DNA of 64,000 nucleotides. Source: Chryseobacterium edaphi (GTDB lineage Bacteria; Bacteroidota; Bacteroidia; Flavobacteriales; Weeksellaceae). The stretch spans positions 310,001-374,000 of the forward strand of contig NZ_JAOTEM010000003.1 of NCBI RefSeq assembly GCF_025628985.1. Reading direction: 5' to 3'. Under the pieces are notes generated by a model, which made no database searches, was not told the DNA's origin, and saw nothing but the letters and a program-made list of their open reading frames with translations. The position numbers and the translations under genes are program-made. This document shows, piece by piece, positions 1 through 64,000 of this stretch; position 1 is the first letter of the stretch; every line of letters starts with the position of its first letter.

Positions 1-644
1 TACTCAAATCTGATCATACTTGTTCTTCCAGAAATATATTTAAATTAAAAAAACTTTAGAAAATAATTATTTTAGAAGGTTTATACTCTATACTCCTTTG
101 TGAAAATAGACATTACGTTTTAAAATCAAGGATTGTCACATACAGAATTTGATAAACTTAATATTGGTTACCCAATCAATGATAATGATATAATTCAGCT
201 TAATAATATTAGACTAATTAAAACTCTTCCCAACCTTCTCTATACATATAATAAACATAGCTTATCATATTTTTCAAAAGTCGAAAATTACATCTCGGCA
301 GTTTGATGATTAAAGACATTTTTCATAAAATCTTAAATGCTTTAGAATTAAATAGAAGACTCGCTAAATTAAATTTAAAAGTAAAGTTTTTCACAATATT
401 TCAATGCAAAATATCAATTCAGATACATTAATACGTCTAGAAAATTTGTTTTTGGATCAAATTTTAATAAAAATTTAAACTAAAATGTTTTGATATTTAA
501 AAAACTAAAATATCATTTCCATCGAATAGATTTAAATTAAATGATAAACACCTGAAAACTAAAATACTAAAGTCTGAGACAATAAAATAAGCGGTATTGA
601 TCGACAAAAAAGACTAAAAAAATGTTTTATCGTAAAGAATTTTA
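1..644. other. AT-rich stretch without a convincing gene
   Basis: No complete gene of normal length is visible. Three pieces look coding on the plus strand. Frame 1 from the window edge ends at a TAA at 46-48 and reads like the C-terminus of an upstream protein (ends LPEIYLN). An open frame without an ATG runs from 124 to a TGA at 304-306. A 41-codon ATG frame at 306-431 overlaps that stop as TGATG. The amino-acid composition of these frames is protein-like, but no family is recognised. They may be remains of a decayed gene or chance frames in AT-rich DNA. The rest of the stretch shows nothing but poly-A and poly-T tracts. Confidence 0.4.
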
Positions 645-652
645 TATATTTG
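645..652 (+). promoter_or_regulatory. Bacteroidota -7 promoter element of acpP
   Basis: TATATTTG matches the Bacteroidota sigma-A -7 consensus TAnnTTTG and lies 31 bp upstream of the acpP start codon. No clear TTTG -33 element is seen at the expected spacing. It probably drives the acpP-fabF-rnc cluster. Confidence 0.55.
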
Positions 653-683
653 CACAATCTAACAATTAAAAAAATAATTTACT

Positions 684-923
684 ATGTCAGACATTGCATC
701 AAGAGTAAAAGCTATCATCGCTGATAAGCTTGACGTTGAAGAAACAGAGGTAACTCCAGAGGCTAGCTTCACAAATGATTTAGGAGCTGACTCACTTGAT
801 ACCGTTGAGTTAATCATGGAATTTGAAAAAGAATTTAACATTCAGATCCCTGATGACCAAGCTGAAAAAATTACTACTGTAGGGCACGCTATTGCTTACA
901 TTGAAGAAGTAGTAAATAAATAA
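684..923 (+). CDS. acpP: Acyl carrier protein
   Basis: This cytosolic acyl carrier protein holds growing acyl chains on a 4'-phosphopantetheine arm during type II fatty-acid synthesis. The 79-residue acidic protein has the usual family length. It carries the attachment motif GADSLD, with Ser37 as the modified serine, followed by the conserved helix starting TVELIMEFE. It is the first gene of a cluster with fabF 32 bp downstream, the normal bacterial pairing. A TAnnTTTG promoter element lies just upstream. The start is supported by conservation of the N-terminus ([12 protein letters not shown]). Confidence 0.97.
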
Positions 924-955
924 TATTCTTCAACAAAGGAAAATTTACAAAGTTT

Positions 956-2200
956 ATGGAATTAAAAAGAGTAGTTGTAACCGGTTTTGGCGCCTTAACA
1001 CCCATCGGTAATAATGCGAATGAATACTGGGAAAGTCTTGTAAAAGGCGAGAGCGGAGCCGCTCCGATTACTCTTTTTGATGCCACAAACTTTAAAACAA
1101 GGTTTGCTTGCGAGGTGAAAAACTTCGATCCATTAGATCATTTTGACAAAAAAGATGCTAAAAAAATGGATCGTAACACCCAACTTGGTATGGTAGCTGC
1201 AAGAGAAGCAGTTGCGCATTCAAGGATTATGGAAGACAATGTAGATAAAAACAGAGTCGGAGTAATCTGGGGTTCCGGAATTGGTGGTTTAGAAACTTTT
1301 GAAACTGAGGTTTTAGGGTGGGCAAATACAGATATCCCGAGATTCAACCCATTTTTTATTCCTAAAATGATTGCGGACATCACTCCGGGACATATTTCAA
1401 TAGAATATGGTTTCCACGGTCCCAATTATACTACGGTTTCTGCTTGTGCTTCATCTGCAAATGCATTGATTGATTCTAAAATGCTGATCCAGCTAGGAAA
1501 GGCAGACGTTATTGTTTGCGGAGGCTCAGAAGCTGCCGTTACAGCAAGTGGCGTTGGCGGTTTCAATGCAATGATGGCACTTTCGACAAGAAATGAAGAT
1601 CCTCTTACTGCTTCAAGACCCTTTGACAAAGACAGAGATGGTTTTGTACTGGGTGAAGGTGCAGGAGCAATCATTCTTGAAGAATATGAACACGCTGTAA
1701 AGCGCGGTGCAACAATATATGCAGAATTATTAGGTGGCGGTATGAGTGCAGATGCACACCACATGACGGCACCACATCCTGAAGGTTTAGGAGCTTATTT
1801 AGTAATGAAAAATTGCTTGGAAGATGCAGAATTAACTGCTGATGAAGTAGACCACATCAATATGCATGGTACCTCTACTCCATTAGGAGATCTCGCAGAA
1901 TCTAGCGCAATTTCAAAATTATTTGGTGAGCATGCTTATGACATTCAGATTAATTCTACAAAATCAATGACAGGTCACCTTTTGGGTGCAGCCGGAGTTA
2001 TTGAGGCTATTGCTGCTTTGGGATCTATTATCCACGGTATTGTTCCTCCAACGATCAATCACTTTACTGATGATGAAAAAATCGACAGCCGATTGGATTT
2101 TACATTCAATAAAGCTGTAAAGAAAGATGTGAAAGTAGCTATGAGTAACACTTTCGGGTTTGGTGGACACAACGCTTGCGTTCTATTCAAGAAAATCTAA
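956..2200 (+). CDS. fabF: Beta-ketoacyl-ACP synthase II
   Basis: FabF condenses malonyl-ACP with acyl-ACP in the elongation step of type II fatty-acid synthesis. At 414 residues it has the normal length of the family. The thiolase-fold catalytic triad is visible: Cys164 in TVSACASSANA, His304 in NMHGTSTPLGD and His341 in TGHLLGAAG, with the structural NSTKS motif before the last. It follows acpP at 32 bp and precedes rnc by 10 bp, so the three genes are probably co-transcribed. FabB is an alternative within the same superfamily, but the acpP linkage and overall sequence favour FabF. Confidence 0.96.
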   Translation: MELKRVVVTGFGALTPIGNNANEYWESLVKGESGAAPITLFDATNFKTRFACEVKNFDPLDHFDKKDAKKMDRNTQLGMVAAREAVAHSRIMEDNVDKNRVGVIWGSGIGGLETFETEVLGWANTDIPRFNPFFIPKMIADITPGHISIEYGFHGPNYTTVSACASSANALIDSKMLIQLGKADVIVCGGSEAAVTASGVGGFNAMMALSTRNEDPLTASRPFDKDRDGFVLGEGAGAIILEEYEHAVKRGATIYAELLGGGMSADAHHMTAPHPEGLGAYLVMKNCLEDAELTADEVDHINMHGTSTPLGDLAESSAISKLFGEHAYDIQINSTKSMTGHLLGAAGVIEAIAALGSIIHGIVPPTINHFTDDEKIDSRLDFTFNKAVKKDVKVAMSNTFGFGGHNACVLFKKI

Positions 2201-2210
2201 TTATTACTGA

Positions 2211-2975
2211 ATGGAGTTACAGAAATACTTTTCTAAATTCCTTCTCAAACAAAGAAAAAAAGTATTAACGGAAAGAGATTATTTCCTGAGCATTGAGCTT
2301 AATAAAATTTTAGGCATCCCTGTTCAGAATATCAACTTTTACCGTGAAGCTTTTTCTATTAAAAGTTCTTCTAAAAATCAGGACAGCAACTACGAAAGAC
2401 TTGAGTTTTTGGGAGATTCTGTTTTGGGTACAATTGTTTCATGTCATTTGTTCAGCACTTATCCTAAAGGTAACGAAGGATATATGACGCAGATGAAGTC
2501 TAAAATTGTAAATAGGAAGAATCTGAATAAATTAGGAGAAGATTTAAAACTTACCGATCTTTTACAAAAAAACAACAATTCTGCTGCTTTAGGAGAAAAC
2601 ATTTCAGGTAATCTCTTTGAAGCATTAGTTGGTGCCGTTTATCTTGATTTTCAATATGATACATGCAAAAGAATCGTATTGGAAAGACTCTTGACTCCCT
2701 CAGAAATCAATAAGCTTGAAAATAAAATTGTAAGCTATAAAGGTCTTCTGCTTGAATGGAGTCAAAAGAAAAAACTCAACATCAAATATGAAACCTGTGA
2801 AGAAATTCAGGTGAACAAAAGCATTGTTTTCCGCTGTCATGTTTGGTTGGGTGAAGAAAAAATTGCCAATGCAACAGAAACTTCCAAAAAGAAAGCTGAA
2901 GAAAAAGCGGCGCAGAGAGCATTTTATATTTTAAATAAAAAAGAAAATATTCTTGGAAATCCAAAAACTGTATGA
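2211..2975 (+). CDS. rnc: Ribonuclease III
   Basis: RNase III cleaves double-stranded RNA and processes rRNA precursors. The N-terminal catalytic domain (about residues 40-160) contains the family signature ERLEFLGDSVLG with the metal-binding acidic residues. The C-terminal part (about 165-243) is a double-stranded RNA-binding domain ending in a lysine-rich KKKAEEKAAQRAF helix. At 254 residues it is slightly longer than the E. coli enzyme because of an N-terminal extension. The acpP-fabF-rnc order is widespread in bacteria. The last 23 bases overlap the next gene, which suggests translational coupling. Confidence 0.96.
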   Translation: MELQKYFSKFLLKQRKKVLTERDYFLSIELNKILGIPVQNINFYREAFSIKSSSKNQDSNYERLEFLGDSVLGTIVSCHLFSTYPKGNEGYMTQMKSKIVNRKNLNKLGEDLKLTDLLQKNNNSAALGENISGNLFEALVGAVYLDFQYDTCKRIVLERLLTPSEINKLENKIVSYKGLLLEWSQKKKLNIKYETCEEIQVNKSIVFRCHVWLGEEKIANATETSKKKAEEKAAQRAFYILNKKENILGNPKTV

Positions 2976-3426
2976 TCTTGACGATATAGAATTTGAAGAT
3001 ATTACCATAGGTTTGGTAAGATTAGCCAAAAATATACCCGATCACGAGTTTTTTTTTAAAATTAATCAAAGTAACGATCTTACATTTTCGAGAATTAAAG
3101 ATCTCGTTTTTCACGGCGTATATTATGATTATTATTTTCCAAGATTTGAAGCATACCACAAGTTTACAAAGACTTGCTTCACTTTTATTTCAAACAAATC
3201 ATCAGAAAGTAAACAAAAAAAGTTACAAACTGAACTCTTCTCAGAAGAAGAAAACATTAAATTTTTATTAATTAATCAGACAGAAGTAGAATATATTCTG
3301 CATAGTCCGGAACAATTCACTGATTTTTCCGTAATTTTGCTGCCTGAAAATCTTGTGTTTCCGATTCAAGATTACAATTTGAGTTCTGAAGAAGAACTTT
3401 ATCAAATAATACAGTATTATGAATAA
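2953..3426 (+). CDS. IPExxxVDY-family protein (function unknown)
   Basis: This 157-residue protein resembles the Bacteroidota IPExxxVDY family, which is typically encoded between rnc and pyk and has no established function. A variant of the naming motif may be present near the C-terminus (LPEN...PIQDY). It has no signal peptide or membrane segment and is rich in Phe, Tyr and acidic residues. The start taken here is a TTG at 2953, because no ATG exists nearby in frame and the sequence MEIQKLYDLDD then follows directly. The gene overlaps rnc by 23 bp and pyk by 8 bp, so all three are very likely translated as one unit. Confidence 0.8.
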   Translation: MEIQKLYDLDDIEFEDITIGLVRLAKNIPDHEFFFKINQSNDLTFSRIKDLVFHGVYYDYYFPRFEAYHKFTKTCFTFISNKSSESKQKKLQTELFSEEENIKFLLINQTEVEYILHSPEQFTDFSVILLPENLVFPIQDYNLSSEEELYQIIQYYE

Positions 3427-4864
3427 GTATTTAAAGAAAACAAAAATTATCGCAACGCTTGGACCCGCTTCCTCTTCAAAGGAAGTTATGTTAGGATTGA
3501 TGAAAGCTGGTGTTGACGTATTTAGAATAAATTTTTCACACGCTGATTACGACTTGGTTCGTACAAATATTCAAACCATTAGAGATCTTAATAAAGAATA
3601 CGGATATTCTGTTGGAATTCTTGCCGATTTACAAGGTCCAAAACTAAGAGTGGGTGTTGTAAAAGAAGGATCATACTTAAATCCAGGTGATGTTTTAACA
3701 TTCACAAATGAAAAGATTGAGGGAGATTCTACGAAAGTTTTTATGACTTATCAGCAATTTCCTCAGGATGTAAGAGTAGGGGAAAGAATTTTGATCGATG
3801 ACGGTAAATTGGTTTTGGAAGTTCTTGAAACTAATAATATTGACACTGTAAAGGCAAAAACAATTCAGGGTGGACCATTGAGTTCTAAAAAAGGAGTTAA
3901 TCTTCCTAATACGAACGTATCACTTCCTGCTTTGACGGAAAAAGATATTCTGGATGCCAACTTTATGCTCGACATGGAAGTTGACTGGATCGCTCTTTCA
4001 TTCGTACGTCATGCACAGGATATTATCGATTTGAAAGAATTGATGTCTAAGCACCCGAACGGAAAATTGAAAACTCCGATCATCGCAAAAATTGAAAAGC
4101 CGGAAGGTGTAAAAAATATTGACCAGATTCTTTTGGAATGTGATGCAATTATGGTTGCCCGTGGAGACCTTGGTGTAGAAGTTCCGATGGAAGAAGTTCC
4201 TGCTATTCAGAAAACTTTGGTTGAGAAGGCAAGATTCTATTCTAAGCCTGTAATTATCGCTACACAGATGATGGAAACGATGATTAATAGTTTAACCCCG
4301 ACAAGAGCAGAAGTAAATGATGTTGCTAACTCTGTACTTGATGGTGCTGATGCAGTAATGCTTTCAGGTGAGACTTCTGTAGGTAGATATCCAATTCAGG
4401 TGGTTGAAAATATGGCGAAAATCGTTCAGAATATTGAGCAGACTAATTTTTACCAACATAAAAATGAACCGATCGAAAAAGATTTCAACTGTATTGACGA
4501 AAGATTTATCACGAATAGAGTATGTCTTGCAGCGGTAAGAATTGCTAAGAGTACAAATGTTTCTGCGATTGTTACTTTAACGAATTCAGGATATACAGCA
4601 TTCCAGATTTCTGCTCACAGACCCAATTCTCACATCATTGTTTACAGTTCAAACCGAAGAGTGATCACGATGCTGAATTTACTTTGGGGAGTTCGTGCTT
4701 ATTATTATGATATGAATAAATCTACTGACGAAACGATTATTCAGGTGAATATGCTGACTCATAATCATGGTTATATTGAGACCGGAGATTTTGTAATCAA
4801 CATCAACGCTACTCCATCTTACGAAGGAGGAAAAACGAATACTTTAAGATTAACAACTGTTTAA
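3419..4864 (+). CDS. pyk: Pyruvate kinase
   Basis: Pyruvate kinase converts phosphoenolpyruvate and ADP to pyruvate and ATP, the last step of glycolysis. The 481-residue length is normal. Visible motifs are the N-terminal KIIATLGPAS, RINFSHA, the active-site region IIAKIEKPEGV with the catalytic lysine, and VARGDLGVEVP. The C-terminal regulatory domain (about 355-481) follows. The ATG overlaps the preceding gene by 8 bp. A strong terminator at 4882-4914 closes the cluster that begins at acpP. Confidence 0.97.
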   Translation: MNKYLKKTKIIATLGPASSSKEVMLGLMKAGVDVFRINFSHADYDLVRTNIQTIRDLNKEYGYSVGILADLQGPKLRVGVVKEGSYLNPGDVLTFTNEKIEGDSTKVFMTYQQFPQDVRVGERILIDDGKLVLEVLETNNIDTVKAKTIQGGPLSSKKGVNLPNTNVSLPALTEKDILDANFMLDMEVDWIALSFVRHAQDIIDLKELMSKHPNGKLKTPIIAKIEKPEGVKNIDQILLECDAIMVARGDLGVEVPMEEVPAIQKTLVEKARFYSKPVIIATQMMETMINSLTPTRAEVNDVANSVLDGADAVMLSGETSVGRYPIQVVENMAKIVQNIEQTNFYQHKNEPIEKDFNCIDERFITNRVCLAAVRIAKSTNVSAIVTLTNSGYTAFQISAHRPNSHIIVYSSNRRVITMLNLLWGVRAYYYDMNKSTDETIIQVNMLTHNHGYIETGDFVININATPSYEGGKTNTLRLTTV

Positions 4865-4881
4865 TCTCTCACTCATAAAGC

Positions 4882-4914
4882 AAAAACTCTCGATGTTCTC
4901 GAGAGTTTTTTTTG
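4882..4914. terminator. Bidirectional terminator between pyk and aldehyde dehydrogenase
   Basis: A perfect 9-bp stem, AACTCTCGA at 4885-4893 and TCGAGAGTT at 4899-4907, with a 5-base loop is followed by a run of eight T. The reverse strand has a run of five T, so it can also serve the convergent aldehyde dehydrogenase gene. Confidence 0.85.
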
Positions 4915-4923
4915 TCTTCTTTC

Positions 4924-6216
4924 TTATTTTCCTAAAATAGTCTTTGCGGTGACAAACTCCTTTAAAGCTAATAGAGATAGCTCTGTTCCATATCCTGAAG
5001 ACTTTGTACCTCCGAACGGAAATCTTGGATCAGAACTCGTCATTCTGTTAATATTCACCGTTCCTGACTCTAAACCGTTGATGAAAAATTGTTGACGATC
5101 TTTATTCTTTGTCCAGACTGAGTTTGAAAGCCCGAAAGAAATATTGTTTGCCATTTCTAAAGCTTTGTCATCATTATCAGCAATCATGACCATTCCGAGC
5201 GGACCAAATAATTCTTCCTGTAGAATAGGATTTCCTTCTTTCACACTAACTAGTCCGGGATTAAATTCAGTATCAGAAATTCTTTCCAAAGGAATGATAG
5301 CTTCTGCTCCATTATCCAAAGCTTTTTGATATTGTTTTTCTAAATCATCCGCCAAATCAGCTCTTGCCATTCCTGCTAATTTCGTTTCCTTATTCATCGG
5401 ATCAGCGGGAATATATTTTTTATACTCTTCGATAAATTTAGGTAAGAAATCAAATTCTATATCTTTCTGAATAATAAATCTTTTTGCAGCTACACAGGTT
5501 TGTCCGCAATTTTGAAGTCTTGCCAAAGCACCAACTTTTGCTGCTTCATCTAAATCTGCATCATCTAACACTATAAAAGCATCGCTTCCTCCTAGTTCAA
5601 GCAAAGATTTTTTAATTTTCTGTCCGGCAATTGATGCCACTTCGGCTCCTGCTTTTTCGCTTCCGGTAAGACTTACACCCTTAATAATTGGATGTTCAAG
5701 AATTTCTTTCACTTCTTTATGTCCAACTTCTAAATTCTGAAAAACACCTTCAGGAAAACCCGCTTCCACAAATATCTTTTCAATTGCATTTCCGCTTCCG
5801 AAACAGATTGATGCATGTTTTAAGACGACAGTATTTCCTGCTAAAATTGCCGGGGTTGCAAATCGTAGAACCTGCCAGAAAGGAAAATTCCAGGGCATTA
5901 CCCCTAGAATGACACCTTTCGGTACATAATGAATTTCTGAAATCGCATATTCAGATTCTATTTTTTCTGGTTGTAAAACGTTATCAGCTTCTGCATAATA
6001 ATTCATCATTAAAGCACATTTTTCTACTTCTGAAATAGATTGTGAAATGGGCTTATTCATTTCTTTGGTAATGATTTCTCCGAATTCTTCAGATTTAGAT
6101 TTAAATAATTCGGCAGCCTTTGCAATTAATTTTTGTCTGTCTGCAAAAGATACATTTTTCCACTGTTTAAAAGCTTTATCAGCTTTTATAAGTTTGGTTT
6201 CTATTGAGTGTTCCAT
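4924..6216 (-). CDS. NAD(P)-dependent aldehyde dehydrogenase, succinate-semialdehyde dehydrogenase-like
   Basis: This member of the aldehyde dehydrogenase superfamily most resembles the Sad/YneI group, which oxidises succinate semialdehyde to succinate. The cofactor-binding region has MPWNFPFWQV, the general-base glutamate lies in LLELGGSDAF, and the nucleophilic cysteine lies in NCGQTCVAAKRF. The C-terminal PFGGTKSSGYG motif is present. At 430 residues it is about 25-30 shorter than typical relatives at the N-terminus, where the usual NPATGE-type segment is missing; the ATG at 6216 is the only plausible start. The true substrate is not certain. It sits 131 bp downstream of hutG and may be its own unit. 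Confidence 0.85.
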   Translation of the reverse strand: MEHSIETKLIKADKAFKQWKNVSFADRQKLIAKAAELFKSKSEEFGEIITKEMNKPISQSISEVEKCALMMNYYAEADNVLQPEKIESEYAISEIHYVPKGVILGVMPWNFPFWQVLRFATPAILAGNTVVLKHASICFGSGNAIEKIFVEAGFPEGVFQNLEVGHKEVKEILEHPIIKGVSLTGSEKAGAEVASIAGQKIKKSLLELGGSDAFIVLDDADLDEAAKVGALARLQNCGQTCVAAKRFIIQKDIEFDFLPKFIEEYKKYIPADPMNKETKLAGMARADLADDLEKQYQKALDNGAEAIIPLERISDTEFNPGLVSVKEGNPILQEELFGPLGMVMIADNDDKALEMANNISFGLSNSVWTKNKDRQQFFINGLESGTVNINRMTSSDPRFPFGGTKSSGYGTELSLLALKEFVTAKTILGK

Positions 6217-6347
6217 GTAATAATTTCATTTAAAAAATTCAAAAAAATGAATTTTCTGCTTTTAGATAAAGCATGAGTAAAAGCAACAAAATATGTTCCT
6301 TAGTTATATTTAAAAAAATGATAATTTCTATTGAGTAAATTTGCCAT

Positions 6348-7262
6348 TTAAATCATAAACCACTCATTCACCAAACTAGCAGCTAATCTCGCTGTTCTTT
6401 CCTGAATATCAAATTGAGGATTTACTTCCGCAACATCCAAACCAACAAGCTTTTCACTTTTCAAAATATGTTTATAAAAGTGCATAAAAGCAGCATCTGT
6501 GAACAGTCCGTTGTAAGCAGCAGCAGAAACTCCTGGAGCGATTGAAGCATTAAAAACATCCATACAAATAGTCAGATATAAAACATCAACTGATTCAATA
6601 AGTTCAGTAATACGCTCATAGACTGAAGGAAGATTTTCAAAAAATATTTCGTCTGCTAATATATATTTCATCCCTAATTGATGAGCTGTATCAAATAATT
6701 TTAAAGTATTTGAATTTCTTTGGATCCCAATATGCAAAGTATGGTTATTTTCTTCCTGTGCAATTTGCCAGAATCCCGTTCCTGAACTAGCTCCTACTCC
6801 ATCTTCCGGTCTTCGGTTGTCAAAATGAGCATCGATATTAATGATTCCTATTTTCTTATCAGGAAAAGCATTTCTAATCCCGGAATAGTGGGCAAAAGTC
6901 ACTTCGTGACCGCCTCCCAAAACCATAGATTTTGCTCCTTTAGCCAAAACCTGAGAAACATTTTCTGCAAGTGTAGTTTGAGCTTTTTCTAAATCACCAT
7001 CTTCACAAGTAATATTTCCAAAATCAAGCATGGAAAAATCCGGCATGATGACAGGAAAATTAGCCATATTTTTTCTGATAATATCCGGAGCATCTTTCGC
7101 TCCTACTCTGCCTTTATTTCTTCTTACACCCTCATCCACTGCAAAACCGTGTAAAACGAAATCATTAGTTATAACAAGATCATGGTTTTCTGCTTCCCGC
7201 ACCCGCTGAAAAAGTCTGTGAAATAGTAGTTCTTCTCCGTCTAATCTTCCTTGCCAGATCAT
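6348..7262 (-). CDS. hutG: Formimidoylglutamase (arginase/ureohydrolase family)
   Basis: HutG hydrolyses N-formimidoyl-L-glutamate to glutamate and formamide, a terminal step of histidine degradation. The 304-residue protein shows ureohydrolase manganese-site motifs: GGGHE (His119), and IDAHFDNR with Asp144, His146 and Asp148. The last metal motif, normally SxDxD, reads TICMD (231-235), so Cys233 replaces the first aspartate while Asp235 is kept. The following APGVSA is typical of formimidoylglutamase rather than arginase. It is the last gene of an operon with a DUF695 gene (5-bp gap) and hutI, whose product is the substrate of this enzyme, which makes the assignment strong. Confidence 0.88.
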   Translation of the reverse strand: MIWQGRLDGEELLFHRLFQRVREAENHDLVITNDFVLHGFAVDEGVRRNKGRVGAKDAPDIIRKNMANFPVIMPDFSMLDFGNITCEDGDLEKAQTTLAENVSQVLAKGAKSMVLGGGHEVTFAHYSGIRNAFPDKKIGIINIDAHFDNRRPEDGVGASSGTGFWQIAQEENNHTLHIGIQRNSNTLKLFDTAHQLGMKYILADEIFFENLPSVYERITELIESVDVLYLTICMDVFNASIAPGVSAAAYNGLFTDAAFMHFYKHILKSEKLVGLDVAEVNPQFDIQERTARLAASLVNEWFMI

Positions 7263-7267
7263 ATTTT

Positions 7268-8377
7268 TTATATATTTTGATTGATATTATAGCGTTCGAA
7301 ACTTTGCCAGTATTTGTCTTTGTAAATTTCGAGAGACATTTTATATTCAGGATAATCTTTCATTATCTTTCTGAAAATTTTGGATGGCTCTCTGAAATCT
7401 TTGCTTGCAAAATAAGTTTCCTTTACATTATCTGCACTTTCCCTGCCAATGTACAAATGTCCGTTTTCATTTTTAAGTTCTTCGATTAATTTTTCTTCGA
7501 TATCACTTAATCTTTCATAGTCATTTTTCTCCGGAAGTCCATTATTGTTTTCACCGTTGTAGTGAGTTTTCAAAACCGAAATCCACGAATAAGAAGCTTT
7601 TGAGTCATACTCTAAAAGTGATGTATTAATTGCTGCAATAAGCGGAAGACCGTTGTGTAAACTCGCTTCAAAAATGGAAAACTTTTCCTCTTCGTCGAAA
7701 TTTTTTATGTTTTTATACTTTTCTGTAAATTCACGTTCTCTCCACTGCAAATAATCTTTCAATTTACTTACAGGAATAAGTTCTTGTGTTGCTTCATCTT
7801 TCCCGATGACATTAAATGTATCGATCTGAGTGGCAAAATTGAGTTCACCTAAAAAATTATCTAAAAAGATGCAAACTCCGTTTACAACAGAATCTTTATT
7901 TTCGTTATTCAAATTTTCATAAACAAAGGTGATATCAATCTCGTCGGGATAATTTTCTATTTCGTTGGCGTAGAAAAATATGTTTCCAGTTGTAAATTCG
8001 TGATCTTCCATTCTAATTCCGCTATCTAAATTCATTTCTGGTTTTAAAGCGGTAAATTTCCAATTTTCTAATGTTGGAGCAGCATCAATAAGTTCTTCAA
8101 CGAAAACAATATTTTTAATTTCACCTTCTGCAGTAACGATAAAATCTACTTTATCATCGTCACTTATTCCTGCAAGAAAATAAAATCCTTCGTTAATTTG
8201 GTGAAGGTTTGGAGAGATGATTTCAAAAAAATCTTTCTCAATGTTTATGCGGTTTTTTACAACTGCCTCAAATTCTTTTTCTTTAGTTAAAAACCAATCC
8301 CAAAAATCCTGATAAGTTAGAATTTCAAGATTAGAATTGTCTTCTTTTTTTCCGAACACTCGATCAAATATTCCCAT
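7268..8377 (-). CDS. DUF695 domain protein (function unknown)
   Basis: This 369-residue protein is acidic and soluble, without signal peptide or membrane segments. Its C-terminal third resembles the DUF695 family: a helical stretch, then GHLYIGRESADNVKETYF and a KIFRKIMKDYPEY segment. The N-terminal region may be a second, related uncharacterised domain. The gene overlaps hutI by 14 bp and is followed 5 bp later by hutG, so it is translated with two histidine-degradation enzymes. A role in that pathway is an inference from position only; no catalytic motif can be named. Confidence 0.72.
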   Translation of the reverse strand: MGIFDRVFGKKEDNSNLEILTYQDFWDWFLTKEKEFEAVVKNRINIEKDFFEIISPNLHQINEGFYFLAGISDDDKVDFIVTAEGEIKNIVFVEELIDAAPTLENWKFTALKPEMNLDSGIRMEDHEFTTGNIFFYANEIENYPDEIDITFVYENLNNENKDSVVNGVCIFLDNFLGELNFATQIDTFNVIGKDEATQELIPVSKLKDYLQWREREFTEKYKNIKNFDEEEKFSIFEASLHNGLPLIAAINTSLLEYDSKASYSWISVLKTHYNGENNNGLPEKNDYERLSDIEEKLIEELKNENGHLYIGRESADNVKETYFASKDFREPSKIFRKIMKDYPEYKMSLEIYKDKYWQSFERYNINQNI

Positions 8378-9605
8378 CTTTCTTTACTTTTACGCCATTT
8401 ATAAAAACATTTTCAGCTTTCAAACTTCCCTGATTATATAATACATTTTGGAAATTATCAGTTTTAAAAGAAACAAAATCTGCTTTTAATCCATTTTCCA
8501 ATCTTCCTCTATCTTCCAGACCAAGTGCAAAAGCCGAACGGAAAGTCATTCCAGCTAAAACTTCTGCCGTTGTCAGTTTTTCATATGTTGCTAAAATTGA
8601 AGCTTGCGTAATCAAATTTCCCATGGGAGCAGAACCCGGATTCCAGTCACTTGCAATTGCTAAAATTGCACCTGCATCCAATAATTTCCTTGCCGGAGTG
8701 AATTTTTCACCCAATCCTAAACTTGCACCCGGAAGTGCAGTTGCAACGGTATTTGACTGAGCTAAAAACTCAATATCGTCATCAACTGTAGCTTCCAAAT
8801 GATCAGCAGATTGCGCTCCAACTTCAACGGCAATTCTTGAACTTCCGGGTGTAAACTGATCAGCGTGAACAGTAATTTCGAAACCTAAATCTTTAGTTTT
8901 CAATAAAAATTCTTTACTTTCTTCCGGCTGAAACGCAGATTTTTCAATGAAAATATCAACGCGATTTGATAAGTTCTCTTCTTTTACTTTGGGTAAAATT
9001 TCATTTAAAATATAATCTAAATATGCTTTATTGTCGCCTTCAAAATCTCTTGGTTTCAAATGTGCAGAAAGACAGGTCGGAACTAATGTTGCCTGAGTTT
9101 GAGACTGAGCTTCTTTGATGATTCGAAGCATTTTCAATTCATTTTCAACGTCTAATCCGTATCCGCTTTTTACTTCAATAGTTGTAATTCCTAAATCAAT
9201 TAAAATATTGATTCTTTCGAGTAATGTTTTTAATAATTCTTCTTCGGAAGCATTTCTGGTATGTTGAACGGAGCTCCAGATTCCTCCGCCGCTTTCGGCA
9301 ATCTCCAGATAAGTTTTGCCGGCATTTCTCATCGCAAAATCATTAGCACGATTTCCTCCGAAACAAATATGGGTATGAGAATCTACAAATGCAGGAAGAA
9401 CGATTTGTTCGCCTTCAATTGTTTCAATTTCTACATTTTGATGTTCAGACTTTAAAGTTTCAAAGTTTCCGACTTTTTCAATTTTATTGTCGATGACTAA
9501 AATTCCTCCATCAATAATAATTTCGAGTTGTTCGTCAGAAAGTACTCCTCTTAAAGGAAGATTGGCAAGTGTTACCACCTGCTTGAAAGGTCCAATTAAT
9601 TTCAT
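8364..9605 (-). CDS. hutI: Imidazolonepropionase
   Basis: HutI hydrolyses 4-imidazolone-5-propionate to N-formimidoyl-L-glutamate, the third step of histidine catabolism. At 413 residues it is a normal amidohydrolase-superfamily member. It has the metal-binding HTHICFGG motif near residue 80, the conserved KSGYGLD segment, ITVHADQF with a metal-binding histidine, and ASDWNPGSAP near the C-terminus with the metal-binding aspartate. It begins the operon hutI-DUF695-hutG, with a TAnnTTTG element about 60 bp upstream. hutH and hutU are not in this window and must lie elsewhere if the pathway is complete. Confidence 0.95.
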   Translation of the reverse strand: MKLIGPFKQVVTLANLPLRGVLSDEQLEIIIDGGILVIDNKIEKVGNFETLKSEHQNVEIETIEGEQIVLPAFVDSHTHICFGGNRANDFAMRNAGKTYLEIAESGGGIWSSVQHTRNASEEELLKTLLERINILIDLGITTIEVKSGYGLDVENELKMLRIIKEAQSQTQATLVPTCLSAHLKPRDFEGDNKAYLDYILNEILPKVKEENLSNRVDIFIEKSAFQPEESKEFLLKTKDLGFEITVHADQFTPGSSRIAVEVGAQSADHLEATVDDDIEFLAQSNTVATALPGASLGLGEKFTPARKLLDAGAILAIASDWNPGSAPMGNLITQASILATYEKLTTAEVLAGMTFRSAFALGLEDRGRLENGLKADFVSFKTDNFQNVLYNQGSLKAENVFINGVKVKKDGNI

Positions 9606-9663
9606 TAAATTAAGGTTAAGATTGAGGTTGAGGCCAAATCCGCAACGCTGAATTTTTCTTTCT

Positions 9664-9671
9664 CAAAATTA
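9664..9671 (-). promoter_or_regulatory. -7 promoter element of the hutI operon
   Basis: Read on the minus strand this is TAATTTTG, matching TAnnTTTG, 58 bp upstream of the hutI start. A good -33 element at the expected distance was not found. Confidence 0.45.
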
Positions 9672-9773
9672 CTTAAAATATATCAATTTGCTAAATCATG
9701 TGTCTTCAGACTTGTAACCGTAAAATCAGGGAGAAATTTCCTCAATCTCAGTCTCAGCTAAACCTAAATTTGT

Positions 9774-9781
9774 TATCTTTG
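9774..9781 (+). promoter_or_regulatory. -7 promoter element of ruvB
   Basis: TATCTTTG matches TAnnTTTG and lies 19 bp before the ruvB ATG, giving a very short leader. It faces away from the hutI promoter in the same 195-bp intergenic gap. Confidence 0.6.
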
Positions 9782-9800
9782 AGGTAAATGAAATGAATTA

Positions 9801-10823
9801 ATGCCAGATTTTTTACATCCTGATAAGGAAAATTATTCCGATCACGAACTCGTACAGGAAGAGAAAATTCGTCCGCAAAGTTTTAAAGATTTTGCAGGAC
9901 AGAGAAAAACGCTAGAAAATCTTGAAGTTTTTGTCGCTGCCGCAAAGAATCGTGGTGGCGCACTTGACCATGTTCTTTTGCACGGTCCTCCAGGTTTAGG
10001 AAAAACAACTTTATCCAATATTATAGCAAATGAATTGGGAGTAAACTGTAAAATTACTTCCGGTCCTGTATTGGATAAACCAGGAAGTTTAGCCGGACTT
10101 CTTACCAATTTGGAAGAAAACGATGTTCTTTTTATTGATGAAATCCACCGACTTTCTCCCATTGTCGAAGAATATCTTTATTCTGCAATGGAAGATTATA
10201 AAATCGATATTATGCTCGAAACTGGTCCCAATGCGAGAAGTGTTCAGATCAGTTTAAATCCTTTTACCTTAGTTGGTGCAACTACCAGAAGCGGAATGCT
10301 GACAAAACCAATGTTGGCAAGATTTGGGATCCAGAGCAGATTAGAATATTATTCGATAGAACTTCTCTCCACCATTATTATCCGAAGTGCAAGAGTTTTG
10401 GGTGTGACGATTTATGAAGATGCCGCAATTGAAATTGCAAGAAGAAGTCGCGGTACGCCAAGAATTGCCAATGCATTATTGAGAAGAGTTCGTGATTTTG
10501 CAGAGATTAAAGGAAATGGAGAAATTGAAATCAACATTACAACGTACGCTTTGAATTCTTTAAATGTAGACGAATTTGGTTTAGATGAAATGGACAACAA
10601 AATCATGCGCGTAATGATTGAAAATTTCAAAGGAAAACCTGTAGGAATTTCTGCTCTGGCAACATCCATTGCCGAGAACCCTGAAACTTTAGAAGAAGTT
10701 TACGAGCCGTTTTTAATTCAGGAAGGGTTTATTATCAGAACTCCAAGAGGACGTGAAGTTACTGAAAAAGCGTATCGTCATCTGAATATTGCAATACCTA
10801 GAAATCCGGGAGAGCTTTTTTAA
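9801..10823 (+). CDS. ruvB: Holliday junction branch-migration helicase RuvB
   Basis: RuvB is the AAA+ motor that drives branch migration of Holliday junctions together with RuvA. The 340-residue protein has the expected length. Walker A is GPPGLGKT at 62-69, Walker B is FIDEIH around 111-116, and the sensor I region GATTRSG follows. The winged-helix C-terminal domain ends with [16 protein letters not shown]. The start at 9801 follows a promoter element by 19 bp. The downstream metallo-hydrolase gene begins 57 bp later and may be co-transcribed; neither ruvA nor ruvC is adjacent. Confidence 0.97.
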
Positions 10824-10880
10824 ATAAGTTTAAATTGGAATCATTTAAAGAAACTATACATTAAAAAAAACAAATATTAT

Positions 10881-11747
10881 ATGAAGCTATATCCTATCCA
10901 ATGCGGAAAATTTAAGCTCGACGGTGGAGCGATGTTTGGAGTCGTCCCGAAAAGTCTGTGGGAAAAAACCAATCCTGCAGACGAAAGAAACTTAATTGAA
11001 TTAGGAACCCGATCTTTATTAATTGAAGACGGAAAAAAATTGATTCTTGTGGACTGCGGTCTCGGAAATAAGCAAGATGATAAATTCTTTGGTCATTATT
11101 CGCTTTGGGGCGATGATAATTTAGATAAAAATTTAAAAAAATATGGCTTTGTAAAAGAAGATATCACCGATGTTTTCCTGACTCACTTACATTTTGACCA
11201 TTGTGGAGGAGCTATCGAATGGAATGATGATAAATCTGGCTATAGACCTGCCTTTAAAAATGCTCAGTTCTGGACCAACGAAAATCACTGGAAATGGGCA
11301 ACTGAACCAAATGCAAGAGAGAAAGCAAGTTTTTTAAAGGAAAATATACTGCCTATTCAGGAAAGTGGTCAATTAGGGTTCTTACCACTTCCAGCTAACG
11401 GAAACTATGGTTTTACGCCGGAACTTAAAATGGATGTTATCTTTGTTGATGGTCACACCGAAAAGCAAATGCTTCCCGTGATACAGTATCAGGAAAAGAC
11501 GATTGTTTTTGCAGCAGACTTGATTCCGACTGCAGGACATATTCCGCAAGTGTATGTAATGGGATATGATACAAGACCTTTATTAACGGTTGAAGAGAAA
11601 GCTAAATTTCTAAAACAGTGTGTAGATAATGATTATCTCCTATTTTTTGAACATGATGCCCATAATGAATTGGCAAGCCTTAAAATGACCGAAAAAGGTG
11701 TAAGATTGGATGAAACATTTAGCTTTAATGAAGTTTTTGGTTATTAA
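10881..11747 (+). CDS. Metallo-beta-lactamase-fold hydrolase
   Basis: This 288-residue protein belongs to the metallo-beta-lactamase superfamily. It has the zinc-binding signature THLHFDHCGGA around residue 100, an aspartate in the DGHTEKQM segment, ADLIPTAGH, and a late FEHDAH motif. The group resembles the YtnP/AttM lactonase-like hydrolases, but the substrate cannot be read from sequence. No signal peptide is seen, so it is probably cytosolic. It lies between ruvB and coaE, with only 3 bp before coaE, suggesting one transcript. Confidence 0.85.
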   Translation: MKLYPIQCGKFKLDGGAMFGVVPKSLWEKTNPADERNLIELGTRSLLIEDGKKLILVDCGLGNKQDDKFFGHYSLWGDDNLDKNLKKYGFVKEDITDVFLTHLHFDHCGGAIEWNDDKSGYRPAFKNAQFWTNENHWKWATEPNAREKASFLKENILPIQESGQLGFLPLPANGNYGFTPELKMDVIFVDGHTEKQMLPVIQYQEKTIVFAADLIPTAGHIPQVYVMGYDTRPLLTVEEKAKFLKQCVDNDYLLFFEHDAHNELASLKMTEKGVRLDETFSFNEVFGY

Positions 11748-11750
11748 ATT

Positions 11751-12380
11751 ATGGAAGAATTAAATATAGAAACAAAAAAAGCGGAACCCGATCCTGCCCC
11801 AAAGATCATAGGTCTTACCGGCGGAATTGGCTCTGGAAAAACCACTGTTGCAAAGTTTATAGAAGATTGCGGTTTTCCGGTTTATTATTCGGATGTGAGA
11901 GCTAAAACCATCGTGAATGATAATGAAGATCTTAAGCAGAGAATTAAAAATCTTTTAGGCAGTGATTCTTATGATCAAAATGGGTTATATAACAGAAAAT
12001 TTGTTGGTGAAAAAGTCTTTAATAATGATGAATTATTAAATCAACTCAACGAAATCATTCATCCTGCAGTTCGCCTTGATTTTGAAGAATGGGTGTCTCA
12101 ACAAACGAAATATCTTGTTTTCAAAGAAACTGCTTTATTATTTGAATTAAAACTTCATCTACAGTGTTACAAATCTCTTCTTGTGACCGCTGAAGATAAT
12201 ATCAGAATTAAAAGAGTAATGGACAGAGACGGAAAAACATATCGGGAAGTCGAATCTGTCATGAGTAATCAAATGCCCGAAAAGGATAAAATAAAATTAG
12301 CAGATTGTGTCATTTACAACAATACCAATATTGATGATTTACGGGAGCAAACCGAAAAAGTAATTTTTGAAATTGAATAG
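11751..12380 (+). CDS. coaE: Dephospho-CoA kinase
   Basis: CoaE phosphorylates the 3'-hydroxyl of dephospho-CoA, the last step of coenzyme A synthesis. The P-loop GGIGSGKT lies at 24-31, and the LID-type region with RVMDRDGKTYREVESVMSNQ follows at about 160-180. At 209 residues it carries about 15 extra residues before the kinase core, an acidic tail not needed for the fold; the first good internal start would remove part of the core, so the long form is kept. It follows the MBL-fold gene by 3 bp and ends at a strong terminator. Confidence 0.94.
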   Translation: MEELNIETKKAEPDPAPKIIGLTGGIGSGKTTVAKFIEDCGFPVYYSDVRAKTIVNDNEDLKQRIKNLLGSDSYDQNGLYNRKFVGEKVFNNDELLNQLNEIIHPAVRLDFEEWVSQQTKYLVFKETALLFELKLHLQCYKSLLVTAEDNIRIKRVMDRDGKTYREVESVMSNQMPEKDKIKLADCVIYNNTNIDDLREQTEKVIFEIE

Positions 12381-12393
12381 TTCTTAATTAAAC

Positions 12394-12426
12394 AAAAAAC
12401 TCGCAGATTAATCTGCGAGTTTTTTT
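12394..12426 (+). terminator. Terminator after coaE
   Basis: A near-perfect palindrome at 12399-12420 (ACTCGCAGATT and its reverse complement) is followed by seven T. The flanking A-run on the other side would also allow it to act in reverse. Confidence 0.85.
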
Positions 12427-12445
12427 GTTGATACTTCTTAACATA

Positions 12446-12479
12446 GAAAAAAATAAGCTCTCATTTCTGAGAGCTTATT
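12446..12479 (-). terminator. Terminator of the FN3/GEVED surface protein gene
   Basis: A perfect 12-bp stem, AATAAGCTCTCA at 12452-12463 and TGAGAGCTTATT at 12468-12479, has a 4-base loop. On the minus strand it is followed by a U-run (A-run 12446-12453 on the plus strand). It lies 24 bp past the stop of the minus-strand gene. Confidence 0.85.
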
Positions 12480-12502
12480 CTATTATATTTAGAAGTTATT
12501 AA

Positions 12503-15500
12503 TTATTCTTTAATAAATTTCTTCTGAACAGTACCCATAACGTCTTCTATGTCGATAACATATAATCCATTAATTAGTCTGCTTACGTCAATCTTGTTGT
12601 TTAAGATTAAGCCGCTTGAAATCACTTGTCCTGCTGCACTGTAAATTTTATAATTCGCTTTTTTGCTGATATTTTTTACATTTAAAACTGTGCTTACCGG
12701 ATTCGGATATATTAAAATCTCCGTTTGGTTTACTGCGTTTGGAACTGCTTGTTTAGAAATTCTTACTGTATAATCTTCCACTTCACCATTCGGGAAGCTT
12801 GTACAATTTACAGGAATTCCGTCTTTCTGCATTGCCACTCTCATTACAACATATTTGTAATCTGTCATGCTTACAAATGCATCGGCAGGAACACTGAATG
12901 TTGCGCTTGCTGTAGGATTTGTATTTGGTCCGTCAGCCATGATTCTTTCGTTGATATCGAAATAACCATTTCTGTTGAAGTCGATCCAAACTGCTACTCC
13001 CGCTTTATCACCATTGCTCAGTGTTTTGTCAATTGTAATCTGGTTACCATTTGATCCCTGAATCATTTCAATAAACTTAGCAGGAACTCCTGTAAAGTCA
13101 GAGTAATTTGAAGCTGGAGTAATATTAGTCATTTGAGGTTTACCAGTTGGCGTAGCCGTTACTTTTGAAATATACTCAGTTGCAGAAGTAGTGGCAGACA
13201 TTTGACAGTAAACAACTGTTGGTGTTGTGAAATAATAAGGAGGTGTAAAGTTACCCGGAGTTCCCGAACAAACATTTGCAACCTGCATTTCATATTTCGT
13301 CAATTCTAACAATCCTGTGATTGTGTAAGTATTTGTATTAACTGTAACAGTCGTCCAGCTTGGAATACCTACTTTTCTGTATCTTAAAACATAGCTTCCT
13401 GTTGCTCCTGCACCCGTAAAGGCATCCCAAACTACTTCTGCACTTGTAGGTGTCAATGTAGTGATTGTTAATCCCGGAGGTGCAATTTCACAAATTCTTA
13501 CAGTAGTAAATACTTGAGGATTTGACCATGGGTTTGGTGTAGTTTCACCCACACACTGATTAGCAACCTGAACTTCATAAGTTACATATGAACTTAATCC
13601 TGTAAGTGTTACTGAGTTTGCTGGAGGAGCCGGAGCTGTAACATTAATCCATGTCGTTGTACCAACTACTCTATATCTTACTAAATATGTTGCACTAGGA
13701 ACAATAGGGTTCCAGGTAACTACTGCTGAAGTTGAAGTAACGTTTGTGATAGTTACATTCGGAGGAGTAGGATCACATCTTGTAGTGAATAATTTGATAG
13801 GTGTATAAGCACCTGCACCACCACTACCACAAACTGCTGCAATTCTTACCTCATAAGTCGTAGCAGGTGTTAATCCTGTCAATTGTACCGGAGGGTTTCC
13901 TGCTAAAACAGAAGCATTAATAGGAATCCATGCAGAAGCAGGAGTCGTAACAGCTCTGTATTCTAATAAGAAGGAATTATTATTTAATCCTGGAGTCCAG
14001 TTAACTGTTGCAGAGTTATGAGTAATAGGAGTAACTGTTACGTTCGTTGGAGCAACATTACTACAAGGTCTTAATTTTACTGCATAATCTTCAACTTCAC
14101 CATTCGCAGGATCAACACATATTACTGAAGCACTACCTCTTTTAAGAGCAACTCTCATTGTTGTAGTGTAAGGTCCTGTATAAACACCTGTAGCAGGAAC
14201 TGCAAATGTAGTGGTAACCGGAGTTGTTGTGCTTGATGCAGAGGTCATGATTTTCTCAGTAGCTGCAAAAGTTCCATCTCTGTTCCAATCAATCCATACA
14301 TCTACTGCGTCAGCATAAGTTGTCGTTTGCCAAGCTTTAGAAACAGACAATTGATTTCCAGTTGATCCAATTTCTAGATTGATTACTGGTGTAGCATAAC
14401 TGATATAATTTGTCTGTAAAGAAGTATTGTTTACAATCGGGAAGTTCACAGGTGTAACTTTTACATTTGAAATGTAATCATTGGTACCTGTTCCTACCAT
14501 TGGACAATATGTCAACGGTGGAGTTGTAAAGTTAACAGATGGTCCAAAAGCACCATTTGTACCATTACAGATTGTTAAGACCTGAACTTCATAATTCGTC
14601 TGTTCTGTAAGACCAGTAATGGTATAATAACTTTGTCCAGCAGGAAGTTGAATATATCCTGGTGTAGGTGTTAGCGGTTGCCAAGCAGTTGTACCAATTT
14701 GTCTCCATCTTACTCTATAAGTAGCATTTGCAGTTGGCATCCAAGAAACATAAGCTGTTGTAGACGTCATATTGGTCACAGTGATGTTTGATGGCGGTGC
14801 TGTTGTACATGGCTGCAAATCAATTAATTTAACAGAATAATCTTCTACTTCCCCCCAAGTAAATCCACCACACGGACTAGGAACACCTCCTTCCTGAATG
14901 ATTACTCTCATCCTTAAATTTAGATTTCCTGCGTAAGCACCCTGTGCTACAGTAGGAACTGTAAAATTTGTATTACTTACTACCGATGTTGTATTTGAAG
15001 GAGAATCAAGAACTAACTCATTAGCGTTATCTCCAAAAATACCATTTCTATTAAAATCTATCCACGCTCTTGTACCAGCAGAATACTGCGTTCCAGGCCA
15101 AGTCTTTGTTGCAGAAATACTATTATTTGATGTTCCTCTGATTAAAGTAATCAATCTTGCAGGATCATTGGTATAATCTGAATAAAAAGGAGCAACAGGT
15201 GCCGGATTTAGTGAGTTACTTACCATTGGCGCAAATCCTGTAGGAGCAACTGTTACATTAGATATGTACTCATATAATGTTGTACTTGTAGGACCAGAAG
15301 TACAATAAGTAACAGCTGGAGTTGTAAAGTTTGTACTTGGAGAAAATGCTCCAGTTGTACCACCACAAATTGTAGCTATCTGAACTTCGTAATTTGTTAA
15401 TTCTAAAAGTCCAGTCATTGTATAGTTACTTGAAAGCGGAGCTGTCAATGTAACTGTAGTCCAAGTAGTACTTCCGACAGCTCTATATCTAACAACATAA

Positions 15501-17176
15501 GTAGCTCCAAGAGACGGAGTCCAAGAAACAGTTGCCGTTGTTGGCGTTAACTGTCCCATTGTAATATTTGAAGGAGGTGCCGTTGTACAAGGTTGCAATT
15601 GTTCTGCAACTAGTTGTATTCTTGGAATATCAGAATATCTAGAAGTCGCAGTAGGTGGTGCACCAGGACTTGCATTTACAGTATCATCATAATGAAGAAT
15701 ACCTCTATTCGTCCCTGCTGGATAACTACCCCAGTTTTGCGTACAAGAATAACCACTTGCATTTTCATCAACTGCAATAACTATGTTTGAAGTACCGTTC
15801 CAAACAAACGGGCTCGTTAATGTAAGTTCAACCCAAGCACCACTTGTCATAGTAGGTAAAGTTCCTGCGTAAACCTGCTGCATTCCAGATAAAGGAACCC
15901 AGCTAGTTGTTGTTGCAAAATTTGCCTGTGTAGTATTACCCATGTAAACTACCCATTGGTTATAGTTTGCCTGAGTTGATGCGGTAGCCTGAACAAAGAA
16001 TTTTATTTTAGTAATATAATTATTTGTACCAATTGCTCCTCCAACTTCAGCAGCAGTATATATTTGCTGAGAATAATTATAACCGTAGCAAGAATATATT
16101 GGTAAGTTACCTGTAAAAGCTGTACCTGAACCAATTTGACCAGGAGTGAACGAAGGACCCGCTACCCATGCACTTTTATCAGTAGCAGAACAAATAGATC
16201 TTACCCAGAAATAATATGTTGTGCCGGTAACAAGACTGTTTAATGGCACAGTAAGAGCTGTTGTAGCTGTACCAGATGTTGTAGCTGGTGGTGTTGTATT
16301 TGTAGTTGATACAATATATTCATATCCATTTGCAGGTGGGGTTGTAGGTGCAGTCCAACCAATCGATCCTGTTACAGGAGATGTCGCACCAGAAACTAAT
16401 CCTGATGGAGCAAAACAACTTGGAGGAGTCCACGTATAAGTAAGTCCGTCAGTTGGCATTCCCGGAGTCGCTGCAGTAGTATTAAATGCTTGTGTACTAG
16501 TATTCGCTGTTCCAGCTGTAGAAGCTGTAAAAAGTGCGGTAGTAGCATTATTACGATTATTAAAATCAGCATTTGAATTACCTCTCAAACCGATTTGTGC
16601 AGTGTTATTGACTACTGTAGTTCCAGATACATAAGATCCAGTCTTATATACTACTGCTATTGTTTTAGTAGTTTCTCTTAATCTTATTTGAAAAGAAAAA
16701 GCATAAGCACTTGTTACGGTACTGTAAGCAGGTCTAAAATCAGCCCATTGGATTACAATTTCTCTGTTAGGAGCGGTACCTTCAACCCCCCAACTGATTG
16801 TTCCATTGATACTTGCAATATTCAGTACAGCATTAAGGTCTCTACCCCATGCAGCAACTGCGCCTGTATAAGCTTCAGTACCAGATATAGGAGAATAACT
16901 TGTAGTGCCGGGAGCTGTTGCTCCAAATGTTATAAAACCATTGGTTGAAACATTTAACGCAGAATAGTTGATATTGTTAAACGAAACATTGAATGGAAGA
17001 GTCACAGGATAAATAGCATCATCCAGCGAATTGGTTCCCGCTGCAGTTGCCAAAACAGTAGCAGAAGATCCTAAGGGAGTATAGGTTCCAGAGGACTGTG
17101 CAAAACTGTAAGAACTTACCTGCGCATTCGTTATAAATGCCGTTATAAGGGCAAAAATTAGTAAAATTTTCTTCAT
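12503..17176 (-). CDS. Large T9SS-secreted FN3/GEVED multidomain protein
   Basis: This 1557-residue protein is predicted to be exported and then sent to the cell surface by type IX secretion. Domains in order are a Sec signal peptide (1-18); an N-terminal beta-rich region (20-250); FN3 (253-345); a jelly-roll-like region (350-525); FN3 (530-617); GEVED (625-783); FN3 (790-885); GEVED (890-1034); three FN3 domains (1038-1130, 1134-1225, 1229-1316); GEVED (1324-1473); and a type A sorting domain (1486-1557) starting ILIYPNPVS. The three GEVED domains share WID(F/W)NR(N/D)G and GEVEDY motifs. It is Thr/Ser-rich and lacks a catalytic motif, so an adhesin or scaffold role is inferred. It has its own promoter region and terminator. 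Confidence 0.88.
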   Translation of the reverse strand: MKKILLIFALITAFITNAQVSSYSFAQSSGTYTPLGSSATVLATAAGTNSLDDAIYPVTLPFNVSFNNINYSALNVSTNGFITFGATAPGTTSYSPISGTEAYTGAVAAWGRDLNAVLNIASINGTISWGVEGTAPNREIVIQWADFRPAYSTVTSAYAFSFQIRLRETTKTIAVVYKTGSYVSGTTVVNNTAQIGLRGNSNADFNNRNNATTALFTASTAGTANTSTQAFNTTAATPGMPTDGLTYTWTPPSCFAPSGLVSGATSPVTGSIGWTAPTTPPANGYEYIVSTTNTTPPATTSGTATTALTVPLNSLVTGTTYYFWVRSICSATDKSAWVAGPSFTPGQIGSGTAFTGNLPIYSCYGYNYSQQIYTAAEVGGAIGTNNYITKIKFFVQATASTQANYNQWVVYMGNTTQANFATTTSWVPLSGMQQVYAGTLPTMTSGAWVELTLTSPFVWNGTSNIVIAVDENASGYSCTQNWGSYPAGTNRGILHYDDTVNASPGAPPTATSRYSDIPRIQLVAEQLQPCTTAPPSNITMGQLTPTTATVSWTPSLGATYVVRYRAVGSTTWTTVTLTAPLSSNYTMTGLLELTNYEVQIATICGGTTGAFSPSTNFTTPAVTYCTSGPTSTTLYEYISNVTVAPTGFAPMVSNSLNPAPVAPFYSDYTNDPARLITLIRGTSNNSISATKTWPGTQYSAGTRAWIDFNRNGIFGDNANELVLDSPSNTTSVVSNTNFTVPTVAQGAYAGNLNLRMRVIIQEGGVPSPCGGFTWGEVEDYSVKLIDLQPCTTAPPSNITVTNMTSTTAYVSWMPTANATYRVRWRQIGTTAWQPLTPTPGYIQLPAGQSYYTITGLTEQTNYEVQVLTICNGTNGAFGPSVNFTTPPLTYCPMVGTGTNDYISNVKVTPVNFPIVNNTSLQTNYISYATPVINLEIGSTGNQLSVSKAWQTTTYADAVDVWIDWNRDGTFAATEKIMTSASSTTTPVTTTFAVPATGVYTGPYTTTMRVALKRGSASVICVDPANGEVEDYAVKLRPCSNVAPTNVTVTPITHNSATVNWTPGLNNNSFLLEYRAVTTPASAWIPINASVLAGNPPVQLTGLTPATTYEVRIAAVCGSGGAGAYTPIKLFTTRCDPTPPNVTITNVTSTSAVVTWNPIVPSATYLVRYRVVGTTTWINVTAPAPPANSVTLTGLSSYVTYEVQVANQCVGETTPNPWSNPQVFTTVRICEIAPPGLTITTLTPTSAEVVWDAFTGAGATGSYVLRYRKVGIPSWTTVTVNTNTYTITGLLELTKYEMQVANVCSGTPGNFTPPYYFTTPTVVYCQMSATTSATEYISKVTATPTGKPQMTNITPASNYSDFTGVPAKFIEMIQGSNGNQITIDKTLSNGDKAGVAVWIDFNRNGYFDINERIMADGPNTNPTASATFSVPADAFVSMTDYKYVVMRVAMQKDGIPVNCTSFPNGEVEDYTVRISKQAVPNAVNQTEILIYPNPVSTVLNVKNISKKANYKIYSAAGQVISSGLILNNKIDVSRLINGLYVIDIEDVMGTVQKKFIKE

Positions 17177-17442
17177 CTTATTAATAATTTAAATAGATTA
17201 GAATACAAGATTTATACATAGTTAATAAATTAGTGTATTAATGTGATTGTTTGAGACACCTTCTCTCATTAAGAAATTCAAAATCTGTTACCAGAAAAGG
17301 GATTAAAAAAGTAAACGATTTCGTCATAGGCGTTAATTATTTTAGATTAACTACAAATCTAAACATTTTTTATTATTTGGTAATATAATTAAGTGTTTTT
17401 TTTATAATAACCTCATCAAAAAGCTACATATGATTACATTAT
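17177..17442 (-). promoter_or_regulatory. Upstream region and probable promoter of the FN3/GEVED gene
   Basis: This gap has no gene. Read on the minus strand, TAGATTTG (17354-17361) matches the TAnnTTTG -7 element and would give a 5' leader of about 170 bases. It overlaps an 8-bp inverted repeat, TTTAGATT at 17341-17348 and AATCTAAA at 17356-17363. The leader shows no recognisable riboswitch. Confidence 0.4.
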
Positions 17443-17473
17443 AAAAAAAATCCTCAGGAAAAACCTGAGGATT
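17443..17473 (-). terminator. Terminator of the M43 protease gene
   Basis: A perfect 10-bp stem (AATCCTCAGG and CCTGAGGATT) with a 5-A loop is followed on the minus strand by a U-run. It lies 23 bp beyond the stop codon at 17496. Confidence 0.85.
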
Positions 17474-17495
17474 CATTAGCTTTCAAAGCGATTTA

Positions 17496-19514
17496 TTATT
17501 TCTTGATGAATTTAATACTTTCAGAGATATTTTTATCTTTAATCGTAATAATATAAGTTCCTTTTACTAATTCAGCAACTCTCACTTGATTATTGTTAAT
17601 CTCACCCGCTTTTACAATTTGTCCTACAGCATTGTGTATTTCATATTTAGCTTTATTAGATACTTTTGTAATATTTAAAACATCAGTTGCAGGATTTGGA
17701 TAAATTGCAAATGTTTCTTTAATGATATCATTAGTTCCCAATGCTCCCAAGTTCAATGCTCTTGTCTGTTTTTTTGTATATGAAGAACCAACAATAACAT
17801 CAGCTCCTGCAGGAGTTTTAATATTATAGAACCCTCCATTACCATAAATACCATCGCCATATGTATCATTGATTGTGAATGTATAGCAATCATTCGTATT
17901 TAGCACCCAGTTTTGAGTAATCAATGAAGGAAGCGGCGTTGCAGATGTAGGATTAGGCACATCTGTATATGTGCTACTGCTATAAACAGTAACACCAGCA
18001 CTATTCTTAAGATTCCAGTTTACCTCAGAACCCCAATAATCTAATTGTAAATTAAATACAAAATTGGTTCCTGTATTTGTAACTACACCAGGATTACTAA
18101 AAGTACCTGTCAATGCATTATTAGATGTTCTCTGATCTGCTACTCCATTTACAGAAGTAAGATTAATTGTCATGGCTCCACTTGTTACTGTTGGCGGAAC
18201 AGGTAATGCTACAACCGCATATTTATTTTGTGCTAAATTACCAGACCAGTTAAATGAATAAGATGTTCCGTTTATAACGTAAGGAATAACTGCAGAGGTA
18301 AGAGCTGAAGTTCCTCTGTTAGTAAGAATAATCTTAATTGTAGATCCTGAACAAAGATTATCAAGCGAACATACACTTTCGAACTTTATCTCTGCATCAT
18401 TAGGAAATAAAGGAATTGCTAAATCTTTTGTAGAAGTTTTTAATTCAACTCTTCTAGGAGAGTTATTCATCACTGTTGTAATTCTATCTTTCTGATTCTG
18501 CGTAAAAATATTCATGCAGGTATCATTGGTATAATCCATATAGTTTTCTACCATTTCAAAAACGGATGGATTATCGCAGCTTGCAATGAATTTATTACAT
18601 GCATAATTTGCAGTATGCGCAGTAGGTGTATCTGCACAATAATCAGTAGCACAAGCACCATCACCCCAGATATGTCGTAATCCCAAAAAGTGTCCAACTT
18701 CATGAGTCATTGTTCTCCCTTTATCATATGGCGCATTCATAGGAAAACTTCCATAATCTGTACTTCCGAAAGTTGTATAATTTGCTACTACACCATCTGT
18801 ACTAGCAGCACCTCCTGCAGGCATCGGTATTGTAGAGTTAGATGGAAATTGAGCATATCCCAATAATGAACTATCAGAAAAATTCACACTCCACATGTTC
18901 ATGTATTGAGTAGGATCCCAAATAGTTGTTGGTTTTACATAACTATTAATATTACCCGTTGACCATTCTGGATAGCACAGATTCACTCTGTCTATACCAT
19001 TTGTAGGATTACCATTCGCATCAACTTTAGCCAATGCAAATTGAATCATGGTATCTGCACCCACTGCATTTGAATTAAACCCTGGCGTTCCTGCCATTCT
19101 ACGGAAATCCTGATTCATTACTGTAATCTGAGATTGAACCTGCTCATCAGTAATATTTGCACCAGTACCATAAGCTTCACCTGAGTGAATCACATGCACT
19201 ACTACAGGAATTGTAACAATACCTCCACTTGTAGATTTATTTGCCAGTCTTTCCTGTTTAGCTTTTTCAATCAACGGAGAAATCCAAGCTTCAAATTGAG
19301 CATTTGTCATTCTACTCGGATCGTTTCTTTGTAAATACTCTTCATATTCTACAAAAGAACATCGGTCAAAACCATTGCTTTTTGCTAATTCTTCTGATGA
19401 TTTCTTTTTAAAATCATCATTTATATTCGTTTTTTGTATTTGTTGAGCATAAATAGAAAACACCCCAATTGTAGCAAATGAAAACGATAAAAAAGATCTA
19501 TAAAATTTTTTCAT
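17496..19514 (-). CDS. T9SS-secreted M43 (pappalysin-type) metalloprotease
   Basis: This 672-residue secreted zinc protease belongs to the M43 cytophagalysin/pappalysin family. A signal peptide (1-23, ending VFSIYAQ) is followed by a propeptide and the catalytic domain with HEVGHFLGLRH at 271-281, where the histidines bind zinc and Glu272 is catalytic. Cysteines around 288-315 and the Met-turn segment ENYMDYTND follow. The rest is a beta-rich region, and the last 70 residues (about 602-672, starting FAIYPNPATD) form a type A sorting domain for type IX secretion. It has its own promoter and terminator. The substrate is unknown; protein degradation for nutrition is the usual role of such enzymes. 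Confidence 0.92.
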   Translation of the reverse strand: MKKFYRSFLSFSFATIGVFSIYAQQIQKTNINDDFKKKSSEELAKSNGFDRCSFVEYEEYLQRNDPSRMTNAQFEAWISPLIEKAKQERLANKSTSGGIVTIPVVVHVIHSGEAYGTGANITDEQVQSQITVMNQDFRRMAGTPGFNSNAVGADTMIQFALAKVDANGNPTNGIDRVNLCYPEWSTGNINSYVKPTTIWDPTQYMNMWSVNFSDSSLLGYAQFPSNSTIPMPAGGAASTDGVVANYTTFGSTDYGSFPMNAPYDKGRTMTHEVGHFLGLRHIWGDGACATDYCADTPTAHTANYACNKFIASCDNPSVFEMVENYMDYTNDTCMNIFTQNQKDRITTVMNNSPRRVELKTSTKDLAIPLFPNDAEIKFESVCSLDNLCSGSTIKIILTNRGTSALTSAVIPYVINGTSYSFNWSGNLAQNKYAVVALPVPPTVTSGAMTINLTSVNGVADQRTSNNALTGTFSNPGVVTNTGTNFVFNLQLDYWGSEVNWNLKNSAGVTVYSSSTYTDVPNPTSATPLPSLITQNWVLNTNDCYTFTINDTYGDGIYGNGGFYNIKTPAGADVIVGSSYTKKQTRALNLGALGTNDIIKETFAIYPNPATDVLNITKVSNKAKYEIHNAVGQIVKAGEINNNQVRVAELVKGTYIITIKDKNISESIKFIKK

Positions 19515-19532
19515 TTTTTTATTAATATTTCA

Positions 19533-19562
19533 CAAAGATATTCATTATGCGTGTAATTCAAA
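19533..19562 (-). promoter_or_regulatory. Promoter of the M43 protease gene
   Basis: On the minus strand this reads TTTG, 18 bases, TATCTTTG, a full match to the Bacteroidota -33/-7 consensus. The -7 element lies 18 bp upstream of the start codon. Confidence 0.75.
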
Positions 19563-19604
19563 AATTTATTTGTAATTTAATCAACGATTCTTAAACAAGA
19601 TTAA

Positions 19605-20069
19605 ATGAAAACTATTATATTATTATTTTTAATCACATCAATAACAGCATGTAACATGCAGAATAAATCGAATGCTCAAATTAATAATACCAAAGAAATG
19701 AAGTCAATTGAAAATATTGAAAAAATAGAACTTAAAGAACAGACAAGAGGAACCAACAGAATTTTCACAATAAAAAATGGTCAACTAGAAAATTCCACCA
19801 ATGGGAATATTATTTTTCAGGAATTACCAGAAAATAAATGGATGAAAATTTCAAAACTAGCTGAAAAAATTGATACTGAAAATATTTCCAAACTAATCGC
19901 TCCATCAAGTCACAGATATAGTGATGCTGCATTAGCATCCACTCTCATCATTCATAAAAACGGAAAAGAATATCAATCTTCAGATTTTGATTCTGGCAAT
20001 CCTCCTGCAGAACTTAAAGACCTTTATACAGAAATTCAGAGAATTATAGAAACAAAAAAGAGCAAGTAA
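19605..20069 (+). CDS. Small exported lipoprotein of unknown function
   Basis: This 154-residue protein starts with a lipoprotein signal peptide (hydrophobic IILLFLI, then lipobox SITAC with Cys16), so it is probably anchored in a membrane. The mature part is charged and mostly hydrophilic, with no recognised domain. It stands alone on the plus strand between two minus-strand units, so it has its own transcript. Its stop codon lies inside the loop of a terminator hairpin. No function can be assigned. Confidence 0.75.
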   Translation: MKTIILLFLITSITACNMQNKSNAQINNTKEMKSIENIEKIELKEQTRGTNRIFTIKNGQLENSTNGNIIFQELPENKWMKISKLAEKIDTENISKLIAPSSHRYSDAALASTLIIHKNGKEYQSSDFDSGNPPAELKDLYTEIQRIIETKKSK

Positions 20070-20083
20070 ATCTGCTCTTTTTT
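20054..20083. terminator. Bidirectional terminator overlapping a stop codon
   Basis: An 11-bp stem, AAAAAAGAGCA at 20054-20064 and its complement at 20073-20083, encloses the TAA of the lipoprotein gene in its loop. The A-run and T-run on the two sides let it serve both this gene and the convergent DUF6048 gene. Confidence 0.8.
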
Positions 20084-20748
20084 TAAAACTTATACGCAAT
20101 ATTCCACGCAAAGCCCATTGTAAATTTAGAAGAACTTCTTCCAAATCCCGGAACAATCATTGGAACAACTTCATCCTGTTTTGACGTTGTTACCAAATAT
20201 CTAGGTTGCATATTTACGTCAATGAAAAAATTGGATTCAAAAAGCTGTACTCTTCCGCCAATTGTACCTTCAAGCCAGAAAGAAGATTGAGACGATGCCG
20301 GCAAAGAAATAGACGAGCTGCTTCCACCAAAACCACGAATCGGAATTGCAAAATATTCCTGATTATAGAATGAGCCGGCTAATTTTGCACCTCCGTAGAA
20401 ACCGTTAAACTCATTTTCACGATCTTTTGCCAACATATAAAATGCTCCAACTTTAAAAAAAGGACCATTTGCTGTAGCATCGTAGCCATTTTTCTGATAA
20501 ATATTTTTCTCAAATCCTGCCTCAACAATTCCGTGGATGTTGTCTTTTATTTTTGACGAGATAAATCCCTGAAATAGTTGTCTGTCCGAAAAAAAAGAAA
20601 TACCGGTATTCAAAACATCAACACCAACCATAAAGTTGGGCTCATATTTCCATTTTTCTTTTACGGCTTCTTTCTTTTCCTGTGCAGAAAACAAGAGTCC
20701 TAATAGACTAAAAAACGAGGTAAAGATTAGTTTTTTCTTCATTTTCAA
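20083..20748 (-). CDS. DUF6048 family exported protein
   Basis: This 221-residue protein has a signal peptide (about 1-22, ending LLFSAQ). Its mature part alternates aromatic and glycine residues and ends in an aromatic residue (AWNIAYKF), as in outer-membrane beta-barrel proteins. It resembles DUF6048, a Bacteroidota family whose function is unknown. It overlaps the DUF6452 gene by 41 bp and closes a unit running from rlmD. A second ATG two codons in could be the real start. A barrel in the outer membrane is an inference. Confidence 0.78.
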   Translation of the reverse strand: MKMKKKLIFTSFFSLLGLLFSAQEKKEAVKEKWKYEPNFMVGVDVLNTGISFFSDRQLFQGFISSKIKDNIHGIVEAGFEKNIYQKNGYDATANGPFFKVGAFYMLAKDRENEFNGFYGGAKLAGSFYNQEYFAIPIRGFGGSSSSISLPASSQSSFWLEGTIGGRVQLFESNFFIDVNMQPRYLVTTSKQDEVVPMIVPGFGRSSSKFTMGFAWNIAYKF

Positions 20749-21172
20749 TAAAATTTTGTCCGGGTTCCAGTTTTACAATAGGAGTTGCTTTTAATAATTG
20801 TCCGCTTACATTTTCATAATTCAACTTTGCACCGCAACCTGGAGAAACATAAATTGATTTTGTAGTATAATTTACACGTACTTTTGATGAATCTCCTTTT
20901 CTTTGGATTTTCACAAACAAATCGGTGAAGGGAGAATCGTCAACACGAAGCGGAATCAAGATAGAGTCTGCATTTCTGCTCCAACCCAAATCAACAGTTC
21001 TCACTCCATAATTTACGTAGACTTTTATTGAATCTAACTTTGTGACTTTATCTGCTTTTTTAAACATGATTTTCATTCTCGGCGTACCTTCTCCGCTTTC
21101 GCAGATGTCATCGTCTCCACCGCATGAAATTATCATGAGAGATAATATTAAGAATGACAGTAATCTTTTCAT
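20708..21172 (-). CDS. DUF6452 family lipoprotein
   Basis: This 154-residue protein has a lipoprotein signal peptide with the lipobox MIISC (Cys17) followed by GGDDD, a sorting pattern common for flavobacterial lipoproteins. It resembles DUF6452, found next to DUF6048 in Flavobacteriia. The two genes overlap by 41 bp, which suggests that their products work together, perhaps at the outer membrane. No enzyme motif is present. Confidence 0.78.
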   Translation of the reverse strand: MKRLLSFLILSLMIISCGGDDDICESGEGTPRMKIMFKKADKVTKLDSIKVYVNYGVRTVDLGWSRNADSILIPLRVDDSPFTDLFVKIQRKGDSSKVRVNYTTKSIYVSPGCGAKLNYENVSGQLLKATPIVKLEPGQNFIENEEKTNLYLVF

Positions 21173-21179
21173 TTTTAAA

Positions 21180-23660
21180 TTATTTTGGATCTAAAGCCTT
21201 TTCAATACGGAAAACCAAGTCTTCATAATGATATTTATTCACCAAATCTGAAGCTGTTTTCGCTGAAAGTTCTTTTTTGATTGTATTTAAATTTCCTCTT
21301 ACCAAAGCTGAAACATCAGATGTGTCTGACGATTTATTATCAACGAGTTTTATTAAAGAATCGATATAATTTCTCTGAAGATTTCTTCCGTAAATATCTG
21401 TTTTTTCATTTTTAAGAATCGAAGTATTTAAATCTGAAAGCAATTCAATCACAGAATAGGTGTTTTGTTCAACAGCTTCCATCTGATACATATTCTGCAA
21501 AACCATCGGACTCAAAATTCTTCCCAAAACTCCATTCTGAATTTCTTCAACTGTTTTTACGGGAGTTTTGCCTGTTTTCTCAAAAACATCTTTTTTGATC
21601 AGCCATTGAGGAGTAGTGAAAATATTTTCACTTAAAAATTTCATGGCTTCTTTCTGATCTTTTTTAGCAACAACTTCATAAACTGCTCCGGATTGCTCTG
21701 CGGTTTTCGAGGTTTCCATTTGTCCGCCAATGTATTTTGAAACGTGTCCCAAATATCTTCTGAACTGTGATGTTACCTGATCATACATCATATCAAGATT
21801 TGCATAATCTTCATTTGGAGTTTCCGTCCATTTTTCTAAATTATCAACAATTCTCTGAAGATTTTTGATTCCGTAAGTGCTTGCAATCATTGCATTGTCA
21901 CCCACTTGTTCACTTTGTGATCTTGGATCTAAAGGATTCGATTCTGTACCGAACCAAAGTCTTTCATTTTTAAGATTTTTGATTACCCAATCATTCAGAT
22001 ATTTCTTTTCTGATTCGGGAGTTTTATATTGATTAAATCTTTTGTAACCCCACTCGATTGCCCAATCGTCGTAGTCTCCGATTCTTGGGAAAATTCCGGC
22101 ATCACCGATATTATCTTCCGGTTGTGCAACATAATTAAATCTTGCATAATCCATAATTGAAGGAGTGTGACCATTCTTTTCCAGCCATTTTTTATCTCTC
22201 AACTTTTCTACAGGAACGGTTGAGCTTGAACCATAATTGTGTCTTAAACCTAGAGTGTGCCCAACTTCGTGAGAAGATACAAAACGAATCAACTCGCCCA
22301 TTAATTTATCTTCAAATTCAATTTTTCTCGCTCGCGGATCATTTGGAGAAGCCTGTACAAAATACCAGTTTCTCAACAACATCATTACATTGTGATACCA
22401 GTTGATATGACTTTCAAGAATTTCACCTGTTCGCGGATCGGCAATTGAAGGACCTGAAGCATTCGGAACATCTGAAGGTTTGTAAACAATCGCTGAAAAT
22501 CTTGCATCTTCCAAACTCCATTCTGTATCAACTTTCGGATCAGGAACTTTTGCGACAATCGCATTTTTGAAACCCGCTTTTTCAAAAGCTTTCTGCCAAT
22601 CATTTACTCCCTGTATTAAATAAGGAACCCATTTTTTTGGTGTTGCCGGATCGATGTAAAATACAATCGGTTTTGCTGGTTCAACCAGTTCTCCTCTATT
22701 GTATTTTTCCAAATCCTGAGGTTTTGGCTCAAGTCGCCATCTTTTAACCAAAGAAATCTTTTTTACTCCTTGTGGATCAAGATCGAAATCTGTGTATCCG
22801 ACGGTAAAATATCCAACTCTCGGATCAAAATATCTCGACTGCATTTTATTTTCCGGAAGAAGTACAAATGAAGAATTGATTTCTACCGTATAATTTCCGC
22901 TGATTTTCGGAGTTGGTCTTCCCGGAATTGCCGGAGCTGCAGGTGTTCCTAATGTTCTTGCGAAAGTTTTTGTAGTGTTAATTTCAATATTTGTCGGGAA
23001 CGATTTCACAAAATTTACAAATGACATATCTTTCTGGAAAGTTCCGACTCTGTAAGAATCTTTAGACCAGACAGAAAAAGAAGTCAGTTCATTATCAGAA
23101 TTTAAAACATCGGTCACTTCAATAACAGATGAGTTTTTCTTGATTCCGTATGCCTTTACATCAAAAGATTTAATAATAGACTGTACATTGTTTCTCGTCA
23201 CCGAATTATACATATCAGAAGTAGAATCTTTTGCATAATCAACGTGTGAAATTGCTCTTAAAAGAATTTTATCTTTCTGACCTTTTTCAAAAGCAATCAC
23301 TTGCTGCCCGATTTGATCTCCTGCATAACCTGAAGTCCCGGAACGCATTCCTGCAGCGGCTTTCGTTAATCTTGTCACCAAAAGAAATTCCTTTTTCAGC
23401 ATAGAATCCGGAATTTCAAAATAATATTTGTCATCAACCTTATGAACTGTAAAAACCCCTTGATCAGAAACCGCTTTATCGGTAATGATTTCTTTATAAG
23501 GCTTGATCAGGCTTTTCTTTTTATCATCTTTTTTTACAACGGCAGTATCTTTTTTTACAGCAGCAGAATCTTTAGATTTTTCCTGAGAAAATAAATTCTG
23601 CTGACAGAAAACTAAAGCTGCCAATAAGAAGAATGCTTTACAGTTCTTTATCATATTCAA
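21180..23660 (-). CDS. Zinc-dependent metalloprotease (DUF5117/DUF4953 type)
   Basis: This 826-residue exported protein has a signal peptide ending QNLFSQ (about residue 26), a lysine-rich linker, an N-terminal DUF5117-like region (about 60-310) and a metalloprotease region. The extended zinc motif HEVGHTLGLRH lies at 464-474, with a later SIMDYARFN Met-turn. Such proteins are usual in Bacteroidota, but their substrates are unknown. It sits 35 bp downstream of rlmD and 7 bp upstream of the DUF6452 gene. It lacks a T9SS sorting domain, so the periplasm is the likely site. Confidence 0.9.
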   Translation of the reverse strand: MNMIKNCKAFFLLAALVFCQQNLFSQEKSKDSAAVKKDTAVVKKDDKKKSLIKPYKEIITDKAVSDQGVFTVHKVDDKYYFEIPDSMLKKEFLLVTRLTKAAAGMRSGTSGYAGDQIGQQVIAFEKGQKDKILLRAISHVDYAKDSTSDMYNSVTRNNVQSIIKSFDVKAYGIKKNSSVIEVTDVLNSDNELTSFSVWSKDSYRVGTFQKDMSFVNFVKSFPTNIEINTTKTFARTLGTPAAPAIPGRPTPKISGNYTVEINSSFVLLPENKMQSRYFDPRVGYFTVGYTDFDLDPQGVKKISLVKRWRLEPKPQDLEKYNRGELVEPAKPIVFYIDPATPKKWVPYLIQGVNDWQKAFEKAGFKNAIVAKVPDPKVDTEWSLEDARFSAIVYKPSDVPNASGPSIADPRTGEILESHINWYHNVMMLLRNWYFVQASPNDPRARKIEFEDKLMGELIRFVSSHEVGHTLGLRHNYGSSSTVPVEKLRDKKWLEKNGHTPSIMDYARFNYVAQPEDNIGDAGIFPRIGDYDDWAIEWGYKRFNQYKTPESEKKYLNDWVIKNLKNERLWFGTESNPLDPRSQSEQVGDNAMIASTYGIKNLQRIVDNLEKWTETPNEDYANLDMMYDQVTSQFRRYLGHVSKYIGGQMETSKTAEQSGAVYEVVAKKDQKEAMKFLSENIFTTPQWLIKKDVFEKTGKTPVKTVEEIQNGVLGRILSPMVLQNMYQMEAVEQNTYSVIELLSDLNTSILKNEKTDIYGRNLQRNYIDSLIKLVDNKSSDTSDVSALVRGNLNTIKKELSAKTASDLVNKYHYEDLVFRIEKALDPK

Positions 23661-23695
23661 TATTATTTGGATTTTATTAATTCAAATTTAAATAA

Positions 23696-25102
23696 TTATT
23701 TTTTCACCAATAGTGCAATGTTTTCTACATGATGCGTTTGCGGGAACATATCTACCGGTAAAATTTTCACCAAAGTATAATGATCTTTCATCAATGCTAA
23801 ATCTCTTGCCTGAGTTGCCGAATTACAGCTTACATACACTACTTTTTTAGGAGCTAATTTTAAAATTTGCTCTACCACTTTTTGGTGCATTCCGTCTCTT
23901 GGCGGGTCGGTAATCAATACATCTGCTTTCGGATGATTTTCCATAAATTCATCATTGAAGACATTTTTCATATCTCCACAATAGAATGTAGTATTGGTCA
24001 AACCGTTTAATTCAGCGTGTTCAATTGCTGCGTCAATAGCTTCCTGTACAGATTCAATTCCGATCACATGTTTTGCATTTCTTGCAACATATTGAGCGAT
24101 TGTTCCGGTTCCTGTATATAGATCGTAAACCACTTCATCACCTTTTAAATCAGCGAATTCAAGTGTTTTTCTATATAATTCTAAAGCCTGTTTGTAATTT
24201 GTCTGAAAGAATGATTTTGGACCTATTTTAAATTTCAGACCATCCATTTCTTCCATTAAAAATCCTTCACCGAAATAAGTTTCTACATTCAGATCGTAGA
24301 TAGAATCATTCTGTTTTGGATTGATCGCATAAACCAAAGTTTTGATCTGTGGGAATTGCTCTAATAAATAATCGAAAAGCTTTATTCTGTTCGCTTTTTC
24401 TTCTCTGTACAATTGAAACAAAACCATCCATTCTCCTGCAGAATTTTGTCTCATCATTAAAGTTCTTAGAAAACCTTTCTGTTCTCTAACATCGAAAAAG
24501 TCTAAACCATTTTCAATTCCGAAATTTCTTACGGCCAAACGAATTGCATTCGACGGATCTTCCTGTAACCAGCATTCTTTTAAGTCAAGAATTTTGCTCC
24601 ACATTCCGGGAATGTGAAAACCAAGGGCATCTCTGCTTCCGTAGTTTTCCTCAGAACTGATCTCGTACTGAGTCAGCCATCTTGCATTGGAGAAAGAAAA
24701 TTCCATCTTATTTCTATAGAAATACTGCTCTTCTGCACCTAAAATCGGAACGGTTTCGAAATCATCGATTCCGCCAATTCTTTTAATATTATTGTAAACC
24801 TCTTCCTGTTTAAAGTCAAGCTGTTTTTCGTAGCTCATATTCTGCCACTTACAACCTCCGCAAGTCCCAAAATGAATACACTTTGGCTCTACTCTGAATG
24901 GAGATTTTTCAACAATTTCTTTTACATCAGCCTCAAAATATTTTGACTTTGACTTTTTCACTCTAGCATTCACCACATCTCCCGGAATGGCTCCTGAAAC
25001 CAAAACGGTTTTTCCTTCTTCGGTTTTTCCGATGGCAACACCTTTTGCACCAGCAGCAAATAATTTTATATTCTCAAGAATGACGTCTTTCTTCTTTCTC
25101 AT
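23696..25102 (-). CDS. rlmD: 23S rRNA (uracil-5-)-methyltransferase, RlmD type
   Basis: RlmD methylates a uracil of 23S rRNA (U1939 in E. coli) using S-adenosylmethionine. The 468-residue protein has an N-terminal TRAM domain (about 8-62), an iron-sulfur cysteine cluster CIHFGTCGGC (Cys75, 81, 84), and a C-terminal methyltransferase domain. Visible motifs are LYTGTGTIAQ (SAM site), ITDPPRDGMH and YVSCNSATQARDL with the catalytic cysteine. RumB or TrmA relatives are possible, but the TRAM domain and Fe-S cysteines favour RlmD. It heads a minus-strand unit with the metalloprotease, DUF6452 and DUF6048 genes. Confidence 0.92.
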   Translation of the reverse strand: MRKKKDVILENIKLFAAGAKGVAIGKTEEGKTVLVSGAIPGDVVNARVKKSKSKYFEADVKEIVEKSPFRVEPKCIHFGTCGGCKWQNMSYEKQLDFKQEEVYNNIKRIGGIDDFETVPILGAEEQYFYRNKMEFSFSNARWLTQYEISSEENYGSRDALGFHIPGMWSKILDLKECWLQEDPSNAIRLAVRNFGIENGLDFFDVREQKGFLRTLMMRQNSAGEWMVLFQLYREEKANRIKLFDYLLEQFPQIKTLVYAINPKQNDSIYDLNVETYFGEGFLMEEMDGLKFKIGPKSFFQTNYKQALELYRKTLEFADLKGDEVVYDLYTGTGTIAQYVARNAKHVIGIESVQEAIDAAIEHAELNGLTNTTFYCGDMKNVFNDEFMENHPKADVLITDPPRDGMHQKVVEQILKLAPKKVVYVSCNSATQARDLALMKDHYTLVKILPVDMFPQTHHVENIALLVKK

Positions 25103-25196
25103 ATCAATTTCTATCGCTACGGAGGTAACTTTCTATTTTCAGCTCCGTAAATTTTCTATTTTTCTATAAACTGATTCACCTTTCGGTTTCACTTTG

Positions 25197-25204
25197 CAAA
25201 AATA
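25197..25204 (-). promoter_or_regulatory. -7 promoter element of rlmD
   Basis: Read on the minus strand this is TATTTTTG, matching TAnnTTTG, about 95 bp upstream of the rlmD start and just downstream of the terminator of the neighbouring unit. Confidence 0.45.
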
Positions 25205-25208
25205 CAAT

Positions 25209-25240
25209 AAAAAAAACCTTATCCGAAGACAAGGTTTTTT
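25209..25240 (-). terminator. Terminator of the thioredoxin-like lipoprotein gene
   Basis: A 10-bp stem, AAAAAACCTT and AAGGTTTTTT, has a 10-base loop and lies 18 bp past the stop codon at 25258. A-runs on the plus strand give the U-run on the minus strand. Confidence 0.75.
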
Positions 25241-25257
25241 CTATTATATAAGTTTTA

Positions 25258-26793
25258 TTATTTTGTCTGAGCCGGTTGCTGAGGAGCAGCTTCCACAGGA
25301 GGAGCTTGCTGCATATTCATTTGTGGCATCATCTGTTGTTGTGGAGCAACTTTAGGAGCAGAAAGACCTGTCTGTTTGTCTAGAACTGTAATCAAGTCTG
25401 CATCACCTAAATTAACGAATGATCTGCTTGCAACTTTACCGTTTTTATCTACTACGATGAAGTTTGGTAATTTGAATCCGTAAACTCCGTATTTTTTAGC
25501 AATATCAGAGTTAAGACCTCCTTCTGCATAAACATTCGTTCCTTGAATTCCTTTCATCATTGCATTACTGGTTTTCGTAAACTGATCTTTAGTATCATCT
25601 AAATTTACAAATACGAAATTCATTTTAGACTTATAGAAATTCACCACTTCTTTCAATACAGGAACTGTACCTTCTGCGATGTAAGGGTTCCAAGATGCAT
25701 AGAAAACCAACACATAAGGCTTTCCTTTATTATCGCTCAATTTGTAAGCTGATCCGTCTGCTTTCACTAAAGAAGCTTCAGGAGCGTCATCACCGATTTT
25801 GAATCCGTTGATCGTAAATTGCATTTTTTTGATATCAGCTTTAATTCCTGCATCTTTAATGTCTTCTTCGATGATCTTCTTGATTTTATCAGTTGTTTTA
25901 GCCGGAGTCTGTGGATGAATATCCGACTGTGCCATTACAAATGCCAATAAATAATCTTTAGTCACCTGAGAAACCTCTTTCTGAGACTTCAAGAAATCAT
26001 TAAATAATTCTGAAGTTGTGATATCTGTCTTTCCTTTGCTTTTTGCTTCAGCAAATTTTTGGAATTCAGGACTCATTTTAGTTAAAAGATACTGTCTGTA
26101 GAAAGGGCTTGTTTTCACCATTTCGTCATTGTTTTCTTTTAATTTATTTTCGTAATCTGTAAATACTTTTCCTAATTTGAAAGAAGGGTTTCCAGACATT
26201 TGCTTTTTGGTCATTTCATAATTAACCATAAGGTTAAGAATTGCCGTTTTAGCATCTGTTCTCTTCCACTCTACCACTTCTTTACCAGGATTATATTTTT
26301 TTACATTCTCGTCGATATTTTTGTTGATATCAGCTTCAATCTTCTGCATTCCTTTTACATAAGAAGATTCATCACCTGCCATCAATTGTTGAATATTCAA
26401 TCCTTGACCATAAGTAGAAAGAAATTTCTGACTCGCCTGGAAGAAATCGTTATCATTTTTGGCATCACCTGTAACTACATATTCAGCAGGGAAAGTAGCT
26501 GCACTTCCTGAGATGTTTACAGTTTGACCACCTTTAAGGAAGATTAAATTTTGCTTTCCTGCATAGTTGATAACGTACATTCCGTTTTTAGGAGCTTCAA
26601 AAGTTCCCGCGAAATTTCCGTCCTTATCTAAGCCCATGTTGATCAATGGTAATGTAGCAACACCGGAAGCTTCTACAAATTCTACCCTTTCTAAAGGAGC
26701 ACTTCCTGCAATTTTTCCTTTTACTTCAACTTTTTTTGAACAAGACATTGCAAATATTGCAATGACAAATAACAAAAGATATTTTTTAATCAT
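25258..26793 (-). CDS. Thioredoxin-fold lipoprotein lacking the CxxC active site
   Basis: This protein of about 511 residues begins with a lipoprotein signal peptide (lipobox AMSC, Cys18 from the ATG at 26793; an upstream ATG at 26829 would put a charged tail before it and is less likely). The N-terminal part resembles the DUF4369-type domain that precedes thioredoxin domains in Bacteroidota. The C-terminal part is a TlpA/AhpC-like thioredoxin fold (GDDAPEASLVKADGS, then VLVFYASW). Where WCxxC is expected the sequence is WNPYI, so both cysteines are absent. The lipobox cysteine is the only cysteine in the protein. A Gln/Pro/Met-rich tail ends it. A binding or scaffold role instead of a disulfide role is inferred. 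Confidence 0.85.
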   Translation of the reverse strand: MIKKYLLLFVIAIFAMSCSKKVEVKGKIAGSAPLERVEFVEASGVATLPLINMGLDKDGNFAGTFEAPKNGMYVINYAGKQNLIFLKGGQTVNISGSAATFPAEYVVTGDAKNDNDFFQASQKFLSTYGQGLNIQQLMAGDESSYVKGMQKIEADINKNIDENVKKYNPGKEVVEWKRTDAKTAILNLMVNYEMTKKQMSGNPSFKLGKVFTDYENKLKENNDEMVKTSPFYRQYLLTKMSPEFQKFAEAKSKGKTDITTSELFNDFLKSQKEVSQVTKDYLLAFVMAQSDIHPQTPAKTTDKIKKIIEEDIKDAGIKADIKKMQFTINGFKIGDDAPEASLVKADGSAYKLSDNKGKPYVLVFYASWNPYIAEGTVPVLKEVVNFYKSKMNFVFVNLDDTKDQFTKTSNAMMKGIQGTNVYAEGGLNSDIAKKYGVYGFKLPNFIVVDKNGKVASRSFVNLGDADLITVLDKQTGLSAPKVAPQQQMMPQMNMQQAPPVEAAPQQPAQTK

Positions 26794-26859
26794 TAGTATA
26801 ATATTATTTTTTTTGAATGATTGAATCATTCGATTTCATTTTAAATTTTAATAATGAAG

Positions 26860-26867
26860 CAAAAATA
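26860..26867 (-). promoter_or_regulatory. -7 promoter element of the thioredoxin-like gene
   Basis: TATTTTTG on the minus strand matches TAnnTTTG about 65 bp upstream of the preferred ATG at 26793. Confidence 0.45.
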
Positions 26868-26921
26868 AGTTTTTCGATAAACTTACTGCTATTTAATATT
26901 TGATTTTATGAAAGATTTAAC

Positions 26922-26957
26922 TAAAAATTTCGCCTTCATTGAAGAAGACGAAATTTT
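26922..26957 (-). terminator. Terminator of the succinate dehydrogenase operon
   Basis: A 9-bp stem, AAAATTTCG at 26924-26932 and CGAAATTTT at 26949-26957, has an inner CTTC/GAAG pairing. It lies 20 bp past the sdhB stop codon. The minus-strand U-run is short, so efficiency is uncertain. Confidence 0.6.
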
Positions 26958-26977
26958 AAATATATTTTTCAACCAGA

Positions 26978-27745
26978 TTATCCTCTGTCTGCCATTGCAG
27001 CCATGTACTCTCTGTTCATTCTTGCGATATTCTCAAGAGAAATTCCTTTCGGACATTCTACTTCACAAGCTCCTGTATTTGAACAGTTACCAAATCCTTC
27101 TTCATCCATTGCTTTCACCATGCTTAGAACTCTTCTCTTCGCTTCTACTCTACCTTGAGGTAAAAGTGCGTATTGAGAAACTTTAGCTCCTACGAACAAC
27201 ATTGCAGATCCGTTCTTACAAGTAGCTACACAAGCTCCACAACCGATACAAGCCGCAGCATCCATTGCTTTGTCTGCATCTTCTTTAGGAACCAGAATTG
27301 CGTTTGCATCTAAAGTATTTCCTGAAGTATTTACCGAGATAAATCCACCTGCAGCCATTACTCTGTCAAATGCGCTTCTATCTACCATTAAATCTTTAAT
27401 GACAGGGAAAGCAGCGCTTCTCCAAGGCTCAATAACGATCGTTTCACCGTCTTTGAACATTCTCATGTGAAGCTGACAAGTTGTAATTCCCGTATCCGGA
27501 CCGTGAGCTCTACCGTTGATGTAAAGAGAACACATTCCGCAGATTCCTTCACGACAGTCGTGGTCGAAAGCGATTGGTTCTTTTCCTTCGTTGATCAAGT
27601 TTTCGTTCAGAATGTCTAACATTTCTAAGAATGAAGAATCTGTAGAAACATCTGATATTTTATAGGTCTCAAACTGACCTTTAGTTTTTGTATTTTTTTG
27701 TCTCCAAATTTTCAGAGTAAGATGTAAGCCTTTTTTTGCACTCAT
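26978..27745 (-). CDS. sdhB: Succinate dehydrogenase iron-sulfur subunit
   Basis: SdhB carries electrons from the flavoprotein to the membrane quinone site of complex II. The 255-residue protein has the [2Fe-2S] ligands in CREGICGMC (Cys64, 69, 72) and a later Cys90. The C-terminal half holds the ferredoxin-like cysteines [11 protein letters not shown] and a second set in [12 protein letters not shown] for the [4Fe-4S] and [3Fe-4S] centres. It is the last gene of the operon sdhC-sdhA-DUF2846-like-sdhB and is followed by a terminator. The extra gene puts it 599 bp away from sdhA. Confidence 0.96.
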
Positions 27746-27769
27746 AATGTTATATTTATTGGTTGGAGA

Positions 27770-28345
27770 TTATTTAGTTGGTTTGTCTGCATTTTCAAAC
27801 TTCATGTTTGAAGTCAAAAAAGCAATTTTATTTGATTTACTATTTTTTAGGTCTTGATATTTCTGCATTGCTTTAGCAATATTTTCAGATTTATCATCTT
27901 CTGATTTAGAATAAATTTGCTTTTTATCATTTTTAATAACTTGATAGAAAACTTTTTTATCTCTAAATTCATTAGGATTAAGAGGCTTAAGATTTACTCC
28001 GGCAACAAAAGCTCCCATTTGTCCTTCAGCGTTAATGACATAAACTGCATTGGGTTCAAGATTAGCTTCTACATAATCTCTATTTTCTGCACCTGCCCAA
28101 AACAAATGCTGTCCTGGTTCGCATTCATAGACTAAATACTTCCCACTTGCAACTGATCCTAAGAATATATCTTTGTCATAAATTCTAAAGTTAATCAAAA
28201 CACCTGCTCCGGTTTTTAAAATGTAAACCAAAGATTTTCCTTCAGATGGCTTATCAATAGCCTGAGTAGTTACTTTCTGCGCAAAAACCGTAGTGATTGC
28301 AAAAAGAACTACAAAAAGCACTACTACTTTTTTTAAATTCTTCAT
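27770..28345 (-). CDS. Exported DUF2846-like protein within the sdh operon
   Basis: This 191-residue protein starts with a signal peptide (hydrophobic VVVLFVVLFAITTVFA, cleavage near residue 22). The mature part resembles DUF2846: GKSLVYILKTGAG, a GSVASGKYLVYECEPGQHLFW strand set, and NAVYVINAEG. A charged C-terminal tail follows. Function is unknown. The gene is 1 bp after sdhA and 24 bp before sdhB, so it is read on the same transcript as complex II. Whether it has any part in complex II is open. The signal peptide places it in the periplasm or outer envelope, opposite to SdhA/SdhB. Confidence 0.75.
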   Translation of the reverse strand: MKNLKKVVVLFVVLFAITTVFAQKVTTQAIDKPSEGKSLVYILKTGAGVLINFRIYDKDIFLGSVASGKYLVYECEPGQHLFWAGAENRDYVEANLEPNAVYVINAEGQMGAFVAGVNLKPLNPNEFRDKKVFYQVIKNDKKQIYSKSEDDKSENIAKAMQKYQDLKNSKSNKIAFLTSNMKFENADKPTK

Positions 28346-28346
28346 A

Positions 28347-30359
28347 CTACTTGTAACTTCTCGCTTTAACTTCTATGTTTTCGTAGATAAGATCTTCTTT
28401 GTGCAGAACCTCATTTTTGATATCATCTCCTTGATATTCCCAAGCTCCTACATATTTGAAATTAACATCATCTCTTTCTGCTTCACCTTCCGGAGTAGCA
28501 TGATCTTCTCTGAAATGTCCTCCACAAGATTCGTTTCTGTGCAATGCATCGATAGCCATTAACTGTCCTAATTCGATAAAATCTGCAACTCTGAACGCTT
28601 TTTCAAGCTCTGTGTTCATCCCTTCAGCTTCACCCATTACTTTTACGTTTTGCCAGAAATCTTTTTTCACCTGATCAATTTCTGCAATCGCCTCTCTCAA
28701 ACCTTCAGGAGTTCTTCCCATTCCAACTTTATTCCACATAATGTGTCCTAATTGCTTGTGGAAATGATCTACTGAATGTGTTCCTTTATTGTTAACAAAG
28801 AAATTTACTTTGTCTTTGATTTCTTTTTCAGCTTCGTCAAATTCAGCAGAATTCGTAGGAATCGCTCCTGTTCTGATATCTGCTGAAAGATAATCTGCAA
28901 TGGTGTAAGGAAGAACGAAATATCCGTCTGCCAAACCTTGCATCAACGCAGAAGCTCCCAATCTGTTTGCTCCGTGATCTGAGAAGTTTGCTTCACCAAT
29001 TACGAAACATCCAGGAATTGTAGATTGTAAGTTATAATCAACCCAAACACCACCCATTGTGTAGTGAACAGCCGGGTAAATCTTCATTGGAGTTTTGTAA
29101 GGATCATCCGCAGTGATTTTTTCATACATCACGAATAAGTTACCATACTTTTCTTCAATCCAAGCTTTTCCAAGATCATATATTTGCTGATCGGTAGGAT
29201 TATGAATGTTTTTTTCGATAGCGGTTTCTTTACCTTTTTTGATAATCTCTGTTGAGAAATCTAAGTAAACACCTTCTTTAGTATCATTATTTTCGATTCC
29301 GAAACCGGCATCACATCTTTCTTTACCCGCTCTTGAGGCAACGTCACGAGGAACCAGGTTTCCAAATGCAGGATATCTTCTTTCTAAATAGTAATCTCTA
29401 TCTTCTTCTTTAATATTTTCAGGTCTCAATTTACCTTCTCTGATGGCAACTGAATCTTCAATTTTCTTTGGAACCCAGATTCTTCCGGAGTTTCTCAACG
29501 ATTCAGACATCAAAGTAAGCTTAGACTGCTGTGTTCCGTGTACAGGAATACAAGTCGGGTGAATCTGAACATAACAAGGATTTGCGAAATAAGCTCCTTT
29601 TTTATGAATTTTCCAAGCTGCAGAAACGTTTGATCCCATTGCGTTTGTCGAAAGGAAATATACGTTTCCGTAACCTCCTGAAGCAATAACAACTGCGTGA
29701 GCTGAATGTCTTTCGATTTCACCTGTTACTAAATTTCTAGCAATAATTCCTCTAGCTTTTCCGTCAACGATTACCAATTCAAGCATTTCGTGACGGTTGT
29801 ACATCTTTACTCTTCCTTTCCCGATTTGACGGCTTAATGAAGAATATGCACCTAATAATAATTGTTGACCAGTTTGTCCTTTTGCATAAAAAGTTCTTTT
29901 AACCTGAACTCCACCAAATGAACGGTTATCTAATTGTCCGCCGTAATCTCTACCAAATGGAACTCCCTGAGAAACACATTGGTCGATAATATTTGCAGAA
30001 ACTTCAGCTAATCTGTAAACGTTTGCTTCTCTAGCTCTGTAATCACCACCTTTGATGGTGTCGTAGAACAATCTGTAAGTTGAATCACCATCACCCTGAT
30101 AATTTTTAGCAGCGTTGATACCACCTTGAGCCGCAATCGAGTGTGCTCTTCTTGGTGAATCCTGATAGCAAAATGCTTTTACATTATAGCCCTGCTCAGC
30201 CAAAGTAGCTGCTGCAGAACCTCCTGCCAAACCTGTACCTACAACAATAATATCAATTTTATCACGGTTGTTAGGCGCAACAAGGTTCATATGGTCTTTA
30301 TGATTTTTCCATTTATCCTTTAGTGGGCCTTCTGGAATTCTTGAATCTAATTTACTCAT
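28347..30359 (-). CDS. sdhA: Succinate dehydrogenase/fumarate reductase flavoprotein subunit
   Basis: SdhA oxidises succinate to fumarate using covalently bound FAD. The 670-residue protein has the FAD-binding [10 protein letters not shown] at 41-50 and the probable FAD-linked histidine His73 in [14 protein letters not shown]. The capping-domain and C-terminal segments include [11 protein letters not shown] and [16 protein letters not shown]. Its length and neighbours (a single five-helix membrane subunit, no sdhD) fit the Bacteroidota type of complex II. It follows sdhC by 15 bp. Confidence 0.96.
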
Positions 30360-30374
30360 ATTAGTATATTGAAA

Positions 30375-31037
30375 TTATTGAGTTACGTAATGAAAAACTG
30401 CGATAAAAATAAAACCTAGCGGAATAAGGATTGAATACCAATTTCCGAAAGCCTTAATGATCGGGGTATATTTTGGATGTCTTGCCCCCACAGACTGAAA
30501 TGAAGATTGAAAACCATGCGCCAAATGCACACCAAGTAATCCGAATGCTACAACGTAAAGAACAACTCTCCAAAGATCAGCAAACTTGCTATGTAAATCT
30601 CCCCAAAAACGACTTTCCTCGATAGGAAGACCATTTACGTATTTATAGTTCATCTCATGAAACCAGAAATCGTACATATGTAAAAATATGAACGCTAAAA
30701 TTACACCACCCGAAATAATCATATTACGAGATGACCATGTAGAATTGGCGGAACCATTGTTCTTATCGTAACCGATTGGTCTTGCTCTTTGATTTTTGAT
30801 CTCCAAAACGAATCCCATCACAAAATGGAAAATTACAGCAAACATCAACACAGGTTGCATTACAAACTGAATAAGAGGATTGTACCCCATAAACTGCGAT
30901 GCATTGTTATAAGCCGTTGCCCCGAAAACCGACAATAGATTCACGGAAAGATGCATTACTAAGAAAATCAGCAAGAACATTGCTGAAAGTGCCATAGCAT
31001 ATTTTCTACCAATTGTAGAACTTGTTAAACCTGCCAT
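30375..31037 (-). CDS. sdhC: Succinate dehydrogenase cytochrome b subunit
   Basis: This is the single membrane anchor of complex II that binds haem and reduces menaquinone. The protein has about 220 residues and five hydrophobic helices, with histidines in the helices (for example MHLSVNLL, IFHFVMGF, LHMYDFWFH and HLAHGFQSSFQS) that fit dihaem binding. The start is placed at 31037 (MAGLTSSTIGRK). An upstream ATG at 31064 lies at the -7 promoter element itself and is unlikely to be translated. It heads the sdh operon. Confidence 0.93.
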   Translation of the reverse strand: MAGLTSSTIGRKYAMALSAMFLLIFLVMHLSVNLLSVFGATAYNNASQFMGYNPLIQFVMQPVLMFAVIFHFVMGFVLEIKNQRARPIGYDKNNGSANSTWSSRNMIISGGVILAFIFLHMYDFWFHEMNYKYVNGLPIEESRFWGDLHSKFADLWRVVLYVVAFGLLGVHLAHGFQSSFQSVGARHPKYTPIIKAFGNWYSILIPLGFIFIAVFHYVTQ

Positions 31038-31061
31038 ATTGAGTTCAAATTTGATTTCCCA

Positions 31062-31069
31062 CAAAATTA
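31062..31069 (-). promoter_or_regulatory. -7 promoter element of the sdh operon
   Basis: TAATTTTG on the minus strand matches TAnnTTTG, 24 bp upstream of the sdhC ATG at 31037. A start site just downstream of it would exclude the longer sdhC frame. Confidence 0.5.
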
Positions 31070-31182
31070 AGGAATGTTAAGAAAACTAAAAAGTGAGAAA
31101 TCTCACTATTAGACAGTTTGTAATCTTTCTAAATAACAATGAAAAACATTGATAATGCGGGGAAAGTTTAAAAAATCTATAA

Positions 31183-32952
31183 TTATTTTAAATTATAAAT
31201 TTTATTATTGTAAACAATCTTTTCTGATGACGGCGGAAGTTTTTTAACTGAAATATTTTCCACTCTGCGAGATGAGACATAAGGATTAATAATATACTGC
31301 TGAATTTTCTTTTGATCATCCAAATTTTCAATCCAAAAACAAACATCATTTCCTTTTTTTGCAGAAAACACCTTTCCTTTTTTATATTGATGAACAAGAA
31401 TTTCTTCATGATTGTTTTCATAAATTGAAAATGAAATTCTTAGAATAAAAAACAGGATAACAGCTAAACAAAACTGAGAAATAGTTTTAAAATTATATTT
31501 TATAATCGCAAATTTTAAAAAATACACAGCTAGAAATAACAGAGCTACTTCAAACCAATTCATTGGAATATTATCAAAAAATAGAGAATCAAAATCTGCA
31601 AACCAATGAATTACTTTCAATAAAATCTCAATTACGAAATTATAAACCGTATTTAGAATGCCAAAATCAATCCTAACAGCCATCAAACCTGTCATTAAAA
31701 ACGAAAAAATAATGATCACTTCCGAAAAAGGAACAATGAAAAAATTAGCAAAAATTGAAATAAATGAAAACTGATGGAAATAAAATAATACCAAAGGCAA
31801 TGTTGCCAATTGAGCGGAAACCGAGATAGAAATTGTATTAAAAATTATCTTCTTAATATAATTATCCTGCTTCGGCAAACGTTTCAAAATTGGTTGGTTG
31901 AGCCAAAAAATTCCTAAGACTGCAAGAAAACTCAATTGAAATCCTACATCGAACAACTGTTGGGTATCAATAATCAAAATAATAAAAGCAGACAAAGCCA
32001 TAGAATGCAGTAAGTCTGGTTTTCGCTGAAGTAAAACGTAGATAAAATAAACCGAAAGCATAATGCAGGATCGAACTACCGAACTTCCAAAACCTATAAA
32101 CAAGGCAAAAATCCAAATAAATATTAAGCTTAAAATGATTACAGATTTCCTGAATCTTAACGGCAAAATTTTCATTAAAACAAAATAGAGGATCCCGAAA
32201 ATGACCACAATGTGAGTTCCCGAAATCGCAAGAAAATGCACCAATCCGGATTTATTGAAGTCCTGCAGAGTCTCTGCATCAATTTCTGTGCGGTCTGCCA
32301 AAATAATTCCTTTTAAGAACTCCTGACTTTTCGACGACATTTCAGAATTGTTGATTTGCTGTAAAACTTCCAGTCTTTTTTGACGAATTCCTTCACTGAA
32401 TGACAAGTCGTTTCTAACGGCAGAAGTTATCTCATCATTGATATAACATTGATAAAAAATATTTTTCCGATGAAGATATTTGGCATAATCAAATTGAAAA
32501 TGATACTTCGGAGATTGTGGTTTGTTTACGAATGCTTTGGCTTTGTAATAATGCTCAAAATCAAGCTCTTTACTATCTTTTGGAATTAATAAAACTGAAT
32601 TAATTTTTTGTTTTCTAACTTCAACAACCGCCTCGTATTTTTTATTCTTCTCTGTAGAATTTAGTTTTTTAGAAATTTTGAAAATTACAGTTTCATTTGG
32701 ATTAACTGAAACTCTTGGTTCCTGTGGTAAATTAAAATAATGCAAACAAATTCCCATTCCAAAAAATAGAAATGCAATTAATATAGAATTGATCTTCGAG
32801 ATAAAAAATGATTTGAAAAAAGTTGATATGGTAATCAGAATACAACCAATTGCAATAGTAAAAATAAAATTCTGCTCCAAAGAAAAATAATCCTGAAATA
32901 AAATTCCAAGGATAAAGCAGCAAACTAATATCAGAAGTGGCTGTCGATTCAA
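31183..32952 (-). CDS. comEC: ComEC/Rec2-family membrane protein (DNA uptake channel)
   Basis: ComEC forms the inner-membrane channel for transforming DNA in competent bacteria. The 589-residue protein has N-terminal membrane helices, a soluble DUF4131-type domain (about 80-200) and the competence domain with the conserved GLVHFLAISGTHI and several helices. LFDVGFQLSFLAVLGI is typical of the family. The metallo-beta-lactamase domain found at the C-terminus of many relatives is absent: the end is a short soluble tail without HxHxDH. It is 57 bp downstream of lpxB. Natural competence itself cannot be concluded from one gene. Confidence 0.9.
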   Translation of the reverse strand: MNRQPLLILVCCFILGILFQDYFSLEQNFIFTIAIGCILITISTFFKSFFISKINSILIAFLFFGMGICLHYFNLPQEPRVSVNPNETVIFKISKKLNSTEKNKKYEAVVEVRKQKINSVLLIPKDSKELDFEHYYKAKAFVNKPQSPKYHFQFDYAKYLHRKNIFYQCYINDEITSAVRNDLSFSEGIRQKRLEVLQQINNSEMSSKSQEFLKGIILADRTEIDAETLQDFNKSGLVHFLAISGTHIVVIFGILYFVLMKILPLRFRKSVIILSLIFIWIFALFIGFGSSVVRSCIMLSVYFIYVLLQRKPDLLHSMALSAFIILIIDTQQLFDVGFQLSFLAVLGIFWLNQPILKRLPKQDNYIKKIIFNTISISVSAQLATLPLVLFYFHQFSFISIFANFFIVPFSEVIIIFSFLMTGLMAVRIDFGILNTVYNFVIEILLKVIHWFADFDSLFFDNIPMNWFEVALLFLAVYFLKFAIIKYNFKTISQFCLAVILFFILRISFSIYENNHEEILVHQYKKGKVFSAKKGNDVCFWIENLDDQKKIQQYIINPYVSSRRVENISVKKLPPSSEKIVYNNKIYNLK

Positions 32953-33009
32953 TTTTCCATCAATTTGTACTACTAAAGTAATAAAAAATTGAAAATTATT
33001 CCTAAAAAT

Positions 33010-34116
33010 CTATTTATTTTTTAAAATAATATCTGCAGCATTGTCGCTTGCACCTTTTCCACCAAGTTTACTTCTCAAAATTTCGTATTCTTCAAGCATT
33101 AGATTTCTCTTTTCACCATCAAGAATAAATTTTAATTGCTCAGCAAGATTAGTCGTATTTAATTCACTTTGAATCAACTCCTTAACCACTTCTTTATCCA
33201 TAATCAAATTGACAAGCGAAATGTATTTAATATGCTTCACCAATCTTTTGGCAATGGCATAAGAGACTTTGCTTCCACGATAGCAAACTACTTCAGGAAC
33301 ATTTAATAAAGCTGTTTCAAGAGTTGCCGTTCCTGAAGTTACCAAAGCAGCTTTTGAACACCTCAATAAATCGTAAGTTTTATTGGACACAAAGTGCACA
33401 TTTTCATCCACATACTTCTGATAGAAATCCTTTTCAAGACTTGGAGCTCCCGCTATAACAAACTGATAATCTGTAAAAAAAGGTCTTACAGATAGCATAA
33501 TTTCCAACATCTTTTCAACTTCCTGTTTTCTTGAACCAGGAAGAAGCGCAATGATTTCTTTTTCGTTTAAGTTATTTTCTTTCTTAAAAACCTCAACCTC
33601 AATATTTTGTAAGGATGAAATCGCATCAAGCAAAGGATGTCCGACAAAGTGAGATTTCACATTATGCTTATGATAGAAATCTTCCTCAAAAGGTAGAATT
33701 ACCATCATTTCGTCAACATACTTTTTAATGATCTCAACTCTACCTTCTTTCCATGCCCAAAGTTGTGGAGAAATATAATAAACCACTCTGATTCCGAGCT
33801 CTTTTGCAAATTTTGCAATTCTTAAATTAAATCCCGGATAATCTACCAAGATTAAAACATCGGGTCTGTTGTTTTTGATATCAGTTTTGCAGAATTTAAT
33901 ATTATTTAAAATTGTTTTGAGGTTCAAAGCAACTTCCAGAAATCCCATAAAAGCGAGATCACGATAATGTTTCACCAAAGTCCCACCTTGTTTTTCCATC
34001 AAATCACCACCCCAAAATCTGAATTCTGCGTTGGGATCTTTCTGTTTTAAAGATTTCATTAAATTACTCCCGTGCAAATCTCCGGAAGCTTCACCTGCGA
34101 TGATATAGTATTTCAT
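33010..34116 (-). CDS. lpxB: Lipid-A-disaccharide synthase
   Basis: LpxB joins 2,3-diacylglucosamine-1-phosphate (lipid X) to UDP-2,3-diacylglucosamine to form the lipid A disaccharide at the inner membrane. The 368-residue GT19 protein starts with YYIIAGEASGDLHG, has FRFWGGDLM, VDYPGFNLRIAKFAK and ISPQLWAWKEGRV, then GHPLLDA and LLPGSRKQEV. The C-terminal TSGTATLETALLN is the nucleotide-sugar site region. It precedes comEC. The strand turns at 34117-34241, with the DUF2480 gene running the other way. Confidence 0.96.
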   Translation of the reverse strand: MKYYIIAGEASGDLHGSNLMKSLKQKDPNAEFRFWGGDLMEKQGGTLVKHYRDLAFMGFLEVALNLKTILNNIKFCKTDIKNNRPDVLILVDYPGFNLRIAKFAKELGIRVVYYISPQLWAWKEGRVEIIKKYVDEMMVILPFEEDFYHKHNVKSHFVGHPLLDAISSLQNIEVEVFKKENNLNEKEIIALLPGSRKQEVEKMLEIMLSVRPFFTDYQFVIAGAPSLEKDFYQKYVDENVHFVSNKTYDLLRCSKAALVTSGTATLETALLNVPEVVCYRGSKVSYAIAKRLVKHIKYISLVNLIMDKEVVKELIQSELNTTNLAEQLKFILDGEKRNLMLEEYEILRSKLGGKGASDNAADIILKNK

Positions 34117-34236
34117 TTTTGCTGAAATTTATTATTTGTTATCATTGATCCTTCTCTTCGCATCAGCAATTTTCATGATGGGAGGTTTCTATGATAAGAA
34201 TAGAGAACAAATTAAATCTTATTGAAGGTTAATTTG

Positions 34237-34244
34237 TAAATTTG
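34237..34244 (+). promoter_or_regulatory. -7 promoter element of the DUF2480 gene
   Basis: TAAATTTG matches TAnnTTTG, 21 bp before the ATG at 34266. It overlaps an alternative upstream ATG at 34242, which argues that translation starts at 34266. Confidence 0.5.
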
Positions 34245-34265
34245 TTCAAAGATAATCATAAAAAA

Positions 34266-34775
34266 ATGTCAGAAGAATTCGAAATAAAAAATAAAGTTGC
34301 GTCAAGCGGATTGGTAAATTTTGATCTTACCGATTTGGTTCCGAAAGGGATCAGAAAAGGAATTGATCTGAAAGACTTTCTTTTCATGGAAATGATTTTA
34401 AAAGAAAAAGATTTTCGCGAAAAAGTAGCAGCTATTAATCCAGAAGAATATCGAGATCAATATGTTTACATTTACAATTCGGCGGACGCAATTGTCCCAC
34501 TTTGGGCATATTTTCTGATAACTGCAAAATTAACCGATGTCACCAAAAAAATAATTTTCGGAAACAAAGAAGATTTAGAAGTGATGCTAATGCACAATGC
34601 AATTCAGACGTATAATTTTGATGAATTGAAAGATAAAAGAGTCTTGGTAAAAGGTTGTTCTGATAAAGAAATCCCTGAAAATGCTTATATTGAATTGGTA
34701 GAGCAATTGAAGCCGATTGTAAAGTCATTGATGTTTGGTGAGGCTTGTTCGAATGTTCCTATTTTTAAAAATTAA
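34266..34775 (+). CDS. DUF2480 family protein
   Basis: This 169-residue soluble protein (from ATG 34266) resembles DUF2480, a conserved Bacteroidota family without a known function. Recognisable segments are GLVNFDLTDLVPKG, KDFLFMEMILKEKDF and the late GEACSNVPIFK with a conserved cysteine. There is no signal peptide. Its stop overlaps the ATG of the next gene (TAATG), so the two are translationally coupled even though one product is soluble and the other a membrane protein. Confidence 0.85.
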   Translation: MSEEFEIKNKVASSGLVNFDLTDLVPKGIRKGIDLKDFLFMEMILKEKDFREKVAAINPEEYRDQYVYIYNSADAIVPLWAYFLITAKLTDVTKKIIFGNKEDLEVMLMHNAIQTYNFDELKDKRVLVKGCSDKEIPENAYIELVEQLKPIVKSLMFGEACSNVPIFKN

Positions 34776-36028
34776 TGCATTTTTCAGAAAAACAATTTAC
34801 GGTTATTCTTTTTTTCGTTTTCTTATTGATTTATGCGTCAGGAAGTTTTTCGAAAATACCGTTTGGTGATTGTATTGGTTTTGCTTTGTATACAGAGCGA
34901 GCTGAGTTTATAGATTCTACCTCTACCTATGCTCATTTTCTTTACAGCAATAGTTTGGTTTTATTTTCAAAAATATTACCATTTATAGAAAGCAGCGAAA
35001 TTGCACGTGGGTTTACAATTCTTTCCGCAGCATTATGTATTCCCATACTTTACAAAACGTGTCTTATACTTACAAAAAACAACTTTGCATCTATAACAAC
35101 AAGCGTAGTTTTTGGGCTAAGCTTTTCATTTTGGAAAAATGCTTCGATTATAGAAATATACACTTTTAATCTTCTGATCGTTGCCATTTTTGTTTACTGT
35201 ACTATTGCAGCCATAATTGAAAAAAAGAATCGTCTATATATTGCTTGTTCCATAATTTTAGGTATAAGCTTATTCAGTCATATCCAGAATATACTGATGT
35301 ATCCTGCATTTATAATGCTGATATTGTTCAGATCTTCAAAAAAAATCAGATTTATATCACTATCAATATTGGGAATACTTTTTTTATCACTATTCATTTT
35401 TCCTATAAAAAATAATGATGCTTTATCAAGCGTATATTCTTCTGGAATTGTTTCCGAAAAAATCTCAGAGACAAATATTGTAAAAAGCCTGATACTTGCA
35501 ATGGGATATCTTTTTTACAATTTTTGGCATTTCCTGATTTTTTCAATTTCTGGGATGTTCATTCTTTATAAAACAAACAGACAGATTTTCTTTTTTCTCA
35601 TTGCGAGTGCGATACCTATATTTGTTTTTTCAATTATTTTCGGAGTTTCAGACAACTATGTCTATTTTATTCCTTTTAATTACATTATTGGTCTATTCAT
35701 GAGTATTGGTATGTGTTATCTTTTTTCTCTTCGAATAAGAAAATGGATGGCTGCTTCCTCAATAATAATTCCTGCACTATATTTTTTCACTTATAAAACA
35801 CTAAGCCATATACCACAAATTGAAAAGTTTGCTCAATCTAAATCTTATAAAGGAGGTCTAAAATATTATCTGCTTCCCTGGATGAATGACAATGTTGGTA
35901 TTCTGGAATTCATTATTGACAAAAAGCCTTCTCCAGAGACTATTGATTGGATGCAAAAAGGTGCGGAAGAATATATAGATTTACTAAAAAATAAAGGTTA
36001 CACTGAAGAGGAGATCAGACAACTATAA
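34775..36028 (+). CDS. Multi-spanning membrane protein, DUF2723/GT-C-like
   Basis: This 417-residue protein has about ten hydrophobic helices. Its N-terminal loop (FGDCIGFALYTERAEF) and the SFWKNASIIEIYTFN segment resemble DUF2723 family membrane proteins, which are related to GT-C glycosyltransferases such as protein O-mannosyltransferases. The catalytic Asp expected in the first loop may be Asp32 of FGDC, or Glu in TERAEF. A soluble tail of about 80 residues ends with NKGYTEEEIRQL. Length is shorter than many DUF2723 proteins (often above 900). It is coupled to the DUF2480 gene. Substrate and function are not known. Confidence 0.7.
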   Translation: MHFSEKQFTVILFFVFLLIYASGSFSKIPFGDCIGFALYTERAEFIDSTSTYAHFLYSNSLVLFSKILPFIESSEIARGFTILSAALCIPILYKTCLILTKNNFASITTSVVFGLSFSFWKNASIIEIYTFNLLIVAIFVYCTIAAIIEKKNRLYIACSIILGISLFSHIQNILMYPAFIMLILFRSSKKIRFISLSILGILFLSLFIFPIKNNDALSSVYSSGIVSEKISETNIVKSLILAMGYLFYNFWHFLIFSISGMFILYKTNRQIFFFLIASAIPIFVFSIIFGVSDNYVYFIPFNYIIGLFMSIGMCYLFSLRIRKWMAASSIIIPALYFFTYKTLSHIPQIEKFAQSKSYKGGLKYYLLPWMNDNVGILEFIIDKKPSPETIDWMQKGAEEYIDLLKNKGYTEEEIRQL

Positions 36029-36068
36029 CTTTAGTATTATTTTATTTTCGAAGTATTTGTTTTTTTGA

Positions 36069-36076
36069 TAACTTTG
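36069..36076 (+). promoter_or_regulatory. -7 promoter element of the DUF937 gene
   Basis: TAACTTTG matches TAnnTTTG, 30 bp upstream of the ATG at 36107. Confidence 0.5.
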
Positions 36077-36106
36077 ATATTCTAACAAATAAAATAAACA
36101 CAAACA

Positions 36107-36763
36107 ATGAGTCTAATTGACCTTTTGACAGGAAACACAGGAAATCAGGTAGCTGAACAGGCAGAAAGCAAGTTCGGAATTAGCAAAAATCAAATTATTG
36201 CGCTCTTGGCAGTGGCTACTCCACTCGTCATTTCTTACCTTCGAAACAAATCTCAGGATGCAAAAGAAGCTGAAGCTTTAAACAATGCATTAGATAAAGA
36301 TCACGATGGAAGCATTCTGGATGACACTTCTCAGCTTGACAACAGACAAGACGAAGGCGGCTCTATTCTTTCGCACGTTTTCGGAAATCAGAAAAATACA
36401 GTAGAAAACCAATTATCACAGAATACCGGAATTTCTATTGATAAAATCGGTCCTATCTTGGCGATGCTTGCTCCTGTAATCATGGGTTATATCGGTAAAG
36501 AAAAGCAACAGAACAATGTTGGAGCAGGAGGTCTTGGTGATCTTTTAGGAGGAATTTTGGGTGGTGCTCAAAACCAGGCTCAACAACAGCAATCAAGTCC
36601 TTTGAATGATATTCTGGGGAGTGTTTTAGGTGGCGGACAATCGCAATCTTCCGGAAATCCCTTGAATGACATTTTAGGAAGTGTACTTGGCGGCGGACAG
36701 CAGCAAAAACAACAACAAGGTGGATTGGGAGATCTTCTTGGCGGACTTTTCGGAGGAAAATAA
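36107..36763 (+). CDS. DUF937 domain protein
   Basis: This 218-residue protein has two DUF937-type helical segments, FGISKNQIIALLAVATPLVI (about 24-43) and TGISIDKIGPILAMLAPVIM (about 106-125), with KDHDGSILDD between. The C-terminal third is a Gly/Gln/Leu-rich repeat region in which NDILGSVLGGGQ-type units recur and which ends GGLFGGK. There is no signal peptide. The DUF937 family has no firm function. It is a single-gene unit ended by a terminator. Confidence 0.85.
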   Translation: MSLIDLLTGNTGNQVAEQAESKFGISKNQIIALLAVATPLVISYLRNKSQDAKEAEALNNALDKDHDGSILDDTSQLDNRQDEGGSILSHVFGNQKNTVENQLSQNTGISIDKIGPILAMLAPVIMGYIGKEKQQNNVGAGGLGDLLGGILGGAQNQAQQQQSSPLNDILGSVLGGGQSQSSGNPLNDILGSVLGGGQQQKQQQGGLGDLLGGLFGGK

Positions 36764-36780
36764 TTTTGTTTTTAAATCAT

Positions 36781-36816
36781 AAAAAAAAGACCGGAGATTT
36801 GATCTTCGGTCTTTTT
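36781..36816. terminator. Terminator shared by DUF937 gene and THX gene
   Basis: A 15-bp stem with one G-T pair (AAAAAGACCGGAGAT at 36784-36798 against 36802-36816) and a 3-base loop is flanked by A-run and T-run, so it can stop transcripts from both sides. Confidence 0.8.
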
Positions 36817-36826
36817 ATTTTCGTTT

Positions 36827-36940
36827 TTAGTCTTTTGCTTTTTCAGCAGGATAAGGTTTTGAAGCTTTTCTCGGTCTTTTCTTTCCGTAGCTTCCTAAGA
36901 TAATCTTTCCTTTTCTAGACTTTCTGTCTCCTTTTCCCAT
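36827..36940 (-). CDS. 30S ribosomal protein THX-family protein
   Basis: A 37-codon minus-strand frame encodes a very basic peptide starting MGKGDRKSRKGKI and containing GSYGKKRPRK, matching the THX family of small 30S subunit proteins. The reading is start 36940 (ATG) to a TAA at 36827-36829. It stands alone between the DUF937 gene and the MATE gene, and the terminator at 36781-36816 lies just past its stop. The gene is easily missed because of its size. The high Lys/Arg content (about a third of residues) fits rRNA binding. Confidence 0.88.
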   Translation of the reverse strand: MGKGDRKSRKGKIILGSYGKKRPRKASKPYPAEKAKD

Positions 36941-37026
36941 AATTAAAATTTTGATTGACTACGAAGTTAGAGATTTATAATAAGAAGTCAAAAGTTTCAG
37001 CCGTTAAATATTTTATAATAAATAAG

Positions 37027-38421
37027 TTAGACTTTCACATTTTTCCATTTTCCTCTTTTAAATAAAATAAAAGCAACAGCCGTTATGAACATTTCTGCAA
37101 CCGGAATTGAAATAAAAACACCTTTCGGACCCAAATCAAAATGTTTTGAAAGCACATAAGCCAAAGGAATTTGAAACATCCAGAATCCAAAAAAGTTCAG
37201 CCAGGTCGGTGTCCAAGTATCGCCTGCTCCGTTGAAAGCGTTGATAGTTACCATTCCTATTCCGTAAAAAACAAAACCGACACTCATAATGTGCAATGCA
37301 TTTTTAGCATAATTCTTAATTTCAATTTGTTCTGTGAAAAATCCAACAAGAAAATCTCCCAAAAGAAAAAATATAAGACTTACAGAAAGCATAAAAATTA
37401 CGTTGTATTTTACCGTTTTCATTACAGATTGTTCTGCACGCAACATTTCTCCAGCACCCATATTTTGCCCCACTAAAGTTGAAGCCGCATTACTCAGTCC
37501 CCAAGCTGGAAGCATAAAGAACATCATTAATCGGAGTGCCGTTTGATACCCTGCTGAAGCATCTTCACCACCGGTTGTTGCCACTAATTGTGCAAGAAAG
37601 ATCCAGCTGCACGAAGCAATGACAAATTGGAATATTCCGGGCATTGCAATTTTCACGATGGATGTGATTAATTTGAAATCAGGTTTAAAATAAATCGTTT
37701 TTATCCGCACCAAAGAATCAGCAATAAAAATATGATACAGTTGATAAAGAACTCCTGTGCTCCTTCCGATGGTTGTTGCAACTGCAGCTCCCGTCAAACC
37801 CATTGCGGGAATCGGGCCTAATCCTCTGATCAGAATCGGACAGAGAATAATGTTGGCAATATTGGCAATCCATAAACTTTTCATTGCGATTGCCGCATTT
37901 CCTGCACCTCTGAAAATTCCGTTGATTAAAAACAAAAGCATAATAATCACGCTGCTTCCCATCATAATTCTCGTAAAATCTTTTCCGTAGGCTGCTGCAT
38001 CGGGTTTTGAGCCCATCAAAATCAAAGTATCTTCTGCATAGATTACTCCCAGCAAACTTAAAACAGATGTAATGACAAAAGATACTGAAATTACCTGCGC
38101 TGCACTTCTCGAGGCCTGTTCAGGATTTTTCTCCCCAATTCTTCTTGCTACAACGGCAGTTGCAGCCATACTCATCCCAATTGCTATCGAGTAAATAATT
38201 GTAAGAACAGATTCTGTAAGACCAACCGTTTGAATAGCGAAGCCACTTTCTTTGAGATGACCCACAAAATAAAGATCAACTAAAGCAAAAACTGATTCCA
38301 TTGCCATTTCCAGCATCATCGGAATTGCTAAAAGAAGAACAGCACTTCGGATACTGATTTTTGTGTAATCAGTTTCTTCCTCGCTGAATGCTTTTTTCAG
38401 AAAATTTAAATATTTTTTCAT
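37027..38421 (-). CDS. MATE family efflux transporter
   Basis: This 464-residue inner-membrane protein has about twelve hydrophobic helices in two halves, each a MatE domain, and exchanges cations for drugs or metabolites. Typical segments are LAIPMMLEMAMESVFALVD in helix 1, RRIGEKNPEQASR in the first loop and LVGQNMGAGEMLRAE in the second half. The substrate is unknown. It stands alone, back to back with the DUF2975 locus. Confidence 0.92.
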   Translation of the reverse strand: MKKYLNFLKKAFSEEETDYTKISIRSAVLLLAIPMMLEMAMESVFALVDLYFVGHLKESGFAIQTVGLTESVLTIIYSIAIGMSMAATAVVARRIGEKNPEQASRSAAQVISVSFVITSVLSLLGVIYAEDTLILMGSKPDAAAYGKDFTRIMMGSSVIIMLLFLINGIFRGAGNAAIAMKSLWIANIANIILCPILIRGLGPIPAMGLTGAAVATTIGRSTGVLYQLYHIFIADSLVRIKTIYFKPDFKLITSIVKIAMPGIFQFVIASCSWIFLAQLVATTGGEDASAGYQTALRLMMFFMLPAWGLSNAASTLVGQNMGAGEMLRAEQSVMKTVKYNVIFMLSVSLIFFLLGDFLVGFFTEQIEIKNYAKNALHIMSVGFVFYGIGMVTINAFNGAGDTWTPTWLNFFGFWMFQIPLAYVLSKHFDLGPKGVFISIPVAEMFITAVAFILFKRGKWKNVKV

Positions 38422-38484
38422 TTTAAAATTAATCGGGTTAAAAATACGATTTCATGAAATTTAATTTTAAATAAAATAATTTTA

Positions 38485-38517
38485 ATAATTAATTATCGTA
38501 AAACAATAATTAATTAT
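38485..38517 (+). promoter_or_regulatory. Twin palindromic operator-like sites before the DUF2975 locus
   Basis: The perfect palindrome ATAATTAATTAT occurs at 38485-38496 and again at 38506-38517. The two are 21 bp apart centre to centre, about two helical turns, and the second abuts the -7 promoter element. An extra shared A makes each repeat 13 bp. This arrangement is what a dimeric repressor pair would bind; the Xre-type protein encoded at 39734 is the natural candidate. Binding itself is inferred. Confidence 0.55.
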
Positions 38518-38524
38518 ATATTTG
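38517..38524 (+). promoter_or_regulatory. -7 promoter element of the DUF2975 locus
   Basis: TATATTTG matches TAnnTTTG, 21 bp upstream of the ATG at 38546, and shares its first base with the second palindrome. Confidence 0.6.
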
Positions 38525-38545
38525 CAATAATAAAATATTAAAACA

Positions 38546-39109
38546 ATGAAATTATTAGGAAAAAACTCTCTACTTTTTTGGCTAAAATATCCATTCGGAA
38601 TATATGCCGTCGGATTTACACTGATCTCAATTTGGATATTAATTTTAATGGGAATTTATTTGATAACGAATACGACAAATTCATTTGTGTCAATTGATCA
38701 TTGGAAAAGTGAGAATAATAATGGTCAAAAAAATTCAGAAATAGTTCAATTTCATTATCCATTTTCAAAAATGGTTTTAGCGACTGAAAATTCTGCAGAA
38801 GGTATTATGTTAGCTTTCCTGGGGCTGGTTTCTCTGTGTTTTATATTAATTATCGTTTTGAAAATCATTATCGAACTTTCAAAAGACGATTTTTTCACCC
38901 ATAAAGCAGTTCAGAATTTCAAAATTTTAGGTTTTGGTATGCTCTTCTTAGGAAGCGTTCATCTTGCTGTTGATATTTTCACCTCGCCACAAAGTTTTGA
39001 TACTACGCCTCCTCTTATTTTTATTATCACTGGCCTTATATTTATTTTCCTGAAGGAAATTTTTGTAAAAGGCAGAAAAATGCAGGAAGAGAACGATTTA
39101 ACGATATAA
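38546..39109 (+). CDS. DUF2975 family membrane protein (first paralogue)
   Basis: This 187-residue protein has four hydrophobic helices (about 15-40, 88-110, 125-145 and 155-172) with an extracytoplasmic loop between the first two, and resembles DUF2975. It starts MKLLGKNS and ends EENDLTI. The second paralogue starts MKLLGQKS and ends SENDLTI, showing a duplication. DUF2975 genes often lie next to a small Xre regulator, as here. Function is unknown. Confidence 0.8.
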   Translation: MKLLGKNSLLFWLKYPFGIYAVGFTLISIWILILMGIYLITNTTNSFVSIDHWKSENNNGQKNSEIVQFHYPFSKMVLATENSAEGIMLAFLGLVSLCFILIIVLKIIIELSKDDFFTHKAVQNFKILGFGMLFLGSVHLAVDIFTSPQSFDTTPPLIFIITGLIFIFLKEIFVKGRKMQEENDLTI

Positions 39110-39139
39110 ATTATTAAACAAATTTTAAAAAATATAAAA

Positions 39140-39730
39140 ATGAAACTATTAGGACAAAAATCAGTGTCAACAATTCTCAGTTATTTATTTCTGGTGTTAT
39201 TTATCATTTTTCTTTTCCATTTCATTTACCAATCGCTTGGATTTGGAATAGGATATTATAACTGGACGACTTCACATCATCTTTTTTCAGAAACTTTTTA
39301 TGTCAATGATGAAATAGATTATGCATCATACGAAAAAGGAAAATATGTATTTTTCAGATTTAAATATCCGTTTTCAGATCAACAGATGTTGACAGGTTTT
39401 TTTACATTAAACAGATTTATATTTCACACATTTCAAAGTATTTTTTTCTGCCTGTTTTTCTTTTACGGATACAAAACTTTTGGAGATTTGAGTCAGAAAG
39501 AATTATTTAATGAAACAATTATAAAGCATCTGAAAACCTTCACTATTATTAATGTACTCTATGCACCACTTTATTTTCTGATTTGGATCTTCATATTCCG
39601 AACTGGCCTTGAAGGAGGTATGCTTATGACATCGTTTACATTTTTATTCTTGGGAATTATTTTACATTTCATCACCGTATTTTTCAAAAGAGGCTTTCAA
39701 CTGCAATCAGAAAACGATTTAACAATATAA
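39140..39730 (+). CDS. DUF2975 family membrane protein (second paralogue)
   Basis: This 196-residue protein has four hydrophobic helices with a long, aromatic-rich loop after the first. It shares the N-terminal MKLLG and C-terminal ENDLTI with the preceding gene, but the middle has diverged strongly and is rich in Phe and Tyr. It follows the first copy by 30 bp and precedes the regulator gene by 3 bp, so the three genes form one operon. No function is known. Confidence 0.75.
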   Translation: MKLLGQKSVSTILSYLFLVLFIIFLFHFIYQSLGFGIGYYNWTTSHHLFSETFYVNDEIDYASYEKGKYVFFRFKYPFSDQQMLTGFFTLNRFIFHTFQSIFFCLFFFYGYKTFGDLSQKELFNETIIKHLKTFTIINVLYAPLYFLIWIFIFRTGLEGGMLMTSFTFLFLGIILHFITVFFKRGFQLQSENDLTI

Positions 39731-39733
39731 ATT

Positions 39734-39937
39734 ATGCCAATAATAATCAATGTAGACGTCATGTTGGCAAAAAGAAAAATGCAGTCTCAGGAACTTGCAG
39801 AAAAAATAGGAATCACACAAGCAAATCTCTCCATTTTAAAAACTGGAAAAGCAAAGGCTGTTAAACTCTCTACTCTTGAGGCAATCTGCAAAGCACTGGA
39901 TTGTCAACCCGGAGATATTTTAGAATTTAAACCTTAA
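39734..39937 (+). CDS. Small Xre/YozG-type helix-turn-helix regulator
   Basis: This 67-residue protein is a single Cro/CI-type helix-turn-helix domain. The scanning and recognition helices are QELAEKIGITQANLSILKTG, and LEAICKALDCQPGDILEFKP is the typical ending of this family. It follows the second DUF2975 gene by 3 bp. In other bacteria such small regulators pair with DUF2975 proteins, which suggests control of this operon, most likely through the palindromes at 38485-38517. No effector domain is present. Confidence 0.88.
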   Translation: MPIIINVDVMLAKRKMQSQELAEKIGITQANLSILKTGKAKAVKLSTLEAICKALDCQPGDILEFKP

Positions 39938-39952
39938 TTATATATTATCAAA

Positions 39953-40378
39953 ATGAAAAAATTATTTTTATCAGCTTCAATCATCACCTTTGGCATTTTC
40001 TCAGCTCAGGAATTTACCAGTCAACACAAACAAATGCTGACTTATGATGATGCAGAAAGCTTTTCTACATTAGTAAAAAAAGAAAATATTGACCAATGTT
40101 TCCAGATTGAGAATAATTCGTATTCACTTCTTGCTCTGTCAATAAAATTGAATAGCAAGAAGGTTTTTCAAAAACTTATTGACGAAAAAGCCAATTTGGA
40201 AAAAGTTTGTGATGGGAAAACACCATTAATGTTTGCAGCCAAATATGGGAATACTGAATTTGCAAAAAAGCTTCTTGAGAATGGTGCCAAAAAAGAAACG
40301 AAAACCGACAAAGGTTACACTACGTTGGACTATGCTAAAAAATATGAAAAAGCAGAAATCATTACATTGTTAGAATAA
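39953..40378 (+). CDS. Exported ankyrin-repeat protein (first paralogue)
   Basis: This 141-residue protein has a signal peptide (1-18, ending FGIFSA) followed by about three ankyrin repeats: a degenerate one around 50-80, a clear one with GKTPLMFAAKYGNTEFAKKLL (88-108), and GYTTLDYAKKYEKAEII (115-131). Cys49 and Cys86 are the only cysteines and may form a disulfide in the periplasm. It follows the Xre gene by 15 bp and can be read from the same transcript. Its partner protein is not known. Confidence 0.82.
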   Translation: MKKLFLSASIITFGIFSAQEFTSQHKQMLTYDDAESFSTLVKKENIDQCFQIENNSYSLLALSIKLNSKKVFQKLIDEKANLEKVCDGKTPLMFAAKYGNTEFAKKLLENGAKKETKTDKGYTTLDYAKKYEKAEIITLLE

Positions 40379-40476
40379 AAACAATTTGAATTTTATCAAT
40401 TATTAGAATTTCATTTTATGTGAGTATAATTATGCAAAAATGGTTTACTCCTAATGAAATATATCAAAAAAAATAT

Positions 40477-40484
40477 TAGATTTG
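40477..40484 (+). promoter_or_regulatory. -7 promoter element of the second ankyrin gene
   Basis: TAGATTTG matches TAnnTTTG, 25 bp upstream of the ATG at 40510, so this copy can be expressed apart from the upstream operon. Confidence 0.5.
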
Positions 40485-40509
40485 TATAATAATTGAAAAA
40501 ATAAATTTT

Positions 40510-40947
40510 ATGAAAAAGATTATATCGGCTACTTTACTTCTGGCGATCTCAATTTTTGCAAACGGATTATTTGCACAGGAGATTTCTAAAGATCAAATGA
40601 AAATCTTCCAGACTGATAATCTTCAGGATTTTAAAAAAGTTTTTAAGAAAGATGATTTCAATAAGTGTTTTGCCATCAAAGAAAACTCTTATGATCTTCT
40701 TGCTTTAAGTGTAAAGCATGAAAGAAAAAATATTTTTAATTTTTTATTGAGCAACACTACCGATGTCAACAGACTTTGTAACAACCAGTCACCATTGATG
40801 GTTGCAGCAAGATATGGAAAAGCAGATATGGCTCAATCTCTATTGAAAAAAGGAGCAAACAAAACTCTGAAAAACGCAAACGGAGAAACTGCTAAAGACT
40901 TTGCTGTAAAATATGAAAAAGCAAATCTTGCAAGTATTCTAAAATAA
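40510..40947 (+). CDS. Exported ankyrin-repeat protein (second paralogue)
   Basis: This 145-residue protein is a diverged copy of the previous one. It has a signal peptide (1-22, ending GLFA), a helical segment, and ankyrin repeats with QSPLMVAARYGKADMAQSLL (93-112) and GETAKDFAVKYEKANLASIL. Cys53 and Cys90 are again the only cysteines and keep the 37-residue spacing of the first copy. It has its own promoter element and ends at a terminator. Confidence 0.82.
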   Translation: MKKIISATLLLAISIFANGLFAQEISKDQMKIFQTDNLQDFKKVFKKDDFNKCFAIKENSYDLLALSVKHERKNIFNFLLSNTTDVNRLCNNQSPLMVAARYGKADMAQSLLKKGANKTLKNANGETAKDFAVKYEKANLASILK

Positions 40948-40971
40948 AAGTTATCAACTTTAAATAATTAA

Positions 40972-41003
40972 AACTTCTTTGGCAATCGCTAAGGAAGTTT
41001 TTT
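40972..41003 (+). terminator. Terminator after the second ankyrin gene
   Basis: A 12-bp stem with two G-T pairs (40972-40983 against 40988-40999) and a 4-base loop is followed by a T-run to 41003. Confidence 0.75.
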
Positions 41004-41026
41004 ATTTATAAACCCTTCAAAAATCT

Positions 41027-41034
41027 TATCTTTG
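41027..41034 (+). promoter_or_regulatory. -7 promoter element of aspS
   Basis: TATCTTTG matches TAnnTTTG, 63 bp upstream of the aspS ATG. Confidence 0.55.
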
Positions 41035-41097
41035 CCAACGAAAAATCAGGCGCTTGAACGTCTGATATCTAAAGTATAATATCTAACATCAAAAAAA

Positions 41098-42852
41098 ATG
41101 TTTCGATCGCACACAAACGGAGAATTATCTCTAAAGAATCTTAATGAAGAAGTTACACTTTCAGGATGGGTACAAACCATTCGTGATAAAGGATTTATGA
41201 TTTGGATAGATCTTCGGGATCGTTACGGAATTACTCAGTTAGTTTTTGATCAGGATCGTTCTTCAGCGGAATTGATGGAAAATGCCAAAAAATTAGGACG
41301 TGAATTTGTGATTCAGGTTACAGGAAAAGTTATTGAAAGAGTCAGCAAAAACCCCAATATTCCAACAGGAGAAATTGAAATTTTAGTTGAAAAATTAGAA
41401 GTGCTTAATGAATCTCAGCTTCCGCCTTTTACCATTGAAGATGAAACGGACGGTGGTGAAGAATTAAGAATGAAATACCGTTATCTGGATATCAGAAGAG
41501 CTCCGGTAAGAGATAAATTGATCTTCCGTCACAAAATGGCGCAGAAAGTGAGAAATTATCTTTCAGACGAAGGATTTATTGAGGTTGAAACTCCGGTTTT
41601 AATCAAATCTACTCCGGAAGGAGCAAGAGATTTCGTTGTACCAAGCAGAATGAATCCGGGACAGTTTTACGCATTACCACAATCTCCACAAACTTTCAAA
41701 CAATTATTGATGGTTGGAGGCATGGATAAATATTTCCAGATCGTAAAATGTTTCCGTGACGAGGATTTGAGAGCCGACAGACAGCCGGAATTTACACAAA
41801 TCGATTGTGAAATGGCTTTCGTAGAGCAGGAAGACGTGATGAATGTTTTTGAAGGAATGACGAAAACTTTAATTAAAGACATCACTGGTCAGGAATTCGG
41901 AGCCTTTCCAAGAATGACGTTCGCAGATGCGATGCAGAAATACGGAAATGACAAACCGGATATCCGTTTCGGAATGGAATTCGTTGAACTGAACGATTTA
42001 GTCAAAGGAAAAGACTTTAAAATATTCGATGACGCTGAATTGGTTGTCGGAATCAATGTTGAAGGTTGTGCAGATTATACAAGAAAGCAAATCGATGAGC
42101 TGGTTGAATGGGTTAAAAGACCTCAAATCGGAGCTTCAGGATTGATTTGGGCTAAATTCCAGAACGATGGGGTGAAAACTTCTTCTGTGAATAAATTCTA
42201 CAACGAGGAAGATTTAGCAAAAATCATCGAAAAATTCGGAGCGAAAGAAGGAGATTTAATGCTAATTCTTTCAGGAAACGAGCACAAAGTAAGAACTCAG
42301 CTTTCAGCGTTAAGAATGGAACTTGGAAACCGTTTGGGATTAAGAAAAGGAGATGTTTTCGCACCACTTTGGGTTGTTGACTTCCCGTTACTTGAATTTG
42401 ACGAAGAAAGCGGACGTTACCATGCAATGCACCACCCATTCACCTCTCCTAAACCTGAAGACATTCATTTATTGGAAACAGATCCGGGAAAAGCAAGAGC
42501 CAACGCTTACGACATGGTCTTGAACGGAAACGAAATCGGTGGAGGTTCTATCAGAATTTTCGACAGAGATCTTCAATCTAAAATGTTTGACTTATTAGGA
42601 TTCTCCAAAGAAGACGCAGAAGCTCAGTTTGGGTTCTTAATGAATGCTTTCAAATATGGAGCTCCGCCTCACGGTGGTTTGGCTTTCGGATTTGACCGTT
42701 TGGTGGCAATTCTTGACGGAAATGAAGTGATCAGAGATTATATCGCTTTCCCGAAAAATAATTCAGGACGAGATGTAATGATTGACGCTCCGGCTGCGAT
42801 TGCTAATGAACAACTTGATGAACTGGAACTGAAATTAAATTTAAAAGCATAA
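41098..42852 (+). CDS. aspS: Aspartyl-tRNA synthetase
   Basis: AspS charges tRNA-Asp. The 584-residue class II synthetase has an N-terminal OB-fold anticodon-binding domain (about 1-105, [12 protein letters not shown]). The catalytic domain contains motif 2 ([20 protein letters not shown]), the bacterial GAD insertion domain (about 290-410), and motif 3 ([14 protein letters not shown]). Length is normal for the bacterial type. It is a one-gene unit with its own promoter and terminator. Confidence 0.97.
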
Positions 42853-42855
42853 ATT

Positions 42856-42884
42856 AGAAGCGGAGATTTTTTCTCCGCTTTTTT
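42856..42884 (+). terminator. Terminator after aspS
   Basis: A perfect 9-bp stem (AAGCGGAGA and TCTCCGCTT) with a 5-T loop is followed by a T-run. It lies between aspS and the next start codon, only a few bases before the latter. Confidence 0.85.
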
Positions 42885-42887
42885 GTT

Positions 42888-45059
42888 ATGATTATGAAGA
42901 AACTAATACCTATTTTTCTTTTACTGATTTACAATTTCTACAATTGTCAATTTTTAGAGGAGCAATATTCAAAGAGTAAAATTTACAAGCTCAAACAAAA
43001 CCTTGAATCAGGTCAAAAAAATGCTTTCTATGAATTAGCTTCTTATCTTGACAGTCATAAAAAATTAGCTGAATTTTTAGGTTATCACTATTTTGAAACT
43101 GAGGAAATTTCGTTAGCAAAAAGAGCAATCGAAGAGAATTCAATTTTCACAAATCAAGAAATAATTGTCGATAGTATTTCAGGCTCGGAACAATTTTTAG
43201 ATTTTTTGAAGAAAAATGATGGTAGAATAAAATATTCTACTGAGATACAAGCATTCTACATTACGCAAATTGACCAAAGAAATGAATCAGTTGAATTCAG
43301 AGAACTTCCAAAAGCCAAATTAGAAAAATTGACCAAAAAAATTCCCGAAATCCTTCAACAAAATTGGGTTAAAAATGCTGGAATAGATTTTTTACTTCAA
43401 CAAAATAAACCAGAAAGTCTCTTGAAAATTTGTGAACAATTTTATCGTAAAAGAGACAAATTCAATGTTTATAATCGTAACAAAGAAAATTTTTACGACT
43501 TGCTATCATTTTTAATTCGGAAAGATATTGGTTCGATTGGCAGAAATAAAGATTTAGCTTGGAATACCAATGATTATAATTTCGATAATAACTCTATTCT
43601 GAACTTGCTGGTTTATTTTTCGAAAAATTATAAAAATTTCGTTTGGGATGGCTCTGAAAAGCATTTTATTAATAAAGATTTACAGTCAGAAAAGATAGAT
43701 GACATTGTAGATTTATTTGAAGATTTGTACAATGAAAATGACACGATTGCTTTGAATTCATATATCAAACTATCTCAAAGCAATTCAAAAAGAGTTGGAG
43801 AATTGGCTACTGAAAAGGATAAAAATTTCCTGGACAGAACCAATTCTATTGTACCGATTTTTCCTTTTAAATTTTTGATACAACTATCATTACTTACAGA
43901 ATATTACAGACAAAATAATGTTGATTTTATCGGTTCTACTCAATTAAAATCAACGATTGATAAATTAGAATCAGACTTATCGTTTAGGGAAAGAAGAAAT
44001 TTAGAAAATCAAATAATAAGTCAACTGACATTGGAAGATCTTGCGCCGATAGAATATTGGTCATTGATCTATGAAAAAAAACCAAATCTTTCAAAATCAG
44101 TCTCAAGAATTCTTGATATTTACTACACAAAAAACTGGTCAAAAATCATCAGCGACAACAGACAGTTAAGTATGTATTTAAAAAAATCTCTTCTCTACAG
44201 CCGAATTGGTATTAATGGAAATCTTAATTATTATGTCTATAAATTTACAGGGAATGGGTTTGAAACTGTAAAAAACCTAAACGAGATAAAAACAGATGAT
44301 CCTGATTTGAAAACTCAAATCCAGCGCGCTCAAAAAATATGTTTAGAAAACTTCGAGTACCCTGTAGCTAATAAAAAAAATTTCGATGGAAACTTTAATA
44401 GCCAAAATATAAAAATCCAGGAAGAGGTTGATAAGTTAAGAATCACAGCAAAAGATGCTGATGATTTTGAGTATGGTGTCCTAAAATTATTTTCAAAAAT
44501 TGGTTATGCACAAATTCCAGAAGCAATCAAAGTTGCAGATAATATTAAATTTAGAAAAGAAAATTACAGAGACAAGTATTCATTTTTAGATAGAGATTTT
44601 GGTTTCTTCAGTATTGATAATTGGAAACTTGAAGATGCGAGAAAAGAGTTTCTATCCGTTTATAACACTCATAATGAAAAGCAACTTTACGAATATTACC
44701 TTGATCAAAGTGGAGTTGATTATAAAAACAAAAATGGTAACATAAGCTATGATAAAATTTATGAAATTCTGAAATTTAATATTGTAACTCCATTTACAGG
44801 AAGTTCGGAACTTGAAAATGAGGTGGGAGCGATTATAAAACTTTTAGAAATAAATTTAAATACAACATTAGGCTATCCTGATAAACTTTGTAATTCTTCG
44901 GGCATGTATATTTGTCCGCCTTCTGATAGAGCTTGGGAATGGAGAAGATACCTGAAAGAAAACAAATTATTAAAAGAGCAACACTCTCCTATTGTTTCAT
45001 TCAATTATGGATATTATATAGACAAAGTCCTAATGTATAGAAAATTAAACTCGAAGTAA
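42888..45059 (+). CDS. Exported protein of unknown function (723 residues)
   Basis: This protein is not recognised. It has an N-terminal hydrophobic signal (KLIPIFLLLIYNFYNC) with a cysteine that does not fit a good lipobox, so Sec export and cleavage near residue 22 are likely. The rest looks helical and is rich in Lys, Asn, Ile and Asp, with no catalytic motif, no repeat of fixed length and no sorting domain. A second ATG at 42894 may be the true start, since the first is only 4 bp after the aspS terminator. Its base composition is more AT-rich than aspS and ligD. It precedes ku by 51 bp, but no functional link is evident. Confidence 0.7.
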   Translation: MIMKKLIPIFLLLIYNFYNCQFLEEQYSKSKIYKLKQNLESGQKNAFYELASYLDSHKKLAEFLGYHYFETEEISLAKRAIEENSIFTNQEIIVDSISGSEQFLDFLKKNDGRIKYSTEIQAFYITQIDQRNESVEFRELPKAKLEKLTKKIPEILQQNWVKNAGIDFLLQQNKPESLLKICEQFYRKRDKFNVYNRNKENFYDLLSFLIRKDIGSIGRNKDLAWNTNDYNFDNNSILNLLVYFSKNYKNFVWDGSEKHFINKDLQSEKIDDIVDLFEDLYNENDTIALNSYIKLSQSNSKRVGELATEKDKNFLDRTNSIVPIFPFKFLIQLSLLTEYYRQNNVDFIGSTQLKSTIDKLESDLSFRERRNLENQIISQLTLEDLAPIEYWSLIYEKKPNLSKSVSRILDIYYTKNWSKIISDNRQLSMYLKKSLLYSRIGINGNLNYYVYKFTGNGFETVKNLNEIKTDDPDLKTQIQRAQKICLENFEYPVANKKNFDGNFNSQNIKIQEEVDKLRITAKDADDFEYGVLKLFSKIGYAQIPEAIKVADNIKFRKENYRDKYSFLDRDFGFFSIDNWKLEDARKEFLSVYNTHNEKQLYEYYLDQSGVDYKNKNGNISYDKIYEILKFNIVTPFTGSSELENEVGAIIKLLEINLNTTLGYPDKLCNSSGMYICPPSDRAWEWRRYLKENKLLKEQHSPIVSFNYGYYIDKVLMYRKLNSK

Positions 45060-45110
45060 TATATAATTCCCACGGCACAATCATTGTAAGTTTTACAGAA
45101 AATAAAGACA

Positions 45111-45896
45111 ATGAAAGCAATTTGGAACGGTGCCATTGGTTTTGGCTTAGTCAATATTCCTGTTAAGATTTATTCTGCTACAGAAACCAGCAAACTTGAT
45201 CTCGATATGCTGGATAAATCTGATTTTTCTAATATTAAATTTAAGAGAGTAAACGAAAAAACGGGCAAGGAAGTCAAGTGGGCAAACATCGTAAAAGGTT
45301 TTCTGATAGACGACAAATACGTTGTTCTGGAAGATGAAGATTACGAAGCTGCAAGTCCTGAAAAGACGAAAATTCTGGGCATCGAACACTTTGTGAAAGA
45401 AGCGGAGGTTGATTCTGTTTATTTTGAAACGCCCTATTTTCTGGAGCCACATAAAAACGGTGAAAATGCCTACAGACTTTTAATCAAAGCTTTGCAGCAA
45501 ACTAAAATGGTCGGTATCGGAACGTTTGTTCTCCGCGATACTGAGGCGATTGGGATGATCCGTCCTTATAATGATGATGTTTTGGTTTTAAACCGGTTGA
45601 GATTTGATCAGGAAATCCGCGATTATAAACAGTTGAAAATTCCTGCTAAAAAAGCACCAAAACCTGCAGAGCTGAAGATGGCAAAAAACCTGATTGAGCA
45701 ATTGTCTGAAACATTTGATCCTGCTTTTTATAAAAATACATATTCTGAGGAATTACTGAAGATCATTAAGAAAAAAGCAAAAGGCAAAAATGTGAAACTT
45801 AAAAAATCCGAACCTGCAAAACAGGGTAAAGTGATTGATTTGATGGCACAGTTAAAAGCCAGTTTGCAGACTCCGAAAACTAAAAACGCTTCCTGA
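45111..45896 (+). CDS. ku: Ku protein, non-homologous end joining
   Basis: Bacterial Ku binds DNA ends as a homodimer and recruits ligase D. The 261-residue length is typical. The N-terminus MKAIWNGAIGFGLVNIPVKI and the later FVLRDTEAIGMIRPY are characteristic of the Ku core beta-barrel. A lysine-rich C-terminal tail (KKKAKGKNVKLKKS) fits DNA or LigD interaction. ligD starts 2 bp after its stop, so the two form one operon. Confidence 0.96.
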   Translation: MKAIWNGAIGFGLVNIPVKIYSATETSKLDLDMLDKSDFSNIKFKRVNEKTGKEVKWANIVKGFLIDDKYVVLEDEDYEAASPEKTKILGIEHFVKEAEVDSVYFETPYFLEPHKNGENAYRLLIKALQQTKMVGIGTFVLRDTEAIGMIRPYNDDVLVLNRLRFDQEIRDYKQLKIPAKKAPKPAELKMAKNLIEQLSETFDPAFYKNTYSEELLKIIKKKAKGKNVKLKKSEPAKQGKVIDLMAQLKASLQTPKTKNAS

Positions 45897-45898
45897 TC

Positions 45899-48457
45899 AT
45901 GGCACTTAAAGATTACAATGACAAACGTAAGTTCGATGAAACCACCGAACCAAAAGGAAAAACAAAAAAAAGCGAAAATAAACTCATCTTTGTGATTCAA
46001 CGACATGCCGCATCACGTCTTCATTATGATTTCAGATTGGAAATGGAAGGCGTTCTGAAAAGCTGGGCAGTTCCGAAAGGTCCGTCTTTAAATCCTGACG
46101 ACAAACGTTTGGCAATGATGGTAGAAGATCATCCGTATGATTACAAAGATTTTGAAGGAAATATTCCCGAAGGAAACTACGGAGCCGGACAAGTGGAAGT
46201 TTGGGACAGCGGAACTTACGAACCTCTAGATCAGGAAAGCAAACTTTCGGATGAAAAAGAACTGCTGAAAGAACTAAAAGCTGGTTCATTGAAATTCATT
46301 TTGCACGGTAAAAAGCTAAAAGGTGAATTTGCTTTAGTGAAAATGAAAAATGCAGAAAACAATTCATGGTTATTAATTAAGCATAAGGATAAATTTGCTG
46401 AAGACAAATATGACGCGGAGGAAAATACAGCCAAAAATTCTCAGGTCACCAAATTTTTAGAGGAAAAAAAAAAGCCTAAAAAGCAGCAAAAAGAAGTCAT
46501 AACTTCTGAAATAAAGCCTAAATTTCAACGATTCAATTCTTTAGTTGACGAAAAAAAACTGAAAACTTTCATCAAACCGATGCTTGCGAAACCTTTTGAA
46601 AAAGCATTCGATGATGAAGATTGGGTTTTTGAAATAAAATGGGACGGTTATCGTGCTGTAGCCGATCTAAGCAAAAAAGAATCACTTTTTTACTCAAGAA
46701 ATGGGATTTCGTTCTTATCGAAATTTGATAAAGTGTCTGAAGATTTCAGCAAACAAAAACACAAAATGATTCTCGACGGAGAAATTGTAGCCTTTGACGA
46801 AAACGGAAAACCGAGTTTCCAAATGCTTCAGCAAATAGGTGATAATCCGGATTTAGCTTTAACCTATCAGGTTTTTGATTTACTTTGGCTAAATGGTCAT
46901 TCTACCGAAGAACTCCCCTTAATTCAACGTAAAGAACTTTTAAAAGAAGCTTTAATTGAAACTGATATCATTAAATATTGCGATCATATTCCCGAAAAAG
47001 GTATCGATTTTTTTAATCAAATGAAAAAAATGGAGCTTGAAGGAATGATTGCCAAAAAAGCCGATAGTTTATATATTGAAAACAGCAGAAATTCTGATTG
47101 GCTGAAAATAAAATTCACCAACACAGAAGAAGTGATCATCTGCGGTTTTACTGAGCCAAGAGGTTCCAGAGAAGGTTTTGGAGCACTGATTTTGGGTAAA
47201 TATATTGACGAAAAATTAACTTATTCAGGACATACCGGAACAGGTTTTAATAATGAATCTTTGAATTCGCTTCATGAAAAGCTCAAAAAAATAGTTACAA
47301 AAACTTCTCCTTTTGAAACAATTCCCAAAACGAATATGCCTGTAACTTGGGTAAAACCAGAATTGGTTTGCGAAATTAAATATTCGGAAATTACCAAAGA
47401 CGGAATTTTTCGTCATCCTGTTTTCGTAGCGATCCGTGAAGATAAAAATCCTGAAGAAATCGCAGATTCGACAAAAAAAGGGAGTCAAATAAATGAAAAA
47501 TCTAAAAAAATGAAAGCTAAAACTCCATCAAAGAAAACCGAAATTTCTGATAAAGACTCGGAAATTACTTTGAATAAACATAAAGTAAAACTTACCAATC
47601 AAGATAAAGTTTATTTCCCGAAAGATAAGGTGACCAAAGGTGATGTGATTGAATACTATCAATCTGTTGCGGATTATATTTTGCCACATTTGAAAAACCG
47701 CCCGTTGTCTTTAAACCGTTATCCAAATGGAATCAATGAGCAAAGTTTTTATCAGAAAGATGCGAGTGACAATATCCCGGATTGGATAAAAACTACGCAG
47801 GTTTACTCAGAATCCAACGATAAATACATTGATTATATCTACTGTAATGATAAAGCTACATTGGCTTATCTAAACAATCTGGGTTGTATTGATCTGAATC
47901 CCTGGAACAGTTCGCTCCCTGATCTGGATCATCCTGATTTTATGGTTTTAGATCTCGATCCTTCAAAGAAAAATAGCTTTGATCATGTGATTGAGACCGC
48001 TTTGAAGGTGAATGAGGTTTTAAATTCAGTTAAAATTAAAGGATATTGCAAGACTTCTGGAAGTACAGGAATTCACGTCTATATTCCGATGGGTGGAAAG
48101 TACGATTTTGAGCAAGTGAAAGATTTCGCGCATATTTTGATGAAACAAGTAAATGAAAAACTTCCTAAAATCACTACTTTGGAAAGAAGCTTACAGAAAA
48201 GAGACGATAAAAAAATCTATCTCGACTATCTTCAAAACAGAACCGGACAAACTTTAGCGAGTGTTTACAGTTTGAGACCAAAAGAAGGGGCTTCTGTTTC
48301 GATGCCTTTGGAATGGGAAGAATTGAAGTCAGGTTTAAAACCGACTGATTTTAATATTCATAATGCATTGGAGAGAATTAAAGAAAAAGGTGATTTGTTT
48401 AAACCTGTTCTGGGTAAAGGAATTGATATGATGAAGGTTTTGGAATTGTTGGAATAG
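45899..48457 (+). CDS. ligD: Multifunctional DNA ligase D
   Basis: LigD repairs double-strand breaks with Ku. The 852-residue protein has three domains in the order phosphoesterase, ligase, polymerase. The 3'-phosphoesterase (about 28-165) has RHAASRLHYDFRLE with His42. The ATP-dependent ligase (about 225-530) has the adenylated Lys247 in EIKWDGYRA and a C-terminal OB fold. The primase-polymerase (about 560-850) has NRYPNGI and VLDLDPS, with a DxD metal site. This order is seen in Pseudomonas-type LigD; mycobacterial LigD has the polymerase first. Lysine-rich linkers separate the domains. Confidence 0.96.
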   Translation: MALKDYNDKRKFDETTEPKGKTKKSENKLIFVIQRHAASRLHYDFRLEMEGVLKSWAVPKGPSLNPDDKRLAMMVEDHPYDYKDFEGNIPEGNYGAGQVEVWDSGTYEPLDQESKLSDEKELLKELKAGSLKFILHGKKLKGEFALVKMKNAENNSWLLIKHKDKFAEDKYDAEENTAKNSQVTKFLEEKKKPKKQQKEVITSEIKPKFQRFNSLVDEKKLKTFIKPMLAKPFEKAFDDEDWVFEIKWDGYRAVADLSKKESLFYSRNGISFLSKFDKVSEDFSKQKHKMILDGEIVAFDENGKPSFQMLQQIGDNPDLALTYQVFDLLWLNGHSTEELPLIQRKELLKEALIETDIIKYCDHIPEKGIDFFNQMKKMELEGMIAKKADSLYIENSRNSDWLKIKFTNTEEVIICGFTEPRGSREGFGALILGKYIDEKLTYSGHTGTGFNNESLNSLHEKLKKIVTKTSPFETIPKTNMPVTWVKPELVCEIKYSEITKDGIFRHPVFVAIREDKNPEEIADSTKKGSQINEKSKKMKAKTPSKKTEISDKDSEITLNKHKVKLTNQDKVYFPKDKVTKGDVIEYYQSVADYILPHLKNRPLSLNRYPNGINEQSFYQKDASDNIPDWIKTTQVYSESNDKYIDYIYCNDKATLAYLNNLGCIDLNPWNSSLPDLDHPDFMVLDLDPSKKNSFDHVIETALKVNEVLNSVKIKGYCKTSGSTGIHVYIPMGGKYDFEQVKDFAHILMKQVNEKLPKITTLERSLQKRDDKKIYLDYLQNRTGQTLASVYSLRPKEGASVSMPLEWEELKSGLKPTDFNIHNALERIKEKGDLFKPVLGKGIDMMKVLELLE

Positions 48458-48502
48458 ATAAATTGATGCCTGAAGATAATAACAGTCTTTTTTTACAGTA
48501 GA

Positions 48503-48583
48503 TTTGTCATTCTGAAAGAATCTAAGCATCAATTGTAATATATTGAAGCTATTGCTATATTAAGATCTCTACGGGATGACAAA
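48503..48583. repeat. Imperfect inverted repeat, likely a dispersed intergenic element
   Basis: Two 21-bp arms lie at 48503-48523 (TTTGTCATTCTGAAAGAATCT region) and 48563-48583, where the reverse complement starts TTTGTCATCCCG. The outer 8 bp match exactly and the inner part pairs imperfectly, separated by about 39 bp of AT-rich sequence. Arms beginning GTCATTCTGA and ending GGATGAC recall small dispersed hairpin repeats of flavobacterial intergenic regions. It lies between the convergent ligD and SDR genes and could also serve as a terminator. Confidence 0.5.
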
Positions 48584-48611
48584 CTGAGTGCTGGTGAACT
48601 AAAATAGGTAA

Positions 48612-49346
48612 TCAAGGCAACTTCGCCACCAAATTTTCCGGCAAAATTTTTAAAATGATATAAATCAGTTTCCACTTAAAATTAGGAACGATGGTGAAAG
48701 AATTTCCGGCATCAACAATATGTTTTGCTACATAATCCGGTTCCATCAAAAGATTTTTATTGAGTTCTAAACCTGCATTGATTTTCGTATTGATGTATCC
48801 GCTTATTAAAACATTAACTTTAATATTTCCTTGGGCTAACTCCTGCCTCAAACCTGCTAAATAAGTTGTAAAAGCAGCTTTTGTACTTCCATAAACGAAA
48901 TTACTTTTTCTTCCTCTTACTCCAGAAAGTGAAGAAATTCCGATGATTCTTTCTAAATTTTTATTGCTTTCGTCCATCGTAATAATATTCAGAATAGAAA
49001 CCGCTCCCATATAATTGACCATCATCATTTGTTGAGCACTTTTGAAATCTCTCACTGCTCTTTCATTATCAACTAAAAATCCGGCTGCATAAACCACGAT
49101 ATGAGGTTTTGTTGGAAGTTCATTGTAAAATTTTTTGTGAGAATCAAAATTTTCTGAATCAAAACTTAGAACCGTAATTTTTGATCTATCTAAATTATTT
49201 TCATGAATAAAATTTTCTAAAGATTCTGTATTTCGTGAAGCGGCAATAACAAAAAATCCCTTTACCAAATATTGTTTAATACATTGTTTTGCGACATCTG
49301 AATTTGCACCTAAAATGAGAACAGTTTTGTTTGTGTTTTGATTCAT
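48612..49346 (-). CDS. Short-chain dehydrogenase/reductase
   Basis: This NAD(P)-dependent oxidoreductase of about 244 residues has the Rossmann glycine motif in LILGANSDVAKQ, the NMxG-like segment YMGAVSILN, the catalytic serine in IGISSLSG, and the YxxxK motif in VYGSTKAAF. Replacement of the usual TGASxGIG by LGANSDVA recalls SDR members of the decaprenylphosphoryl-ribose oxidoreductase type, but the substrate is unknown. The start is set at 49346 (MNQNTNKTVLILG); a longer frame to 49400 would add a hydrophobic tail that looks untranslated. It is a single-gene unit. Confidence 0.87.
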   Translation of the reverse strand: MNQNTNKTVLILGANSDVAKQCIKQYLVKGFFVIAASRNTESLENFIHENNLDRSKITVLSFDSENFDSHKKFYNELPTKPHIVVYAAGFLVDNERAVRDFKSAQQMMMVNYMGAVSILNIITMDESNKNLERIIGISSLSGVRGRKSNFVYGSTKAAFTTYLAGLRQELAQGNIKVNVLISGYINTKINAGLELNKNLLMEPDYVAKHIVDAGNSFTIVPNFKWKLIYIILKILPENLVAKLP

Positions 49347-49447
49347 TGCGTAAAGATATTTTTTAAACACAAATTTTACAAATGTTTTCACGAATAACAC
49401 AATTAATTGTTACACTTAAAATTGAACGTTGGATAATCATATTATTA

Positions 49448-49489
49448 TAAAAAAACTCGGTGCGGTGACCAAAGGTCACCGCACCGAGT
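49448..49489 (-). terminator. Terminator of the nusB-DUF1573-yajC operon
   Basis: A perfect 16-bp GC-rich stem (49455-49470 against 49474-49489) with a 3-base loop is followed on the minus strand by a run of eight U. It is unusually long and GC-rich for this AT-rich DNA. Confidence 0.9.
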
Positions 49490-49513
49490 CGCAATATTAT
49501 TTAAAACTAAAAA

Positions 49514-49873
49514 TTATTTCTTTTCAGTTTCGATAACTTCTTTTTTATCGGTAGTTGCCGTAGCTTTATCTCCGAATCTTGCCGCTGTAAATTCTCTTGA
49601 GATCGCAGCTTTTTCAAATTTCAATTTTCCTGAAAGTGTTTCGATAACAATTCCATCTTCCTGAATCTGAGAGATTCTTCCGTGAAGACCAGAAGTAAGC
49701 ACTACTCTACTTCCAACTTTAAGCTCTTCCTGAAATTTTTTCTCCTGCTTCTGTTTTTTCATCTGAGGTCTGATCATCAGGAAATAAAACCCGACAAACA
49801 TTACACCCATCATGATAAGCATCATCGGAGAAGAACCTCCAGCTGGTGCGGCTTGTAAAAATATTGTTAACAT
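49514..49873 (-). CDS. yajC: Preprotein translocase subunit YajC
   Basis: YajC is the small membrane partner of SecDF in protein export. The 119-residue protein has one hydrophobic helix (MMLIMMGVMFVGFYFLMIRP) with the family-typical RPQMKKQK after it, and a beta-rich domain with VGSRVVLTSGLHGRI. A short charged tail rich in Thr and Lys ends it. It follows the DUF1573 gene by 2 bp and is the last gene before a strong terminator. Confidence 0.94.
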   Translation of the reverse strand: MLTIFLQAAPAGGSSPMMLIMMGVMFVGFYFLMIRPQMKKQKQEKKFQEELKVGSRVVLTSGLHGRISQIQEDGIVIETLSGKLKFEKAAISREFTAARFGDKATATTDKKEVIETEKK

Positions 49874-49875
49874 AT

Positions 49876-50394
49876 TTATTTAGCTTGAATGTTCGCATTG
49901 AACGTTAACTTAATAGGAGATTTTTCAACATTTGCAAAAACATCAGCATATTTCTGAACAGCACCGTCAAAGCTTGAAGAATCAAAACTTAAAGTGATTT
50001 TTCCTTTTTTACCTGGTAAAATTGGGTCTTTTGTAAATTCCGGAGCGGTACATCCACATCCTGGCTTCACTTCAGAAATTACTAAAGGGTTTGTTCCAGT
50101 GTTGGTAATTTCGTAAACGTGATTTACTTTATCTCCTTTTTTGATATTTCCAAAATCAAAGCTGCTTTCAGACAAAGCAACGGTTGTTAAAGGCTGATTA
50201 GATGCTACAGGTGCAGCAGTTTCTCCTGCAACAGAAGTTTGTGTTTTGTGAGGTAAAGAATCACCTGACAATGTATTTGTAGAATCTGGCGCAATAGTTT
50301 CTGAGTTCTGAAGATCTTTGTGCTCTTCTTTTTTACAAGAAACCAAACCAAACCCGATAATAGACAAAGCGATAATTGATAACGACTTTTTCAT
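49876..50394 (-). CDS. DUF1573 lipoprotein
   Basis: This 172-residue protein has a lipoprotein signal peptide with the lipobox LVSC (Cys20) and a Ser/Thr/Ala-rich linker (about 30-75). A C-terminal DUF1573 immunoglobulin-like domain follows, with FDFGNIKKGDKVNHVYEITN and VKPGCGCTAPEF. The domain occurs widely in Bacteroidota envelope proteins and has no defined role. It sits between nusB (10-bp gap) and yajC (2-bp gap), a common flavobacterial arrangement. Confidence 0.92.
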   Translation of the reverse strand: MKKSLSIIALSIIGFGLVSCKKEEHKDLQNSETIAPDSTNTLSGDSLPHKTQTSVAGETAAPVASNQPLTTVALSESSFDFGNIKKGDKVNHVYEITNTGTNPLVISEVKPGCGCTAPEFTKDPILPGKKGKITLSFDSSSFDGAVQKYADVFANVEKSPIKLTFNANIQAK

Positions 50395-50404
50395 TTTTTT
50401 ATAT

Positions 50405-51310
50405 TTATATTCTGTTTAAATCTTTACAATATTTATCTAAAATTCCGTTGATGAATATATTTGAACGGTCTGTAGCAAATACTTTAGCGATCTCAATATA
50501 TTCATTGATAATAACTCTTGAAGGCGTAAAAGGAAAATTGTCTAACTCAGAAATAGCTGTTGTAAGAATTACTTTATCCATTAATGCTACTCTTTCCAAA
50601 TCCCAGTTTTCTAATCTTTCAGACAATTTTTTCTCATTCAATTCCCAATTATTTAGAGTATCTCTCAATAATTTACTGGCAAAGCTTTTATCTTCTTCAT
50701 CTTTAATCATTTTGATTAAAGTTCTGCTCTCGTCATTCTCTTTGATATAACCAATCGTCTTCTGAACCATTGAGTTAGCAATATGAATATCATCCGTCCA
50801 AGTCAGCTCTCTGTCACCTACATAATCATGAAAATCTTCATTCTCGGCAACATATCTCAAAAATAATTTACCGATAAATTTCTGATCATCATCAAAAGAA
50901 TAGCCCTCTTCTTTCATAAAATCCTGATAACGCTTTCCTGAAGTCATTCTTTGGAATGTTCTTACCAGAAAATCATCATGAAGATCCCACTTCAAATCAG
51001 CATGTTGTCCCGAAAAGAAAAGTCTTTCAGGGTTTTCTTCTAATTTGATTAATACTTGATTATTAATAAATTTCTGGTTTGGGTTAATCTCAGAATCAGT
51101 TTTAATGTACTTGTTCTTACCAATTTCCATCTGGTTTTCTGCCAAGTTTTTTAGCGCTACCAAAAAGTTGATTTCAAGAATATAGAGATTATAGATTTTC
51201 TCTATTCCATAGAACATGTTTTTCTCTAAAACATCAAATTTTATTGGATTTTGGTAGTAAGAATACACACTTTCTACTACTTTTTCACGGATTTGTCTTC
51301 TTCCTAACAT
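50405..51310 (-). CDS. nusB: Transcription antitermination factor NusB
   Basis: NusB, with NusE, forms part of the rRNA antitermination complex. This 301-residue form is about twice the length of the E. coli protein. The all-helical NusB domain is the C-terminal part (about 165-300), with KLLRDTLNNWE, LDKVILTTAISELDNFPF-like sequence and INEYIEIAKVFATDRSNIFINGILD. The long N-terminal helical extension is usual in Bacteroidota. It heads the operon nusB-DUF1573-yajC and has a good promoter. Confidence 0.93.
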   Translation of the reverse strand: MLGRRQIREKVVESVYSYYQNPIKFDVLEKNMFYGIEKIYNLYILEINFLVALKNLAENQMEIGKNKYIKTDSEINPNQKFINNQVLIKLEENPERLFFSGQHADLKWDLHDDFLVRTFQRMTSGKRYQDFMKEEGYSFDDDQKFIGKLFLRYVAENEDFHDYVGDRELTWTDDIHIANSMVQKTIGYIKENDESRTLIKMIKDEEDKSFASKLLRDTLNNWELNEKKLSERLENWDLERVALMDKVILTTAISELDNFPFTPSRVIINEYIEIAKVFATDRSNIFINGILDKYCKDLNRI

Positions 51311-51331
51311 TCAAAGAGCTTTTTATGGGTG

Positions 51332-51360
51332 CAAAGATACAAAATTTAAAATTTATCAAA
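51332..51360 (-). promoter_or_regulatory. Promoter of nusB operon
   Basis: On the minus strand this reads TTTG, 17 bases, TATCTTTG, a good match to the Bacteroidota consensus, with the -7 element 22 bp upstream of the nusB start. Confidence 0.7.
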
Positions 51361-51383
51361 TTCGTAGTCTGACTCTATTTTTG

Positions 51384-51391
51384 TAAATTTG
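51384..51391 (+). promoter_or_regulatory. -7 promoter element of the ABC exporter gene
   Basis: TAAATTTG matches TAnnTTTG and ends 9 bp before the ATG at 51401, so the transcript would have almost no leader. An apparent TTG start at 51389 falls inside the element and is rejected. Confidence 0.6.
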
Positions 51392-51400
51392 CAAAAGTTT

Positions 51401-53062
51401 ATGAAAGCTTTAAAAACTCTGAACCCTTACTTTTGGAAGCACAAAATATTATTGTTTTGGGGGTTACTCTTTATCATTGCCAGCAATTTTTTCAATATAT
51501 ATAAAGTACAGTTTGTAGGAAAATCTGTGGATGAACTTACAAAAACGGGAAGTCTGGGCTTCAACAAACAGGTGCTTATTTATGTTGCAATTATCGTAGG
51601 TTGCTCTCTTCTAACCGGGTTTTTCACCTTTATGATGAGACAGACTATCATCGTAGCATCAAGAAGAATTGAATACGAACTAAAAAATAAAATCTACAGA
51701 CATTATCAGGAATTATCTTTAACAGATTTTAAAACCACAACAACAGGAGATTTAATGAATCGATTGAGTGAAGACGTTGTTGCCGTAAGAATGTATCTTG
51801 GTCCAGGTGTAATGTATGTCGTTAACTTATTGATTTTATTGACTATCACCTGTATTTATATGTTGAAAACAGATGTGTCAATGACAGTCTGGACTTTATT
51901 TCCGCTACCGATTCTTTCTTACATCATTTTTAAAGTAAGTTCGATTATCAACAAAAAATCGAAAATCATGCAGAAAAGTCAGTCTGCAATTTCAACTTTT
52001 GTACAGGACAGCTTTTCCGGAATTAGGGTCGTCAAATTTTTTGCAAAAGAAAATTACATCAAGAAAAATTATAGCTCAAAAGTTACCGATTATCAGGACA
52101 AAGCTTTAGATTTAGCAAAAACAGAAGCTTATTTCTTTACCATTATTTTATTTGTAATCGGATTATTGAATGTTGCCATTATTTTAATTGGTGGACAAAA
52201 ATATATTGCTGGAGAATTAACGGTTGGGAAAATTGCTGATTTCTTTATGTATATCAATATTCTGATCTGGCCTTTTTCTATGGTGGGTTGGGTAACTTCG
52301 GTTAATCAGAGAGCAGAAGCTTCTATGCAGAGAATTAATGAATTCATGGATAAAAAATCTGAAGTCATTAACAAAAACTTTGAAAATTATCCTATCAAAG
52401 GAGATATCGAGTTCAGAAATGTATCTTATGTTTATCCAAATACCGGAATTAAAGCTTTAGAAAATTTAAGTTTTAAAATAAATGCAGGACAGTCTTTAGC
52501 TATCATGGGCAAAACCGGAAGCGGAAAATCAACCATTGCATTACTTTTATGTCGATTAATTGATCCTACAGAAGGTGAAATTCTTATTGATGGTAAAAAT
52601 TTGAAAGATCATAATCTTGATAATTACAGAGATTTCATTGGGTATATTCCTCAGGAAAGTTATCTGTTTTCAGATTCTATTGAACATAATATTGGCTTTT
52701 CAATTGCTAATCCTTCACACGAAAAAGTGGTTGAATATTCTAAAATTGCAGACGTTCACAAAAACATCGTAGACTTTAAAGAAGGTTACAAAACAATGGT
52801 CGGAGAACGAGGAGTCATGCTTTCCGGAGGTCAGAAACAACGAATTTGTATTGCACGAGCCCTTATTAAAGACCCAAATATCATCATTTTCGATGATTCA
52901 CTATCGGCTTTAGATACAGAAACCGAACAGAATATTCTGGAAAATATTGATACTAAAATCCATAACGCAACTTCTATAATCATCACACATAGAGAATCTA
53001 GCGCTCAACGTGCAGATAAAATCATTAATCTTACCGAAATTACCAATTCTGTAACTGCTTAG
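51401..53062 (+). CDS. ABC exporter half-transporter (membrane plus ATPase domains)
   Basis: This 553-residue protein joins a six-helix type I exporter membrane domain (about 10-310) to a nucleotide-binding domain (about 330-550), as in MsbA- or MDR-like half-transporters. Walker A is GKTGSGKST (370-378), the signature is LSGGQKQR, and the Walker B region is IIIFDDSLSALD. The residue after the Walker B aspartate is Asp rather than the usual catalytic Glu, a change known in the degenerate site of heterodimeric exporters. No partner half is encoded next to it. The substrate is unknown. It is divergent from nusB, with only 90 bp between the start codons. Confidence 0.92.
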   Translation: MKALKTLNPYFWKHKILLFWGLLFIIASNFFNIYKVQFVGKSVDELTKTGSLGFNKQVLIYVAIIVGCSLLTGFFTFMMRQTIIVASRRIEYELKNKIYRHYQELSLTDFKTTTTGDLMNRLSEDVVAVRMYLGPGVMYVVNLLILLTITCIYMLKTDVSMTVWTLFPLPILSYIIFKVSSIINKKSKIMQKSQSAISTFVQDSFSGIRVVKFFAKENYIKKNYSSKVTDYQDKALDLAKTEAYFFTIILFVIGLLNVAIILIGGQKYIAGELTVGKIADFFMYINILIWPFSMVGWVTSVNQRAEASMQRINEFMDKKSEVINKNFENYPIKGDIEFRNVSYVYPNTGIKALENLSFKINAGQSLAIMGKTGSGKSTIALLLCRLIDPTEGEILIDGKNLKDHNLDNYRDFIGYIPQESYLFSDSIEHNIGFSIANPSHEKVVEYSKIADVHKNIVDFKEGYKTMVGERGVMLSGGQKQRICIARALIKDPNIIIFDDSLSALDTETEQNILENIDTKIHNATSIIITHRESSAQRADKIINLTEITNSVTA

Positions 53063-53101
53063 CCTATTTGTTCACAAATGTTAAATAAATCATAAAAAAA
53101 A

Positions 53102-53132
53102 TTTTGTGATTAAAAGAAATATTTTATATTTG
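53102..53132 (+). promoter_or_regulatory. Promoter of the DUF3276 gene
   Basis: TTTG, 18 bases, TATATTTG (-7 at 53125-53132) is a full match to the Bacteroidota consensus, 29 bp upstream of the ATG. It is one of the best promoters in the window and fits high expression. Confidence 0.75.
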
Positions 53133-53161
53133 TTCTTAACAAGATTAAAAAATATCTAATA

Positions 53162-53497
53162 ATGAGTGAATACAAGGAACGCCATGAGAATGAAATTTTC
53201 ACGAAGGTGTTAAAAGCAGGAAGAAGAACGTATTTCTTTGATGTGCGCGAGACGAAAGCAGGAGATTATTATCTTACAATTACCGAAAGCAAAAAGAATT
53301 TCGGGGAGAATGGAGAGGCAACATTCGAAAAGCATAAAATTTACCTTTATAAGGAAGATTTTAAAAGCTTCCAAGAGATGTTTAATGAATCTACAGATTT
53401 TATCATTAACGAAAAAGGTGAAGATGTGATATCTGAAAAACATGATAAAGATTTCAAAAGCAGAACTTTTACAATCGATTCTGACGACGAAGTTTAA
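53162..53497 (+). CDS. PUR-family DNA/RNA-binding protein (DUF3276)
   Basis: This 111-residue soluble protein belongs to DUF3276, the bacterial PUR-alpha-like family; the Borrelia member is a nucleic-acid-binding regulator. The Pur fold is seen in RRTYFFDVRETKAGDYYLTITE followed by a helix, and KHKIYLYKEDFKSFQEMFNE. It has no signal peptide. It is a single-gene unit with a consensus promoter and a terminator. The targets are not known, and a role as abundant nucleoid or RNA-binding protein is inferred. Confidence 0.92.
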   Translation: MSEYKERHENEIFTKVLKAGRRTYFFDVRETKAGDYYLTITESKKNFGENGEATFEKHKIYLYKEDFKSFQEMFNESTDFIINEKGEDVISEKHDKDFKSRTFTIDSDDEV

Positions 53498-53530
53498 ATC
53501 GAAAAACTAAACCTATTATATAAAAAACAC

Positions 53531-53556
53531 AAGCATCTTTTTCAGATGCTTTTTTT
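53531..53556 (+). terminator. Terminator after the DUF3276 gene
   Basis: A perfect 8-bp stem, AAGCATCT and AGATGCTT, with a 5-base loop is followed by a T-run. Confidence 0.8.
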
Positions 53557-53561
53557 GGCAT

Positions 53562-53594
53562 AAAAAAACACATTTTCAAGAGAAAATGTGTTTT
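53562..53594 (-). terminator. Terminator of tRNA-His
   Basis: A perfect 13-bp stem (53565-53577 against 53582-53594) with a 4-base loop lies directly past the tRNA 3' end on the minus strand, with an A-run on the plus strand giving the U-run. Confidence 0.8.
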
Positions 53595-53598
53595 ACTG

Positions 53599-53676
53599 TG
53601 GGGTGAATGAGGGGTCTCGAACCCCCGACCTCCGGAACCACAATCCGGCGCTCTAACCAACTGAGCTACAATCACC
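53599..53676 (-). tRNA. tRNA-His (anticodon GTG)
   Basis: The minus strand folds as a complete tRNA with D arm (GTAGCTCAGTTGGTTAGAGC), anticodon stem CCGGA with loop TTGTGGT, and T loop TTCGAGA. The anticodon is GTG, for histidine. An extra G before position 1 faces a C discriminator, the identity pair of tRNA-His, and the CCA end is encoded. One acceptor pair (positions 5 and 68) is T-T. It has a consensus promoter upstream and a hairpin terminator. Confidence 0.97.
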
Positions 53677-53689
53677 GTTTTTGGTGGTG

Positions 53690-53719
53690 CAAATATAGGA
53701 AAGATTTTTTAACTACAAA
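53690..53719 (-). promoter_or_regulatory. Promoter of tRNA-His
   Basis: On the minus strand it reads TTTG, 18 bases, TATATTTG, a full consensus match. The upstream element lies at the very end of bshB1, just inside its stop codon, so the tRNA can be transcribed on its own. Confidence 0.75.
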
Positions 53720-54432
53720 ACAATTCCGTCAAAATTTTTCATTGCTATGAGCTTCTCAGTCGTAAATCCCTCAGCGTAAGTAACTCCCGATAATCTTCCA
53801 AGATCTTGTGCACGATAAGTAAGACTTTCATAAAAGTCTTTTGAGGTGATCGGAGTTTCCGGCTCTGTAGATTTCGGATCATAAAACTGTGTTTTAAAAG
53901 CCATACAAGCTTCTAACTTCTTTTCAAGATGTTCTGATATGTCGATGACGAATTCCGGCTTAATATCTTTCCATTGAATATAGTGAAAAATTTGCTTTGG
54001 TCTCCACACTTCCTGATTATCTCCACCAACAATTGTTTCTATCTTTCTTAATCCAGCTAAAAAGCACGCATCAGATACTAATTTCGCCGCTTTTGCATGA
54101 TCCGGATGTCTATCGTCAATTGCATTAGCCAAGACGATTTCTGGCCGGTATTTGCGGATCATTTTTACAATCTCTAATTGATATTCTTCAGAATTTACAA
54201 GAAAACCATCTTTTAATCCTAAATTTTCTCTCGTAGCAACTCCTAAAATCTTTGCGGATTCAGTTGCTTCTTCATGTCTTATTTCATCACTTCCACGAGT
54301 TCCTAACTCACCTTTTGTCAGGTCAATTATAACACAGGTTTTTCCTTCAGAAATTAATTTAGCAATGGTTCCGCCACAACCCAATTCTACATCATCTGGA
54401 TGTGCACCAAAAGCAAGTATATCTGTTTTCAT
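53713..54432 (-). CDS. bshB1: Bacillithiol biosynthesis deacetylase BshB1
   Basis: BshB1 removes the acetyl group from GlcNAc-malate in bacillithiol synthesis. The 239-residue PIG-L family protein has the zinc-binding AHPDDVELGCGG near the N-terminus (His11, Asp13, Asp14) and DDRHPDHAKA in the middle. The conserved YESLTYRAQDLGRLSGVTYAEGF-type ending is present. Related PIG-L enzymes include BshB2 and MshB, but the sequence fits BshB1. bshA and bshC are not in this window. It ends next to the tRNA-His promoter. Confidence 0.93.
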   Translation of the reverse strand: MKTDILAFGAHPDDVELGCGGTIAKLISEGKTCVIIDLTKGELGTRGSDEIRHEEATESAKILGVATRENLGLKDGFLVNSEEYQLEIVKMIRKYRPEIVLANAIDDRHPDHAKAAKLVSDACFLAGLRKIETIVGGDNQEVWRPKQIFHYIQWKDIKPEFVIDISEHLEKKLEACMAFKTQFYDPKSTEPETPITSKDFYESLTYRAQDLGRLSGVTYAEGFTTEKLIAMKNFDGIVL

Positions 54433-54516
54433 TTATTCTTTTAATTTTAATCTTTGAAATAAAATGTCAAGTATAATCCTATTTTAGAATTTGTAATCTC
54501 TGATATTTCATATTTT

Positions 54517-54524
54517 CAAATATA
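54517..54524 (-). promoter_or_regulatory. -7 promoter element of bshB1
   Basis: TATATTTG on the minus strand matches TAnnTTTG, about 85 bp upstream of the bshB1 start and just past the terminator of the preceding unit. Confidence 0.45.
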
Positions 54525-54535
54525 AGATTTAAAAT

Positions 54536-54569
54536 AAAAACTTCCCAAACTTGATGAATGGGAAGTTTT
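54536..54569 (-). terminator. Terminator of the TPR gene
   Basis: A perfect 11-bp stem (AAAACTTCCCA and TGGGAAGTTTT) has an 11-base loop, 25 bp past the stop at 54594. Confidence 0.75.
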
Positions 54570-54593
54570 AATATGTATAATTTAAAAATTAAA

Positions 54594-56225
54594 TTACTTA
54601 TTGATCTCTGTATTTAATTTTACAGCATCCTGATAAGTAGGATCTAACTGTAAAGATTTAGCAACATAATCTTTCGCTTTTGCGGCATCAGAATCTTTAG
54701 ATAAATATGCTACAGCGAAGTATGCATATGCTAAAGTCTGCTTGTTTGCATCAACCTCTGCCGGTTTTACAGTAGCGATATATTTTTCATAAGCAATTTT
54801 TGCAGCATCATTATTAGTTGCTTGCTGGTAAGCATACCCTAAACTGTAGTAAGCAGGAGCCCAATCTGGTAAAATTGCACTCATTTTCTGCCAAGTTAGG
54901 ATCGCCCCATTCCAGTTCTTAACGTCCTGATAAGCTGTAGCTAATTTGTATAATGCATCAGAATCCTGAGCATTTGCTGCCACTTGTTTCTTTAATGCTT
55001 CGATTTGAGGATTCGTTGGTCCTGCATCAACAGAAGACTGAGAAGCTCCTCCTCCACTTATCTTAACCAATTCCATATCCCACTTCATTGTTTCATCTTT
55101 TGCAGCTTTAGCAATTGCAACTTTTTGCTGAGATTCAGCTGTAAGAGCAGCTTTTTTAGCAGCATCTGTTTCAGTTTTAGCTAATCCAGCAGCGATAAGA
55201 CCTTGCAAACCTTGATCTGCAGGCTGTACTCTTGATTTTTCAGCTTGAGAAACGAAGGTATCCATGTTTTGTTTTGCTTCAGCATATTGTCCGTCTGCAT
55301 AATTTACATACGCTCTCAATTTGAATTTGATAGGATCATTTACTTTATCAAAAATCTTATCTAAAATCATTTTAGAATTGGCGTAGTCTTCATTGGTAAA
55401 ATACAATTTAGCAATCTCCAACTGAGTATATGGATCTTCATCAGCATATTTTGTATAGTTGATCAAATCCTGAGTTGCTTTTGCATTCTCTTGATATTTG
55501 ATATTATAAGCAGCTAAAGCTTTGTATGCAGGTGCATAAGTTGCATCTGTTGCAATTGCTTTCTCAATACTTGTTTTAGCCTGCTGCCACTGTTGAGCAG
55601 CCATCCAAAGAGTTCCGATTCTTGTATAAACTGAGGCCTTATTTTTGGCTAAAGGCAAAGCTTTGTCATAAGCTGACATTGCATCACCAGGAATTCTTTT
55701 TAATCTATAAGCATCACCTAAAGTATAGTAATAGTTTGCAGGAACTTCTTTCTTAGCCGCTCTTTCAATTGCTTTATTCAAAAACTGAATTGCCAAATCC
55801 GGAGAGTTATTTTTTTCAAATAAAGTCAAAGCTTCCGCAGCTCTGAAAAGAACTTCAGCATCTTTCTCTCTTGAATCTGTAACTATTTTCTGAATTTCAG
55901 CAATAGCACTTTTATCACCTTTACCCAATTTAACCGTAGCTAAACCAAGTTTATTTAAATAACTTTTGCTGTCTGCAGCAAGACCTTTATTAAAGCTTTC
56001 AGTTGCCTGAGCAAAATCAGGTTCTGATTGTCTTAAATAAGTATTTCCTAAATAGAAATAATTTTCTGCTTTTGGTTCTTTGGCAATCATCTGAGTGAAA
56101 TTGTTTTTTGCCTGAGCAAATTTATCACTGTCAATACTGTTGATACCATCTTGTAACGTTTGTGCAATTGTAAAATTGCTAAAAAACACAACCGCTGCTC
56201 CAAAAGCAATCTTCTTTACATTCAT
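54594..56225 (-). CDS. Exported tetratricopeptide-repeat protein
   Basis: This protein of about 543 residues has a signal peptide (from MNVKKIAFGAAVVFF, cleavage after FTIAQ) and a chain of TPR helices along most of its length, including AENYFYLGNTYLRQSEPDFA, NYYYTLGDAYRLKRIPGDA and PAYYSLGYAYQQATNNDAA. A Gly/Ser linker near residue 390 splits two TPR arrays. The ATG at 56225 is preferred over two upstream ATGs that precede the signal peptide. It closes the cluster exbB-exbD-exbD-tonB-small membrane protein-PstS-like lipoprotein, so a periplasmic adaptor role is inferred from position. Confidence 0.88.
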   Translation of the reverse strand: MNVKKIAFGAAVVFFSNFTIAQTLQDGINSIDSDKFAQAKNNFTQMIAKEPKAENYFYLGNTYLRQSEPDFAQATESFNKGLAADSKSYLNKLGLATVKLGKGDKSAIAEIQKIVTDSREKDAEVLFRAAEALTLFEKNNSPDLAIQFLNKAIERAAKKEVPANYYYTLGDAYRLKRIPGDAMSAYDKALPLAKNKASVYTRIGTLWMAAQQWQQAKTSIEKAIATDATYAPAYKALAAYNIKYQENAKATQDLINYTKYADEDPYTQLEIAKLYFTNEDYANSKMILDKIFDKVNDPIKFKLRAYVNYADGQYAEAKQNMDTFVSQAEKSRVQPADQGLQGLIAAGLAKTETDAAKKAALTAESQQKVAIAKAAKDETMKWDMELVKISGGGASQSSVDAGPTNPQIEALKKQVAANAQDSDALYKLATAYQDVKNWNGAILTWQKMSAILPDWAPAYYSLGYAYQQATNNDAAKIAYEKYIATVKPAEVDANKQTLAYAYFAVAYLSKDSDAAKAKDYVAKSLQLDPTYQDAVKLNTEINK

Positions 56226-56334
56226 AATCATTATATCTTTCATTATATATTTTCTAAATTGAACTATAATTTACACACAATTTTCAGACCAAAATAAATG
56301 AATTAAATTGGTAATCAGATGAATTTAATATTAT

Positions 56335-57204
56335 TTAACGCATCTGAACTTCTCGGCTGTAAATATTATATGGCTGCAAACCTTCTTTTTGCACAATTAT
56401 TTGTCCTAACTGTGTGCATGAATATCTTATGAAACCACTCGCAATGTTAAAATTTCCTTCATTTGTTAAGAAATATAAAACTCTTGTAAAAGGATATTTC
56501 ATTTCACGCAAACCTTCAAAATCCGGTGAATATGATTTTCCATTTGATTCCACAGGTAAAATTTTGATTAGATCTCTTAACTTTTCAGCATTTTTATCGT
56601 AAGGTCTGCTAATTGTATTCAAGCCAACAACTCCTATTTTATTTGGGTATTTATTTAATTCTTCGATAACATTTGTACTTCCCGGAATAATCGAATACTT
56701 CAAATCCTTCGGAAGTTTTTTAAGTTTTTGAGCTACAAAATTTAAATTACTTGAGTTTGCACCATCATAGATAAAGTTTTTATCATCAGATTGCATTCCC
56801 TGAGCAATTTCGTCCATGGTGATAGTTGTTCTCTCAGAGTTTTTAGGAACAACAAAAACAACAGCATCAGCTGCAAATTTTGCCGGTAAAAATTTCAAAT
56901 CTGCCTGCTCCTCGTAAGCTTTAATCTCTTCAGCAGATAACTCTTTTGACATTACAGCAATTCTCGCTTTATCATGCAAAAGATCTAAGAAACCTAAATC
57001 TTCTTTTTTTGTGACAACTTTTATTTTAGTTTCAGGATAATTAATCATATATCCATCGGCTAAAGCTTCAGTAACACTTTTAAAAGACTCATCCGTTAAG
57101 ATTGTCATATCTCCTTTATGATAAGATGGAGATTTGTCTTCTTTTTTTGAACAACTTACTGTAAAAGCAAGAATCAAAAGGATCAATAACTTTAAACTAT
57201 TCAT
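56335..57204 (-). CDS. PstS-like substrate-binding lipoprotein
   Basis: This protein of about 289 residues begins with a lipoprotein signal peptide (MNSLKLLILLILAFTVSC, lipobox TVSC). The rest is a periplasmic-binding-protein fold like PstS: GDMTILTDESF, a region with ARIAVMSKELS, AADAVVFVVPKNS and PFTRVLYFL. The upstream ATG at 57258 is rejected because it would add residues before the signal peptide. It overlaps the small membrane protein gene by 8 bp. No phosphate transporter genes are nearby. The link to the TonB cluster suggests a role other than ABC transport. Confidence 0.85.
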   Translation of the reverse strand: MNSLKLLILLILAFTVSCSKKEDKSPSYHKGDMTILTDESFKSVTEALADGYMINYPETKIKVVTKKEDLGFLDLLHDKARIAVMSKELSAEEIKAYEEQADLKFLPAKFAADAVVFVVPKNSERTTITMDEIAQGMQSDDKNFIYDGANSSNLNFVAQKLKKLPKDLKYSIIPGSTNVIEELNKYPNKIGVVGLNTISRPYDKNAEKLRDLIKILPVESNGKSYSPDFEGLREMKYPFTRVLYFLTNEGNFNIASGFIRYSCTQLGQIIVQKEGLQPYNIYSREVQMR

Positions 57205-57394
57205 GATCCCCGGTATTTTTAATTTTTGAAACTGCTCTCCAAATTCTGAAAAAGCCATACAGCATTACCAATCCACCGAGCGGATACGCCACTGCGGGCT
57301 CCAAGAGTGTAAAGAAGAATTTGTAGATAATAATTACAATCCCGAGGACTATATAAAACAATCCTGTGACTAAGGATAACCAATTGAACATCAT
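57197..57394 (-). CDS. Small membrane protein of unknown function
   Basis: This 65-residue protein has two hydrophobic helices (about 5-28 and 33-52) joined by a short loop and ends in a charged tail. The gene starts with two ATG codons, and the second may be used. Its stop overlaps the start of the PstS-like lipoprotein gene by 8 bp, so translation is coupled. A promoter element sits right before the start. It is unrecognised beyond this conserved position. Confidence 0.72.
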   Translation of the reverse strand: MMFNWLSLVTGLFYIVLGIVIIIYKFFFTLLEPAVAYPLGGLVMLYGFFRIWRAVSKIKNTGDHE

Positions 57395-57398
57395 ATAA

Positions 57399-57406
57399 CA
57401 AAAGTA
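57399..57406 (-). promoter_or_regulatory. -7 promoter element of the small membrane protein unit
   Basis: TACTTTTG on the minus strand matches TAnnTTTG and ends 4 bp before the first ATG, implying a leaderless or nearly leaderless transcript. It would let the lower half of the cluster be expressed apart from exbB-tonB. Confidence 0.5.
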
Positions 57407-57417
57407 TTAAAAAAAAT

Positions 57418-57446
57418 AAAAAGAGAAGCGATTGCTTCTCTTTTTT
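57418..57446 (-). terminator. Terminator of the exbB-exbD-exbD-tonB operon
   Basis: A perfect 12-bp stem (AAAAAGAGAAGC and its complement) with a 4-base loop lies 20 bp past the tonB stop codon, with a U-run on the minus strand. Confidence 0.85.
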
Positions 57447-57466
57447 AATAGTATTTAAGATAAATA

Positions 57467-58309
57467 TTATCCTTCAAAATTCATCGTTAACGGTAATCTG
57501 AATCTGTAACGAACAGATTGACCATTGATTTTTGCAGGAGTCCATTTATTTTTAATTGACTTAATCGTTCTAACAGCTTCAGAATTGAAATCTGAGTTTT
57601 TACCATTAGCTTTTACGTCTGTAATAGATCCGTCTCTTTCTACTACGAAAGTAACTTCAGCTTTAACAGTACCTTCATCACCGTTCATCGCTGAACCATC
57701 GAAGTTACCAGAAACTTTATTTCTGAACGCATTTATTCCTCCAGGAAATTCTGCAGTTTGCTCAACCTCACTATACACCTGAGTGTCACTTACCTGAGGT
57801 TTAACTTCAGCTGTTGAAGCTTTAGTCCCTGTAGATGGTGGTGGTGGCGGAGGAGTATATGCAGGAGCTTTTACACCTTCCTGAGCTACCAAACCAGTCT
57901 GAGTTTCTAACTGCTTAGAAATTGGCGGCGGCGGAGTCTCGATCTTAGGAGCTTTCACCGGTTCCGGAACTACGTTTTGGATAACCTCGATTTTTTCTTC
58001 CTCTTTTGGTGGAGGTGGTGGAGGTGGTTCTTCTTCTTTCGGCTCCTCTATAATTTTATCTTCTTGTAAAATATCTACCAAATCTGCTTTCACCTGAACT
58101 TCGTCAGCTTTATTCATATTTTGAATAGTAAGATAAATAAAAGGAGATAAAGCAGCCACTAAGAATAATGATGTACCAATGATAAAAGACTTAGTCAGTA
58201 ATCTAGGATACTGAGTTCTGATATCATATGCACCATAACTTTTATTTCTGTTTTCGAATACAATCTCATCTAATGAAAGATTCTGACTGTATACATTTTC
58301 ATCTGCCAT
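57467..58309 (-). CDS. tonB: Energy transducer TonB
   Basis: TonB passes the energy of the proton gradient from ExbB/ExbD to outer-membrane TonB-dependent transporters. The 280-residue protein has one transmembrane helix (about 40-64, IIGTSLFLVAALSPFIYLTI) and a periplasmic Pro/Glu-rich spacer with EEPPPPPPPKEEE. A C-terminal TonB fold (about 190-278) follows with VTFVVERDGSITDVK and TPAKINGQSVRYRFRLPL. It is the fourth gene of the exb cluster. The polyproline spacer is shorter than in E. coli TonB. Confidence 0.95.
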   Translation of the reverse strand: MADENVYSQNLSLDEIVFENRNKSYGAYDIRTQYPRLLTKSFIIGTSLFLVAALSPFIYLTIQNMNKADEVQVKADLVDILQEDKIIEEPKEEEPPPPPPPKEEEKIEVIQNVVPEPVKAPKIETPPPPISKQLETQTGLVAQEGVKAPAYTPPPPPPSTGTKASTAEVKPQVSDTQVYSEVEQTAEFPGGINAFRNKVSGNFDGSAMNGDEGTVKAEVTFVVERDGSITDVKANGKNSDFNSEAVRTIKSIKNKWTPAKINGQSVRYRFRLPLTMNFEG

Positions 58310-58333
58310 TGTAATTCAAATTTAATGGTTAAA

Positions 58334-58903
58334 TTACTTTGTTGCAGGTGCAGCACCAGCTGGATTACCCACTTTTCTATCATAAATAGCTTTCTCCCAA
58401 GGCTTAAGATCAGTCACACCGTACTGCTCACTCTTGGTAATTGCCATTTCGTCAAGAATATCTACAAAGTTCTTATATACTGCATCGTCAGTCGGTTTGA
58501 TAATCACTGTAAATTTAGTTTTATCAGCCGCACCATTCTTTGCTTGCTCTATAATCTTTCTGATTCCTTCTCTGTCAAAAGTAGTTTCGTTAAGATTTTG
58601 ATCAGTCAAAGAAGTATTATCCTGCTGATGCCAAAATATCTTATTGTCTTTACCTAATAATAAAGAAATTGAATTTGAAAGTTTAATCTCGGTCGGAGGT
58701 GGTTTTGGAGTATTTTCTTTCGGTTTTGCCGGAAGACCCAAATCCATAACATTCGGTTTAGAGAATGTGGTTGTGAACATAAAGAAGGTAATCAATAGAA
58801 AACCCAAGTCCACCATCGGAGTCATATCGACTCTGGTACTCTGTTTCTTGGAACGTACTTTGCCGCCTTTGGCGCCTTTTTCCTGTACTTGTACTTCTGC
58901 CAT
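58334..58903 (-). CDS. exbD: Biopolymer transporter ExbD (second copy)
   Basis: ExbD is the single-helix partner of ExbB in the proton-driven motor. The 189-residue protein has an N-terminal cytoplasmic tail rich in Lys, then the transmembrane helix containing the conserved functional aspartate (MVDLGFLLITFFMFTTTF, Asp in MVDLGF). A periplasmic domain follows with FTVIIKPTDDAVYKNFVDIL. It is 12 bp from the first exbD and 24 bp from tonB. Confidence 0.94.
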   Translation of the reverse strand: MAEVQVQEKGAKGGKVRSKKQSTRVDMTPMVDLGFLLITFFMFTTTFSKPNVMDLGLPAKPKENTPKPPPTEIKLSNSISLLLGKDNKIFWHQQDNTSLTDQNLNETTFDREGIRKIIEQAKNGAADKTKFTVIIKPTDDAVYKNFVDILDEMAITKSEQYGVTDLKPWEKAIYDRKVGNPAGAAPATK

Positions 58904-58915
58904 TTCTAAATGATG

Positions 58916-59524
58916 TTATTGATTAGGTTTACCTTCTTGTGACGTTATCAACCAAAATTTAAGAAAATCAATATCTCTTAAACCCTCAAATAAACTTTTA
59001 ACTTTAGGATATCCAGTTGTAACATCTCCCTTGATTGCTAATTTGTAATCAGGATTAACGCTTAAACTTTGCTCTACCCAGTCAACTAATTGTTTATTAG
59101 TACTATCCATAGGAATCCCAGTAGGACTCTTGAAATTTTTCTGCGCATCTTCCGGCAAATCAAGATAGCTTTTCAGCTGGTTCATAGGAACCCCGATTGC
59201 CTGAACTCTTTGAAATGCAACTTTTTGTTTGTTGTCAAAAGTAACACCGTACTTTTGTCCCATTTTATCTAAAAGTTGTACTCTTTCTGAACCGTTATCA
59301 ACAGGCTGGAAATAAAATTTTCCGTCTGGTGTAGCGTTGATAGTCATTAAACTAGCATCAGGAAGTAATTTTTCTGAGATCGAAGATGGCGGCTTAATCT
59401 GCTCCACGTCAGGTTTCTTAAACTGAGTGGTCAATATAAAGAATGTAAGTAGTAGGAATGCAACGTCACACATTGCCGTCATATCCGTAACTACCCCATG
59501 TCTTTTTGGTTTGACTCTCGCCAT
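58916..59524 (-). CDS. exbD: Biopolymer transporter ExbD (first copy)
   Basis: This 202-residue ExbD has the same layout, with a helix CDVAFLLLTFFILTTQF carrying the functional aspartate. Its periplasmic domain is more divergent and longer, ending IDFLKFWLITSQEGKPNQ. Two exbD copies in tandem are usual in Bacteroidota and are thought to act as different partners of one ExbB or TonB. It is 60 bp downstream of exbB. Confidence 0.94.
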   Translation of the reverse strand: MARVKPKRHGVVTDMTAMCDVAFLLLTFFILTTQFKKPDVEQIKPPSSISEKLLPDASLMTINATPDGKFYFQPVDNGSERVQLLDKMGQKYGVTFDNKQKVAFQRVQAIGVPMNQLKSYLDLPEDAQKNFKSPTGIPMDSTNKQLVDWVEQSLSVNPDYKLAIKGDVTTGYPKVKSLFEGLRDIDFLKFWLITSQEGKPNQ

Positions 59525-59584
59525 TATTTTATTTATTTTTAATTAAACTTCTTTTTACAATGCAAATATCTTGCTACAAAATTC

Positions 59585-60448
59585 TTAGTTGAATTCCGCA
59601 AAAGATTGTTGGATGCTCATAGCGATCTCATCGATCTTGTAAGTCAATCCGTCAATTTTAGATGTAAAGAAGTTGTAAAGCATAATCGCAATTGCAGAAG
59701 TACCAATACCTAAAGCTGTGTTGATCAATGCTTCAGAGATACCTGTAGAAAGTGCAGCAGCATCAGGAGTACCACCTCCAGAACCTAATGCGAAGAACGC
59801 CTTGATCATCCCGATTACTGTACCAAGTAGTGCGATCAATGTTGCAACTGTACCTAGAGTAGAAAGAATCATCATGTTTTTCTCAAGCATTGGCATTTCA
59901 AGAGTAGTAGCCTCTTCGATAGCTTTGTTCAAAGCAACCATTTTTTGCTCTTTGTTTAATGTAGTGTCATTAGAAAGAGCCTTGTAAGTTGTAAGACCTT
60001 CTTTTACTACGTTACCAACAGAACCTTCTTGTCTGTCACACTCTTCTAAAGCTTCGTCAACTCTGTTTTGGTTTAGTAAGCTTCTTACTTTTACTACGAA
60101 ATTATCCAAGTTACCTTTTCCAGCAGCTTTGCTAAGAATAAAATATCTTTCGAAAGAGAAAACGATTACCGTGATCATGAAAGTAATCAAGATCGGTACG
60201 ATGATCCCTCCTTTGTAGATAATTCCCAAAAACGACTCTGGGTGAATGTCTTTTCCTTCAACACTTGAAAAAGCAACAGAACCACTTCCTAGTTTGTCTG
60301 CATCTTTAAAGTTTCCTGGGCTACCAAGAACAAATAAATAAATACAAATTCCTATAACTAATAGAATAGGAATAATTACAGCCGGATTAAGACCCCCTGC
60401 TTTTTTAGCAACTACTTGCTCATCATTTTTTGAAACATTCATTTCCAT
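59585..60448 (-). CDS. exbB: MotA/TolQ/ExbB proton channel family protein
   Basis: ExbB forms the proton channel with ExbD. The 287-residue protein has three main helices: IIPILLVIGICIYLFVLG (about 30), VPILITFMITVIVFSFERYF (about 90) and, after a helical cytoplasmic loop, the conserved GTVATLIALLGTVIGMIKAFF with the following AALSTGISEALINTALGIGTSAIAIM. The gene heads the cluster. A second in-frame ATG follows two codons later. The long N-terminal helix segment is usual for Bacteroidota. Confidence 0.95.
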   Translation of the reverse strand: MEMNVSKNDEQVVAKKAGGLNPAVIIPILLVIGICIYLFVLGSPGNFKDADKLGSGSVAFSSVEGKDIHPESFLGIIYKGGIIVPILITFMITVIVFSFERYFILSKAAGKGNLDNFVVKVRSLLNQNRVDEALEECDRQEGSVGNVVKEGLTTYKALSNDTTLNKEQKMVALNKAIEEATTLEMPMLEKNMMILSTLGTVATLIALLGTVIGMIKAFFALGSGGGTPDAAALSTGISEALINTALGIGTSAIAIMLYNFFTSKIDGLTYKIDEIAMSIQQSFAEFN

Positions 60449-60497
60449 ATTTAACTAAATTATATTGTTTAAAAATTTTAAAGTTGTAAAATAAAGG

Positions 60498-60505
60498 CAA
60501 AATTA
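60498..60505 (-). promoter_or_regulatory. -7 promoter element of the exbB operon
   Basis: TAATTTTG on the minus strand matches TAnnTTTG, 49 bp upstream of exbB. The rest of the 239-bp gap to leuS is AT-rich, with no further feature seen. Confidence 0.5.
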
Positions 60506-60687
60506 CTTAAAATGCAATAGTCTTAAATAAACATTTTGTCTTTTTTTGATAACGAAAATTTAATACGATTCCGATATTGTAATTATATCTAAAAATTTTA
60601 CTGATTTTTATCATTAATTGAAATTACATTAAAAAATCAAAAAATTTAACGGCTAATTTTTTTGAAATTACCAATGTTAAATTTGTT

Positions 60688-63600
60688 TTAAATTACAATA
60701 TTTACAATCTTTTTAGGTACTACAATAATCTTTTTAGGCGTATTACCTTCCAAAATCTCTTTCATTTTTTCATTTTGAAGCACTAAATCTTCAACTTCCT
60801 TCGCCGAAAGTTGAGCCGAAAGTGAAATTTTGAATTTCATCTTACCATTTACACTTACCGGATAATTAATTTCGTCTTCAATTAAATATTCTTCGTTGAG
60901 TTCCGGGAACTTTTCAAATTCAATTGACTCGCTGTGACCAAGCAAATTCCATACCTCTTCACAGATATGTGGAGCATATGGGGAAATTATAACGGCTAAA
61001 GGTTCTAATATATTGCGCTTATTGCACTTTAATTTCTGTAACTCATTGACAGCGATCATAAATGAGGAAACTGACGTATTGAAAGAAAAATTTTCAATAT
61101 CGTAAACCACTTTCTTTATTAAAGTATGCAAAATTTTATATTCCGTTTTTGTAGGCTCTTCTTCTGAAACTTCAAAAGTATCTTCATTAAAATATAAATT
61201 CCAGAATTTTTTCAGGAAACCATATACTCCACTCAGACCTTGCGTGTTCCAAGGCTTTGATTGTTCTAACGGACCTAAGAACATTTCATACAATCTCAGA
61301 CCGTCTGCACCATATTCTTCACAGATATCATCGGGGTTGACAACATTGTATTTTGACTTGGACATTTTTTCTACTTCACGACCTGTGATGTATTTTCCAT
61401 CTTCCAAAATAAATTCAGCGTCTGCGTAATCTGGTCTCCAAGATCTAAAAGCTTCAGTGTCTAATTCGTCAGAAGTTCCTTTTAATAAAGACACATCAAT
61501 ATGAATAGATTGAATTCCTATCTCTAAAGAGATTGGACCCAACTCTAATTGTTTAGAATTTGGATTCAGTTCTTTTAATTTAAAGAAATACATTTCTTCT
61601 AAAAGTTCTACTTCTTTAGGCTTTTCAATATCAAAATTAGATTTTCCTTTTATTTGAGATTCGTGATATTTAGACTTATAATCATCATATATTTTTTTTA
61701 ATTTATATGTAATAAATATATTTTGTGGTTCATTAATATTTTCATAATCCAAACTTCCATTACCTCGACTTTGTGTATACTCCCCACTTAATCGATACAC
61801 AAACGCACTCATCCCCAAAATCATCCCCTGATTAATCAATTTCTGAAAAGGCTCATCATTATTAATATATCCTCTGTCTTTTAAGAACATATTCCAGAAA
61901 CGAGAATATAATAAGTGACCGGTTGCATGTTCGCTGCCTCCGATGTATAAATCTACCTGTCCCCAATAATCTGACAATTCTTTGTTAGCAAAAACCTCAT
62001 CATTATTAGGATCCATATATCTCAGAAAATACCATGAACTTCCCGCCCAACCAGGCATTGTAGATAATTCTAATGGAAATACAGTTTGATCATCAATTAA
62101 ATCTGTAGTGACAACCTTTTGGTTCACCTCATCCCAGGCAAACGTTTTTGAATTTCCTAACGGCGGATCTCCGTCTTCAGTTGGCAAATATTTTTCAACT
62201 TCAGGAAGTTCCAACGGCAAAGCAGAAGTCGGCAATGTGTAAGGCATTCCGTCCTTATAATATATAGGAACCGGCTCACCCCAATAACGCTGTCTTGAGA
62301 AAATCGCATCACGCTGTCTGTAATTCGTTGTTCCGTGACCGATTCCTTTGTTTTCGATTTCAGAAATTATTTTTGATTTGGCGTCATTATAATTTAAACC
62401 GTTTAAGAAATCTGAATTTACACAAACAGAATCTTTAGAATCAAAAGATTTTTCCTGAATATCTTCTTCTGTTTCTACGACTTTTTTAATTTCTAAATTA
62501 AATTTCTTTGCAAATCTGTGATCACGCTCATCATGTGCAGGAACAGCCATTACAGCTCCCGTTCCGTAACCCATCAATACGTAATCTGAAATATAGATCG
62601 GCATTTTTTCTCCACTAAATGGATTGATTGCATAACTTCCCGTGAAAGCACCTGAAACGTTTTTCACGTCTGCCATTCTATCACGCTCAGTTTTCTTTGA
62701 AGTTTCTTCAATATAAGAATCAACCTCAACTTTTTGTTCGGCTGTCGTAATATTTTCTACTAAAGGATTTTCAGGAGCCAAAACCATAAAAGTTGCTCCA
62801 AAAATAGTATCAGGTCTTGTTGTGAAAACTTCGATTATTTCTTCATGATTTTCTACCTGAAATTTCACCTGCGCTCCCTGAGATTTTCCGATCCAGTATT
62901 CTTGGGAATCTTTCAAAGGTTGTGGCCAGTCAAGAGTTTTTAATCCTTGTAATAGTCTTTCAGAGTAAGCAGAAATTCTCATGCTCCACTGCATCATTTT
63001 CTTTTGAAAAACAGGGAAACCTCCTCTTTCAGATTTTCCGTCTTTCACCTCATCATTTGCTAAAACTGTTCCTAAAGCTGGACACCAGTTTACAGTTGTT
63101 TCCGCTCTGTAAGACAAACGGTAATTTAATAAAATATCTTCTTTATCAATTTCAGAAGCATCTTTCCATTCTTCTGCAGTAAAATTTAATTCATCGTTTT
63201 GATTGGCATTTAAACCTTCTGTTCCTTTTTCTTCAAAATGTTTAATTAAAGTTTCGATAGATTCTGCCCTGTCTGTATCTTTATTATACCAAGAATGGAA
63301 TAATTCAATAAAAATCCATTGTGTCCATTTATAATAAGAAGCGTCAGAAGTTCTTACTTCTCTGCTCCAGTCAAATGAAAAACCAATTTTTCTTAATTGC
63401 TCTTCGTATCTCGTAATGTTTTGCTCAGTTGTAATTGCAGGATGTTGCCCGGTCTGAATTGCATATTGCTCAGCAGGAAGTCCGAAACTATCGTAACCAA
63501 CAGGATGAAGAACGTTGAAACCTTGATGTCTTTTATATCTTGCATAAATATCTGATGCAATATATCCGAGAGGATGACCTACGTGAAGTCCTGCTCCCGA

Positions 63601-63726
63601 AGGATACGGAAACATATCGAGAACATAAAATTTCGGTTTGTCTGTTTTATCGGAAGTTTTGTAAGTTTGATTGTCTTCCCAGTATTTCTGCCACTTTTTT
63701 TCTATCTGCTGATGATCGTAAAACAT
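60688..63726 (-). CDS. leuS: Leucyl-tRNA synthetase with an unusual insertion
   Basis: LeuS charges tRNA-Leu and edits mischarged products. The 1012-residue class I synthetase has HVGH (48-51) in YPSGAGLHVGHPLG, the CP1 editing domain (about 230-430) with TTRPDTIFGATF and VPAHDERD, and KMSKS at 787-791. The C-terminal anticodon-binding region follows. Many bacterial LeuRS have 860-950 residues. The extra length is mostly at about 646-735, between MILGMSAFVYR and IHIDVSLLKG, a charged Lys/Glu/Asn-rich stretch in the region before KMSKS. Core motifs are intact, so the enzyme should be active. Confidence 0.95.
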   Translation of the reverse strand: MFYDHQQIEKKWQKYWEDNQTYKTSDKTDKPKFYVLDMFPYPSGAGLHVGHPLGYIASDIYARYKRHQGFNVLHPVGYDSFGLPAEQYAIQTGQHPAITTEQNITRYEEQLRKIGFSFDWSREVRTSDASYYKWTQWIFIELFHSWYNKDTDRAESIETLIKHFEEKGTEGLNANQNDELNFTAEEWKDASEIDKEDILLNYRLSYRAETTVNWCPALGTVLANDEVKDGKSERGGFPVFQKKMMQWSMRISAYSERLLQGLKTLDWPQPLKDSQEYWIGKSQGAQVKFQVENHEEIIEVFTTRPDTIFGATFMVLAPENPLVENITTAEQKVEVDSYIEETSKKTERDRMADVKNVSGAFTGSYAINPFSGEKMPIYISDYVLMGYGTGAVMAVPAHDERDHRFAKKFNLEIKKVVETEEDIQEKSFDSKDSVCVNSDFLNGLNYNDAKSKIISEIENKGIGHGTTNYRQRDAIFSRQRYWGEPVPIYYKDGMPYTLPTSALPLELPEVEKYLPTEDGDPPLGNSKTFAWDEVNQKVVTTDLIDDQTVFPLELSTMPGWAGSSWYFLRYMDPNNDEVFANKELSDYWGQVDLYIGGSEHATGHLLYSRFWNMFLKDRGYINNDEPFQKLINQGMILGMSAFVYRLSGEYTQSRGNGSLDYENINEPQNIFITYKLKKIYDDYKSKYHESQIKGKSNFDIEKPKEVELLEEMYFFKLKELNPNSKQLELGPISLEIGIQSIHIDVSLLKGTSDELDTEAFRSWRPDYADAEFILEDGKYITGREVEKMSKSKYNVVNPDDICEEYGADGLRLYEMFLGPLEQSKPWNTQGLSGVYGFLKKFWNLYFNEDTFEVSEEEPTKTEYKILHTLIKKVVYDIENFSFNTSVSSFMIAVNELQKLKCNKRNILEPLAVIISPYAPHICEEVWNLLGHSESIEFEKFPELNEEYLIEDEINYPVSVNGKMKFKISLSAQLSAKEVEDLVLQNEKMKEILEGNTPKKIIVVPKKIVNIVI

Positions 63727-63755
63727 TCTGTTAGTTGTATATTATATTGATTTCA

Positions 63756-63763
63756 CAAATTTA
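63756..63763 (-). promoter_or_regulatory. -7 promoter element of leuS
   Basis: TAAATTTG on the minus strand matches TAnnTTTG, 29 bp upstream of the leuS start. Confidence 0.5.
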
Positions 63764-63774
63764 GTGTTTTTTAT

Positions 63775-63806
63775 AAAAAAAATCTGGACTAAAATATCAG
63801 TCCAGA
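63775..63806 (-). terminator. Terminator of the gene at the window end
   Basis: An 8-bp stem, TCTGGACT and AGTCCAGA, has an 8-base loop, with a U-run on the minus strand. It lies 76 bp past the stop of the partial T9SS gene. Confidence 0.75.
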
Positions 63807-63882
63807 GGTAAATTTAACTTTAAAATATTAATTTTAAGATCATATAAAAAATTAAATGCCTATTAATAATTTTAATTCTTAA

Positions 63883-64000
63883 TTATTTTGAAACAATTAC
63901 TTTCGCAGATGATATTTGTCCGTCGTGATTTATATTTAAAATGTAATTTCCGTCTGCAAGGTTTCCTATAAAAATATTTGTTTTCCCATTTAAAAATGAT
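63883..64000 (-). CDS. Partial gene: C-terminus of a T9SS cargo protein
   Basis: The last 38 codons of a minus-strand gene are visible, ending at a TAA at 63883-63885. The translation contains NIFIGNLADGNYILNINHDG and ends SAKVIVSK, which matches the end of type IX secretion type A sorting domains (YxL/YIxxI then a strand with K(V/F)I). The rest of the gene lies beyond the window, so the product is unknown. It would be the third T9SS cargo in this stretch. Confidence 0.75.
   Translation of the reverse strand, partial: SFLNGKTNIFIGNLADGNYILNINHDGQISSAKVIVSK

Follow-up and report, generated by a model that had tools for sequence, protein, structure and literature searches.

Pairs of a predicted membrane protein and a small Xre-family protein were listed as YoaS-like/Xre (32 pairs) by Makarova et al. 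2009; in the sections of that survey at hand, they were set aside as non-toxin-antitoxin because membrane components were not known from any type II system (PMC2701414). The gene pair described here is the same, a DUF2975 gene immediately followed by a small gene of the Xre family; what the window (the whole 64,000-nucleotide stretch of Chryseobacterium edaphi DNA that was analysed) adds to it is a candidate operator. We take YoaS of Bacillus subtilis to be a DUF2975 protein and YozG to be its HTH partner (yoaS-yozG); DUF2975 was recovered from B. subtilis as a search control. One B. subtilis microarray table, in the portion at hand, lists yozG. No description of an operator or of a function for the YoaS-like/Xre pair was found in the literature searched, where subscription papers were scarcely covered.

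SdpR of B. subtilis is a winged-helix protein of the ArsR type. The operators of Cro/CI-type phage repressors (434, P22, lambda) are short inverted repeats at which small HTH dimers sit over a promoter, with several sites per promoter. According to the part of the SdpI/SdpR report at hand, these B. subtilis proteins are encoded in a two-gene operon, and SdpI sequesters the autorepressor SdpR at the membrane on sensing SdpC (PMC1626106). The present locus resembles this system in pairing a polytopic membrane protein with a small, predicted autorepressor, which makes SdpI/SdpR the model for the role that we infer for DUF2975; but SdpR is not an HTH_26 protein, SdpI is not a DUF2975 protein, and the ligand SdpC has no named counterpart here. 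Pfam gives HTH_26 and DUF2975 only, and neither an ArsR-type autorepressor nor an SdpI-family protein. The likeness to phage Cro/CI systems lies in an inverted repeat over the promoter and a small HTH protein with a predicted dimer, whereas the present operator combines one near-invariant repeat with outer half-sites that are graded and set at a 21-bp pitch, and it recurs across phyla together with a chromosomal operon for membrane proteins. The gene pair is already known; what appears to be new is the operator, kept across phyla, of an HTH operon predicted to be autorepressed. This operator is ordinary in kind and unusual in the depth of its conservation.

In line with the first-pass annotation, the operon codes for its own Xre-type regulator: it comprises two DUF2975 genes and the gene for a 67-residue HTH_26 protein, all on the forward strand. 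The membrane proteins (38,546–39,109, 187 residues; 39,140–39,730, 196 residues) score 48.3 and 29.8 bits, respectively, against PF11188 (gathering cut-off 27), and both end in ENDLTI. The Cro/CI-type regulator and presumed repressor (39,734–39,937) scores 87 bits against PF13443 (cut-off 22), and its ORF follows the DUF2975 ORF after 3 nt. A search of NCBIfam gave no match for the first DUF2975 protein, and all its models for the HTH protein scored far below their cut-offs. The DUF2975-then-HTH order of the window recurs in annotated plasmid records, and the leading genes differ among genus loci. Conservation of the HTH protein is unusual for a regulator, with nine relatives from Bacillota 79–88 percent identical to family member L168; an alignment of 15 sequences, all from one family, has 83 percent identity per column.

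A small Xre-family partner and a candidate autoregulatory operator are also what a toxin-antitoxin-like module would have, with the antitoxin repressing the operon, and the sporadic presence of DUF2975 (39 of 247 class genomes) together with its plasmid copies would suit such a module. Yet the regulator gene stands last in the operon and the membrane gene is often duplicated; PADLOC gave no match for the DUF2975 proteins; Pfam finds DUF2975 alone in the partner, and no known toxin domain; and Makarova et al. 2009 left the YoaS-like/Xre pair out of the toxin-antitoxin systems in the sections at hand (PMC2701414). We consider a toxin-antitoxin-like module improbable.

The DUF2975 proteins vary in their bodies and are fixed in their tails. 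The domain was Pfam-confirmed in all 71 aligned proteins (2 belonging to the window, 69 to other loci), whose bodies have ~20 percent column identity and whose tails keep E182, L185 and T186 at 97, 99 and 99 percent. Because the aligned ORFs had been picked by a loose tail pattern, the tail was recounted without that pattern: in 77 loci an open frame stops just before the HTH gene; 76 of these frames end in E/D-x-x-L/Y/F/S-T/I/V-I/V, and T is penultimate in 74. An AlphaFold2 model of the first DUF2975 protein has four long helices (mean pLDDT 80.8), the last extending to residue 186 with high confidence; in our reading of the model, the helices would be membrane-spanning, with both ends inside. 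Compared with the PDB, the model gave 38 matches up to E 10, none of them convincing; the best was at E 2.3, and no match reached 0.001 or below. An invariant tail beside so divergent a body suggests a protein-protein contact that can be tested.

Upstream of the operon, the exact, perfect palindrome ATAATTAATTAT occurs twice, at 38,485–38,496 and 38,506–38,517, with a pitch of 21 bp and 9 bp between the copies, just as the first-pass annotation had described. Neither copy is assigned to a strand. The first consists of an outer half-site ATAA (38,485–38,488) and an inner half-site TTAT (38,493–38,496), and the second of an inner half-site ATAA (38,506–38,509) and an outer half-site TTAT (38,514–38,517). 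From one inner half-site to the other runs the 17-bp candidate core operator TTATCG-TAAAA-CAATAA (38,493–38,509, dyad at 38,501), which matches TTATYG-N5-CRATAA. Both 12-mers fall in the 124-bp gap between the operon and a divergent gene that a domain scan assigned to the MATE family (37,027–38,421, reverse strand); as this gene starts 124 bp from the operon, the operator region is common to both. A MATE gene adjoins the operon in many loci of the genus.

The sequence also contains a −7 promoter box, TATATTTG (38,517–38,524, forward strand), which has one base in common with the second 12-mer, so the contact between palindrome and −7 element noted in the first-pass annotation is real. In Flavobacterium psychrophilum, TAnnTTTG was mapped at −12 to −5, according to the part of the report at hand (PMC9723704); with TATATTTG in the same place, transcription is predicted to start near 38,529. 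Relative to this predicted start, the 12-mers lie at about −44 to −33 and −23 to −12, and the core operator candidate at about −36 to −20, between the −33 region and the −7 box.

Could the palindromes be an accident of an AT-rich promoter region? The flank is indeed very AT-rich, and the lone 12-mer occurs at 9 places in the 4.12-Mb genome (against 2 for the reversed pattern), some of them over start or stop codons. Away from the operator, the remaining seven hold single copies: L003, L005 and L007 are intergenic, L004 overlaps a start codon, L008 a stop codon and L011 both a stop and a start codon, and L006 falls within an ORF. Paired copies occur only at 38,485–38,517. In the window, 0.08 copies of ATAATTAATTAT are expected, none of 100 dinucleotide shuffles held two copies, and allowing one mismatch added just one further place. 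A search for the palindrome elsewhere in the genome, which the first-pass annotation had proposed, thus bore out the uniqueness of the pair but gave mild enrichment for the 12-mer itself; a single ATAATTAATTAT means little, and the paired arrangement means much. With an expectation for the pair far below one, and with conservation that exceeds its controls, the chance of an accident is negligible; shuffles and controlled conservation rule it out as far as sequence allows.

HTH relatives are present in 150 of the 173 genus genomes, and the composite TTATYGTNNNACRATAANNNNTTATANNTTT is present in 124 of these 150 and in 0 of the 23 genomes without the HTH gene (Fisher p 2e-15, kinship ignored); the reversed composite pattern occurs in 0 of 173. 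The first-pass annotation had allowed that the palindromes might be frequent by chance, or might be lost from related loci; the opposite was observed, and comparison of the regions upstream of homologous DUF2975-Xre loci found the operator kept with the HTH gene. All 48 composite rows that were checked (48 of ~142 rows, G017 and G028 in that stretch being left out) lie 569–1366 bp upstream of the HTH match on the same strand. Among the 26 HTH-positive genus genomes lacking the exact composite, 16 were re-searched and gave 15 loci, 14 with a group C HTH protein and a variant site and 1 of group B.

Upstream regions were compared for 110 genus loci and then for 169 loci including other genera of the family, which fall into HTH groups A (94, window included), B (46) and C (27), with 2 unplaced. 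Groups A and B have the common layout ATAA-N4-TTAT-YGTNNNACR-ATAA-N4-TTAT, followed by TAnnTTT; group B loci differ from the wide consensus of the repeat, TTTATYG-N5-CRATAAA, by 2 mismatches in 36 of 46 and by 3 in 9 of 46. Because the sites were placed by best pattern match, the layout counts are not blind, unlike those of the co-occurrence test and of the reversed controls. Of the 140 group A/B loci, 133 have both the second site and the −7 box; the inner half-site pitch is 21 bp in every one of these, and for 128 of them no other spacing fits equally well. The 140 loci represent 139 places, L038 and L166 being the same place. The pair is present in 137 of the 140 loci; in 29 of these each unit is a perfect palindrome, and 12 have ATAATTAATTAT in both positions.

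The first-pass annotation took the two 12-mers for a cooperative pair of sites. A repressor-type site on the promoter and a fixed 21-bp pitch are retained from that proposal; two independent identical operators are not, and the 12-mers are probably the flanks of one inverted repeat. The evidence on this point is that the repeat between them is kept across families and phyla, and that the left outer half-site is often lost. The wider form of the repeat, TTTATYG-N5-CRATAAA, has its dyad (38,501) between the 12-mers, and the window's own 19-mer (38,492–38,510) has 2 mismatches to it. The inner half-sites are near-invariant in the 102 distinct group A/B sequences (left TTAT in 96, right ATAA in 100), as against outer half-sites of which the right TTAT is kept in 98 and the left ATAA is intact in just 44; the central 4 bp of each 12-mer vary among A and T.

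The main rival to a single inverted repeat is that two cooperating dimers bind, one per 12-mer (ATAA-N4-TTAT, dyads 38,490.5 and 38,511.5), the repeat then being no more than their facing half-sites. The constancy of the 21-bp pitch would follow from this, as would retention of the right outer TTAT, though its TTA falls outside the −7 box; moreover, group C loci such as L175 and L178 have TCAATAA-N4-TTATTGA, which is symmetric about the second 12-mer and leans toward a centre there. Against two dimers, the left outer half-site is poorly kept; exact outer halves persist only as a weaker echo in 58 wider loci (TTAT 25, ATAA 9), where they are rarer than the inner repeat; and the 15-mer half-palindrome ACRATAANNNNTTAT (ACRATAA-N4-TTAT) occurs alone at chance in the genome (16 places vs 14 for the control). 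The non-palindromic central 4-mers, with kinship ignored, give 10 inverted matches in 40 cases (3.7 expected; 6 of 2000 shuffles reach this) and 7 direct matches in 40 (4.1 expected; 175 of 2000 shuffles), a result that leans toward symmetry about 38,501, opposite to the group C sites. We therefore regard two dimers as rather unlikely, and take the single inverted repeat as the preferred parsing. In 82 distinct group A sequences, the inner half-sites frequently differ from each other in their specific base pairs (C..A 35, T..G 21, T..A 17, C..G 9), a pattern not predicted by simple dimer symmetry. Base-by-base matching of recognition helices to half-sites in groups A, B and C was dropped because the register would change with the choice of dyad. 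The group A spacer (38,497–38,505) occurs in both orientations, GTAAAAC or GTTTTAC.

A search for related loci with the DUF2975 protein alone yielded none from 17 candidates; beyond the family, named loci were found via the HTH alignment. Among the best 80 of its 578 matches, the 2.4 kb upstream of the HTH gene contain TTTATYG-N5-CRATAAA with ≤1 mismatch in 69 loci (0, 1 and 2 mismatches in 49, 20 and 7); the downstream stretches reach ≤1 mismatch in 1 of 80 loci, and the reversed pattern does so in 1 of 80. The misses among these best 80 of 578 are L261, L266, L274 and L303, of which L261 and L274 are at contig ends. When the search was confined to the 150 bp before the operon in those 67 of the best 80 that have an upstream ORF passing the tail pattern and at least 100 bases upstream, 63 of 67 loci had the repeat with ≤2 mismatches (shuffles, 1.4 of 67).

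The best 80 of 578 are mostly Bacteroidota, plus nine that we assign to Bacillota by organism name, namely Bhargavaea, Exiguobacterium, Acetivibrio, Geobacillus, Lutispora, Fusibacter, an Oscillospiraceae MAG and two Trichococcus; eight of the nine have ≤1 mismatch to the repeat and one has 2. On the Bacteroidota side, TAnnTTT[GA] lies 6–8 nt behind the repeat in 30 of 58 loci and 4 nt behind it in 2, and the strict pattern is absent behind the repeat in the other 26. An even sample of the class gave 29 DUF2975 loci, 26 of them with an HTH ORF (L199, L200 and L205, which have none, were left out) and one of the 26 from the window's genus; the repeat is present with ≤1 mismatch in 19 of 26 and with ≤2 in 24 of 26, vs 0 and 2 of 26 downstream. 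Plasmid loci likewise carry it with ≤1 mismatch, in 6 of the 6 looked at among 190 records with an HTH match.

Of the 190 plasmid records, 64 are labelled Klebsiella. One of these plasmids, labelled Klebsiella grimontii (L310, CP079755.1), resembles Bacillota plasmids in its HTH gene, operator and upstream region; mislabelling or transfer is possible.

If a different regulator bound the site and kept the operon silent, with the HTH protein acting elsewhere, the repeat need not accompany the HTH gene as it does across phyla, plasmids and different leading genes. Such a regulator is made very unlikely by this association, by the absence of the composite from the 23 genus genomes without the HTH gene, and by the lack of a second promoter-placed copy in the window's own genome. 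Another factor travelling with the operon might conceivably be the binder, since the wide conservation concerns the repeat and the HTH gene.

Autoregulation by the operon's own regulator, which the first-pass annotation had judged likely, is strongly supported by these comparisons, in which the repeat travels with the HTH gene. The inverted repeat overlaps the operon's own promoter and is kept with the regulator, and the space between a −33 region and a −7 box is a typical repressor location. Searches of the genome with the 12-mer, ACRATAANNNNTTAT and the core repeat found no second promoter-placed site, which suggests a regulator dedicated to this one operon; TTATYG-N5-CRATAA has 4 genome places (0 reversed), namely the one here, one intergenic place behind a gene and two within ORFs. 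A wider regulon was accordingly rejected. Very probably, then, the HTH_26 protein is a dedicated autorepressor that shuts off the promoter of its own operon via the inverted repeat at 38,493–38,509, with feedback through DUF2975 as a conjectured further element. Counting against this reading are the 2 mismatches of the window's own 19-mer, the 2–3 mismatches of most group B loci, the 26 of 58 Bacteroidota-side loci without the strict −7 pattern, the unlike inner half-sites of group A and the 26 HTH-positive genus genomes that lack the exact composite.

In the proposed order of binding, a dimer of the 67-residue HTH_26 protein would occupy TTATCG-N5-CAATAA (38,493–38,509) and, lying between the −33 region and the −7 box, would block RNA polymerase. 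The extra half-sites, two helical turns off at a 21-bp pitch, would probably take further dimers on the same face of the helix, giving tighter repression in this family. On a membrane signal, the DUF2975 proteins might hold or release the repressor, perhaps via their near-invariant C-terminal tails, and by analogy with SdpI/SdpR we infer that the tail could be a repressor contact that relieves repression. We tentatively suggest a one-operon membrane circuit analogous to SdpI/SdpR and unrelated to it, with a near-identical operator from Bacteroidota to Bacillota, in which the tail E-N/Q-D/E-L-T-I/V would grip a near-invariant repressor; in such a circuit, the tail would stay fixed while the body diverges because it is the handle by which the repressor is held.

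DUF2975 is a domain of unknown function, and a fixed operator would make its regulator's target known without experiment, would allow such operons to be found and timed in any genome, and would offer a simple reporter for the signal sensed by the membrane protein. The locus also appears to be a rare case in which regulator and operator stay nearly unchanged while the promoter switches from the Bacteroidota to the Bacillota type.

Immediately downstream of the HTH gene, a domain scan identified two small ankyrin-repeat proteins (39,953–40,378 and 40,510–40,947, forward strand), both of which match the PADLOC candidate model PDC-M72A weakly. In some genus loci (L042, L044, L075), an ORF resembling the ankyrin ORFs in size and in the start of its sequence lies between two DUF2975 genes of the operon.
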